A DNA stretch of 40,612 nucleotides from Deltaproteobacteria bacterium (GTDB taxonomy: Bacteria > Myxococcota_A > Polyangia > Polyangiales > JADJMO01), in the NCBI GenBank assembly GCA_022843175.1, contig JALHOE010000068.1:1-40612 (forward strand), written 5' to 3'. The translations under genes and the position numbers were made by a program. The number at the start of each line of letters is the position of its first letter. Position 1 is the stretch's first letter. The notes under the pieces are model-generated. The model was not told the DNA's origin, made no database searches, and was given only the letters and a program-made list of their open reading frames with translations. Below are positions 1 through 40,612 of this stretch, in pieces.

Positions 1-210
1 CCCGAGCCGCAGCCGAGCGCCGCGCCCCCGCCGCCGCCCCCCGCGCCGAAGCCCGTCGCGGCCCCGAAGCCCGTGGCCACGAGCAAGCCCGTGGCCTCGC
101 CGAAGCCCACGCCGAAGCCCGCCGCCACGTCGACGGCGAAGAAGACGACACCCGCGCCCACTTCGACCACGAAGAAGAGCTCCGGCGAGTGGTGGCAGAA
201 GAAGTTCTAG
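1..210 (+). CDS. C-terminal tail of a cut gene, Pro/Lys/Ala-rich
   Basis: An open frame runs from the first base to a TAG at 208-210, giving 69 residues with no start in the window. The peptide is low-complexity: a PPPP stretch, then repeated KPVA, PKP and KKT units, ending in a short SGEWWQKKF. Such tails are usual on linker or C-terminal regions of kinases and FHA or envelope proteins in this lineage, so the domain that gives function lies outside the window and no product can be named. Its stop codon overlaps the stop of the convergent archaemetzincin gene (207-210). The frame is convincing because of GC-ending codons and the lack of stops; function is unknown. Confidence 0.6.
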   Translation, partial: PEPQPSAAPPPPPPAPKPVAAPKPVATSKPVASPKPTPKPAATSTAKKTTPAPTSTTKKSSGEWWQKKF

Positions 211-887
211 CGCAGCACTTCGGTGAAGCGCGCGCGGCAGTCGGTGCAGAGCGCCGTCTCTTCGTCGACCGTCTTCACGGTGCCGTGCGCGTCCTGCATG
301 AGGCAGCCCTTGTTGGGGCAGTGCGGGAGACCGAACGTGTGACCGAGCTCGTGGAGCGAGATCTTCCATAGCCGCTCGCGGACCAGCGGCTCGGGCGCGC
401 CCCCGCCCGCCTCCCACTTTCGGCGCATCCGATGGGTGGAGATGACGCAGGTCTTCCCGGCGATGTCACCCAAGCCGAGGATGCCCCAGTTGTTCACGCC
501 GTTCTTCGGCGTGACGATGTCGACGTCGGTCACGCCGAGCACCTTGTCGCGCGGCATGGCCTGGAAGTGCTGGAGGAACGCGAGCAGCGCGTCGGCGGAG
601 TAGCGGGCCTTCTCCGCGGTGCGCGCGGTCTCCGGGAGCGCGAGGCGCTCCTCGATCGCGATGGTGAACGGCGCCTGCGCGAGGAGGCCCTTCTTCGCGA
701 CCTCGAGGTCTTCGAGGGGAACGTCGCCGAGCGGCACCATGTGCACGACGAGCTTGGGCTTCGCGGCCTCGGCCGACACCGACGCGCTCGGTGAAGGGGC
801 CGCCGAAGCGACCGCCGGCGCGGGCTTCGCGGCCGGCTTCGGCGGCTCGCTGCACGCGACCACGAACGCACACAGCAGCCAGCGCAT
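207..887 (-). CDS. Archaemetzincin-family zinc protease, predicted lipoprotein
   Basis: The 226-residue product has the metzincin zinc site HELGHTFGLPH (residues 179-189). It is followed directly by Cys190, then Cys195, Met197 and a C-TD-C pair at 214/217. That is the archaemetzincin signature HExxHxxGxxHCx4CxM...CxxC, which adds a second structural zinc; the spacing before the last CxxC is 16 residues where the family usually has 17. Residues 1-12 look like a lipoprotein signal (FVVAC), followed by an A/P/S-rich linker to about residue 43. Archaemetzincins are aminopeptidase-like and mostly described without signals, so an envelope location is unusual. The gene lies 10 bp downstream of the LuxR-type gene and is probably cotranscribed. 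No clear Shine-Dalgarno is visible. Substrate unknown. Confidence 0.85.
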   Translation of the reverse strand: MRWLLCAFVVACSEPPKPAAKPAPAVASAAPSPSASVSAEAAKPKLVVHMVPLGDVPLEDLEVAKKGLLAQAPFTIAIEERLALPETARTAEKARYSADALLAFLQHFQAMPRDKVLGVTDVDIVTPKNGVNNWGILGLGDIAGKTCVISTHRMRRKWEAGGGAPEPLVRERLWKISLHELGHTFGLPHCPNKGCLMQDAHGTVKTVDEETALCTDCRARFTEVLR

Positions 888-897
888 GCTGGAAAGG

Positions 898-1452
898 TTA
901 GAGGATCACCAGCCCGAGTCGAACGCCGCGCACCACGGCCTCGGTGCGGCTGTCGGCGTTGAGCTTGGTGAGGACCGCGTTGACGTGGAATTTCACGGTG
1001 TGATCGCTGATGCCGAGGCGCGCGGCGATCTCTTTGTTGGCGAGGCCCGAGGCGAGGTGTTGCAGCACCTCGAGCTCTCGCGCGGTGAGCTCCTCTGCCT
1101 CGCGCGGATCGAGCGCGGCGCGCGGCGCGAACCCGACGAGCTCGCGATCGTAGGAGACGAGCCCAGCGCTCGCCGCGAGGATGGCGGCCGACAGCGTCTC
1201 GGGCTCGGCGGTGCGCGCCACCACCGCGCGCGCACCCGAGGCCCACGCCGCGTCGCCGCTCTTGCGGTCGGCCGCGAGCGCGACGACGGGGATGCGCAGC
1301 TTCTCGAACGTGGCGTAGGCGAGATCGACCACGGCGATGTCGGCCTCGCCGGCGCTGATCGCGTGGCCCTCGGAGACGATGCGCTCCTCGAGGATCGAGC
1401 GCACCAGCGGATCGCTGGCGACGACGAGGACTCGGAGGGCGCGGGCGACCAC
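898..1452 (-). CDS. LuxR/NarL-type response regulator with degenerate receiver
   Basis: The C-terminus carries a clear GerE/LuxR helix-turn-helix (LTARELEVLQHLASG, then NKEIAARLGISDHTVKFHV), as in NarL/FixJ regulators. The N-terminal ~110 residues resemble a response-regulator receiver: LRVLVVASDP, then VVDLAY with a possible phosphoacceptor Asp, then GARAVVAR where the conserved Lys would be. The Lys is replaced and the acidic pocket is reduced to one Asp, so phosphorylation may not control it. The frame is open far upstream to 1794, but that would run into the divergent protease gene; I chose GTG at 1450-1452, just before LRVLVV, giving 184 residues. No strong ribosome site marks this start. 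It precedes the archaemetzincin gene by 10 bp and may regulate it. Confidence 0.75.
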   Translation of the reverse strand: MVARALRVLVVASDPLVRSILEERIVSEGHAISAGEADIAVVDLAYATFEKLRIPVVALAADRKSGDAAWASGARAVVARTAEPETLSAAILAASAGLVSYDRELVGFAPRAALDPREAEELTARELEVLQHLASGLANKEIAARLGISDHTVKFHVNAVLTKLNADSRTEAVVRGVRLGLVIL

Positions 1453-1564
1453 GGTAGAGAGATGCTGCCAGACCGGAGAAGGGCGCGAACCTCCCCGAAA
1501 GAGCAGGACGGCGCCCGGGCTTCCGGGCGATGTGCTCGCGCGCCGCGGTGCGTACCCATGCGGC

Positions 1565-2401
1565 ATGACCATCGCCGCACAAATCTCGGATGATCTCGCA
1601 GACCTCGTCGCTGCCCACGGGCACTCCGTCCTCCGCGTCGAGACCGCCGGCTGCCGCGGCGGGAGCGCCCTTGCCTTCACGAGCGACCTCGTGGTGACGG
1701 CCGCCCACCTCGTCGAGGGAGACGCGACGCTCGGCGTCGCGGACGGAACGACCCGCGAGGGAAAGCTCGTCGGTCGCGATCCCTCGACCGACATCGCAGT
1801 GCTCCGCGTGGACGGCGGCCTCGCGCCGGCGCCGTTCGCCGAGCTCGATCAGACCCGCGTGGGCCAGCTCACGCTCTCGCTCGCGCGGCCCGGCAAGACC
1901 GTACGCGCCGCGCTCGGGATGATCGGCGCGCTCGGCGACGGGTTCCGCACCCGCGCGGGCGGGCGCATCGATCGCTACGTGCAGGTCGACGGCGGCGCGC
2001 CGCGCGGCTTCTCCGGCAGCCTGCTGCTCGACGCGAAGGGGCGCGCGCTCGGGATGAACCACCAGGGCCTCGCGGTGCCGACGGTCACGCTCAAGCGCGT
2101 GGTCGACGAGCTTCTGTCCCACGGCAAGATCCGGCGCGGCTACCTCGGCGTCGGCGTCGCGCCGGTGCGCCTCGCGAGCGGCAACGCAGTGGTGGTCGTC
2201 GCGATCGAGCCGGGCGGCCCCGCCGAGAAGGCCGGCCTCGTCGTCGGCGATCTCATCCTCTCGATCGACGGCACCAACATCGAGGGTCCGCGCCAGCTCT
2301 CGATCTTCCTCGCCGACAAGGCGGAGCAGGAGGTGCGGATCGCCGTGCAGCGCGGCGGAGCGGCGGTCGACGTGACCATGAAGACCGGTACTCGCGCATA
2401 G
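1565..2401 (+). CDS. Trypsin-like serine protease with C-terminal PDZ domain (HtrA/Deg-like)
   Basis: 278 residues. The chymotrypsin-fold protease domain has the triad His48 (TAAH), Asp76 (STDIAVL) and Ser150 (PRGFSGS). The serine motif is GFSGS rather than the usual GNSGG. A single PDZ domain occupies about residues 190-275 (RRGYLGVGV, then GPAEKAGLVVGDLILSIDG). There is no signal peptide or N-terminal anchor with the ATG at 1565, unlike typical periplasmic DegP/DegS, so a cytoplasmic or non-classically placed protease is likely. The alternative far-upstream starts would overlap the divergent LuxR gene. The downstream TPR lipoprotein begins 36 bp after the stop and could share a transcript. 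Role is inferred to be protein quality control or regulated proteolysis. Confidence 0.85.
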   Translation: MTIAAQISDDLADLVAAHGHSVLRVETAGCRGGSALAFTSDLVVTAAHLVEGDATLGVADGTTREGKLVGRDPSTDIAVLRVDGGLAPAPFAELDQTRVGQLTLSLARPGKTVRAALGMIGALGDGFRTRAGGRIDRYVQVDGGAPRGFSGSLLLDAKGRALGMNHQGLAVPTVTLKRVVDELLSHGKIRRGYLGVGVAPVRLASGNAVVVVAIEPGGPAEKAGLVVGDLILSIDGTNIEGPRQLSIFLADKAEQEVRIAVQRGGAAVDVTMKTGTRA

Positions 2402-2437
2402 AACTTGGCCACTGGTACGGGGAGCGGGCATCGCGGC

Positions 2438-3235
2438 ATGACCATGCGAAGCTCGCTCCTCGCCCTCGTCCTCCCCCTCGCGCTCGCCGGCTGCATCCGG
2501 CCGACCAACGGCGTCCCCGCCGGCGCCGATCCGGAGAAGGTCTCGCGCGCCGAGTTCGATCTCGCCCAGGACGACTGGAAGAACGGCCGGGTGCGCTCCG
2601 CGATGGACCACGCGCAGAAGGCCTCGAACGCCGACGAGCTGCACGCCGAGGCGCACCACTTCGTGGCCATCCTCTACATGGCCCTCTGCCAGCTCGAGAA
2701 CGACTGCCGATGGGACGAGGCCGAGAAGTACGCGCGCAAGGCGGTCGCCGCGGACATGGAGTATCGGCCCGCGAAGCACACGCTCGGCGTCATCCTCATC
2801 CACCAGAAGAAGTTCGACGAGGCGATCGTCGTGCTGCGGCCGCTCGCCGAGGACATCCTCTACAAAACGCCGGAGCTCGCCTGGTACGACCTCGGCGGCG
2901 CACACCTCGAGAAGGGCGACGCCGACCACGCGATCGAAGCGCTCACCAAGGCGGTCGCGCTCAAGCCGACGTTCTGCTGGGCGAACTACCGCCTCGGGCT
3001 CGCGTGGGAGAAGAAGGGCGCGTGGGACAAGGCCGAATCGGAGCTGTCCAACGCCGTCGAGCCGTCCGATCCTGCCTGCCGCAACCTGCAGGACGCCTAC
3101 GAGGCGCGCGCGCGCGTGCGCGAGAAGGTCGGCCGCAAGGAGCTCGCGAAGCAGGACTACGAGCTGTGCGCGAAGCTCTCGATGGCGACCAGCGCGGGCA
3201 AGAGCTGCGTCGCCGGATGGAAGCGGCTGCCGTAG
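2438..3235 (+). CDS. TPR-repeat lipoprotein, Tgl/PilF-like
   Basis: 265 residues with a lipoprotein signal (MTMRSSLLALVLPLALAGC, Cys19) followed by several tetratricopeptide repeats (e.g. VRSAMDHAQKASNADELHAEAH, split as a helix pair; later LAWYDLGGAHLEKGDADHAIEAL and CWANYRLGLAWEKKGAWDKAE). Size, anchor and repeat layout recall the PilF/PilW/Tgl pilotins that help assemble the type IV pilus secretin, but no pilus gene is nearby, so this is only a possible role. The ATG at 2438 is preceded by GGGGAGCGGG (2419-2428), a good ribosome site; the in-frame TTG at 2405 and the ATG at 2444 are less likely starts. Expected location is the periplasmic face of an envelope membrane. Confidence 0.8.
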   Translation: MTMRSSLLALVLPLALAGCIRPTNGVPAGADPEKVSRAEFDLAQDDWKNGRVRSAMDHAQKASNADELHAEAHHFVAILYMALCQLENDCRWDEAEKYARKAVAADMEYRPAKHTLGVILIHQKKFDEAIVVLRPLAEDILYKTPELAWYDLGGAHLEKGDADHAIEALTKAVALKPTFCWANYRLGLAWEKKGAWDKAESELSNAVEPSDPACRNLQDAYEARARVREKVGRKELAKQDYELCAKLSMATSAGKSCVAGWKRLP

Positions 3236-3256
3236 CGAGTGCTACGCTGACGCGCG

Positions 3257-3505
3257 ATGCAACGACGTAAGCTCCTGGTCGCGGCGATCGGCGTCGCGTC
3301 GATCAACTACGCGGCGTGCGACGGCCCGTTCGGCGAGACGTCGGGCAACCTCGTCGCGCCCGACTTCGTCGACACCGGCGTCGCCGACACCGGCGTCGCC
3401 GACACCGGCGTCGCCGACACCGCGGTGACCGACACGGGCACTGCGGACGCGACGACGACCGACGCGGACGCCGCCGTCGACGGAGACGCGACCGATGGCG
3501 GATGA
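3257..3505 (+). CDS. Small leader-bearing protein with SGNLVAPD motif and DTG repeats
   Basis: 82 residues. The N-terminus (MQRRKLLVAAIGVASINYAAC) is basic then hydrophobic and ends in a near-lipobox Cys. It is clearly related to the leader of the gene at 4334: both share RKLLVA..G.A...Y..AC. The mature part has one SGNLVAPD motif followed by DTGVA repeats and an Asp/Thr/Ala tail with no other Cys. The stop overlaps the ferritin-like gene by 11 bp (3495-3505), so the two are translationally coupled. I recognise no named family. It could be a lipoprotein, or a precursor peptide with conserved leader and repetitive core. Ribosome site is weak. Confidence 0.7.
   Translation: MQRRKLLVAAIGVASINYAACDGPFGETSGNLVAPDFVDTGVADTGVADTGVADTAVTDTGTADATTTDADAAVDGDATDGG
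3371..3418 (+). repeat. 15-bp tandem repeat coding for DTGVA
   Basis: Three exact copies of GACACCGGCGTCGCC at 3371-3385, 3386-3400 and 3401-3415, followed by a decayed copy. The unit is a multiple of three, so copy-number change would keep the frame and only lengthen or shorten the linker. Confidence 0.9.
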
Positions 3506-4328
3506 GGTCCTCGGCGAGCTGTTCGAGCTCGAGCTGTTCGGCGGCAACATCGAGAAGCGCTACCGGCACATGCGCCCCGAGGTCGAGCAGATGCCGTGGG
3601 GCACGCTGGATCCCTCGAAATACGAGCCGAGCGACGTGATCGCGGCGCGCAAGTCGTGGACGGGCGCCGCGTTCCAGGAGCACCGCACCGGCGTCGCGTG
3701 CGCGGCCACGCTCAAGGCGCTGATCGAGTGCCGCGCCCCGCTCGATCTCATCGCGATGGCCACGCGGTTCCCGCTCGACGAGATGGTGCACGTCGAGCTC
3801 TGCGCGCGCATGGCGATGGAGCTCGGGGGCGGCACCGAGATCATCCACGACCCGCACCGGCTCGCGATGGACGCCGCGCCCGACCTGCCCCCGGTGCTGC
3901 GCGCGGCCGAGCTGTGCGTGCGGTTCTTCTGCGTCGGGGAGACGCTCTCGATCCCGCTGCTCCGCGGCACCTGGAAGGCCGCGCAACACCCGCTCTCCAA
4001 GGCGGTGCTCGGGCGGATCGTGAAGGACGAAGCGGCGCACGGCACGTTCGGGTGGAGCTTCCTCGAATGGGCGCTCCCGCACATTGACGCGAAGGGCAGA
4101 GAGCATCTCGGTCGGCATGCAGATATGGCGATCCACGCCATTCAGCTGCAGTGGGAGGGCTTGCGTCGTCGCAAGAAACCGGTGTCGCGCGAGGCGCACG
4201 CGCTCTCGTGGATGGAGACCGACGCGTACCTGAACCTCGCGACCCGCTCGATGGCGCGGCTCGTCGTCGCTCCCTTCGAGGCGCGGGGCATCCCCATCTC
4301 GCGCAAGCCGCAGCCGATGGTAGGCTGA
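3495..4328 (+). CDS. Ferritin-like di-iron protein
   Basis: 277 residues, mostly helical and without a signal. The di-iron carboxylate ligand set is complete in the order expected for a four-helix ferritin-like bundle: Glu62 (FQEHRTG), Glu96xxHis99 (DEMVHVE), Glu149 (VGETLSI), Glu179xxHis182 (KDEAAHG). This supports an O2-activating oxidase/oxygenase or iron-binding role; the substrate cannot be read from sequence. The start ATG at 3495 has GGAGA about 8 bp upstream and lies inside the 3' end of the SGNLVAPD gene. Five bases after the stop comes the second SGNLV gene. Being sandwiched between two paralogous small proteins suggests that these are its partners or substrates, which is inference. 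Confidence 0.85.
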   Translation: MADEVLGELFELELFGGNIEKRYRHMRPEVEQMPWGTLDPSKYEPSDVIAARKSWTGAAFQEHRTGVACAATLKALIECRAPLDLIAMATRFPLDEMVHVELCARMAMELGGGTEIIHDPHRLAMDAAPDLPPVLRAAELCVRFFCVGETLSIPLLRGTWKAAQHPLSKAVLGRIVKDEAAHGTFGWSFLEWALPHIDAKGREHLGRHADMAIHAIQLQWEGLRRRKKPVSREAHALSWMETDAYLNLATRSMARLVVAPFEARGIPISRKPQPMVG

Positions 4329-4333
4329 GCCGC

Positions 4334-4648
4334 ATGCCGGCGCCCCCCAAGTACGGTCGCAAGTTGTTGGTCGCGACGGTCGGTCTCGCGACGGTGAGCT
4401 ATGTCGTCGCGTGCGGCGGCAACGTCAGCACCGAAGAAAAGGGCGACGCCGGGGCCGACGTCCGCGACGACGTGACCTCGGGCAACCTCGTCGCGCCCGA
4501 CACCGGGACGCCGCCGCCCGACGTCACGTCGGGGAACCTCGTGGCGCCGGACACCAGCACGGTGGACACCGGCTCGGCGGACACCGCCCCCCCGTTCGAC
4601 GTGAGCTCGGGGAACCTCGTCCCGCCCGACACCGGCTCCGCCGATTAG
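4334..4648 (+). CDS. Small lipoprotein-like protein with three SGNLV(A/P)PD motifs
   Basis: 104 residues. The leader (about residues 1-27, containing GRKLLVATVGLATVSYVVAC) ends in a good lipobox VVAC and matches the leader of the gene at 3257. The mature part holds three repeats of about 20-35 residues, each with (V)TSGNLVAPDTG or the variant SSGNLVPPDTG, joined by Thr/Asp/Pro-rich spacers; it ends in TGSAD. No enzyme domain. It starts 5 bp after the ferritin-like gene, so the three genes form one unit. It may be a surface lipoprotein or a multi-core precursor peptide. The frame extends upstream of 4334 but that part is within the ferritin-like gene. Confidence 0.75.
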   Translation: MPAPPKYGRKLLVATVGLATVSYVVACGGNVSTEEKGDAGADVRDDVTSGNLVAPDTGTPPPDVTSGNLVAPDTSTVDTGSADTAPPFDVSSGNLVPPDTGSAD

Positions 4649-4710
4649 CTCCGTTGTAGGTGGCGGTTTCGCGCTTGTCTGCGGCGCGGAACGCGACATC
4701 CTTTCGCCCC

Positions 4711-5193
4711 ATGCGAACGCGCTTTGCCCTCGTGTTGACGGCGTCGCTCGCGAGCGCGTGCGCGACCGCCGAGGATCCGGAGTCGACGAGCGGTCCCGGA
4801 CGCACCGACTCGGCGGGGACGACGACCGACACCGGCGCGACGAGCGACGCGCCCGCGAGCGACTCGAGCTCCGCCGCCGACACCGGCGCGACCGCGACCG
4901 ACAGCGGCACCGCCGGAGACAGCACCACGCCGATCGACAGCGCCACGCCGATCGACAGCGCGGTCGCGGACTCGGGCGAGATCGACAGCGGCACGGTCGA
5001 CACCGGCACGGTCATGGACACGAGCACGCCTCCCGTGTGCTCCGAGTCGGGCAAGTACGGCGGCAAGTGCAAGACGAACCTCGACTGCGCGATGATCACC
5101 GGCTGCGGCTACGTGTGCTGCGCCTACGATCCGAGCGGCACGATCAGCCTCGGCTGCGGCCGCATCTCCGCCGGCAGCCTCTGCCTGCCGTAG
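4711..5193 (+). CDS. Lipoprotein with S/T/D-rich linker and Cys-rich C-terminal domain
   Basis: 160 residues. Lipoprotein signal MRTRFALVLTASLASAC (Cys17), then about 90 residues of Asp/Ser/Thr/Gly/Ala repeats (TDTGAT, DSATPID and similar), then a compact Cys-rich domain (CSESGKYGGKCKTNLDC, GCGYVCCAY, GCG, SLC) with an even spacing suited to disulfides. I recognise no specific family. The linker resembles those of neighbouring lipoproteins and probably spans from the membrane to expose the Cys-rich head. ATG at 4711 was chosen because the signal starts there; the in-frame ATG at 4660 would place the hydrophobic segment too far inside. Confidence 0.75.
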   Translation: MRTRFALVLTASLASACATAEDPESTSGPGRTDSAGTTTDTGATSDAPASDSSSAADTGATATDSGTAGDSTTPIDSATPIDSAVADSGEIDSGTVDTGTVMDTSTPPVCSESGKYGGKCKTNLDCAMITGCGYVCCAYDPSGTISLGCGRISAGSLCLP

Positions 5194-5203
5194 GTTCAAC
5201 GGC
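5187..5203. terminator. Hairpin between convergent genes
   Basis: GCCGT (5187-5191) and ACGGC (5199-5203) form a 5-bp stem with a 7-base loop over the stop of the Cys-rich lipoprotein and 6 bases before the stop of the convergent gene. There is no T-tract, so it is a weak terminator candidate. Confidence 0.3.
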
Positions 5204-5208
5204 GAGCG

Positions 5209-5946
5209 CTACTTCTTCACGTACGTCGAGATGCTGCCCGTCGTCGTGTAGCCCTGGAACAGTTTGAAGCCGGTGGTCGTCACCGAGTACTGGCCGGTCG
5301 TGCCGACCGTCGACATCGTGGGGCAGCTCATCGTCAGCTTCCAATCGGAGCCGGTGAGCGCCGCGGTGTAGTTGCGGTACTTGTTGGGATAGCCGCCGAC
5401 GACACGGTTGGCCTTCTTCCACGTGGTGCCCGAGACCTCGATCGTCTCGCCGTCGCGACCACCCGGTTGATAGGTGCCGAGGCCGCTCGGGCCGTTGTAT
5501 TCCACGTAGGTCGAGAGCTGGTAGACGCCATCCGCGATCACGCCGCCGGTCCACGTGAGCCCGGGCGGGAGATTCTCGCGACGCGCGTCGAGCACCACGT
5601 AGGGCCCGGGCGTGAGCGTGTTGCAGGGCGGCGGGCCCGTGTCGGCGGGGCTCGTGTCTGCCTTCGCGGTGTCCGGCGCCGTGGCCGTGTCGGCAACCGT
5701 GCCGGTATCGGCCGGCGTTGCGGTGTCGATCGGCGCCGCAGTGTCGGGCGCCGTGCCGGTGTCCTTGATGGAGGTGTCGGGCGTGGGGTCCGCGTCCGGC
5801 GCGGCGTCTTCGTCGACCGCGCCGGTGTCCTCGTCGACCGCCGCGTCCTCGTCGACCGCGGCGTCGGGAGCGATCGTCCCTCCGTCGGTCGAGGACGAAC
5901 AACCGAGCACGAACAGCGAGAGGAGGAGCGCGAGTCTTCCGGTCAT
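5209..5946 (-). CDS. Lipoprotein with D/T/A-rich linker, unknown C-terminal domain
   Basis: 245 residues. Lipoprotein signal MTGRLALLLSLFVLGC (Cys16) with SSS after the Cys, then about 90 residues of Asp/Thr/Ala/Pro repeats (AAVDED, DTATPADTG and similar). The C-terminal ~135 residues form a beta-rich domain with Trp and Tyr positions (TWTGGVIADGVYQLSTYVEY, then TGSDWKLTMSC) that I do not recognise; it resembles a small lipocalin- or jelly-roll-like sheet only in composition. The gene is convergent to 4711-5193 and divergent from 6051. Envelope surface protein is the safest call. Confidence 0.75.
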   Translation of the reverse strand: MTGRLALLLSLFVLGCSSSTDGGTIAPDAAVDEDAAVDEDTGAVDEDAAPDADPTPDTSIKDTGTAPDTAAPIDTATPADTGTVADTATAPDTAKADTSPADTGPPPCNTLTPGPYVVLDARRENLPPGLTWTGGVIADGVYQLSTYVEYNGPSGLGTYQPGGRDGETIEVSGTTWKKANRVVGGYPNKYRNYTAALTGSDWKLTMSCPTMSTVGTTGQYSVTTTGFKLFQGYTTTGSISTYVKK

Positions 5947-6024
5947 GGCGGACGCTCGACGGACCGGACGCCGTTGTATTCACCACTACGACATGAATCC
6001 GTCCCGAGTACGCCGCGATTTCAC

Positions 6025-6039
6025 TGCACGAACGGTGCA
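6025..6039. promoter_or_regulatory. Inverted repeat in a divergent promoter region
   Basis: TGCAC-GAACG-GTGCA is a perfect 5-bp inverted repeat in the 104-bp region between the divergent genes at 5946 and 6051, just 12 bp before the ATG of the latter. It could be a dimeric repressor site; no other evidence. Confidence 0.3.
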
Positions 6040-6050
6040 ATGATGTCGCG

Positions 6051-6584
6051 ATGTGGCGCTGGCCCCTTCCCCTCGTGCTGTTGTGTGCGTCCTGCGCGGG
6101 TACGAGCGCTCCGCCCTCGACACCGCCCGCGAGCGCCCCGGCGCAGTCGGCGAGCGCGCTCCCCTCCACGAGCGCGCTCCCCTCTGCCACGGCGGTCTCC
6201 TCCGCGAGCGCCTCCCCCGACGCGATGCTGCACATCGAGTCGGACCCCTCGAAGCTCCCCGGGAAGAAGCCCTCGGCGACGAAGCCGCTCCCGACGTTCG
6301 AAGAGGCGCTGAAGAGCCAGGTCACCGAAGCCGACGCCGACACACTGACCACCAAGGAGTGCGCGTCTCCGGTGGGCGGCCAGCTCGCCGCAGTCTGTGG
6401 ACTCACCGGGAAGGCTTCGGCGAGCCTCGCGGTCCGCAACGGCAGGCTGATTGGCGCAACGGTGACGTCCGAGCCCGATCAGCCGACGGTGAATGAATGT
6501 CTGCGCGATCGCATTCGTGCGCTCACGTGGCGCGCGGTGCCCGGAGTCACGACGTGCGTGCGAGCGTTCAAGGTCTCCCCGTGA
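6051..6584 (+). CDS. Lipoprotein with AgmX/TonB-C-like terminal region
   Basis: 177 residues. Lipoprotein signal ending LCASC (Cys15), then an A/S/P-rich linker to about residue 58. The C-terminal region has CGLTGKASASLAVRNGRLIGA, then ECLRDRIRALTWRAVPGV and CVRAFKV. This strand-helix-strand pattern, with the C-x-x-x-I motif in the middle, resembles the AgmX/PglI or TonB C-terminal fold common in myxobacterial envelope proteins; this is a fold-level guess. The stop overlaps the GTG start of the next gene (GTGA, 6581-6584), so the two are coupled. Confidence 0.7.
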   Translation: MWRWPLPLVLLCASCAGTSAPPSTPPASAPAQSASALPSTSALPSATAVSSASASPDAMLHIESDPSKLPGKKPSATKPLPTFEEALKSQVTEADADTLTTKECASPVGGQLAAVCGLTGKASASLAVRNGRLIGATVTSEPDQPTVNECLRDRIRALTWRAVPGVTTCVRAFKVSP

Positions 6585-7441
6585 CCACGCCGGCCGCATC
6601 ACGCAAACACCGCTTCGAGCGCGACGGTTTCCTGCTCCTCGAGGGCTTCGCGAGCCGCGATGCGTGCGACGCGCTGCGAGCGCGCGCGGACGAGCTCGTG
6701 GGCGCGTTCGAGCCGGGGCCGGTGCGCTCGGTGTTCACGACGCACGACCAGCGGCGCACGACAGACGAATACTTCTTGTCGAGCGGCGACCGGATCCGCT
6801 TCTTCTTCGAGGAAGGCGCCTTCGACGAGGCGGGCGCGCTGGTGGTGCCGAAGGCGCGCGCGATCAATAAGATCGGGCACGCGCTTCACGATCTCGATCC
6901 GCTCTTCTCCGCGTTCTCGCGCACGCCCGCGCTGCGCGCGCTGGCCGCCGAGCTGGGCCTCGTCGAGCCGCGTCTCCAGCAGTCGATGTACATCTTCAAG
7001 CAGCCGCACATCGGGGGCGAGGTCAGGTGCCACCAGGACGGCACGTACCTCTACACCGAGCCCCTGAGCGTCATCGGCTTCTGGTTCGCGCTCGAGGACG
7101 CGACGCTCGAGAACGGCTGCATGTGGGCGCTTCCGGGTGGACACCATGCGCCGCTGAAATCGCGCTTCGTCCGCACGGCCGACGGCGGCGTGCGCACCGA
7201 CGTGCTCGACCCGACACCGTGGCCGCCGTGGTCCGAGGCGGAGGACGGCCCGTACGTGCCGCTCGTCGCGCCGAAGGGCACGCTCGTCGTCTTGCACGGT
7301 CGCCTGCCGCACCTGAGCGGCGCCAACACCTCCGCCCACTCGCGTCACGCGTACACCCTGCACGCGATCGACGCGACGTGCGCGTACCCGGCAGACAACT
7401 GGCTGCAGCGCAGCCCCGAGCTACCGTCGCGCGGCTTCTGA
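6581..7441 (+). CDS. Phytanoyl-CoA dioxygenase (PhyH) family protein
   Basis: 286 residues, Fe(II)/2-oxoglutarate dioxygenase fold. The iron triad is visible as His151-x-Asp153 (CHQDGTYL) and His244 (GRLPHLSGAN); Arg255 (SRHAYTLH) fits the 2-oxoglutarate carboxylate ligand. The N-terminal FERDGFLLLEGFAS is typical for the family. Overall layout is close to the PHYHD1 subgroup, whose physiological substrates are poorly defined. The start is GTG at 6581, overlapping the stop of the upstream lipoprotein; longer starts would run through that gene. No signal, so cytoplasmic. The functional link with a lipoprotein is unexplained. Confidence 0.88.
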   Translation: MTTPAASRKHRFERDGFLLLEGFASRDACDALRARADELVGAFEPGPVRSVFTTHDQRRTTDEYFLSSGDRIRFFFEEGAFDEAGALVVPKARAINKIGHALHDLDPLFSAFSRTPALRALAAELGLVEPRLQQSMYIFKQPHIGGEVRCHQDGTYLYTEPLSVIGFWFALEDATLENGCMWALPGGHHAPLKSRFVRTADGGVRTDVLDPTPWPPWSEAEDGPYVPLVAPKGTLVVLHGRLPHLSGANTSAHSRHAYTLHAIDATCAYPADNWLQRSPELPSRGF

Positions 7442-7510
7442 AGAAGCATGTCCCCCGACGCTGCGCGGCGGGCGCCGTGGGCCCGGTCGAGCTAGGATCG
7501 GTGCTCCGCC

Positions 7511-7705
7511 ATGTCGAACGTCGTCAACCTCAACAAGTTCCGCAAGCGCAAGGCGAAGGCCGAAGAGAAGAAGCGCGCGGAGACGAACGTGCGTTTGCAC
7601 GGCCGGACCGATGCGGAGCGCACACTCGAGGCCAAGCAACGGGAGCTCCTCGAGCGGCGCGTCGACGGCGCGAAGCTCTCGGAGCCGACCGACACGGACG
7701 AGTGA
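7511..7705 (+). CDS. DUF4169 family small basic protein
   Basis: 64 residues: VVNLNKFRKRKAKAEEKK, then AETNVRLHGRTDAERTLEA and ERRVDGAKLS. This order (VNL..FRKRK, an NR..GRT..E segment, then LDGHKL-like end) is the pattern of DUF4169, small charged helical proteins of unknown function in many proteobacteria. Strongly basic N-terminal half, acidic C-terminus. A possible -10-like TAGGAT lies about 17 bp upstream (7492-7497). It stands alone, 69 bp after the PhyH gene. Confidence 0.75.
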   Translation: MSNVVNLNKFRKRKAKAEEKKRAETNVRLHGRTDAERTLEAKQRELLERRVDGAKLSEPTDTDE

Positions 7706-7884
7706 TCGGGCGTCGGGGAGCGGACGATCGCTTCCGTACCGGCGCGTTGCGCACGAGTTGCACCGCTCGACAACGAAGCCTTCGCGCACGTCTCCACGAC
7801 GCGAGTGAGGTTTGCGCTGCGTTCCGACGCCGGCCCTCGTCTTGCTGAAGGAACGCACGTCCAACCACCAACCAGGAGCGACCG
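7706..7884. other. Non-coding spacer upstream of the DUF4242 gene
   Basis: 179 bases between two small genes. I see no credible ORF, hairpin with T-tract or strong promoter consensus apart from the ribosome site AGGAG at 7874-7878. Confidence 0.5.
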
Positions 7885-8136
7885 ATGGCGCTATTCATGG
7901 ATGTGCACAGCGGGATGAAGGGGCTCACCGCCGAGCAGCTGCGCGCGGAGCACGCGAAGGACACCGCGATCGAGGGCAAGGAGGGCGTCCGCTTCATCAA
8001 GGCGTGGGCGGATCCCAAGAGCGGCAAGGTCTTCTGCCTCGCCGAGGGTCCGGACATCGAGGCCGTGCGCCGCGTCCACGCCGCCGCCGGCCACCCCGCC
8101 GACGAGGTCTACGAAGTGCCGATCACGGTGGAGTGA
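7885..8136 (+). CDS. DUF4242 (SCO4226-like, nickel-binding) protein
   Basis: 83 residues: FMDVHSGMKGLTAEQLRAEH, then VRFIKAWADPKSGKVFCLAEG and AVRRVHAAAGHPADEVYEV. This is the ferredoxin-like alpha/beta dimer family DUF4242; the Streptomyces member SCO4226 binds nickel, using His residues like the conserved ones here (DVH, AEH). Physiological role is unknown. ATG at 7885 has AGGAG 6 bp upstream, so the start is firm. No operon partner; the next gene is convergent. Confidence 0.8.
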   Translation: MALFMDVHSGMKGLTAEQLRAEHAKDTAIEGKEGVRFIKAWADPKSGKVFCLAEGPDIEAVRRVHAAAGHPADEVYEVPITVE

Positions 8137-8171
8137 GCGAACAACGGCCACCGCGACGCGAGCTCGCGCCG

Positions 8172-9335
8172 CTACTTCGCCGGACTCGGTGACAGCGCTT
8201 TGGCTGCCGCGTCGACGACGCAGGAGGTCCCCTTGCGAACGGCCTCCTCCTCGCTTCGACCGGTCCCCATGCACGTGTGCTGCGACTGCTCCTGCTCGAC
8301 CAACCGCACAACCCCTCTCATCGCAGCGGAGTGGGTCCCATCCGCGCTCGATGTGAGCGCGGTGAGCGAGACGGTGAGCACCGGCGTGTGGCTCGGGCCG
8401 CCGGTGCCGCGGACCCCTGCGCGGAGCGACGCGCACTTTGCCTCGTCCATCGCGAGCCAGTTGAGGTCCGGCTGCTCGAGCTCGGTGCGCAGCAGGAGCT
8501 GGGGACCGCTCTTTGGGTACGGTAGGGCCGCGCACGTGCCGCGAAAATTGTAGCTCGCCGCCGTCAGCACGTTGCGCAGCTGATCGTCCTGCTGGGAGAA
8601 CGAGCCGTGGCACACGCGCACGACGATGTCCTTCAGCGCGCGGATGGCGCGCCGATCCTCGTCCGACAGCTCTCCTCGCTCGAGGAGCGCCACCGCCGCC
8701 CCCGCGCGGCCGCTCGGGTTCGGACCGCGGAGCGCGTTGCGCAGCAGATCCCAGCGGCCGGCCCTGGCGATGAGGTGCGCATACATAACATCGTTGCTGC
8801 AGTCGTCCTCGCCGATGTTCGCCGCGTAATGCTCATTGAGCATGTGCTCGTAGCGCTCGCGCAGCTCGCCGGTCACCGCCACGTCCGTCATGGCGCCGAG
8901 CGCAGCGCGCCGCCGCTCGTCGCGCGCCTGCATCAGCTCCGCGCGGCGACCGGCGAACCCGAAGCCCGGCGACAGGCTCCATGACTCGAGGCGGTAGAAG
9001 CTCGGAAAACGCTGGAGGAGCTCCTTGTCGATGACCTCCCATCGACTGCGGGTGACCTCGCATACGCCGCGCCACACCGCGAGCTTCCCGTCGACGGCGC
9101 CGAGGCTGATGTCGCAGTAGAACGGCGCGCCGAGGCGGAGGTTCGTGACCTCGTAGCCGAACCCCCACGCCCTGCGCGGCGAGCGCAGCTCGTGCTCCCC
9201 GATCTGCGCGAGGACGTCGTCGACGGTGGCCGCGTCGCGGAAGATGCGATCGAGCTTCGCCGCCTCGGCGCGCTCCACGGACGTCGTCTTGCTGCAGGAC
9301 GTAAGCAAGAGGAGCCCTGCGGCGAGCCAGCGCAT
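8172..9335 (-). CDS. Lipoprotein of unknown function (387 aa)
   Basis: Lipoprotein signal MRWLAAGLLLLTSC (Cys14). The N-terminal third (LDRIFRDAATVDDVLAQIG, then WGFGYEVTNLRLGAPFYCDISLG) looks like an alpha/beta ligand- or peptide-binding unit. The middle (residues ~170-270) is helical and Arg-rich with MYAHLIARAGRWDLLRNAL. The C-terminal ~100 residues carry several Cys and end SPSPAK. I do not recognise the family. ATG at 9335 was chosen because it begins the signal; the long frame continuing to 10124 is an artefact over the GST gene. It is divergent from that gene, with 81 bp between. Confidence 0.7.
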   Translation of the reverse strand: MRWLAAGLLLLTSCSKTTSVERAEAAKLDRIFRDAATVDDVLAQIGEHELRSPRRAWGFGYEVTNLRLGAPFYCDISLGAVDGKLAVWRGVCEVTRSRWEVIDKELLQRFPSFYRLESWSLSPGFGFAGRRAELMQARDERRRAALGAMTDVAVTGELRERYEHMLNEHYAANIGEDDCSNDVMYAHLIARAGRWDLLRNALRGPNPSGRAGAAVALLERGELSDEDRRAIRALKDIVVRVCHGSFSQQDDQLRNVLTAASYNFRGTCAALPYPKSGPQLLLRTELEQPDLNWLAMDEAKCASLRAGVRGTGGPSHTPVLTVSLTALTSSADGTHSAAMRGVVRLVEQEQSQHTCMGTGRSEEEAVRKGTSCVVDAAAKALSPSPAK

Positions 9336-9416
9336 GCGGCGATGATGAACCCCAACTCGATCGGGCACCAGCGTCGGGTGGACGGAGGCGAGGTTCGCCC
9401 CTATGCACGCGAACGC

Positions 9417-10199
9417 ATGCTCGCTCTCTACGACAACGCGTTCAGCCCCTTCGCCCGCAAGGTCCGTCTCGTCCTCGACCACAAGCGCCTCGACTACGAG
9501 GTCGTCGACGGATTGAGCCTCAAGAACCGCGACAAGCTCGCCGCGGTCAACGCGCGTATCGAGGTGCCGACGCTGGTCCACGACGGGCTCGTCGTCGTCA
9601 ACTCGTCGGACATCGTCGCCTACCTCGAGCGGGTCTTCCCCGAGCACCCGGTGTACCCGTCGACGCCCGCCGGTTGGGTGCGCGCGCGCGCATGGGAGCG
9701 CTGCTCCGACACGGTCATCGACGCGATCCTGATCGACATCTCCTACTGGGTCTGGGCCGAGCGCCCCGACTCGATGCCGGCCGGGCTGCACGACGCCGCC
9801 CGCGCAGACCTCGCCCAGATCTACACCGCGCTCGAGAACGAGCTGCGCGGTCGCGAGTACGTGTGCGGCGCGCTCTCGGTCGCGGACTACGCGCTCTTCG
9901 CGCAGCTCTCGGGCGCGAAGATGCTGAACGTTCCGTTCGAGGGCGAGCGCTGGCCCTCGCTCCTCGCCTGGTACAAGCGCATGCGGCAGCTCGACGCGTG
10001 CAAGGCCGATCTCGAGCGGGTGAAGAGCTACCTCGGCCAGGCGCCCGCGAACCTCGACGTCGAGCGCCACAAGATCTTCTGGCGCGGCGATCGCATCGAG
10101 TGGATCCTCGCGCGCGGCTACCACGCGTGGTTCATGAAGGAGATCGACGAGGGCCGGGTGCTGTGGCCCGGGCTCGGGATCCCCACGCCGCGCGCCTGA
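9417..10199 (+). CDS. Glutathione S-transferase family protein
   Basis: 260 residues. N-terminal thioredoxin-like domain (MLALYDNAFSPFARKVRLVL, then RIEVPTLVHDGLVVVNSSDI with the cis-Pro and the Ser that contacts the glutathione gamma-glutamyl group), then an all-helical C-terminal domain (from about residue 85, including YVCGALSVADYALFAQL, the N-cap motif). A further ~45 residues after about 205 (KSYLGQAPANLDVERHK ... MKEIDEG) extend past the usual GST length. Function may be conjugation or redox; catalytic Ser/Cys is probably Ser10. ATG at 9417 starts the first beta strand. Confidence 0.85.
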   Translation: MLALYDNAFSPFARKVRLVLDHKRLDYEVVDGLSLKNRDKLAAVNARIEVPTLVHDGLVVVNSSDIVAYLERVFPEHPVYPSTPAGWVRARAWERCSDTVIDAILIDISYWVWAERPDSMPAGLHDAARADLAQIYTALENELRGREYVCGALSVADYALFAQLSGAKMLNVPFEGERWPSLLAWYKRMRQLDACKADLERVKSYLGQAPANLDVERHKIFWRGDRIEWILARGYHAWFMKEIDEGRVLWPGLGIPTPRA

Positions 10200-10211
10200 G
10201 CGCCGCTCAGG
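10195..10211. terminator. Hairpin over convergent stop codons
   Basis: CCTGAGC (10195-10201) and GCTCAGG (10205-10211) form a perfect 7-bp stem with a 3-base loop. It covers the TGA of the GST gene and the stop of the convergent lipoprotein gene, so it could serve both directions. No T-tract, hence only a candidate. Confidence 0.4.
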
Positions 10212-11352
10212 GCGGTTGGTTCACGACCTCCCAGTAGCTGACGAACGGCTTCTTGTCGGCGCGCGCGAGGAAGGCGTTCGCGGCGATGGTGAGCTGCGTC
10301 GTGCGATGGCCCGGTCGCTGCGCGGGGTGCGGCTTGCCCTGATCGAACCACACCCGCACGAGCAGGCTCGCCTCGTCGCGCGGCATGGCGGCGACGCTCG
10401 CGGCGAACTGTCCGTACGTCTTCGGCTCGAACAGGTATTGCTCGACGTTGGACGTGTAGAACGCGCCGAGCAGCAGCCCGCGCGTGCGCATGTCGGCGGC
10501 CACCGCCCGGAGCGCGTGGGTGCCGCCGAAGTCGCCCACGATCGGAACCACCCGGTTCTCGACGACGAGCCGGCGAACGCGCGCGTAGCTCTCCTCCGAC
10601 GCGAGGAAGCTGGCCTCGGCCCCGCTCGGATCTCTCGCGGCGAGGTTCTCGGCGAGGGTCGGGTACTTCCTCCCGCTGTTCTTCATCGTGTACGCGAGCG
10701 CGAAGCCGCGGGTGAAGAAGGCGTCGTGGATCCGCGCGATCGCCTCGTCGTCGCCCTTGGCGCGCACGACCCGGAGACGATCGAGCACGGCAGAGGTGCG
10801 CGCGACGCCCTCGTCGCGCAGCGCGCGATCGGCGGGTGCGGTGAGGAACGCCTCGGCGAGCGGCGCGAAGCCCGCGCCGGCGTCGGCCGCCCTCGGGCGA
10901 CGAGCGAGCAGGGCGGAGAGAAACTCGGCGCGCGTGCGAGAGGCCTCGAAGCAACCGCGAAACACCATGAATTCGAGGAGATTCCCGCGTCGAATGTCGA
11001 CGATGTACGCGACCGCCGGCTCGAGCAGCGCGAGGTAGGTCAGGTTCTGTTCGGGGCCGACGCCGACGTAGGCGCGCCCCTTCAGCGCTGGATTGCGCAG
11101 CGCGGGAGCCACGTCGAGGAGAGACGTCTCGTTGGTCACGTAGTTGTCGCTCGGGAAGTCCCCGGGGGTCTCCGACAGCCGCGCGATCAGGGCCCCGAGC
11201 TCCTCGTCGCGCATGAGCGCCGTCGTCGTGGCGGCGTCGACGGGGGTGATCGACGCGGCGGGCGACGCTGCCGGCGCTGCGTCGCGCGCGTCCGCGTGCT
11301 CGCGCCGACACGCGGCGAGCGAGAGAGCGAGGAGGAGCGCGGCGCGCGTCAT
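10207..11352 (-). CDS. Lipoprotein with Rossmann/methyltransferase-like core
   Basis: 381 residues. Lipoprotein signal MTRAALLLALSLAAC (Cys15). The mature part contains FPSDNYVTNETSLLDVAPAL, RAYVGVGPEQNLTYLALLEP, AYIVDIRRGNLLEF and VVPIVGDFGGTHAL. The GVGPEQN glycine motif followed by a strand ending in Asp (IVDIRR) looks like a class-I methyltransferase nucleotide site on an exported protein, reminiscent of the Leptospira LIC_10091 type lipoproteins; catalytic activity is doubtful outside the cell. The start overlaps the stop of the upstream PLP-enzyme gene by 4 bp (ATGA), so they are cotranslated. Specific role unknown. Confidence 0.75.
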   Translation of the reverse strand: MTRAALLLALSLAACRREHADARDAAPAASPAASITPVDAATTTALMRDEELGALIARLSETPGDFPSDNYVTNETSLLDVAPALRNPALKGRAYVGVGPEQNLTYLALLEPAVAYIVDIRRGNLLEFMVFRGCFEASRTRAEFLSALLARRPRAADAGAGFAPLAEAFLTAPADRALRDEGVARTSAVLDRLRVVRAKGDDEAIARIHDAFFTRGFALAYTMKNSGRKYPTLAENLAARDPSGAEASFLASEESYARVRRLVVENRVVPIVGDFGGTHALRAVAADMRTRGLLLGAFYTSNVEQYLFEPKTYGQFAASVAAMPRDEASLLVRVWFDQGKPHPAQRPGHRTTQLTIAANAFLARADKKPFVSYWEVVNQPP

Positions 11353-12533
11353 AGGAAGCGCTCGAACGCCGCGGGGACGGGGGCCTCGGCGACGGGCCGG
11401 GAGCTCTGCGTGTTCCAGAAGAGAACCGGCCCGGGCGCGCCCGCGGCGGCGTCCGCGAGCAGCGCGGCCATCGCCTTTCCCGTGTAGACCGGCTCGAGCG
11501 CCCACCCGACGGTCGCCCGGGCGCGCTCGACCGCGTTGTCCCCGGCGGCCGTCGGCACGCCGTAGCCACCGCCGACGAAGCGCCCGTCGATGCGCGGCCG
11601 CGCTGCTTCGATCGCGGGGAAGCTCGGATCGCGCGTGCGCGCGAAGGCGATCGTCTCGTCGTGGATCGCGCGCAGCGTCGCCTCGTTCACGGTGGCCGGG
11701 TTCGACGCTCGCACGGCGACGATCTCCGTCGCGAGGCCACCGAGCGCGCAACCGAGCGCGAGGCCCACCGCGGTGCCACCGAGGCCGAGGGGGACATAGA
11801 CGCGCTTCGGTGCGGGCATGGCGCCGGCGCGCACGTCCGCCGCGAGCTCGAGGCCGGCGTTGACGAAGCCCAGCGTGCCGAGCGGCGTCGTCCCCCCCGG
11901 CGCGATGAGATACGCGTCGCTGCCCGGCGGGAACTCGCGCTCGGCCACTGCCCGCGCTTGAACGACGCTCGGGAAGAGGCGTAGCTCGGCCCCCGAGGCT
12001 GCGTCGGCGGCGAGGTTCTTCTTGGTGAGCGAGGACGGCGGCTGCGGCGCGAGGTAGAGCCGCACGGTGAAGCCGAGCGCGCGCCCGAGCAGCGCCGCGG
12101 CGAGGGCTTGGTTCGAGCCGACGCCCCCGAACGTGACGATCCGGCGCTTACCGAGCGCGCGCGCCTCGCCGAAGAAGAGCTCGAGCTTGCGCGCCTTCCC
12201 GCCGCCGTAAATGCGCGCGACGCCCTCGCGAAACGACGCCGAGCGAGTGAAGTCGTCGTCGCGTTTCACGTAGAGCCGATCGTCGAGGAGCGCGGGAGCG
12301 GGCTCGATCGCCGACGGGTATCGGCCGAGCTCGATGCGCGGGAGGCTCTTGGCGAGGGCGGGGAACCGCTCGAAGAGCGGATACGGCGAGCGGACGACGG
12401 GCGGCGGCGCGGAGGGAACCACCGCCGGCGCGCTCGGTGACGGTCCGGCCTCGACGCCGCTCTCGATCCGACGATGGCAGCCGAGCACGACCCCCGCGCC
12501 GAGGAACGCGCGGCGGTCGATCCCGGATCGCAT
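11349..12533 (-). CDS. Tat-type lipoprotein, PLP-dependent D-cysteine desulfhydrase/ACC deaminase-like
   Basis: 394 residues. The N-terminus IDRRAFLGAGVVLGC has a twin-arginine motif (Arg7-Arg8) and a lipobox ending at Cys19, so the folded enzyme should cross by Tat and be lipidated. After a P/S/A linker comes a fold-type-II PLP domain: GGGKARKLELFF (Lys113 as Schiff-base lysine, aligned with GGNKxRKLE of the family), GGVGSNQALAAA, and the phosphate loop PLGLGGTAVGL. The usual SNH after the lysine is SNQ here. The family cleaves D-cysteine or ACC; the substrate is not defined. It overlaps the next gene (ATGA). It is divergent from the MauG gene at 12622. Confidence 0.82.
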   Translation of the reverse strand: MRSGIDRRAFLGAGVVLGCHRRIESGVEAGPSPSAPAVVPSAPPPVVRSPYPLFERFPALAKSLPRIELGRYPSAIEPAPALLDDRLYVKRDDDFTRSASFREGVARIYGGGKARKLELFFGEARALGKRRIVTFGGVGSNQALAAALLGRALGFTVRLYLAPQPPSSLTKKNLAADAASGAELRLFPSVVQARAVAEREFPPGSDAYLIAPGGTTPLGTLGFVNAGLELAADVRAGAMPAPKRVYVPLGLGGTAVGLALGCALGGLATEIVAVRASNPATVNEATLRAIHDETIAFARTRDPSFPAIEAARPRIDGRFVGGGYGVPTAAGDNAVERARATVGWALEPVYTGKAMAALLADAAAGAPGPVLFWNTQSSRPVAEAPVPAAFERFL

Positions 12534-12570
12534 CCGCTGATGAACGACGCGCGCGCGCGGGTTCTTCCCG

Positions 12571-12586
12571 TGGCGCGCCCCTTGCC
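12571..12586 (+). promoter_or_regulatory. Sigma-54 (-24/-12) promoter upstream of the MauG operon
   Basis: TGGCGCGCCCCTTGCC matches the RpoN consensus TGGCACG-N4-TTGCW at the TGGC, CG and TTGC positions with the exact spacing (GG-N10-GC). The predicted start is near 12597; a ribosome site GAGGAAAGGGA follows at 12604-12614 and the ATG at 12622. The operon itself encodes a sigma-54 activator. The reverse strand also reads TGGCAAG-N4-GCGC, a poorer match toward the divergent gene. Confidence 0.6.
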
Positions 12587-12621
12587 ACTGCGCCCGCGAA
12601 CTCGAGGAAAGGGATGGTCTC

Positions 12622-14016
12622 ATGCGTCGTCTGACTTTGACCGCAGTGGTTTCCGCGCTGGCTTTGGGCTGTTCCGACGAAGAGCCCAGCGCGCTGCAGC
12701 CCGACACCGGTGTCGACACAGGTGTCGTCACCGAGGTCGGCACCGACACGGGCTCCCCGGCGGACACCGCGCCCGAGACGCCGGACCCGCTCGACGGCTT
12801 CACCAAGGAGGAGTGGGCGCTGATCAAGACGCTGGGACCGCTGCCGAAGGTACCCGCCGACAAGACCAATGCCTTCGCCGACAACGCGAAGGCCGCGGCG
12901 CTCGGCCAGATGCTCTTCTTCGACAAGAGCTACGCGGGCGCGCTCGCGGTCGGCGACGACGGCACCAACGGCGGCCTCGGCGCGGTGGGCGACACCGGCA
13001 AGGTCTCGTGCGCGAGCTGTCACGAGGGCTCGACGATGGACGACGTGCGGACCAAGCCGAACAACGTCTCGCTCGGCACGGACTTCGGCACCCGCAACGC
13101 GCTCTCGATCGCCAACTCGTCGTTCTACGCGTGGACGAACTGGGGCGGTCGGTTCGACTCGCAGTGGTCGCTCCCGCTCGCGGTCGCCGAGAACCCGAAG
13201 ATCATGAACAGCGGCCGGCTGCAGATCGCGCGCATGCTCTACGCGAAGTACCGCGCCGAGTACGACGCGGTGTTCCCCGTGCCGCTCGACGCGCGGCTCG
13301 ACCCCGCGCACGCGATGGCGTTCCCCGCCGCCGGCAAGCCGGGCGTGGCTGCTTGGGACATGCTCGGCGCCGACGACAAGGACATCCTCAACCGGATCTA
13401 CGCGAACTACGGCAAGGCTCTCGCTGCGTACATGCGGCTCGTCGTCCAGCGGGATGCGCCGCTCGACAAGTACATCGCCGGCGACAAGAGCGCGCTCGGC
13501 GACGCCGAGAAGCGCGGCCTCAAGCTCTTCCTCGGCAAGGGCTGCGTGACCTGCCACTCCGGACCGAACCTCGCGGACGACAAGTTCCACGCCCTCGCCG
13601 TGCTGCAGACCGGACCGAAGGTGCCGGCCGCCGATCTCGGTCGATTCGCCGACGTGCCGCCGCTCCTCACGAGCGTCTTCAACACCGACGGCCAGTACAG
13701 CGACGACCGGGCGACCGGGAAGCTCTCCGGCCTCGCCGCCGACCCCTCGATGAAGGGGCAGTTCCGCACCAAGAGCCTCCGCGGCGTCGCGCCGTCGGGC
13801 CCCTATATGCACTCCGGTCAGCTCGCGACGCTCGAGGAGGTGGTCGCGTACTACGCGAAGGGCGGCTCCGAGACGCCGCCGACCGACGTCACCAAGTCGC
13901 CGCTCATGAAGCCGTTCGTGCTCGCCGGCACCGACAGCGCCGATCTCGTGGCGTTCCTCAAGGCGCTGAGCGGCGCGCCGGTCGCCGCCGAGCTCCGCAA
14001 GGACACGGCGAAGTGA
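12622..14016 (+). CDS. Di-heme cytochrome c peroxidase/MauG-like lipoprotein
   Basis: 464 residues. Lipoprotein signal ending LGC (Cys17), then a DTG-rich linker to about residue 55. Two CxxCH sites bind c-type heme: CASCH (130-134, first domain) and CVTCH (308-312, second domain). GPYMHSGQLATLEEVV near the C-terminus is the family's typical Met/His region. Members either reduce H2O2 or oxidise proteins and metabolites (MauG). ATG at 12622 has GAGGAAAGGGA just upstream. The stop overlaps the GTG of the next gene (GTGA, 14013-14016). Acts in the periplasm or on a membrane surface; electron donor unknown. Confidence 0.92.
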   Translation: MRRLTLTAVVSALALGCSDEEPSALQPDTGVDTGVVTEVGTDTGSPADTAPETPDPLDGFTKEEWALIKTLGPLPKVPADKTNAFADNAKAAALGQMLFFDKSYAGALAVGDDGTNGGLGAVGDTGKVSCASCHEGSTMDDVRTKPNNVSLGTDFGTRNALSIANSSFYAWTNWGGRFDSQWSLPLAVAENPKIMNSGRLQIARMLYAKYRAEYDAVFPVPLDARLDPAHAMAFPAAGKPGVAAWDMLGADDKDILNRIYANYGKALAAYMRLVVQRDAPLDKYIAGDKSALGDAEKRGLKLFLGKGCVTCHSGPNLADDKFHALAVLQTGPKVPAADLGRFADVPPLLTSVFNTDGQYSDDRATGKLSGLAADPSMKGQFRTKSLRGVAPSGPYMHSGQLATLEEVVAYYAKGGSETPPTDVTKSPLMKPFVLAGTDSADLVAFLKALSGAPVAAELRKDTAK

Positions 14017-14876
14017 TCCTCCCGCTCCTCATGGCGGTGGCGGACGTCGCGGCGCCTCCGGCGCTTCCCGCCGCGAAGACGGAGTATTCGCTCCCCTTCG
14101 CGGTGCGGCCGTGGGCGCCACCGACGCTCGCGCGCTTCGACACCGCGCACGCCGCCGATGAGGGGCAGCGCACCACGACGTCCACGCTCACGGCCGGCGC
14201 GCGCGTTGCGCCGGACGTGGGGGTGTACTTCCGCGGCGCGTTCACGGTTCACGCCAAGGAGACGGTCAACACCGCGCTCGGGAACCCGGCGCTGGTCGCG
14301 TTGTTCTCGCCCGCCGTCGCGCCGCGCGTGCGCGTGCCGATCTTCGCAGCGGTCGCCCTGCCTCTCGGCGACGGTGGCGGCGACGTGCCCGACGTTCGGG
14401 CCCGCGCCGCGATGGCGAGCTCGGTGTACGCGCGGCAGGCGATGGACTCCGCGCTCTTCGCCGCGAACTACACCACCTTCGCCGCGGGAGCCGGGCTCGC
14501 CCGGGTGGCGAACGGGCTCACGCTCCAGGTCGAGGCCACGGTCTTTCAGTTGCTCCGTTCGCGGGGCGGCGCGGTCGACCGCGACACGACGCGCACCAAC
14601 CTCACCTCCGGCGCCCACATCGGCGTTGCGTTCCTCGGGTTTCTCAACGTAAGCGTCGAGGTCCACTATCAACGCTGGCTGTCGACACCCGCGCCGGTGA
14701 GGCAGGACGACAGCGCGCGCGACCAACTGACGGTCGGCGGGGGCCTGCGCGCGACGGTCGCGATCGACGAGACGACCGTCGTCCGGCCGGGCATCGGATA
14801 CTTCCAGGCGGTCGACGCGCCGATGGCCAGCGCCGCCTACCGGATCGTCCAGCTCGACCTCCCGATCGTCTTCTGA
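14013..14876 (+). CDS. Probable outer-membrane beta-barrel protein
   Basis: 287 residues from GTG at 14013, overlapping the MauG stop. A short hydrophobic start (ILPLLMAVADVAAPPALPA) acts as a probable signal, followed by alternating hydrophobic/polar strands with turns (TSTLTAGARVAPDVGVYFRGAF, VEATVFQLL, GVAFLGFLNVSVEVHYQRW, GGLRATVAIDETTVVRPGIGYF) and a C-terminal strand ending in Phe (VQLDLPIVF), the usual barrel end signal. No named family. Coupling to a di-heme peroxidase suggests it forms an outer-membrane partner, anchor or conduit; that is inference. Next gene starts 42 bp downstream. Confidence 0.7.
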   Translation: MILPLLMAVADVAAPPALPAAKTEYSLPFAVRPWAPPTLARFDTAHAADEGQRTTTSTLTAGARVAPDVGVYFRGAFTVHAKETVNTALGNPALVALFSPAVAPRVRVPIFAAVALPLGDGGGDVPDVRARAAMASSVYARQAMDSALFAANYTTFAAGAGLARVANGLTLQVEATVFQLLRSRGGAVDRDTTRTNLTSGAHIGVAFLGFLNVSVEVHYQRWLSTPAPVRQDDSARDQLTVGGGLRATVAIDETTVVRPGIGYFQAVDAPMASAAYRIVQLDLPIVF

Positions 14877-14918
14877 GCCGGCGCTCGCGTTTGTCGGACT
14901 TATCTGTACGCTCTCCTC

Positions 14919-16229
14919 GTGACCATCGCGGACACCGTCGACGACAGCGGGACCGCGAAGGGACCGCGCGAGCGCGCGGTGCCCGGCGTGATCGTCGTCT
15001 ACTCGGGCCTCGCCCCGGTCCTGCGCGCGCTGCCGCTCACGCACGGCAAGCTCGTCGTCGGGCGCGACGAGGGCGGTCTGCCCGACGACGAGCGCCTGTC
15101 GCGGCGACACGCCGAGATCGCGTGGGACGGTCAACGTTGGAGCGTGCGCGATCTCGGCAGCCGCAACGGCACCAACGTCAACGGCGCGCGCATCGAGGGC
15201 ACCGTCACGCTCGACGAGCCCCGCGTGGTCCGCGTCGGGCGCACGCTGATGCTGCCACGCGAGGACATCCGCCTGTTCCTCGGCGAGCAGGTCGTCGTCG
15301 AGGACGAGCTCGTCGTCGGCCCGATCGCGCGCCGCGTCCACCTGCGGATCGCGCAAATCGCCTCCGCGGACGAGAACCTGTTGATCACCGGCGAGACCGG
15401 GAGCGGCAAGGAGCACGCCGCGCACGTATTCCACGCGCGCGGGCCCGCCGCCAAGGGGCCGCTCGTCACCGTGAACTGCGCGACCATCCCCGAGGGCGTC
15501 GCCGAACGGCTGCTCTTTGGCGCGCGCAAGGGAGCGTACTCCGGCGCCGAGAACGCGGACGGCTACGTCGTCGCGGCGAACAACGGCGTCCTGTTCCTCG
15601 ACGAGGTGGGTGAGCTCGAGCTCGACGTCCAGGCCAAGCTGCTGCGGCTGCTCGAGACCCGCGAGGTCACCCCGCTCGGCGAGACCCGGAGCCGCAAGGT
15701 AGCCCTTCGATTCTGCTTCGCCACCCACCGCGATCTGCGCCGGGCGGTCGCCGAGGGACGCTTCCGCGAGGATCTCTATCACCGCATCGAGCAGCCGCAC
15801 GTACACCTGCCGCCGCTGCGCGATCGACGCGAGGAGATCCCCTGGCTCCTCGCCCGCGCGCTTCATCGGGTGAGCCCCGAGCTGTCGATGCACGCTTCGT
15901 TCGTCGAGGCGTGCATCCATCGCGGCTGGAGCGGCAACGTGCGCGAGCTCCTCCAGCACGCGCGCGCCGCCGGTCACGCGGCGATGGCCGAAGGCGAGCG
16001 CTGCGTGCTCCACACCCACCTCGATGCGAACGCGGGGCTCGGTGGCGACGAGCGGCGGAGCGAGCCCGGTCCCGAGACGCCGAAGAGTGTTTCGCGCGAG
16101 TCGATCGAGCGCGCGCTGCAGGCCGAGTCCGGGAACGTGGCGGCCGCGGCCCGCGGGCTCGGGCTCCACCGCACGCAGCTCTACCGGCTCCTCAAGCGTT
16201 TTGGCCTCGCTCCGCCGCGGGAGGAGTGA
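14919..16229 (+). CDS. Sigma-54 activator with N-terminal FHA domain
   Basis: 436 residues, start GTG 14919. FHA domain at about 40-115 (GKLVVGRDEGG, LSRRHAEIAW, LGSRNGTNVNG), which reads phosphothreonine. AAA+ domain about 128-350: Walker A GETGSGKE (158-165), Walker B GVLFLDE (223-229), arginine finger region FREDLYHRI, GNVREL. The sigma-54 contact loop is GAYSGA (205-210) instead of GAFTGA. C-terminal FIS-type helix-turn-helix (NVAAAARGLGLHRTQLYRLL). No receiver or GAF domain, so control should come through a Ser/Thr kinase; the next gene, joined by a TGATG overlap (16227-16231), is one. Likely target is the promoter at 12571. Confidence 0.93.
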   Translation: MTIADTVDDSGTAKGPRERAVPGVIVVYSGLAPVLRALPLTHGKLVVGRDEGGLPDDERLSRRHAEIAWDGQRWSVRDLGSRNGTNVNGARIEGTVTLDEPRVVRVGRTLMLPREDIRLFLGEQVVVEDELVVGPIARRVHLRIAQIASADENLLITGETGSGKEHAAHVFHARGPAAKGPLVTVNCATIPEGVAERLLFGARKGAYSGAENADGYVVAANNGVLFLDEVGELELDVQAKLLRLLETREVTPLGETRSRKVALRFCFATHRDLRRAVAEGRFREDLYHRIEQPHVHLPPLRDRREEIPWLLARALHRVSPELSMHASFVEACIHRGWSGNVRELLQHARAAGHAAMAEGERCVLHTHLDANAGLGGDERRSEPGPETPKSVSRESIERALQAESGNVAAAARGLGLHRTQLYRLLKRFGLAPPREE

Positions 16230-17971
16230 TGGGCGCGGTGCGTGCCTCGTACGCGCCGACGGACGTGCTGTTCAAGCTCGGCGCCTACGACGTGCTCGAG
16301 GAGCTGGGCCGCGGCGGGATGGGCACGGTGTACCGCGCGTACTCGCCGCGTCTCTCGCGGTTCGTGGCGATCAAGGTGTTCACGCCGCGAAGGCGCGCCA
16401 ACGAGATCGATCTCCTGCGCTTCCAGAACGAGGTCATGCTCGCGGGCCGGCTCCAGCACCCGAACGTCGTCTCGGTGTTCGACTCGGGTGAGGACGAGGG
16501 CAAGCCGTACTACGTCATGGAGCTGATCGAGGGAGGGAGCCTCGGCGACCTCATCGAGGAGTCGAGCGCGCTGCCGCGGCGCGCGCTCGAGGCGCTGGTG
16601 AAGGTCGCTCGCGCCCTCCATTTCGCCCACGAGAAGGGCGTCGTTCACCGCGACATCAAGCCGGACAACATCCTCCTCCGCAGAGAGGACGAGCCGTGCG
16701 TCACCGACTTCGGCATCGCCAAGGATCTGATCGACGCGCCCGGCCTCACCCGCGAGGGCCGCGCGCTCGGCACGCCGTTCTACATGCCGCCGGAGCAGGC
16801 CAACGGCGAGGTGCAGCACATCGGCCCGCACAGCGACGTCTACGCGCTCGGCGCCACGCTCTATCACGTGCTCGCTGGCCGCCCGCCGTTTCAGCGCCGG
16901 AGCGGCGGCGGCGAAGAAGAGTTCGTCGTGCTCGCGCGAATCCTCAACGAGGATCCGACACCCCCGAGCCGGCTCGCCGCGCGGTTCGGTCGCACGATAC
17001 CGCGCGACCTGGAGACGATTTGCCTCAAGGCGATGGAGAAGGAGGCCGCGCGCCGCTATCCGTCGGCCGCTGCGCTCGGAGACGACCTCGCCCGCTTCCT
17101 CGACGGCGACGTCATCGTGGCGCGCCCGGCGTCCGCGCTGGAGAAGCTGCGGGTGCGCGTCCGCCGCAACCGGGCGGCGTGGCTCGGTGGCGTCGCGGTG
17201 GCGCTGGTCCTCGCCACGCTGCTCGCGGCGTTCGGAGCGCTCGCGGTCGACAGCATGAAGCGGACGAACGCCTCGCTGGTTGAGAAGTCTCGGACCGAAG
17301 CGCTCCACCAGGCCGCGACGCTCGAACGCGCGATCCGGGTGAACATGCTGCAGGGCCGCGCCGATCAGGCGCGCGCGTTGATGCAGCTGCTCAACCAGAG
17401 CCCCGAGGCCGGCGAGATCAAGGTGGTGCGGACCGACCGTCAGCTGGCCTACACCGATCCGTCGACGCGCGACCGGGTGCAGAAGTGGCTCAACAGCCCC
17501 GGCGTCATCGCGAAGATCGCCAAGGAGCACCCCGACATGCTGCCGGCGGTCGACGTGCTGCAGCGCGTCGCCTTCCCGCGGATCGACGCGGCGACCACCG
17601 CGGCCGAGACGGTGCTCGTCGAGAAGGAGCCGTGGAATCGCGCGCTCCTCACCGCCAAGCCGCAGCACTACGAAGAGCTGCGCAGCGGCACTCCCTACCT
17701 CGTCGTGCTGTGGCCGATCGAGAACAGCCGGGAGTGCCGGGTGTGTCACAGCGATCCGGCGGGCGACAGCTACGCCAACGATCCGGTGCGCGCAGTACTG
17801 GTTGTGCGGCGCTCGCAAGCGGAGGTCGTCCGCACGCTGCAGGAGAACGAGCGGGCGACGCTCCGGGTCGGTGCATTGACGGCCGTCGCGTTCGTGGTCC
17901 TGATCTTCTTCTTCGGGAGGGTGCTCGGGTTCCGCCCGCGGCGCGATCCCTTCGCAGCACCCCGGTCATGA
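16229..17971 (+). CDS. Ser/Thr kinase with extracytoplasmic heme-c sensor domain
   Basis: 580 residues. Hanks kinase at 20-295: GRGGMGTVY (28-35), VAIK Lys49, HRDIKPDN (140-147), DFG (160-162), GTPFYMPPEQ activation segment. TM1 about 316-340 (WLGGVAVALVLATLLAAFGA), then a ~205-residue outer domain with LWPIENSRECRVCHSDP; C503-R-V-C506-H507 is a c-type heme site in the context used by DUF3365/Tll0287-like and related cache-type heme sensors. TM2 about 548-563, short basic tail. So heme is on the outside and kinase inside. Start ATG 16229 overlaps the activator stop; its own stop overlaps the second MauG gene (ATGA). Predicted to phosphorylate the FHA activator. Confidence 0.92.
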   Translation: MGAVRASYAPTDVLFKLGAYDVLEELGRGGMGTVYRAYSPRLSRFVAIKVFTPRRRANEIDLLRFQNEVMLAGRLQHPNVVSVFDSGEDEGKPYYVMELIEGGSLGDLIEESSALPRRALEALVKVARALHFAHEKGVVHRDIKPDNILLRREDEPCVTDFGIAKDLIDAPGLTREGRALGTPFYMPPEQANGEVQHIGPHSDVYALGATLYHVLAGRPPFQRRSGGGEEEFVVLARILNEDPTPPSRLAARFGRTIPRDLETICLKAMEKEAARRYPSAAALGDDLARFLDGDVIVARPASALEKLRVRVRRNRAAWLGGVAVALVLATLLAAFGALAVDSMKRTNASLVEKSRTEALHQAATLERAIRVNMLQGRADQARALMQLLNQSPEAGEIKVVRTDRQLAYTDPSTRDRVQKWLNSPGVIAKIAKEHPDMLPAVDVLQRVAFPRIDAATTAAETVLVEKEPWNRALLTAKPQHYEELRSGTPYLVVLWPIENSRECRVCHSDPAGDSYANDPVRAVLVVRRSQAEVVRTLQENERATLRVGALTAVAFVVLIFFFGRVLGFRPRRDPFAAPRS

Positions 17972-18981
17972 AGCCCGCCGCCCGCACGCTCCTGCTCTCG
18001 CTCGCGCTCGTCGCGGCGTGCCGGCGCGAACGCGCGGCGGTGACGGAGATCCCGAAGACGCCGCGTGGCCTGCCCGAGCACGTCGATCCCGGAGACAACC
18101 CCACCACGCTCGCCAAGGTCACGCTCGGGCGGTTCCTCTTCTTCGATCCGCGCATGAGCACGACCGACTTCATGTCGTGCGCGGACTGCCACCGCGAGGA
18201 CCACGGGTGGGCCGGGCGGGACAGCAAGAGCGTCAACGCGATCGGCAAACGCACGCGGCGCAAGGCGCTGAGCGCGGCCAACGCCGCCTACCCCACCACA
18301 TTCACGTGGAACGGGCGGGCCGACACGCTCGAGGGCGTGATCTCCGTGGGGTGGTCGCAGCTCGGAATGACCGACGAAGAGGTCATCGCCAAGAAGCTCG
18401 ACGGCATCCCCGAGTATCACGCGTTGTTCGAGAAGGCGTTCGGCGCGCCGCCCACCGGCCTGCGCATCCGCCAAGCGGTCGCGGCGTACCTCCGCGTCGT
18501 GAAGGTCGGCGACTCGCCGTACGACCGCTTCATGGCGGGCGACACGTCGGCGCTCGGCGAGCCCGCGAAGCGCGGGCTCAACGCCTTCAACACCCTCGGT
18601 TGCCCGAGCTGTCACGCGCCTCCGCTCTTCTCCGACTGGAAGTTTCACAACGCCGGCGTCGGCCTCGCCGACGACGACGATCAGGGTCGGTTCGAGCACA
18701 CCAAGGTCGAAGAGGACCGCAAACGGTTCCGTACGCCGAGCCTGCGTAACGTGGCCAACACCGGGCCGTGGTTCCACGACGGCTCGGCGGCAGCGCTCGA
18801 GGACGCGATCGCGCTCATGGCCTCCGGCGGCGTCGACAACCCGCGGCTCGATCCCCAGTTCAAGAGACGCACCCCGACACCGAGCGAGGTCGCGGAGCTC
18901 AAGGCGTTCCTTCTGAGCCTGTCGGGGACGCCGACGTTCGAGGCGCCGAAGACGCTCCCCGGCGGACGACCGCGCACGTAG
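17968..18981 (+). CDS. Second di-heme peroxidase/MauG-like lipoprotein
   Basis: 337 residues. Lipoprotein signal MKPAARTLLLSLALVAAC (Cys18). Heme sites CADCH (71-75) and CPSCH (212-216). Conserved TFTWNGRADTLEGVI and GPWFHDGSAAALEDAI regions are typical of short MauG/CcpA proteins; the catalytic heme region has the Trp/Asn pattern seen in this family. It lacks the DTG linker of the first MauG (12622) and is about 125 residues shorter, so the two are not recent duplicates. Joined to the kinase gene by an ATGA overlap. The last 83 bases overlap the convergent kinase gene ending at 18899. Acts in the envelope; substrate unknown. Confidence 0.92.
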   Translation: MKPAARTLLLSLALVAACRRERAAVTEIPKTPRGLPEHVDPGDNPTTLAKVTLGRFLFFDPRMSTTDFMSCADCHREDHGWAGRDSKSVNAIGKRTRRKALSAANAAYPTTFTWNGRADTLEGVISVGWSQLGMTDEEVIAKKLDGIPEYHALFEKAFGAPPTGLRIRQAVAAYLRVVKVGDSPYDRFMAGDTSALGEPAKRGLNAFNTLGCPSCHAPPLFSDWKFHNAGVGLADDDDQGRFEHTKVEEDRKRFRTPSLRNVANTGPWFHDGSAAALEDAIALMASGGVDNPRLDPQFKRRTPTPSEVAELKAFLLSLSGTPTFEAPKTLPGGRPRT

Positions 18982-19978
18982 TCGCGGCGATCGTCGCGGC
19001 GATCGCGACGGCGACGAGGAGCACACGCCGTCCGTCACTGCGCCCGCCGACGGTTCGGTCGATCGTCTCGTCCACGGTGGAGACGCTCGGCCGCGACGCG
19101 CGGTGCTCGGCGACCGCCGGTGCGTCGAACACCGGCGCCGTGCTGTCGTGGTGCGCCGCGAGCACGGCGACGACCTCACGGAGATCGCGCGGACGCTGCG
19201 CCGGATCCCGCGACAGCATTTTCATCACCACTTCGCGCACGTCCGCGGGCACGTCGACCTCGAGCGGCGCGATCGGATCGAAGGTGATCGCGCGGAAGAT
19301 CGCCTGCACGCTGTCGCCCGCGATCGGGTGCCGGCCGCTCAGCATCTCGTAGAGCATGAGGCCGATCGACCACAGGTCGGCGCGGTGGTCGACGCCGCGC
19401 GCGCCGCGCGCCTGCTCCGGCGACATGTACCGCGGGGTGCCGAGGCGATCGCCGGACTCGGTGAGCGCGGGCGTCGAGAGCGAGGCGGCGAACTTCGCGA
19501 CCCCGAAGTCGAGCACCCGAACCTCGACGGCGCCGTCTTCGCGCGGGCTGAGGAACACGTTCTCCGGCTTGAGATCGCGGTGCACGATGGCGTGGGCGTG
19601 GGCGGCGCCAACGGCTGCGATCACCGGCATCATCAACGTGAGCGCGGCCCGCAGCGACAGGCGCGGGTTTCGCTCGAGGTGCGCGCGCATCGTCTCACCG
19701 GCGAGCAGATCCATGACCATAAACGGCTGTTCGCCGTCCTCGACGCCATGGATGGTCACCACGTTGGGGTGGCGGAGCGTCATCGCGGCGCGCGCCTCAC
19801 GGAGGAAGCGGCGTCGCCGTTCGTCGCTGCTGCTGGAGCCCTTGAGGAACTTCACCGCGCGCGGCTCGCCGGTCTCGAGCTCGCGCGCGGCCCACACCTC
19901 GCCCATCCCGCCCTCGCCGAGCAAGCGATCGAGCTGAAACCGCCCGACGACGGCTCCCTCGCGAAGCGCGACCCCCAT
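18899..19978 (-). CDS. Membrane-anchored Ser/Thr protein kinase
   Basis: 359 residues. Hanks-type domain 14-275: GEGGMGEVW (21-29), AVKFLK Lys43, HRDLKPEN (133-140), DFGVAK (157-162), GTPRYMSPEQA activation segment. All catalytic residues present. A short S/T-rich linker leads to one TM helix (about 318-338) and a 20-residue outer tail, with no sensor domain. The ATG at 19976-19978 is next to the first strand; upstream in-frame codons would add an unlikely Arg/Ser-rich segment. Its 3' end lies over the last 83 bases of MauG2 on the other strand. It could signal together with the heme kinase, but no genetic link is visible. Confidence 0.9.
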   Translation of the reverse strand: MGVALREGAVVGRFQLDRLLGEGGMGEVWAARELETGEPRAVKFLKGSSSSDERRRRFLREARAAMTLRHPNVVTIHGVEDGEQPFMVMDLLAGETMRAHLERNPRLSLRAALTLMMPVIAAVGAAHAHAIVHRDLKPENVFLSPREDGAVEVRVLDFGVAKFAASLSTPALTESGDRLGTPRYMSPEQARGARGVDHRADLWSIGLMLYEMLSGRHPIAGDSVQAIFRAITFDPIAPLEVDVPADVREVVMKMLSRDPAQRPRDLREVVAVLAAHHDSTAPVFDAPAVAEHRASRPSVSTVDETIDRTVGGRSDGRRVLLVAVAIAATIAATTCAVVRRGASSAPRTSASPTGSEGTP

Positions 19979-20040
19979 CCCTCGAGCGAGACTACCCGTT
20001 GATCCGCGGGTTTTCGCGGCGAGTGACACAGGCCCCCCAC

Positions 20041-20054
20041 GTGTGTCGTCACAC
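20041..20054. promoter_or_regulatory. Inverted repeat between divergent genes
   Basis: GTGTG-TCGT-CACAC, perfect 5-bp arms (6 with flanking C/G), lies 63 bp upstream of the kinase start (minus) and 125 bp upstream of the propeller gene (plus). It could be a dimeric regulator site. Confidence 0.3.
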
Positions 20055-20125
20055 GGGTCGCGTCCCTCGGGCAGGCGCGCGCTCCGGAACCACAAAAACC
20101 AGCAACAGCTCGATCTGCGTTCCTC

Positions 20126-20141
20126 TGGCACCGTCCGTGCT
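20126..20141 (+). promoter_or_regulatory. Sigma-54 (-24/-12) promoter upstream of the propeller lipoprotein
   Basis: TGGCACCGTCCGTGCT fits TGGCACG-N4-TTGCW with two mismatches and exact GG-N10-GC spacing, preceded by the usual C/T (CTGGCAC). Predicted start near 20152, then ribosome site GGGGAGG (20164-20170) and ATG 20179, a normal leader length. Confidence 0.55.
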
Positions 20142-20178
20142 TTGACCCCGCGCAGGACACGTCGGGGAGGAACACGAG

Positions 20179-20847
20179 ATGAAGACCACCATCGCAGCGA
20201 TCGCCTTGAGCACGATGATCGGGTGCGGCTCGCTCCAGGAGCCGCCGCAGAACGCCACCACGCTCGTGAGCGAGCCGGTCACGCCGTCGACCGCGCTGCA
20301 GCATCGGTGGGAGGACTGGGCCGTCGGCAGCGGGGGAGCGATCGCGCACTTCGACGGCGCGCAGTGGTCGTCGGTGAAGAGCCCGACCAACCAGACCCTG
20401 CGCGGCGTGTGGGGCTCCTCGAGCGCGGACGTGTGGGCGGTCGGCCATCGCGGAACGATCGTCCACTTCGACGGCAACGCGTGGCAGGTGTTCGACAAGC
20501 CCTGCCTCGGCGACCTCCACGCCGTCAGCGGCACGGCGCCGGACGACGTGTGGGCGGTCGGCGCGCACGGCACCGCCGCGCACTTCGACGGCACGAGCTG
20601 GAACCGCGTCGACACCGGCACCGAGTCCGGCCTGTTCGGCGTCTATGCGGCGTCACCCACGGATGTGTGGGCGGTCGGTCTGCGCGGCACGATCGTGCGC
20701 TTCGACGGCGAGAGCTGGGAGGTGCAGCCGGCGCCCACCGAGCAACACCTCTTCGCGACGTGGGGCACGTCGACGAAGGACGTGTGGGCGCGCGGCGAGT
20801 ACGGCGAGGTGCTGCGGTTCGACGGCAAGCGGTGGGCGCGACCGTAA
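20179..20847 (+). CDS. Lipoprotein with beta-propeller-like repeats
   Basis: 222 residues. Lipoprotein signal MKTTIAAIALSTMIGC (Cys16). Five ~38-42-residue repeats follow, each with DVWAVG..GT..HFDG..W (residues 46-63, 84-102, 123-141, 162-180, 201-219). This is the repeat found in large myxobacterial surface propellers; five blades here suggest either a small propeller or a partial one that pairs. No catalytic residues. Strong ribosome site GGGGAGG at 20164-20170, 8 bp from the ATG. Possible sigma-54 promoter at 20126. Role is presumably binding at the cell surface. Confidence 0.8.
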   Translation: MKTTIAAIALSTMIGCGSLQEPPQNATTLVSEPVTPSTALQHRWEDWAVGSGGAIAHFDGAQWSSVKSPTNQTLRGVWGSSSADVWAVGHRGTIVHFDGNAWQVFDKPCLGDLHAVSGTAPDDVWAVGAHGTAAHFDGTSWNRVDTGTESGLFGVYAASPTDVWAVGLRGTIVRFDGESWEVQPAPTEQHLFATWGTSTKDVWARGEYGEVLRFDGKRWARP

Positions 20848-20885
20848 GCCCCGGTGCAGTGCGGATCGCCTACGCTGCTTCGGCG

Positions 20886-21935
20886 ATGCGCGAACTTCCG
20901 ATCCTCGACCCGCACGTGCACTTCTGGGATCCGCGCAGCACCCCGCGCGAGACGTCGATCGCAGTGCGCTTGCTCGGGTGGAACGGCCGCCTCCTCGAGC
21001 GCGCGAAGGTGCTGTTTCCGCGCTCCGCGCTCGATTTCGTGGGCCGGCCCGACTTCGTGCTCGATCGATATCAGCCGGGCGATCATCGGCGCGACCGGCA
21101 GGGCTTCAACGTGCGCGGCTTCGTGCACGTGCAAGCCGGTTGGAGAGAGCGGGGGCCGCTCGGGCCGGTCGGCGAAACGCGGTGGCTCGAGTCGCTCTGC
21201 GGCGACGATCTCCGTGGGATCGTCGGTCAGGCCGCGCTCGACGCGCCGCACCTCGCGGAGGTGCTCGATAGCCACCGCGCGGCGAGCTCTCGGTTCGTCG
21301 GAGTGCGCGACATGACGGCGTGGGACGCGGATCCCGCCGTCATGAAGTTCAGCGACCGCGGCGATCGCATGCGCGAGGCGTCGTGGCGCCGAGGACTCGA
21401 GCTCGTGGGCGAGCGTGGCCTCACGTTCGACGCGTGGTGCTACTCCGGCCAGCTGCGCGATCTGACAGCGGCGGCGAAGACCGCGCCCCACACCCGGATC
21501 GTGCTCTGCCACCTCGGCACGCCGATCGGCTACGGCGGCCCGTTCGGCGCGCACGGCCGCACCGAGGCAGATCGCGCAGACCTCTTCGCCCGTTGGCGCG
21601 ACGACCTCGCCGAGCTCGGCTCGCTCCGCAACGTGCACGCGAAGATCAGCGGCCTCGCGATGCCGATCCTCGGCTTCGGCTTCCACGCGCGGAGCGCGCC
21701 ACCTACCGTGGCCGAGCTGGCCGATAAGCTCGGCCCGTTGGTCGAGCACGCGCTCGCGGTGTTCGGCGACGATCGCTGTTTCTTCGCGTCCAACTTCCCA
21801 ATGGACAAGGTCTCCGCGCCCTGGCGCACGATCTTCGAGGCGTTCGCGCAGCTCGTACGCGCGCGCGACGACGAGGCCCGGGATCGCCTCTTCCACGACA
21901 ACGCCGCGCGCTTCTACGGCCTCATAGATCGATGA
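20886..21935 (+). CDS. Amidohydrolase-2 (COG3618-like) TIM-barrel hydrolase
   Basis: 349 residues. Begins with the metal-site motif LDPHVHFWDP (DxHxHxW; His10, His12). Later barrel ligands are GFVHVQAGW (His), VLCHLG (His) and, at the C-terminal end, FASNFPMDK, where lactonase/decarboxylase members of this family have the final Asp or Asn. The N-terminal region between residues 18 and 60 is longer than in small lactonases. The family includes 2-pyrone-4,6-dicarboxylate lactonase and L-fuconolactonase; the substrate here is not clear. ATG at 20886, 38 bp after the propeller gene. Its 3' end overlaps the convergent Cys-rich lipoprotein by 14 bp. Confidence 0.85.
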   Translation: MRELPILDPHVHFWDPRSTPRETSIAVRLLGWNGRLLERAKVLFPRSALDFVGRPDFVLDRYQPGDHRRDRQGFNVRGFVHVQAGWRERGPLGPVGETRWLESLCGDDLRGIVGQAALDAPHLAEVLDSHRAASSRFVGVRDMTAWDADPAVMKFSDRGDRMREASWRRGLELVGERGLTFDAWCYSGQLRDLTAAAKTAPHTRIVLCHLGTPIGYGGPFGAHGRTEADRADLFARWRDDLAELGSLRNVHAKISGLAMPILGFGFHARSAPPTVAELADKLGPLVEHALAVFGDDRCFFASNFPMDKVSAPWRTIFEAFAQLVRARDDEARDRLFHDNAARFYGLIDR

Positions 21936-22266
21936 GCAGCGGCACTCGGAGGTGCGTCTTCGAGGTGCAGTTGAACCGGAAGTGGGAGAGCACTTCCTTC
22001 GAGCAACCGAGCATGAGCGTGTGCTGCTTGTCCTTGCAGTAACGATCGAAGCCCTTCTGTTCGAGGGTGCCGCACAGCGACTCGGCGGCCATGCATCGGG
22101 CGTCGTCCTCGAGCCGGCGTCCGCCGGGAGTGCTCGGCCGCGCGCAGACGTCACCGACGCACGCTTCGCACGCGAAGCGCTTCTCGCTGCAGCCGGTCAG
22201 CGCGATCCACAGAACGGCGACGGCGGCGCGAGCGACCACCGGCAAACCCTCGCGCTCGCCGCCCAT
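21922..22266 (-). CDS. Small Cys-rich lipoprotein
   Basis: 114 residues. Hydrophobic signal PVVARAAVAVLWIALTGC with lipobox LTGC (Cys26), preceded by a charged MGGEREG start. Mature part has nine further Cys: FACEACVGDVC, RCMAAESLC, RYC, LGC, FNC, fitting several disulfides in a helical frame, rather like small periplasmic Cys-motif proteins. I do not recognise the family. The start at 22266 begins the basic/hydrophobic signal; the much longer frame upstream runs antisense through the next gene. No operon partner. Confidence 0.7.
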   Translation of the reverse strand: MGGEREGLPVVARAAVAVLWIALTGCSEKRFACEACVGDVCARPSTPGGRRLEDDARCMAAESLCGTLEQKGFDRYCKDKQHTLMLGCSKEVLSHFRFNCTSKTHLRVPLLIDL

Positions 22267-22446
22267 GACGGCAAGTCTACGAGCCCTGGCACCGCGAGTA
22301 GCAGCAACGCCTACGTTGGGCTGCGGTGCAAGCGCATCACCAGAGACGCGGAAGCCGCGAATTTTCCTGCCTGCGACGTTGCGCGTGACCAGGATTTCTC
22401 GGCACAGTGTGGTGGGCGCCTCTCTTGCACCGCGGAGCCGGAAACC

Positions 22447-24474
22447 ATGCGCGCATCCTCGATGGGCTTGCTTGTCGTCTCGGTGATCGGCGTCGGGACA
22501 GTCGCGGCCGCGTGCGGCGGCAGCGGCTCCGACAGCGGGCCCGGTCCCGACGGCACGACGGACAGCAGCGTCACCGGTGGCGACGGCATCCCCGGCGACG
22601 ACAGCGGTCCGGTCGTCCCGATCACGTCGCTCGCGATCGATCCGACGATGGCGACGCTCGTGGTCACCGATCCAGCCACGACCAAGTCGCAGGTCTTCGT
22701 GGCGAAGGGCACGCAGGCCGACGGCTCGGTCATCACCGTGCCGGCGACGTTCTCGGTGAGCAACACCGCACCGGGGACGATCGATCCGAAGTCGGGCACC
22801 TACACGACGTCGAACAAAGCGGGCGGCACCGTGACCGTCACGGCGACCTACGACGGCAAGACCGCGACCGCGACGTTGAACGTCGTGCTCGACTACGTGG
22901 TCACGCCGCCCGGTGGCCCGTCCTCGGATCTGTTCGATCCCGCCAAGGTGACCGTCAGCACCGACCCGGCGAAGGCGCCGTCGTTCATCTACCCGACGAC
23001 GGGCACGATGTTCCCGCAGAACGTCTACAAGATCATGCTGCAGTGGCGACGCGCGGGGCTCAGCGCGTTCGAGGTCAAGTTCGAGGGCCCCGGCGTGACG
23101 GTGAAGCTCTATACGAACGGCACCCACGCGACGTGCACCACGGCGGCGACGAACGCGGGCTGCTGGGAGGCGGACCTCACGACGTGGACCTGGATCGCGA
23201 GCACGCTGGCCGGCAAGTCCGCGAAGGTCACCGTCACCGGCGCGAACCCGGCGGCTCCCGGCACCGTCTACGCGAGCAAGTCGATCGACATGCTGTTCTC
23301 GAAGAACGAGGTGCCCGGCGCGATCTACTACTGGTCGACGACGGTTGCCGGGGTGCGCAAGGCCACCGTGAGCGACGCGGCGCCGACCAACTTCCTCACC
23401 CCGACCGAGACCGGGCAGTGCGTCGCGTGCCACACGTTGTCGCGCAACGGCAAGCGACTCGGCGCGGACGTCGGCGGAGAGAAGCTGTGGGTCGCCGAGG
23501 TCGGCCCGACGTTCCCGCCGCCGATCCTCCTCAAGAAGGATCCGGCGATGAAGGACATCGCGAACAGCTGGATGACGTTCAACCCCGACACGACCCGGCT
23601 CGTGAGCAGCGCGAAGGGCCTGCTCACGCTGCGCACCGAAGCGGGCCTCGCTGTCGGCAAGGGCCCGAACGGCACCATCCCGCTCGGCGCCGGCGTGTTC
23701 GGCCACATGCCGGACTGGTCGCCCGACGGGAAGTTCCTCGTGTTCTCGAAGTCCGCCAGCGCCGGCGGTCGCAAGGTGGCGGCGGGCACGATCTCCATCA
23801 TTCCGTTCACGGGCAGCGACACCTTCGGCAGCGTCCTCGACCTCGTGAAGTCGACCGGCAGCTCGGACAACAACTACTTCCCGATGTTCGCGCCCACGAG
23901 CGACTGGATCGCCTACGGCCACTCCACCGGCTCGAGCGAGAAGGAGGGCGACTCGCAGCTCCGCCTCGTGTCCGTGATGGGCGGGATGGTCTTCGAGCTC
24001 ACCCGCGCGAACACGCTCGTCAACGATGTCACCGTCTCGACCGGCGTCTCGAACAACCAGCCGACGTGGGCGCCGAAGACCGAGGACGGCGTGATGTGGG
24101 TCGCGTTTCAGTCGAAGCGCGACTACGGCGCGATCCTCGCGCCGGGCTCGAAGTGGGGCGACGAGAAGAACCAGCTGTGGGTCGCGGCGATCGACGTCGA
24201 CAAGCTGGGCAAGGGCGATCCGAGCTACCCGGCGTTCCGCCTCCCGTTCCAGGAGCTCACCGAGAACAACCATCGTCCCTTCTGGGCGCTCGATGCGACC
24301 AAGCCCCCGCCGCCGCCCGACGGCGGGCCGCCCGATGGCGGCACCGACGCCGGCCCGCCGCCGTGCATTCCGCGCTTCGGCGACTGCATCGCGGGCGGCG
24401 TTTGCTGCGAGCCCTACACGTGCGAGCCGTCGGCGGACGGCACGATGTACAGCTGTCGCGAGGTGATCAAGTAG
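22447..24474 (+). CDS. Mono-heme c lipoprotein with Ig-like and TolB-like repeat domains
   Basis: 675 residues. Lipoprotein signal ending VAAAC (Cys23), then a Gly/Asp/Ser linker. An Ig-like (BIG2-type) domain at about 58-145 (TSLAIDPTMATLVV, TYTTSNKAGGTVTVTATYDG); a second beta domain to ~300; then CVACH at 325-329, a single c-heme site (TETGQCVACHTLSRNGKRL). The following ~280 residues contain TolB/WD40-like repeats (HMPDWSPDGKFLVFSKS, PTWAPKTEDGVMWVAFQSKR). A P/D/G linker leads to a Cys-rich tail (CIPRFGDC, GGVCCEPYTCEPS, YSC). Probable surface electron-transfer or binding protein. ATG 22447. Partner unknown; the window's MauGs are candidates only. Confidence 0.85.
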   Translation: MRASSMGLLVVSVIGVGTVAAACGGSGSDSGPGPDGTTDSSVTGGDGIPGDDSGPVVPITSLAIDPTMATLVVTDPATTKSQVFVAKGTQADGSVITVPATFSVSNTAPGTIDPKSGTYTTSNKAGGTVTVTATYDGKTATATLNVVLDYVVTPPGGPSSDLFDPAKVTVSTDPAKAPSFIYPTTGTMFPQNVYKIMLQWRRAGLSAFEVKFEGPGVTVKLYTNGTHATCTTAATNAGCWEADLTTWTWIASTLAGKSAKVTVTGANPAAPGTVYASKSIDMLFSKNEVPGAIYYWSTTVAGVRKATVSDAAPTNFLTPTETGQCVACHTLSRNGKRLGADVGGEKLWVAEVGPTFPPPILLKKDPAMKDIANSWMTFNPDTTRLVSSAKGLLTLRTEAGLAVGKGPNGTIPLGAGVFGHMPDWSPDGKFLVFSKSASAGGRKVAAGTISIIPFTGSDTFGSVLDLVKSTGSSDNNYFPMFAPTSDWIAYGHSTGSSEKEGDSQLRLVSVMGGMVFELTRANTLVNDVTVSTGVSNNQPTWAPKTEDGVMWVAFQSKRDYGAILAPGSKWGDEKNQLWVAAIDVDKLGKGDPSYPAFRLPFQELTENNHRPFWALDATKPPPPPDGGPPDGGTDAGPPPCIPRFGDCIAGGVCCEPYTCEPSADGTMYSCREVIK

Positions 24475-24480
24475 CCGACC

Positions 24481-24496
24481 TATGTTGTTGAACATA
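24481..24496. promoter_or_regulatory. Palindromic operator upstream of the TetR gene
   Basis: TATGTT-GTTG-AACATA is a perfect 6-bp inverted repeat in a locally AT-rich island. It overlaps a TTGAAC -35-like element (24488-24493); a TAGCTT -10-like element 16 bp downstream would put the start at about the ATG (24525). Fits autoregulation by the TetR protein. Confidence 0.6.
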
Positions 24497-24524
24497 TTTT
24501 GGCGGCCGTTAGCTTCGCTGTGCC

Positions 24525-25166
24525 ATGTCGTACACGGCGGAGCACAAGGCGCGAACGCGCGCGCGGATCGTCGCTAGCGCACGCATCCTCTTCAACCGCA
24601 GCGGCTTCGATCAGGTCTCGATCGACGAGGTGATGAAGGAGAGCGGCCTCACGCGCGGCGGCTTCTACAACCACTTCGCGAGCAAAGAGGCGCTGTACGC
24701 CGAGGCCATCGAGAGCTTCGCGACGTGCAACCCGTTCGCGGTGGAATCGGCCCGGGTCGGCGGGTGGCCGTCTCCGAAGGCGGCCGCGCGGCGGCTCGCC
24801 GAGCTCTACCTGTCGGACGCGGTGCTCAACGATGTCGACCAACACTGCCCGCTGATCGCGCTGCCGTCGGACGCCGCGCGGGCTGGGCTCAAGCCACGCG
24901 CGGCGTACACGCTCATCGTCCGCAGGATGCTCGGCGTGTTTCGCGCGGCGTTCCCGGCGTCGGACCGCGATGCTTCGGCGAAGGCTCGAGTCATCGTGAA
25001 CCTGTGCGTCGGCAGCATGGTCATCGCGCGTACGACGGAAGATCCGGCGCTGCGGCGATCGCTGCGCGAGGCGGCCCTGGGGCAGGCGCTGCAGCTACTC
25101 GGTTTCGGGCAGAGCACCCATCCACCGCGACGCCGGGTCGCGACCACCAGAGGAGCACGACGATGA
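24525..25166 (+). CDS. TetR/AcrR-family repressor
   Basis: 213 residues. N-terminal TetR DNA-binding domain at about 9-55 (RARIVASARILFNRSGFDQVSI, then VMKESGLTRGGFYNHFASKEAL). The C-terminal ligand domain has DQHCPLIALPSDAARAG, the pattern of the TetR_C33/YxaF-type group, which often controls small redox-stress genes; the Cys in HCPL is a possible sensor. There is no Shine-Dalgarno; with the promoter assigned at 24488-24515 the transcript would be nearly leaderless. The stop overlaps the next gene's ATG (ATGA, 25163-25166), so they share a message. Likely represses itself and that gene via the palindrome at 24481. Confidence 0.9.
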   Translation: MSYTAEHKARTRARIVASARILFNRSGFDQVSIDEVMKESGLTRGGFYNHFASKEALYAEAIESFATCNPFAVESARVGGWPSPKAAARRLAELYLSDAVLNDVDQHCPLIALPSDAARAGLKPRAAYTLIVRRMLGVFRAAFPASDRDASAKARVIVNLCVGSMVIARTTEDPALRRSLREAALGQALQLLGFGQSTHPPRRRVATTRGARR

Positions 25167-25513
25167 AGAACTTCATGGCGATCTACACGGGTACCGCAGC
25201 GAAGCTCGAGGCCTTCAAGCAGCTCGACGAGAAGACGCGCGCGCAGCGCGAGGCCGCGGGAATGAAGGCATGGATGGACTGGGGGACGACCCATGCCGCG
25301 GCCATCGTCGATCAGGGGGCGCCGCTCGGTAAGACGAAACGCGCTGCGTCGGATGGCGTCTCGGACACCAGGAACAACATCGCGGGCTACGTGATCGTCA
25401 GAGCGGAGTCCCATGACGCCGCGGCGAAGATGTTCGAGAACCACCCGCACTTCACGCTCTTTCCGGGGGATGCCGTCGAGATCATGGAGTGTCTCCCGCT
25501 GCCGCCGATGTAG
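25163..25513 (+). CDS. YCII-related (DGPF-like) small protein
   Basis: 116 residues. FMAIYTGTAAKLEAFKQLD, then MKAWMDWGTTHAAAIVDQGAPL, then IAGYVIVRAESHDAAAKMFENH and ending DAVEIMECLPLPPM. This is the dimeric alpha/beta-barrel layout of YCII/PhnB-DGPF proteins (YCII itself is linked to chlorinated or small-molecule metabolism); the conserved His in GTTHAAA and ENHPHF are as in the family. Substrate unknown. Good ribosome site AGAGGAG (25149-25155), 7 bp upstream. Cotranscribed with the TetR gene. The 3' end overlaps the convergent lipoprotein gene by 32 bp. Confidence 0.8.
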   Translation: MKNFMAIYTGTAAKLEAFKQLDEKTRAQREAAGMKAWMDWGTTHAAAIVDQGAPLGKTKRAASDGVSDTRNNIAGYVIVRAESHDAAAKMFENHPHFTLFPGDAVEIMECLPLPPM

Positions 25514-26993
25514 CGGGCAGGTGCACCACGAAGAAGCCTCCCTGTGGGCCGACCGCGATCGGCGTCTTCGGCGTGCCGAGCTCGAGATCGATCCCCGAGT
25601 GCCCCGCGAGCCAGACCTCGTTCCCGAGCGCGGCCGCGGCGAAGGGATATCCCGCCGTCGCGCGGTGGTGGGCGAGCAACGTCGACTTCGTGTCGATCTT
25701 GGCGAGCACCACGCCGTGCGGTTCGAACTCGGTGCCGGCTACGACCGCGCCCGTGTCGCTGACCGCGATCGAGCCGATGTCGAGCGTCGTCGGCCCGAGA
25801 TCGGACACGCGCAACACGGCGTCGCCACGGAGGGCGATCACGTGGCCGCCCGCGGAGATCCGCTTGGTGGTCACGCCGTCGTGGAGCAGGTTCGATTCGC
25901 CCGGCACGGTGAGGGCCCACAGCAGATCCGCGCCCCGGGTCGCGAGCGCGCGACCGCGACCACCTCGCGCGCCCTCGGCGAAGAACCAGGTCGAGGGCTT
26001 CGTCCCCTTCGCGTCGAGGCGCACCAGGAACGGGCTCGGCCACTTCGACGGGGGACCGCCGAGATCTCGATCGTCGCCCGTGGTCGTGCGCATGCGCATC
26101 GGGAGCGCGGCGTCGCCCGTGACGAAGAGCGCGCCGTCGCGGAGCACGACGCCCATCGCCATGTCGTTGGTCGCCGGTGCGCCGAGCACCGCGCCCCACG
26201 GACACGAGCCATCGATTCCATAGCGCAACACCACGGCGTCCTTGGTGCCGATCAGATGGCCGTCGCCGTCGTCGACCCCCGCCGCCGCCTCGAGCTTCTG
26301 CGAACACCCCTCGCCGAAGTCGGCGACGCCGGAGATCGCGCCCGTGACGGCGATCGCGTCCGCGCTCGTCGCGACACCGAACGCGTGGTCGTACCCGGTC
26401 GATCCGAACCGACGTGCCCAGCGGAAGGTCCCCGTCCGCGTGATCACCGCGACGAAGCCGTCGGACGGACTCCCGATCGCCGCCGCGCCCCCGGCCTTCA
26501 ACGTGATCGGCGCGCCGGCCGTGGGCTCGAGCGCGATCTCCCTCGAGAAGTCGCCGACGAGCGCGAGGTCTGGCCCGATGGGCGCGACGCCGCTCACGCT
26601 CTCGCCGATCTTGCGGTGCCACTGCAGGCGGCCGGTCGCGGGCTCGATCGCGAGGACGAACCCGCCCGCGGGGTAGGTGACACCGCCCCAGGTGAACGAG
26701 GCCTTGGCCAACCCGACGACCACGAGCTGCTCGGCGCTCGCGGTCACCGCCATCGGATAGATCGGGCCGAGCACCCCCTCGCCCGCCGCGGAGCCGACGC
26801 CCACGAGCTCGACCTTCTGGTTCCACGGGCCGGTCGTCTCGATGGCGTCGGGGAGCTCGGCGTCGACGCTCGCCTCCACGGGAGCGCCGTCCTCGACGAC
26901 GGGGCTCGCGTCCGCGGCCGGCTCCACCGACGCGCCCGTCCCACAGGCGACCAGGGACAGGGCGAGCACGACGGACGCCGGACTTCGGATCAT
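25482..26993 (-). CDS. SBBP-repeat (propeller-like) lipoprotein
   Basis: 503 residues. Lipoprotein signal MIRSPASVVLALSLVAC (Cys17), a short D/A/E/P linker, then repeats with the pattern of SBBP and related seven-bladed modules: GFVLAIEPATGRLQWHRKIG, GFVAVITRTGTFRWARRFGST, DAIAVTGAISGVADFG, AVVLRYGIDGSCPWGAVLG, PFLVRLDAKGTKPSTWFFA. Each has a strand, a turn with W and G, and a 'V.TG' element. No catalytic motif. Chosen ATG at 26993; a GTG start at 27011 would only add MLSGAS. Surface or periplasmic binding role expected. Confidence 0.75.
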   Translation of the reverse strand: MIRSPASVVLALSLVACGTGASVEPAADASPVVEDGAPVEASVDAELPDAIETTGPWNQKVELVGVGSAAGEGVLGPIYPMAVTASAEQLVVVGLAKASFTWGGVTYPAGGFVLAIEPATGRLQWHRKIGESVSGVAPIGPDLALVGDFSREIALEPTAGAPITLKAGGAAAIGSPSDGFVAVITRTGTFRWARRFGSTGYDHAFGVATSADAIAVTGAISGVADFGEGCSQKLEAAAGVDDGDGHLIGTKDAVVLRYGIDGSCPWGAVLGAPATNDMAMGVVLRDGALFVTGDAALPMRMRTTTGDDRDLGGPPSKWPSPFLVRLDAKGTKPSTWFFAEGARGGRGRALATRGADLLWALTVPGESNLLHDGVTTKRISAGGHVIALRGDAVLRVSDLGPTTLDIGSIAVSDTGAVVAGTEFEPHGVVLAKIDTKSTLLAHHRATAGYPFAAAALGNEVWLAGHSGIDLELGTPKTPIAVGPQGGFFVVHLPATSAAAGDTP

Positions 26994-27113
26994 GCTCGCG
27001 CCCGAGAGCACACGGCGCGCCAGGCCGAACGCCCCGATCCCGGGCCAGAGTGTGACAATCGACCGGAGCGCCAGCTACGGCTGCGACGACGACGTCACCC
27101 CGGCGAAGTCGCC
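26994..27113. other. Spacer between two minus-strand lipoprotein genes
   Basis: 120 bases. The HAD gene stop is at 27114; the SBBP gene starts at 26993. I see no strong terminator. A sigma-54-like TGGCGCG-N4-GTGCT reads toward the SBBP gene at 27022-27007 but would leave only about 3 bases of leader (see rejected items). Confidence 0.4.
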
Positions 27114-28499
27114 CTACTTACACGCTGATTGCGGTCCGAGCTCGAAGACGCTGTCCGCGTACTTCTTGGCGAACGGCGCCGCCGACTCGTCCACGATCGC
27201 GTTCGCCGAGCCGGCGATCTTCGCGCCGGGACAATCGAACTCGGACTTCTGCGCCGCCGGATGGAGGAACATCGGCTGGACGAACCAGCGGCCGTCCTTC
27301 TTCTCGAGCGACGCATAGGCGTTGCACACCGTCTGGATCTTCGCGCGGTTGATCACGAGCTTCAGCGCCGTCGCGTCCTTGAGCATCGCGATGTCGGTGT
27401 CGGAGTCGCCGGCCACGAACACCGGCCGGCGCGTGGCGACGTTCTGCGCGAGCTGCTTCGCCGGGTCGGTCTCGTTCCAGATGACCTTGTTGATCCAGCA
27501 GCGCTTCCCCTCGTCGAACGTGATGAGCGAGTTCTTCGGCGCGCCTCCGCAATCCTGGAGGTCGGTCGTCAGCTTCCCGTTGGCGACGACCGAGCGGATG
27601 CCGATCACGTGGTCGGGGTCGACGCCGATGTGATGCGAGATCCCCTCCACGACGTACTGGGGTGACGCGGTGAGGATCCAGACGTCGAAGCCGTTGTCCT
27701 TGAGGACCCCCACGAGGTCGTCCATCTGCGTGTAGATGCGGACGTACCCGTTCATCGACAGCGTGCCGACGGTCTGTTTGGTCGGCGGATTCCACTCGGC
27801 GCTCGAGTTCTCGTCGTAGGCGGCACGGGCGAACCCCCGAACGTCCTCGGGCGAATACCCGGCGAGGAGCTGCGAGACCCAGGCGTACGGCTGGTTGATC
27901 GTCGTCGTCACCGCGCTGGTCCAGGCGGTCTTGCCGGCCTTGGTCTTGCCGCCGTCGTAGATCGACACGATCTCGTCGGCGCACGCGGTGCTGGCGCTCG
28001 TCGGCATCGGCGCGCCGACGGCGCTCAAGCCGTTGCACGCGGCATCGAGCGCCGCCGTGGCGTCGGCGGTCAGCGCGCTGTTGGTGGAGCTCCACGAGAC
28101 CGGGCGACGGATCTTGTCGTTGCGAATCGCCCAGAACAACGTCGCGTCGCCGATGTCGTTCTTGAGAATCGTGTTGTCCCAATCGAACACCGCGACCGGC
28201 GGGTTGCTCGGATCGTAGGCGGCGTTGGTGATGCCCTTCTCGACGATCATCTTGTTGATCGCGTCGCGCACCTCCGGCCGCCAATACGGCTGTTTGCAGT
28301 CGAGCAGCCGCGCCCTCGTCGGTCCCGCGACGCCCGGGGTCCCCGGCTCGCCCTTGTCACCCTTGGAGCCGGCTTCGCCGTTGGTGCCGTTGGTGCCGTT
28401 GGTGCCGTTGGTGCCCGCCACGCCGATCGGTCCCTCCGACCCCGCGCTGCAGCCAACCATCAGGCAACACGAAACCATCACCCTTGCGAGCTTCTTCAT
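27114..28499 (-). CDS. HAD-family phosphatase lipoprotein with collagen-like segment
   Basis: 461 residues from the ATG at 28499. Signal MKKLARVMVSCCLMVGC with lipobox MVGC (Cys17). Residues 23-60 are a collagen-like run of about 12 Gly-x-y triplets (GPI GVA, four GTN, then GEA GSK GDK GEP GTP GVA). The remainder is a haloacid-dehalogenase domain: motif I FDWDNTIL (Asp106, Asp108), motif II LTAS, motif IV GDSDTDIAML, with a helical cap. So it is an exported acid-phosphatase-like enzyme on a collagen-like stalk. A longer start ATGATCATG at 28505 exists, but GGGAGG (28511-28506 on this strand) sits 6 bp before the ATG at 28499 and directly abuts the other. Confidence 0.82.
   Translation of the reverse strand: MKKLARVMVSCCLMVGCSAGSEGPIGVAGTNGTNGTNGTNGEAGSKGDKGEPGTPGVAGPTRARLLDCKQPYWRPEVRDAINKMIVEKGITNAAYDPSNPPVAVFDWDNTILKNDIGDATLFWAIRNDKIRRPVSWSSTNSALTADATAALDAACNGLSAVGAPMPTSASTACADEIVSIYDGGKTKAGKTAWTSAVTTTINQPYAWVSQLLAGYSPEDVRGFARAAYDENSSAEWNPPTKQTVGTLSMNGYVRIYTQMDDLVGVLKDNGFDVWILTASPQYVVEGISHHIGVDPDHVIGIRSVVANGKLTTDLQDCGGAPKNSLITFDEGKRCWINKVIWNETDPAKQLAQNVATRRPVFVAGDSDTDIAMLKDATALKLVINRAKIQTVCNAYASLEKKDGRWFVQPMFLHPAAQKSEFDCPGAKIAGSANAIVDESAAPFAKKYADSVFELGPQSACK
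28381..28416 (-). repeat. 9-bp tandem repeats encoding GTN triplets
   Basis: The plus strand shows TTGGTGCCG four times in a row (28381-28389, 28390-28398, 28399-28407, 28408-28416 with a C at the end). The unit codes for Gly-Thr-Asn on the minus strand. In-frame expansion would only lengthen the collagen-like stalk. Confidence 0.85.
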
Positions 28500-28505
28500 G
28501 ATCAT

Positions 28506-28525
28506 CCTCCCGAGTTGTTGGGAGG
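28506..28525 (-). promoter_or_regulatory. Hairpin that pairs the Shine-Dalgarno of the HAD gene
   Basis: On the minus strand CCTCCC (28525-28520), an 8-base loop and GGGAGG (28511-28506) make a perfect 6-bp stem. The 3' arm is the ribosome site of the HAD gene, so folding would hide it. If transcription starts at the predicted sigma-54 start (near 28523), only about four bases of the 5' arm remain. Confidence 0.4.
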
Positions 28526-28533
28526 CGCCCCAT

Positions 28534-28549
28534 TGCGAGCGTCGTGCCT
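28534..28549 (-). promoter_or_regulatory. Sigma-54-like promoter for the collagen-HAD lipoprotein
   Basis: On the minus strand AGGCACGACGCTCGCA (28549-28534) matches TGGCACG-N4-TTGCW except at the first base and one T, with GG-N10-GC. It lies 35 bp before the ATG at 28499, a normal leader distance. Confidence 0.45.
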
Positions 28550-28698
28550 ACGCAGAGAATCGAAAGAAACAGCAGAGATTGGCGCGGCTACGGTCGCGTC
28601 GCGAACAACGCTACGCGTTGAAAGCGCCGCACTCCGCGAACGACCTTGCCGTAGGCATTCGTTCGGATCGAGTTCAGGCCACCGGGTATGTTCGGCGA

Positions 28699-30606
28699 AT
28701 GTTCTCTCGCCTCCTCGCCGCCTCCACCTTCGCGGCGGTCCTCGCGGCGCCCGCGGCCGCGCACGCGTTCTGTGGGTTCTACGTCGCGCCGAACGACAAG
28801 CCGCTCGTGAACGACGCCTCGATGGTTGCGCTGATGCGCGCCGGCAATCGCACCGCGCTGGCGATGTCGAACACCTACGCGGGACCGCCCGAGGACTTCG
28901 CGATGGTCGTGCCCGTCCCGGTCGTGCTCCAGAAGGAGAACGTGAAGACGCTGCCGCTCGACCTCTTCGCGAAGCTCGAGACGCTCACCGCGCCGCGGCT
29001 CGTGGAGTACTGGGAGGAGGATCCCTGCGCGCAGCCCGCGGCGGCGCTCGATGGCATCGGCCTCGGCATGGTCGGCGGGTTCGGCCACGGCGCGGGCGCG
29101 GGCTACGGCGGCGGCGGCGGCGCGGTGAAGGTCGAGGCGCAGTTCAGCGTCGGCGAATACGAGGTGGTGATCTTGAGCGCGACCGAATCCGACGCGCTCG
29201 AGACCTGGCTGCGCGACAACAAGTACAACATCCCCAAGGGCGCCTCGGCGGCGCTCGCTCCGTATGTGAAGGAGCAGCAGAAGTTCTTCGTCGCCAAGGT
29301 CGACGTGAAGAAGGTCAAGCGCGACGCGAAGGGCACGCTCACGTTGTCGCCCCTCCGCGTGCACTACGAGTCGAACGACTTCCGCTTGCCGGTGCGGCTC
29401 GGGCTCCTGAACTCCGCAGGCGCGCAGGATCTCATCGTGTTCATCCTCGGGCAGACGCGCTTCGAGGCCGCCAACTACAAGAACGTCTTCGCGCCGACCA
29501 ACCTCGAGGTCATCGACGACACGCGGAAGAATTTCGGTCCGTTCTACGCCAAGCTCTTCGACGCGACGCTCGCCAAGGCCGGCGGGCGCGCGGTGGTGAC
29601 CGAATACGCCTGGTCGCCGAGCAACTGCGATCCGTGCACGGGCCCGAACGTCACGCTCACGAACGACGATCTGGCGACGCTCGGCGGCGACGTGCTGCAC
29701 AAGACCGAGGTCAAGAAGACGAAGGTCGTGAAGATGATCGAGACCGGCGTGACCACTCAGGGCAAGCTCCCGCCGGAGGTCATCCGCCGCATCATCCGCG
29801 CGAACTTCCCGCGCTTCCGCGCGTGTTACGAGGCGGGGCTGAAGAAGGACGAGACGCTCACGGGCACGGTGAGCACGAGCTTCGTGATCACGACCGCGGG
29901 CAACGTCGAGAACGTGACCCTCGGGAAGGGGACCATCAAGGACCCCGCGGTCGAGGCCTGCGTGAAGGGCGTGTTCAGCACCCTCAAGTATCCCGAGCCC
30001 GAGGGGGGCAAGGTGCAGGTCACGTACCCGATCAACTTCACCAACGAGGAGAGCTCGTTCGTATCGAATCCGTTTCCCCCGTTCGTGGTGACGCGCCTCC
30101 ACACCCGCTACTCGGCCGACACGCTCGGCGACGACCTCTTGTTTCGCAGCGCCGACGCGATCGAGGGCGGCCGCGAGGTGCGCGACGAGAAGGGCGCGCT
30201 GTCCTCGACCGCGAAGCCCTCGACCACCGACACGTTCCAGGCGCGATACGCGATCCGTCACCCGTGGACCGGCCCGATCGCGTGCGAGAAACCGGTGCGC
30301 GGGCGCTGGGGCGGACCGCCGGCGAACGCGACCAACACCGGACCGACGCCGGCCAAGGATCTCGCCCACACCGAGCGCGCGGCGATCTCGCTCGCGAGCT
30401 ATGTGAAGGCGGGCCTCGACGACGTCGCGTCCCTCGACCAAGCGGCCGCGGGCGCGCCGATCGGCAAGCCGCAGGAGCCCGCGATCGAGCCGAAGAAGCG
30501 CGCGTGTCACTGCGCGCTCGCGGGCGCCGACCGATCGTCTTCGGGAGCCTCTCTCGCCGTCGCGGTGGCTGTGCTCGCGCTGCTTCGACGACGCTCGAGA
30601 ACGTGA
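28699..30606 (+). CDS. DUF2330 protein with inserted AgmX/PglI-like domain and MYXO-CTERM
   Basis: 635 residues. Signal peptide to AHAF/C (cleavage near residue 24), then FCGFYVAPNDKPLVNDASMV, the typical DUF2330 start (CGFYV..). DUF2330 continues with NTYAGPPEDFAMVVPVPVVL and LVEYWEEDPC. At about 340-450 a different domain is inserted: IRRIIRANFPRFRACYEAGL, GTVSTSFVITTAGNVENV, AVEACVKGVFSTLKYP, VTYPINF, which is the AgmX/PglI (TonB-C-like) pattern. DUF2330 resumes (TRLHTRYSADTLGDDLLFR). C-terminus ACHCALAG, then a hydrophobic stretch and RRRSRT: a MYXO-CTERM-like sorting signal. Surface-anchored, role unknown. ATG 28699; no clear ribosome site. Confidence 0.85.
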   Translation: MFSRLLAASTFAAVLAAPAAAHAFCGFYVAPNDKPLVNDASMVALMRAGNRTALAMSNTYAGPPEDFAMVVPVPVVLQKENVKTLPLDLFAKLETLTAPRLVEYWEEDPCAQPAAALDGIGLGMVGGFGHGAGAGYGGGGGAVKVEAQFSVGEYEVVILSATESDALETWLRDNKYNIPKGASAALAPYVKEQQKFFVAKVDVKKVKRDAKGTLTLSPLRVHYESNDFRLPVRLGLLNSAGAQDLIVFILGQTRFEAANYKNVFAPTNLEVIDDTRKNFGPFYAKLFDATLAKAGGRAVVTEYAWSPSNCDPCTGPNVTLTNDDLATLGGDVLHKTEVKKTKVVKMIETGVTTQGKLPPEVIRRIIRANFPRFRACYEAGLKKDETLTGTVSTSFVITTAGNVENVTLGKGTIKDPAVEACVKGVFSTLKYPEPEGGKVQVTYPINFTNEESSFVSNPFPPFVVTRLHTRYSADTLGDDLLFRSADAIEGGREVRDEKGALSSTAKPSTTDTFQARYAIRHPWTGPIACEKPVRGRWGGPPANATNTGPTPAKDLAHTERAAISLASYVKAGLDDVASLDQAAAGAPIGKPQEPAIEPKKRACHCALAGADRSSSGASLAVAVAVLALLRRRSRT

Positions 30607-30884
30607 CGCGCGCGCAGCCAGATCGGTCCTCGTGCCGACCTGCGGACTGCCACACTTTCGAGCGCGATGTCCGCGTCGACGGAGCCGCAACGGCTCTGCT
30701 CGCTCCGCTCATCATCCGTGTCGGCCTGCTGCTCCGCGTGCTGGCGACACAGCTCGTCGGCGGCCGCCGCGCGAAGTTCACGATCGCCCTCGCCGACGAG
30801 CTGAAAACCTTCGACGCTCATAGGGCTCGCATAGCCGCAGCGTCGCTCGGGACGCTAACCTGCGGAGCGGGTGACGGGGGAGCT
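30607..30884. other. Spacer with open frame continuous with the sensor kinase
   Basis: 278 bases. The plus frame from GTG at 30603 (GTGA with the DUF2330 stop) stays open into the kinase and part of it has high GC3 (about 30680-30830), with a hydrophobic segment LLAPLIIRVGLLLRVLATQLV. The last ~60 bases have less biased codons and hold the ribosome site of the kinase. I favour a spacer, but a longer kinase with 94 extra residues cannot be excluded. No promoter consensus stands out. Confidence 0.4.
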
Positions 30885-32903
30885 ATGAGCCAGCGGGATC
30901 CGACGAGAGAGGAGCTGCTCGCCGAGCTCGAGGCGGCACGGAAGCGAGTGGCCGCGCTCGAGACAGCAACGGCGAAGCTCGAACGCTCGGAGCGTGAGGT
31001 CCGGCAACGGGCTGCCGAACGCGAGGCGATGTTCCGTGCGTTCCCGGACCTGAGCTTCCGGCTCGCGAGGGACGGCACGATTGTCGACTTCCACGCCGGG
31101 CGCGCCGCGGATCTGTACACGAAACCCGAGATGTTTCTCGGGAAGCGCGTGCAGGACGTTCTTCCCGAGAAGGTCGGGCTCGAGCACCTCGAATGCATCC
31201 AACGCGCCCTCGAGGGGGACGTGGTCACCCTCGAGTACGTGCTGCCCCTGCCCGAGGGAGAGAAGGTCTTCGAAGCCAGGTTCATCGGCCTCGCCGACGG
31301 TGACGTGTACGACGTCGTCCGAGACATCACCGAGCACAGACAACGTGAGGCGGCGCTGCGCGAGAGCGAGCGCTCTCTCAACGAAGCGCAGGCGATCGCC
31401 CACCTGGGCCATTGGCGGTTCAGCGCGAAGACGAGCGGCGTCACCGGCTCGCGCGAGTTCTTCCGGATCCTCGGGTTGGACGAACAGACGACGACGCTCG
31501 AAGCGCTGGCCGCGGTGATTCATCGGGACCACCGCGAGCGGCACCGCGACCAGCTGAGCCGCGCGCTCTCGCAGGGCGAGCCCTGGGACTCCGAGCTCCA
31601 ACTCCGACTCGCCGACGGGACCATCAAGGTCGTTCGATCCAAGGGCGAAGCACTGCGCGACGCCGACGGCCGGGTCGAGCAGCTCGTCGGTACGGTGCAG
31701 GACATCAGCGATCGCATCCACGCCGAGGCGCAACGACGGACTCTGGAAGCGAGGATGCAGCAGGCTCAGAAGCTCGAGAGCCTGGGCATTCTGGCCGGAG
31801 GCATCGCCCACGACTTCAACAACATGCTCTCGGCCATCATCGGCTTCGCGAGCGTGGCGCTCCACGAGATCCCGACGACCTCGCCAGCGGCGCAGCGGGT
31901 TCGCGAGATCGCGGACGTCGCACACCAATGCGCCGACCTCGCGAACCAAATGCTCGCGTACGCGGGCAAGGGGAAGTTCGTGGTCGAGAACATCGACCTG
32001 GCCGCGCTCGTCTCCGACATGAACGAGCTGCTGCGGAGCAGCGTCTCGAAGCGCGCCCTTCTCACGCTCGACCTCCACGCTCTGCCGCTCATCAAGGCCG
32101 ACGCGTCGCAGATGCGGCAGCTGATCCTGAACCTCGTCATCAATGCGTCCGAGGCGATCGGTGAACGGGAGGGGCGCATCAAGGTGACCGGGCGCGCCGG
32201 CTATCACGACCCAAGTCGCCCGCCTCCCTCTTGGTTTCCCGCCGAATGCGAGCTTCCGACCGGCCCCTATCTCGTGCTCGAGGTGTCCGACACGGGCGGC
32301 GGCATGGATGCCGAGACTCGCGCCAGGATCTTCGATCCGTTCTTCACGACGAAGTTCACCGGGCGAGGCCTGGGGCTCGCAGCCGTTCACGGCATCGTCC
32401 GCGGCCACCACGGTGTTCTCACGGTGGAGAGCGAGCTCGAGAAGGGCACCACCTTCCGAATCGCCCTGCCAGCGCTCGAGGCCTCGGCGGTCGCCGCGCC
32501 GCCAGCGCCCGTCGTGACAGACGACGATTGGACGGGGACGGGGACCATTCTTGTCGCGGACGACGAGCCGATGCTGCGGAGCAGCCTCGCGCGGCTCCTC
32601 CAAGTCATGGGGTTCGCCGTCCTGGTCGCCGCGGATGGCCGACAAGCGCTCGAGATCTTCGGCCAGCACTCTGCCGAGGTCGTCTGCGTGATCCTCGACT
32701 ACACGATGCCCGGAATCGACGGTACCGAGACGGTCTCGAAGCTTCGGGAGATACGCCCCGACATCCCCGTGTTGCTCTCCAGCGGCTATAGCGAGGTCGC
32801 CGTGTCGGAGCGCTTCGCGGGGCTGACGCTCTCGGGCTTCCTGCAGAAGCCGTTCGGGCTCGACGAGCTGCGGCAGAAGCTCCGTGCAGCGCTGGGCACC
32901 TAG
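30885..32903 (+). CDS. Hybrid sensor histidine kinase with two PAS domains and receiver
   Basis: 672 residues, soluble. N-terminal coiled coil (7-45), PAS1 about 46-150 (FRAFPDLSFRLARDGTIVDF), PAS2 about 165-275 (AHLGHWRFS, EFFRILGLDE, VQDISDRIHAE), HisKA with GGIAHDFNNML (His309), HATPase with NLVINASEAI (N box), SDTGGGM, GRGLGLAAVHGI, then a receiver domain from about 552 (ILVADDEP, phosphoacceptor Asp605 in LDYTMPG, Lys655). This fits NtrB-like hybrid kinases in which the kinase controls its own receiver. No DNA-binding partner is next to it. ATG 30885 follows GGGGGAG (30876-30882); see the spacer entry for a possible longer start. Confidence 0.9.
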   Translation: MSQRDPTREELLAELEAARKRVAALETATAKLERSEREVRQRAAEREAMFRAFPDLSFRLARDGTIVDFHAGRAADLYTKPEMFLGKRVQDVLPEKVGLEHLECIQRALEGDVVTLEYVLPLPEGEKVFEARFIGLADGDVYDVVRDITEHRQREAALRESERSLNEAQAIAHLGHWRFSAKTSGVTGSREFFRILGLDEQTTTLEALAAVIHRDHRERHRDQLSRALSQGEPWDSELQLRLADGTIKVVRSKGEALRDADGRVEQLVGTVQDISDRIHAEAQRRTLEARMQQAQKLESLGILAGGIAHDFNNMLSAIIGFASVALHEIPTTSPAAQRVREIADVAHQCADLANQMLAYAGKGKFVVENIDLAALVSDMNELLRSSVSKRALLTLDLHALPLIKADASQMRQLILNLVINASEAIGEREGRIKVTGRAGYHDPSRPPPSWFPAECELPTGPYLVLEVSDTGGGMDAETRARIFDPFFTTKFTGRGLGLAAVHGIVRGHHGVLTVESELEKGTTFRIALPALEASAVAAPPAPVVTDDDWTGTGTILVADDEPMLRSSLARLLQVMGFAVLVAADGRQALEIFGQHSAEVVCVILDYTMPGIDGTETVSKLREIRPDIPVLLSSGYSEVAVSERFAGLTLSGFLQKPFGLDELRQKLRAALGT

Positions 32904-33121
32904 TCAGGGCTTCCCATCACGACAGCACAGACGTCGCACCGCTCCCGGGCATGGCGCTGCACCACCCACGTTCCAGGCGGCGATGGTGAGTTGGGAGTCT
33001 CGGGGTAATCGAACGCGCGCTGGACCGTAGGCCGCGGCTTGCTCCCTCGCTCGGATGACCAATCGCAGAGGGAGCCCTGGCGCGGGCTTGAAGTAAGTGA
33101 ATACTTGCTTACAACTAACCC
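32904..33121. other. Spacer upstream of the RND efflux operon
   Basis: 218 bases without a credible gene. It contains the operator and promoter at 33088-33115. I see no terminator after the kinase. The longer frames here on the minus strand are shadows. Confidence 0.5.
33088..33115 (+). promoter_or_regulatory. Promoter of the efflux operon with TetR-like palindrome
   Basis: GTAAG (33093-33097) and CTTAC (33108-33112) form an imperfect ~20-bp palindrome (GTAAGtgaatacttgCTTAC). It sits between TTGAAG (-35-like, 33088-33093) and TACAAC (-10-like, 33110-33115), spaced 16 bp. The start would fall at about 33122, the ATG itself, giving a leaderless message. The operon's last gene is a TetR regulator, a likely binder of this site. 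Confidence 0.55.
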
Positions 33122-33517
33122 ATGGTCAAGCAGGTGCCTCGAGTCGTGGGCGTACTCGCCCTCTTGTTCGGCCTCGTCACGATCCGCGCCGGTGGCAACG
33201 TGCTCTTCGGCGACGGCAGCTCGCACGAGGGGGCGGTGGTCCCGTTCGTCCTCTGGTTCAATTTCCTCGCGGGGTTCGCGTACGTCGCGGCCGGGGTCGG
33301 CCTCATCCTGCGCCGGCGCTGGGGTGCCGGGCTCGCGTTCGCGCTCGCGCTCGCCACTGCGCTGGTGTTCGTCGCCTTCGGCGTGCACGTCGCCCACGGC
33401 GCTGCGTACGCCAAACAGACGGTCGGCGCGCTGATCGTCCGCACCTCGTTCTGGGCGCTCGCGGCGGCCGCGGGGTATTTCACCCTCGTCCGGCCCCGGG
33501 CGGGAGCGATCCGATGA
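33122..33517 (+). CDS. Four-TM membrane protein, first gene of the RND operon
   Basis: 131 residues with about four hydrophobic helices: VVGVLALLFGLVTIRAGG, VPFVLWFNFLAGFAYVAAGVG, AGLAFALALATALVFVAFGVH, ASFWALAAAAGYF-like end (RTSFWALAAAAGYFTLV). Conserved small-residue helices recall DoxX-like or integral membrane proteins of unknown role. There is no family motif I can name. Its stop overlaps the adaptor ATG (ATGA, 33514-33517), so it is cotranscribed with the pump. No Shine-Dalgarno lies before its ATG, in line with a leaderless start. Confidence 0.75.
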   Translation: MVKQVPRVVGVLALLFGLVTIRAGGNVLFGDGSSHEGAVVPFVLWFNFLAGFAYVAAGVGLILRRRWGAGLAFALALATALVFVAFGVHVAHGAAYAKQTVGALIVRTSFWALAAAAGYFTLVRPRAGAIR

Positions 33518-34638
33518 GCCGCCCCTGGCTCGCGCTCGTCGCGCTCGTCGCGCTCGGCTGCGGGCGCTCCCGCACGCCCGCGCCGCTGCCGCCGCGCGCC
33601 GTCCGCGTGGTGATCGCGCGCGCCGAGACCGCGCCTCGGACCACCCCATACGCCGGCGGGCTCGAACCGAAGGCGAAGCTCGATCTCGCGTTCGGCGTCC
33701 CCGGCCGCGTCCGCTCGATCGGCGCCGGCAAAGAGGGCGCGCTGCTTCGCGAGGGCGATCTCGTCACCAAGGGACAGCTCCTCGCGCAGCTCGACGACAC
33801 CGATCTGAAGCGCGCCTCCTCGACGGCCGCGCTCGGGGCAGCGAGCGCCAGCGCGGAGGTTGCCTCGGCCAAGTCCGCCGCCGACCAGGCCGACGCCGAT
33901 CTCGCGCGGGTGAAGAAGCTCGCAGCCAGCGGATCGATCCCCGAGGTCGAGGTGGAGAAGGTCGAGACGGCGAGCAAGGTCGCGCGCGCGCGCCTCGACA
34001 CCGTTCGCGCGCTGCACGGCGCCAAGCTCGAGCAGCTCGCGATCGCGCGGAGGATCGAGGGCGACGCACGTCTGGTCAGCCCGATCGACGGAGTGGTCGC
34101 GCGGCGAATGGTCGATCCCGGCGAGAACGTCGCCGGCGCGACGATCGCATTCACCTTGATCGACACCGCGGAGCTGAAGCTGGTGTTCTCGCTCCCCGAC
34201 TCGCGGGTCGGTTCGGTCAAGCTCGGCCAGCTGCTGCCGGTCCACACCCAGGCGCTCCCCGGCGTCGCGTTCACCGGCCGGGTCAACACGATCCACCCGG
34301 TCGCCGACCCCGCCCTCCGGACGTTCACCGTCGAGCTGGCGATCCCCAACGACGAGGGAAAGCTCCGCGCGGGGATGGTCGCGAGCACGTCCTTCGGCGG
34401 CGAGGAGAAGCGCGCGCCGACGACGCTCGTGCCGCTCGCGTCGGTGGTCCGCGCGCCGACCGGAGCTCTGTCGGTCTTCACGCTCAGCGGCACGCGCGCG
34501 GCGCTCGTCGCGATCGCGCTCGGCGATCTGGTCGGGAACGAGGTGGTCGTCGAGTCGGGAATCAAGGACGGCGACCGAGTGGTGTCCGACGGCGCGCCGT
34601 TCCTTCACGACGGTGAGACCGTCGAGGTGCTGCCGTGA
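33514..34638 (+). CDS. RND efflux periplasmic adaptor (membrane fusion protein), lipoprotein
   Basis: 374 residues. Lipoprotein signal MSRPWLALVALVALGC (Cys16). Order of domains: beta/lipoyl start (AGGLEPKAKLDLAFGVPGRV, EGDLVTKGQLLAQLDDTDL), a helical hairpin about 100-170 (ASAEVASAKSAADQADADLARVKKLAASG), second lipoyl half (ARLVSPIDGVVARRMVDPGENV), beta barrel and membrane-proximal domain (GVAFTGRVNTIHPVADPALRT). Typical HlyD/MexA-AcrA type; it bridges the pump and an outer-membrane channel. No TolC-like gene is in the window. Its stop overlaps the pump's GTG start. Confidence 0.93.
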   Translation: MSRPWLALVALVALGCGRSRTPAPLPPRAVRVVIARAETAPRTTPYAGGLEPKAKLDLAFGVPGRVRSIGAGKEGALLREGDLVTKGQLLAQLDDTDLKRASSTAALGAASASAEVASAKSAADQADADLARVKKLAASGSIPEVEVEKVETASKVARARLDTVRALHGAKLEQLAIARRIEGDARLVSPIDGVVARRMVDPGENVAGATIAFTLIDTAELKLVFSLPDSRVGSVKLGQLLPVHTQALPGVAFTGRVNTIHPVADPALRTFTVELAIPNDEGKLRAGMVASTSFGGEEKRAPTTLVPLASVVRAPTGALSVFTLSGTRAALVAIALGDLVGNEVVVESGIKDGDRVVSDGAPFLHDGETVEVLP

Positions 34639-37600
34639 GCAACCACCGATCCGCCGAGCGATGGAATCTCGCGCGGCTGTTCGTGGAGAAGCGGCAGATC
34701 GCTTGGGTCGCGCTCGTGGGCACGCTGATCTGGGGTCTCGTCGCGTTTCTCCGCCTCCCCCAGCGCAAGGATCCGGAGATCACGATCAAGACCGCCGTGA
34801 TCACCACCGGGTGGCCGGGCGCGAAGGCCGAAGACGTCGAGCAGTTGGTCACGATCCCGATCGAGCAGACCGCGCGGCAGGTCGCCAAGGTCGACAAGGT
34901 CGTGTCCACCACCCGCGCCGGGATCTCCACGGTGTTCGTCACGCTGGAGGACTCCTCGCGCCGCGCGGATGTCGACGTCGCGTGGAACGATCTGCGTGCG
35001 CGCATCGATCTGCTGGCACGCAGACTGCCGCGGGGGACCGCGCCGCCGATGGTGAACACCAGCTTCGGCGACACCGCGACCGTCGTGTACTCGGTCGCGA
35101 GCCCGCTCGTCGACGACATCGAGCTCGACGTGCGGGCGGCCGCGATCCACCGCGCGCTGGCCGAGGTACGGCAGGGCAAGGACCGGGTGTCGACGGTGTT
35201 CATCCCCGCGGCCGGCGTCGCCCACGGCGCGGTGGCCGCGGCGATCGATCGCTACGTGGAGCTCGGCAGGGCGCGCGGCGTGCTCACCGACCCGAAGATC
35301 GTGTGGGGCAGGAGCTTCGTCGCGGTCGACGACACGCCGGCCGAGAGCGCAGCCCTCGACAAGCTGCTCGTCGACTTCCGCACCCACGTGCTCGGCGGCG
35401 AGCTCCCCCACCCCGACGTCTGGGATCCGATCGTCGTGCGCTCGCTCGACGAGCTCCGCGGAAAGCTCGCCGCTGCGGCGCACGAGAAGTACAGCTATCG
35501 CCAGCTCGACGACTTCACCCGAACCCTCCGCGACGGGCTCGCGCGGGTGCCCGAGGTGGCGCGGGTCGATCGGCACGGCGTCGTCCCCGAGACCGTCCAC
35601 CTCTTGTACTCGCAGGAGCGCCTCGCCGCGTTCGGCTTGCACCCGCAGCAGATCGCGCAGGCGCTCGGCGCGCGGAACCCGAGCCTCCCCGGCGGCGCGA
35701 TCGGGACGGGAAAGCAAACCGTGCTGGTCGATCCGGAGAGCTCGATCTCGAGCGTCGACGAGCTGCTCGCCGCGGTCGTCGCGACGAGCAAGGAAGGGAG
35801 ACCGATCCACCTCCGCGACGTCGCCGACGTGCAGCGCACGTACGAGACGCCCATCTCGGACGCCAGCTACCTCCACGTCCGCCACGGAGACACCTGGCAC
35901 CGAACCCGATCGATCGCCATCGCCGTGCAGCTACGCTCCGGCGTACAGGCGACGGTCGTCGGTGAAAAGCTCGACAAGCTCACCGCGGAGCTCGGCAAGG
36001 CGCTCCCGCGCGACCTGATCGTCGAGAAGACGAGCGACCAGCCGGAGCTGGTTCGGCACAAGATCGGCGACTTCCTCCGCGCCCTCGCGGAGGCGATCGC
36101 GATCGTCATCGCGTTCGCGCTCATCTTCATGGAGCGGAGGAGCGCGATGCTCGTCGCGGCGAGCATCCCGCTCACCCTCGCGATGACCTTTGGATTCATG
36201 GACCTGTTGCACCTCGATCTGCAGCAGGTCTCCATCGCCGCGCTGATCATCGCGCTCGGCCTGCTCGTCGACGATCCGGTGATCGCGAGCGACGCCATCA
36301 ATCGCGAGATCGCGCACGGCACTCCCCGCGAGCGCGCCGCGTGGCTCGGGCCCACCAAGCTGGCGAAGGCGATCCTCTACGCGACGCTCACCAACACCGT
36401 CGCCTTCGCGCCGCTGCTCCTCGTGACCGGCAGCATGGGCGAGTTCATCTTCGCGATGCCAATGGTGGTCGTGCTCTCGTTGGTCTCGAGCCGCATCGTC
36501 TCGATGACGTTCATGCCGCTGCTCGGCTACTACCTGCTGCGCGGGCAGCGGGGCTACGAGGCCGCGCTCGATGGAGACGGCTCGTCCGCGCGCCTCGCTC
36601 GCGGATACAACCGGGTGACCGAGTGGGTCCTCGAGCACAAGGCCAAGAGCGGCCTCGCGTTCCTGGTGTTCCTCGTCGTCGGCCTCGCGCCGGCGCGCTT
36701 CATTCGTACGCAGTTCTTCCCGGTCGAGGCGCTGCAGCGCTTCTACGTGCACGTACGGCTTCCGGAGGGCGCCGACGTGCGCGCGTCCGATGCGATCGCC
36801 AAGGCCGCCGAGGGCGCGCTCCTGGCCGCCGAGGGTGACCGCATCGAACAGATCACGTCGTTCGTCGGCAACGGCGGACCGCGCTGGTGGAGCAACGTGA
36901 GCCCCGAGCCGAAGAACCCGGCGTACGCGCTCCTGATCGTGAAGACGAAGCACGCCGACGACTCGATCCCGATGATCGGTCGCGCGACGAACCTGCTGCG
37001 GCAGAGAGTGCCCGGGGCGAAGTTCGAGGTCTATCGAATCTCGTCCGGCAAGCCGGCCGTGACGCCGGTCGAGATTCGGCTGACCGGTCCCGATGCCGCG
37101 CAGCTGCGCGCCCACGGCGACAGGATCAAGACGATCCTGCGCGCGGTGCCGCAGACCGGCGACGTCGGCGACGACTGGGGGGCCGAGGCGGTGAAGCTCA
37201 CCGTAAGGGTCGACGAGGCGCGCGCCGCAGCCGCCCACGTGACCAACGCCGATGTCGCCCAGTCCTCGATGATGGCGCTCAGCGGCGCGCGGTTGACGGC
37301 GCTCCGCGAGGGCGATCGGCTGGTCGACGTGATCATGCGCTTGCGCCCAAACGAGCGCGGCGACGCGTCGCACCTGCGAAACCTTTACGTCTGGAGCCAG
37401 GCGACCGGCAAGGCGGTGCCGATCGAGCAGATCGCGACCATCGGCGCCACGCTCGAGCCACAGAAGATCGTGCGCCAGGGTCTGGAGCGGACCATCACCC
37501 TCGGCGCGATCCCGAAGGACGGCGAGCTCGCTTCGACGCTGCTCGCCGCAGCCAAGCCGGAGCTCGAGAAGCTTCACCTGCCTCCCGGCTACACGATCGA

Positions 37601-38192
37601 GCTCGGCGGCGAACAAGAGCTGCAGGCGAGGTCGTTCGCGACGGTGAGCATCGCGTTGAAGGTCAGCGTGGTCCTCATCTTCCTCACGCTGGTCTGGCAG
37701 TTCGCGCACGTGTTCAAGCCGCTGATCGTGTTCGCCGCCATCCCGTTCGGGCTGGTCGGCGTCGTGCTCGGGCTCACCCTCACCAACACCAACTTCGGCT
37801 TCATGGCGTTCCTCGGCGTCGCCAGCCTGATTGGCGTGATCGTCAGCCACATCATCGTCTTGTTCGATTTCATCGAAGAGGCACGCGAGCGCGGCGTCGA
37901 GCTCCACCGCGCCGTCATCGACGCCGGGCTGGTGCGGCTCCGGCCCGTGCTCGTCACCGTGCTCGCGACCGTCGGCGGGTTGATCCCGCTCGCGATCGAG
38001 GGCGGGACCATGTGGCGGCAGCTGGTCTACGTGCAGATCGGCGGCCTCCTGCTCGCGACGATCGTGACCAAGGGCGTGGTCCCGCTCCTGTACGTTGTGT
38101 TCGTGGAGACGTTGGGCGTCGTGAAATGGAAGCCGGACGAGGAGCACGGCGAGGAGCCCGCGGGGACGGTCGCGGCGGAGGCCGAGGAGTGA
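34635..38192 (+). CDS. RND-family efflux pump, inner-membrane subunit
   Basis: 1185 residues, a little longer than AcrB (~1050). TM1 near 20-40 (RQIAWVALVGTLIWGLVAF). PRKDPEITIKTAVITTGWPGA is the typical start of the porter domain. The proton-relay region shows IALGLLVDDPVIASDAI (two Asp in TM4). Second half repeats the layout (FRTQFFPVEAL, GEQELQARSFATV, FAAIPFGLVGVVLGL, LIGVIVSHIIVLFDFIEEAR). Probable export of drugs or lipids with proton antiport. It starts with GTG 34635 overlapping the adaptor stop, and its stop overlaps the GTG of the TetR gene. HAE-1 type is likely; some features (two Asp pattern, no Lys940-like residue that I can place) leave the class open. Confidence 0.93.
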   Translation: MSNHRSAERWNLARLFVEKRQIAWVALVGTLIWGLVAFLRLPQRKDPEITIKTAVITTGWPGAKAEDVEQLVTIPIEQTARQVAKVDKVVSTTRAGISTVFVTLEDSSRRADVDVAWNDLRARIDLLARRLPRGTAPPMVNTSFGDTATVVYSVASPLVDDIELDVRAAAIHRALAEVRQGKDRVSTVFIPAAGVAHGAVAAAIDRYVELGRARGVLTDPKIVWGRSFVAVDDTPAESAALDKLLVDFRTHVLGGELPHPDVWDPIVVRSLDELRGKLAAAAHEKYSYRQLDDFTRTLRDGLARVPEVARVDRHGVVPETVHLLYSQERLAAFGLHPQQIAQALGARNPSLPGGAIGTGKQTVLVDPESSISSVDELLAAVVATSKEGRPIHLRDVADVQRTYETPISDASYLHVRHGDTWHRTRSIAIAVQLRSGVQATVVGEKLDKLTAELGKALPRDLIVEKTSDQPELVRHKIGDFLRALAEAIAIVIAFALIFMERRSAMLVAASIPLTLAMTFGFMDLLHLDLQQVSIAALIIALGLLVDDPVIASDAINREIAHGTPRERAAWLGPTKLAKAILYATLTNTVAFAPLLLVTGSMGEFIFAMPMVVVLSLVSSRIVSMTFMPLLGYYLLRGQRGYEAALDGDGSSARLARGYNRVTEWVLEHKAKSGLAFLVFLVVGLAPARFIRTQFFPVEALQRFYVHVRLPEGADVRASDAIAKAAEGALLAAEGDRIEQITSFVGNGGPRWWSNVSPEPKNPAYALLIVKTKHADDSIPMIGRATNLLRQRVPGAKFEVYRISSGKPAVTPVEIRLTGPDAAQLRAHGDRIKTILRAVPQTGDVGDDWGAEAVKLTVRVDEARAAAAHVTNADVAQSSMMALSGARLTALREGDRLVDVIMRLRPNERGDASHLRNLYVWSQATGKAVPIEQIATIGATLEPQKIVRQGLERTITLGAIPKDGELASTLLAAAKPELEKLHLPPGYTIELGGEQELQARSFATVSIALKVSVVLIFLTLVWQFAHVFKPLIVFAAIPFGLVGVVLGLTLTNTNFGFMAFLGVASLIGVIVSHIIVLFDFIEEARERGVELHRAVIDAGLVRLRPVLVTVLATVGGLIPLAIEGGTMWRQLVYVQIGGLLLATIVTKGVVPLLYVVFVETLGVVKWKPDEEHGEEPAGTVAAEAEE

Positions 38193-38755
38193 CCCGCCGT
38201 GAGCCCACCGAGAACCGGCAGAAGCAGATCGCCGACGCCGCGCTGAAGATCATCGCGGCACACGGCCTCTCGCGCTTCACCACCGCGGCCATCGCGCACG
38301 AGGTCGGGATCACCGAGGGCGCGATCTTCCGCCACTTCGGGAGCAAGGGCGAGATCGTGCTCGCGGCGATCGATCGCATCGAGGAGCTGTTCGAGGAGGG
38401 GGCGCCCACCGATGAGGGGGAGCCGCTCGAGCAGCTGCGCCGCTTCATCGAGCACCGAGTCCGGGTGGTGCAGGAGAACGGCGGCATTCCGCGGCTGATC
38501 TTCTCCGACGATCTCACCTACGCCGCGGGCGCGGCCGGGGGCGCGAAGGTGCAGGCGCTCCGCAAGAGAGCCGCCGCGACGATTCGCCGCTGCCTCGAGC
38601 AAGCGCAGGAGCAGGGCAAGATCAAGAAGACCCTCGACCTCGACGGCGCCGCGCTCGTCGTGCAGGGCGCGATCATGGCGTTGATCCTCGGCCGCGCGCC
38701 GAAGAACGCGACGGCGAAGGTCTGGGCGACCCTGGAGCGCGCGCTCACGGATTAG
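38189..38755 (+). CDS. TetR-family regulator at the end of the RND operon
   Basis: 188 residues, start GTG 38189 overlapping the pump's stop (GTGA). Helix-turn-helix domain 10-55 (RQKQIADAALKIIAAHGLSRF, AIAHEVGITEGAIFRHFGSK). C-terminal domain is short and helical (LIFSDDLTYAAGAAGGAKV, KRAAATIRRCLEQAQEQGK). Such genes usually repress their own efflux operon; here the palindrome at 33093-33112 is the natural target. Location at the 3' end means its level rises with the pump, a feedback loop. The convergent HTTM gene ends 23 bp downstream. Confidence 0.9.
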   Translation: MTRREPTENRQKQIADAALKIIAAHGLSRFTTAAIAHEVGITEGAIFRHFGSKGEIVLAAIDRIEELFEEGAPTDEGEPLEQLRRFIEHRVRVVQENGGIPRLIFSDDLTYAAGAAGGAKVQALRKRAAATIRRCLEQAQEQGKIKKTLDLDGAALVVQGAIMALILGRAPKNATAKVWATLERALTD

Positions 38756-38778
38756 CGGGCTGCAGCTCTGGATCCCGG

Positions 38779-39963
38779 TCAGAACGCCGCGATCAGCTCC
38801 CGCTGCACCGGCCCCCTGCCGCGGTCGTCCGGGTTCACCGACCACCACACGCGGTAGAACCTCGCCCCGCGCGGCACCGCCGCCCGCAGCCGCGCGGGCT
38901 CGAGCGGGTGACCGCGCAGGCCGAGCAGGCTCCACTGCACGCCCCACTCGTTCTGCGTCCGCGGCCGGCCGACGATCGTTCTGCCGGTCGCGTCCTCGAC
39001 GAGGAGCCCGGGCATCCGCTCGCCGGCGCGCCACTGGAACGTGGGGTAGCAGGCGAACGGCCAGCCGTTCATCCAGCCCATCGCGCCGAACCACACGTTG
39101 CCGAGCAGGAGCACCGCGCCGACCGACCACTCGGGGCGCACGCGTTCGCGCGCGGGCGCGACGTGCCCGCGCCAGTCGACGAACACGACGTAGCAGAGCC
39201 ACAAGGACGAGAACGGGATCCGCATCGTCGCCTCGATGCCGGCGTGAAAGAGCAGCGCCGCGAGCGCGACGTATTTGCGGATGCGCGGGATGAAGATCAG
39301 CGCCGGGAAGGTGAGCTCGAACGCGACGGCGAAGAGCGCGAGCCCGCGGATGAGGCGGGGGTAGTGGTCGATGCGGATCGCCGGCACCCAGTCGTACTGC
39401 GCCCACTTCCACCACATCTGGTTGCGCAGGTTGTCGCTGAAGATCCACGCGAGGCCCGACTCGCGCAGCTTCCACACGCCGGGGAAGAAGAAGATCGCTG
39501 CGATGAGCGCGCGGGCGAAGAAGATGGGGACGCCGTAGCGCGCGGACGGCTCGGTCACCGCGAGCCCGCGATCGCGCGCGTCGAGCGAGAGCGCGTCGCC
39601 GCACGGGCTCGCCGCGAGGAGCGCGAGGAACCACACCAGGTGGTGGTCGTGCACGACGTTGCCCGAGAGCTGCGCGACGCCGAGCAGGTAGAACGCGCCG
39701 AGCGCCGCCGCGGTCAGGCTCCACCGGGTCTTCAACCCGACGAGGCCGCCCATCGCGCCGAGGAGCACGAGCGCGAACGCGGTCTTGGTGAGCGCGATCG
39801 ACACCGGCCAGTCGAAGAGCATCCCGCGCACCGGCACGCGCACCGCCGGCGGTAGCGCGCCGGCGCGCCATGCGCCGTGGACCTCGCCCGACACCAACGT
39901 GACCGCGCAGACGGCGATGCGAAAGATCGCGAGCGAGGACGCGTGCTCGCGCGGAAGCTTCAG
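38779..39963 (-). CDS. HTTM-domain (VKGC-like) membrane protein
   Basis: 394 residues. N-terminal half contains several TM helices: SLAIFRIAVCAVTLVSGE, VSIALTKTAFALVLLGAMGGL, LTAAALGAFYLLGVAQLSG, with VVHDHHLVWFLALL and the 'FFFPGVWKL' segment, the usual HTTM layout (vitamin K-dependent gamma-carboxylase-like membrane fold). The C-terminal ~150 residues are a soluble beta-rich tail. No ATG/GTG/TTG lies before the first helix; CTG at 39963 (CTGA overlap with the peroxiredoxin stop) is the best start, while a GTG/TTG start would cut TM1. Minus-strand operon with the two upstream genes. Enzymatic role unknown. Confidence 0.75.
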   Translation of the reverse strand: MKLPREHASSLAIFRIAVCAVTLVSGEVHGAWRAGALPPAVRVPVRGMLFDWPVSIALTKTAFALVLLGAMGGLVGLKTRWSLTAAALGAFYLLGVAQLSGNVVHDHHLVWFLALLAASPCGDALSLDARDRGLAVTEPSARYGVPIFFARALIAAIFFFPGVWKLRESGLAWIFSDNLRNQMWWKWAQYDWVPAIRIDHYPRLIRGLALFAVAFELTFPALIFIPRIRKYVALAALLFHAGIEATMRIPFSSLWLCYVVFVDWRGHVAPARERVRPEWSVGAVLLLGNVWFGAMGWMNGWPFACYPTFQWRAGERMPGLLVEDATGRTIVGRPRTQNEWGVQWSLLGLRGHPLEPARLRAAVPRGARFYRVWWSVNPDDRGRGPVQRELIAAF

Positions 39964-40481
39964 GCGGCTCCGGCGTCGGCGAGGATCTCGTCGGCGTGCA
40001 CGGCCGGATCGACCTTCGGGTACACCTTCTTGATCTTGCCGTCGGGCCCGATGAGGAAGCTCACGCGCGACGCGTAGCCGAGCTTGACCGGAACGCCGTA
40101 GGCCTTGCAGATGGCCTGGTCGGTGTCGGCCACGAGCGGGAAGGGCAGCTTGTGCTTCTCGGCGAACGCCTTGTGGCTCTCTTCGTTGTCGACCGAGACG
40201 CCGATGACCTGGACCGACGCCTTCTCGAGCTTGCTCCACGCGTCGCGGAACGCGCAGGCCTCTTTGGTGCAGCCGGGCGTGTCGTCCTTCGGATAGAAGT
40301 ACACGACGACGTGCTTGCCCTTGTGGGCAGCGAGATCGAGCTTGGGCGTGGAGGGCGCGACGGCGCCGACCGCGAGCAGCGCGCCGGCGGCGGGCGACGA
40401 GGAAGCAGACGGTGCCGCGCTGGTCGGTGCGGGCGACTCCTTACAGCCGACGAGCAGAGCGACCAGCAGCAGCGCGCGCAT
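39960..40481 (-). CDS. Peroxiredoxin (BCP/PrxQ-type), predicted lipoprotein
   Basis: 173 residues. Lipoprotein signal MRALLLVALLVGC (Cys13), then an A/S/P linker to about 35. Thioredoxin-fold peroxiredoxin: HVVVYFYPKDDTPGCTKEAC with peroxidatic Cys71 and resolving Cys76 five residues later, the atypical 2-Cys PrxQ pattern; later VIGVSVDNEESHKAFAEKH and RVSFLIGPDGKI. An exported thiol peroxidase needs a periplasmic reductant, which is not visible here. Its ATG shares one base with the stop of the upstream gene (TAATG). Function is likely peroxide removal in the envelope. Confidence 0.92.
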   Translation of the reverse strand: MRALLLVALLVGCKESPAPTSAAPSASSSPAAGALLAVGAVAPSTPKLDLAAHKGKHVVVYFYPKDDTPGCTKEACAFRDAWSKLEKASVQVIGVSVDNEESHKAFAEKHKLPFPLVADTDQAICKAYGVPVKLGYASRVSFLIGPDGKIKKVYPKVDPAVHADEILADAGAA

Positions 40482-40612
40482 TACTTCTTGGCAGATGCAG
40501 CGGGCGCGGGCGCGGATGCAGCCGGCTTCGGCGCCGAGGCGGCGGGCTTGGCCGAGGCAGCGGGCTTGGCCGAGGCGGCGGGCTTGGCCGAGCCAGCAGG
40601 CTTGGCCGACGC
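40481..40612 (-). CDS. C-terminal tail of a cut gene, ASAKPA repeats
   Basis: An open minus frame from the window edge to TAA at 40483-40481 gives 43 residues: four ASAKPA-type units, then an A/P/S segment and AKK at the end. The start and functional domain lie beyond the window. The tail resembles Ala/Lys/Pro-rich DNA- or envelope-binding tails, similar in style to the tail at 1-210. It shares one base with the peroxiredoxin ATG, so it is the first visible gene of a three-gene operon. Confidence 0.6.
   Translation of the reverse strand, partial: ASAKPAGSAKPAASAKPAASAKPAASAPKPAASAPAPAASAKK
40545..40612 (-). repeat. 18-bp tandem repeat coding for ASAKPA
   Basis: Units 40545-40562, 40563-40580 and 40581-40598, then a partial unit to the window edge (40599-40612), share the 12 bases GGCTTGGCCGAG with few changes. 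Multiple of three, so it is frame-neutral. The array may continue outside the window. Confidence 0.85.

Follow-up and report, generated by a model that had tools for sequence, protein, structure and literature searches.

We propose that five same-strand genes in the window (the whole stretch of 40,612 nucleotides that was analysed, on contig C68 of a 9.75-Mb source genome in 470 contigs) form a self-regulating operon put together from separate modules. In this operon, a Hanks-type kinase carrying a heme-Cache domain for NO or redox state would act through an FHA activator on a sigma-54 promoter at 12571, which drives the genes themselves. We hold this proposal tentatively, at somewhat under an even chance, and consider a sigma-54-type module for periplasmic NO and nitrogen oxides or for redox state to be the most likely reading of the locus. 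The promoter, the domains of the proteins, the heme motif, the kinase clade and the sensor fold are shown by sequence and model comparison.

The five genes, MauG1, barrel, FHA activator, kinase and MauG2, are all confirmed on the plus strand with the overlaps that had been reported for them: GTGA between MauG1 and the barrel, TGATG between activator and kinase, and ATGA between kinase and MauG2. The original prediction had most of the genes joined in this way, which is correct for three of the four joints; the fourth, between barrel and activator, is a 42-bp gap without overlap. Pfam finds CCP_MauG in both MauG1 and MauG2, Pkinase in the kinase, and FHA, Sigma54_activat and HTH_8 in the activator. 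The barrel has no Pfam match and its family has no name. The reading frame of the barrel stays open across all of MauG1 (window 12474-14876, 800 codons), so where the barrel begins is uncertain; from the GTG start its signal peptide seems short. Taken as a whole, what the original prediction observed is confirmed, its interpretation is partly supported, and the regulatory circuit that it drew is plausible but unproven.

Features of the proposed operon and its surroundings (positions are those of the window)
Feature	Position	Strand	Remark
Sigma-54 -24/-12 promoter, TGGCGCGCCCCTTGCC	12571..12586	+	Short gap to divergent PALP gene
MauG1: secreted diheme CCP_MauG protein	12622..14016	+	Tyr at axial-Met position, second heme
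Barrel: outer-membrane beta-barrel, family linked to nitrate/nitrite/NO genes	14013..14876	+	
FHA - AAA+ (sigma-54 activator) - Fis-type HTH protein	14919..16229	+	
Hanks-type Ser/Thr kinase, C-terminal periplasmic heme-Cache domain between two TM helices	16229..17971	+	
Heme-Cache sensor domain of the kinase, about residues 342-546	17252..17866	+	
Met373, invariant, candidate distal heme ligand	17345..17347	+	Compare Met60 of GSU0935
CRVCH heme-c attachment motif, residues 503-507	17735..17749	+	Between two hydrophobic segments
MauG2: diheme CCP_MauG lipoprotein-like protein	17968..18981	+	Met at axial position
pknR: second Hanks kinase, convergent	18899..20131	-	Kinases of its clade lie near the two nearest activator homologues

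A sigma-54 promoter heading the operon had been predicted, and the site at 12571 bears this out. It fits TGGCGCG-N4-TTGC, is the sole exact match within the window, and scores 23 of 25.5, the best among 81,194 window positions; equally high scores occur at only 2 of 628,213 positions in related loci. Across the 9.75 Mb of the genome the exact motif is not enriched (14 occurrences, against 32 for the reversed control), so the significance of the site rests on its position just before the first gene. No sigma-70 promoter was found in the operon region, where terminator-like sites are at chance level only, nor was there a clear enhancer repeat upstream of the promoter. Comparable sigma-54 sites were found upstream of neither the MauG1 orthologues nor the other heme kinases.

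The kinase is a Hanks kinase by its profile match (PF00069, 1e-46) and by the presence of the Gly loop, Lys, HRD and DFG. Its sensor half is rare, with matches in 2 of 183 genomes of the order and 11 of 377 of the phylum, source genome included. Ten homologues, full-length or contig-truncated, come from nine other Myxococcota genomes and are built alike, as kinase - TM - periplasmic domain - TM. In the tree, the kinase domains of these proteins fall into a single clade (support 95/98), which together with the common layout is consistent with one old fusion. Conservation of the CxxCH among close homologues, on which the original prediction depended, held: it is present in the window kinase and in nine of the ten others, and among the residues of ten aligned sensors that could contact heme, only M373, C503, C506 and H507 are invariant. 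The exception is L032 (3207-4751), whose frame passes directly from the KPI stretch to where the last TM helix ends; this is either a real deletion or an assembly error in a low-coverage contig. A plasmid search returned generic kinases only.

Structural and profile comparisons point to a Cache fold for this domain. An AlphaFold model of the sensor built from four sequences is modest (mean pLDDT 63) and, at that moderate confidence, places the CxxCH loop between two core strands, as in a Cache domain with an inserted heme loop. Its best PDB match in Foldseek is the heme-c domain of GSU0935 (E 2.3e-4, probability 1.00); among the matches listed by VIA-align, Cache domains stand at Z of about 10 and GSU0935 does not appear. 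Aligned by hhalign with PF11845 members from related genomes, the ten-sensor profile gave a probability of 95.7 (E 9.5e-9) with CxxCH on CxxCH, against 0.2 for the reversed-profile control, and hmmsearch gave weak matches that were nonetheless collinear. Searching PDB sequences with phmmer yielded chance matches only, for the sensor and likewise for one PF11845 member. At the Pfam gathering cut-off PF11845 matches neither the kinase nor anything else in the genome, so we call the sensor a divergent relative rather than a PF11845 member: a divergent heme-Cache domain with predicted heme loading. The heme-c domain outside the membrane that had been proposed thus gains backing from a conserved CxxCH and a heme-Cache fold, with the heme itself predicted.

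Heme-Cache domains fused to signaling outputs bind NO tightly (PMC12889525), and Met60, the distal ligand of GSU0935, leaves the heme upon oxidation and gives way to NO (PMC8396549). The other heme-Cache proteins sampled in the phylum (L200-L204) are, judged by eye, histidine kinase or chemoreceptor fusions. The joining of a heme-Cache domain to a Hanks kinase, found across several Myxococcota families, looks new; fusions of Cache domains to Ser/Thr kinases were counted as a class as early as 2016 (PMC4822843), so the new point is the heme version only. A heme-Cache-like domain related to the kinase sensor, with two CxxCH, also occurs in four membrane proteins (L196:4281-6071, L197:4550-6388, L198:3566-5434 and L199:305-2230), each of which ends in a cytoplasmic part.

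The activator combines an AAA+ sigma-54 domain (PF00158, 7e-52) with an HTH (HTH_8, 9e-9) and carries GAYSGA in place of GAFTGA in its loop at 15531-15548. In all fifteen homologues the Thr position of that loop is Ser (13 GAYSGA, 1 GAFSGA, 1 GAISGA), and the FHA SR-H motif is readable in the fifteen. These sequences (L115-L129) make up an FHA activator subfamily that is marked by this Ser and is usually encoded next to a Hanks kinase. Homologues at 47-55% identity adjoin Hanks kinases of several clades; in eight of ten loci, near-duplicates among them, a kinase lies next to the activator homologue or at one gene's distance, so activators of this type do look to be paired with a kinase. The placing of an FHA activator and a Hanks kinase in one operon is thus borne out.

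The kinase that serves the activator may instead be pknR, an alternative to be taken seriously. In G051, a genome of the same family, the closest two activator homologues (L115 and L116; 55% and 53%) are convergent to a pknR-clade kinase, with one gene between, in the convergent layout seen here, and pknR groups with those two kinases at support 100/99. The only pair of the operon that recurs elsewhere, kinase and MauG2 in G051 (L011; 58% and 50% identity, respectively), stands alone without an activator. From the gene positions, the arrangement suggests how the operon may have arisen: the heme kinase-MauG2 pair sits where a single gene separates activator and pknR in G051, and pknR still follows MauG2 here. 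The main rival to our proposal builds on these facts, and holds that pknR serves the FHA activator and that the pair of heme kinase and MauG2 entered an activator-pknR locus older than itself, where it has its own unlinked targets and shares the operon for co-expression only. Against this, activator and heme kinase overlap by TGATG within what looks like a single transcript, MauG2 is joined on by its ATGA overlap, and the kinases beside activator homologues come from many clades, which means that partners can be exchanged. We judge the pknR account to be rather unlikely.

The barrel family brings nitrogen oxides into the picture. Homologues occur in 54 of 177 genomes of the order, with four copies in the source genome, and 55 of 61 family sequences have a terminal Phe together with alternating hydrophobic residues, the signal for outer-membrane insertion. 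Neighbors at the first 20 loci include NapA/NapB, NarK, NrfA, NnrS, the nitrate ABC transporter (Nrt) and a Cu-oxidase/cytochrome fusion resembling NirK. A further 40 held-out loci were fetched after the reference genes had been fixed, and 36 loci around other parts of the operon served as controls; a nitrogen-oxide gene is present in 13 of the 40 and in none of the 36 (Fisher p 9e-5, an optimistic value because several genomes are close relatives). The family (window 14013-14876; L061-L080, L156-L195) is a candidate nitrogen-oxide porin. The window copy has no nitrogen-oxide gene beside it, so its own link to nitrogen oxides is by family only. None of the barrel homologues in the loci examined neighbors a MauG-type gene. 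That the barrel might be a BBP2 porin, of the sort that accompanies MauG1 orthologues, was considered and rejected for want of a profile match; AlphaFold from the single sequence gave a pLDDT of 31.

The catalytic and axial residues of known CCP/MauG enzymes are well established. MauG1 and MauG2 each have two CxxCH and the CCP_MauG fold, and both score far below NCBIfam equivalog cut-offs. Where CCPs carry the axial Met, MauG1 and its eight orthologues (9/9) have Tyr, as in MbnH (aligned with 6e1c), and MauG2 and its G051 homologue have Met. In sequence alignment both proteins lack the peroxidatic heme's distal Gln/Glu at the CCP-aligned positions; a Glu is kept in the MauG1 orthologues, displaced by about three positions, and MauG2 is without any. 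Peroxidase activity is thus not to be assumed, and the peroxidase output of the original prediction is doubtful. The operon shows no evident protein substrate of the MauG/MbnH kind, methylamine dehydrogenase or MbnP. Orthologues of MauG1 (40-61%) have, in L106, L108 and L109, a BBP2 porin and a secreted cupredoxin-like protein as neighbors. Within the orthologue set L105-L112, the secreted protein at these three loci is of a cupredoxin/CarboxypepD_reg type, L106 adds a five-CxxCH cytochrome, and L108 has a histidine kinase-FHA fusion (4699-6162) directly upstream of its MauG1 orthologue.

The second rival was also the view of the original prediction: that the heme answers redox potential or peroxide rather than NO, and that the output is a set of periplasmic diheme redox enzymes handling oxidants. 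GSU0582 and GSU0935 are read as redox-linked switches, with the Met ligand bound if reduced and released if oxidised (PMC8396549), and Met373 shows the conservation expected of such a ligand. The operon holds two diheme CCP/MauG proteins, one of which is also the kinase's partner in L011. On the other side stand the missing Gln/Glu at the peroxidase positions of both proteins, and the barrel family and the NO-sensing preprint (PMC12889525), which point to nitrogen oxides. We regard this reading, too, as rather unlikely. The sensor relatives point to NO or redox state, and the barrel family to nitrogen oxides, in preference to peroxide.

The claim of a self-contained system is not supported by comparison with other genomes. 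Conservation of the gene order in other Myxococcota, without which the claim was to fall, was looked for and not found: the five-gene order is absent from the 183 order genomes and 377 phylum genomes sampled, and a conserved five-gene system is rejected. In the ten homologue loci, some on short contigs, none of activator, MauG1 or barrel lies beside the kinase. The full set occurs in one sampled genome only, which makes the operon a recent composite rather than a conserved system. A chance same-strand run in a dense genome, with co-transcription possible and no signaling loop, would fit this lack of conservation and the at least 152 kinase matches in the genome, which make kinases near other genes common, but is very improbable given four-base overlaps at three of the four joints, an activator of sigma-54 type encoded within a gene run that a strong sigma-54 promoter heads, and a MauG2 kept beside the kinase in a second genome.

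Returning to the self-regulating operon, we hypothesize the following course of events. A covalently bound heme would have His507 as its proximal and Met373 as its distal ligand. Nitrogen oxides or oxidising conditions in the periplasm would lead the heme to bind NO, or to change its ligation with redox state, upon which the Cache domain would move the TM helices and activate the cytoplasmic kinase. Phosphothreonine on the kinase or the activator would be read by the FHA domain, releasing the AAA+ activator to open the 12571 promoter. Output of the barrel, a probable channel for nitrate/nitrite-type anions, of the MauG-type oxidases, and of the sensing pair itself would then rise. In this scheme heme loading, the ligand, phosphotransfer, the activator target and the enzyme activities are what we infer. 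The invariance of Met373 and CxxCH, the GSU0935 fold, the PF11845 profile match, the NO binding of published relatives, the operon overlaps, the kinases beside activator homologues, the sigma-54 site and the barrel neighbors all count in favor of the mechanism; the unique gene order, the pknR pairing, the GAYSGA loop, the window barrel without a nitrogen-oxide neighbor, the modest sensor model and a sensor out of reach of the Pfam model count against it. Its most specific form, in which the Hanks kinase senses periplasmic NO through a heme-c Cache domain and, by phosphothreonine-FHA recognition, controls a sigma-54 operon for a nitrogen-oxide channel and two non-classical diheme enzymes, is possible but on the unlikely side.

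If the proposal is right, it suggests that bacteria may use eukaryote-like kinases to sense NO or redox state outside the cell, and it would bring the sensing of extracellular gas and redox state to the many myxobacterial Ser/Thr kinases, most of which are orphans. The heme-Cache domain has only recently been defined as an extracytoplasmic NO sensor, and the kinase clade would widen its outputs. For the heme kinase there would be a ligand that can be tested and, within its own operon, a candidate target, and the barrel family is a candidate route by which nitrogen oxides cross the outer membrane of Myxococcota.

The closest known relatives of the sensor are the sCache_heme domains (DUF3365/Tll0287, PF11845), exemplified by GSU0935/GSU0582 and an NO-binding protein of P. 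azotoformans (PMC12889525, PMC8396549). With these it shares a periplasmic Cache fold, a CxxCH insertion before the last core strand, a candidate distal Met in the N-terminal helix, and a signaling output fused through TM helices; it differs in that the output is a Hanks Ser/Thr kinase, that the sensor lies C-terminal to the catalytic domain, and that it is too divergent for the Pfam model. The outputs given in the heme-Cache preprint are histidine kinases, MCPs, and GGDEF/EAL or cyclic-nucleotide enzymes; serine or threonine kinases appear nowhere in its text (PMC12889525). Like PknB/PASTA-type kinases, the protein has an N-terminal cytoplasmic Hanks kinase, a TM helix and an extracytoplasmic C-terminal sensor, with the PASTA repeats replaced by the heme-Cache domain and a second TM helix.

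FHA-domain sigma-54 enhancer-binding proteins of myxobacteria were reportedly described by Jelsbak, Givskov and Kaiser in 2005. The activator resembles them in its FHA, AAA+ and Fis-type HTH domains and in having kinase genes nearby, and departs from them in its conserved GAYSGA loop and in sharing an operon with a heme-sensing kinase and diheme enzymes. Both diheme proteins have the CCP_MauG fold and two CxxCH of MauG/MbnH and bacterial CCP, the Tyr of MauG1 being of MauG/MbnH type and the Met of MauG2 of CCP type, whereas the distal Gln/Glu of bacterial CCP is absent from the aligned positions and the BBP2 porin and cupredoxin around the MauG1 orthologues set these apart from either group.

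Sigma-54 control in NO metabolism is familiar from NorR. Such control of NO/oxygen metabolism is also described for NmpRSTU-type systems (PMC11841059). As in both, a gas or respiratory-state signal would be passed to a sigma-54 activator; unlike in either, sensing would be extramembrane by heme c and the relay would run by Ser/Thr phosphorylation. The operon would be, in function, a Ser/Thr-kinase counterpart of NorR- or two-component-type control by NO or redox state.
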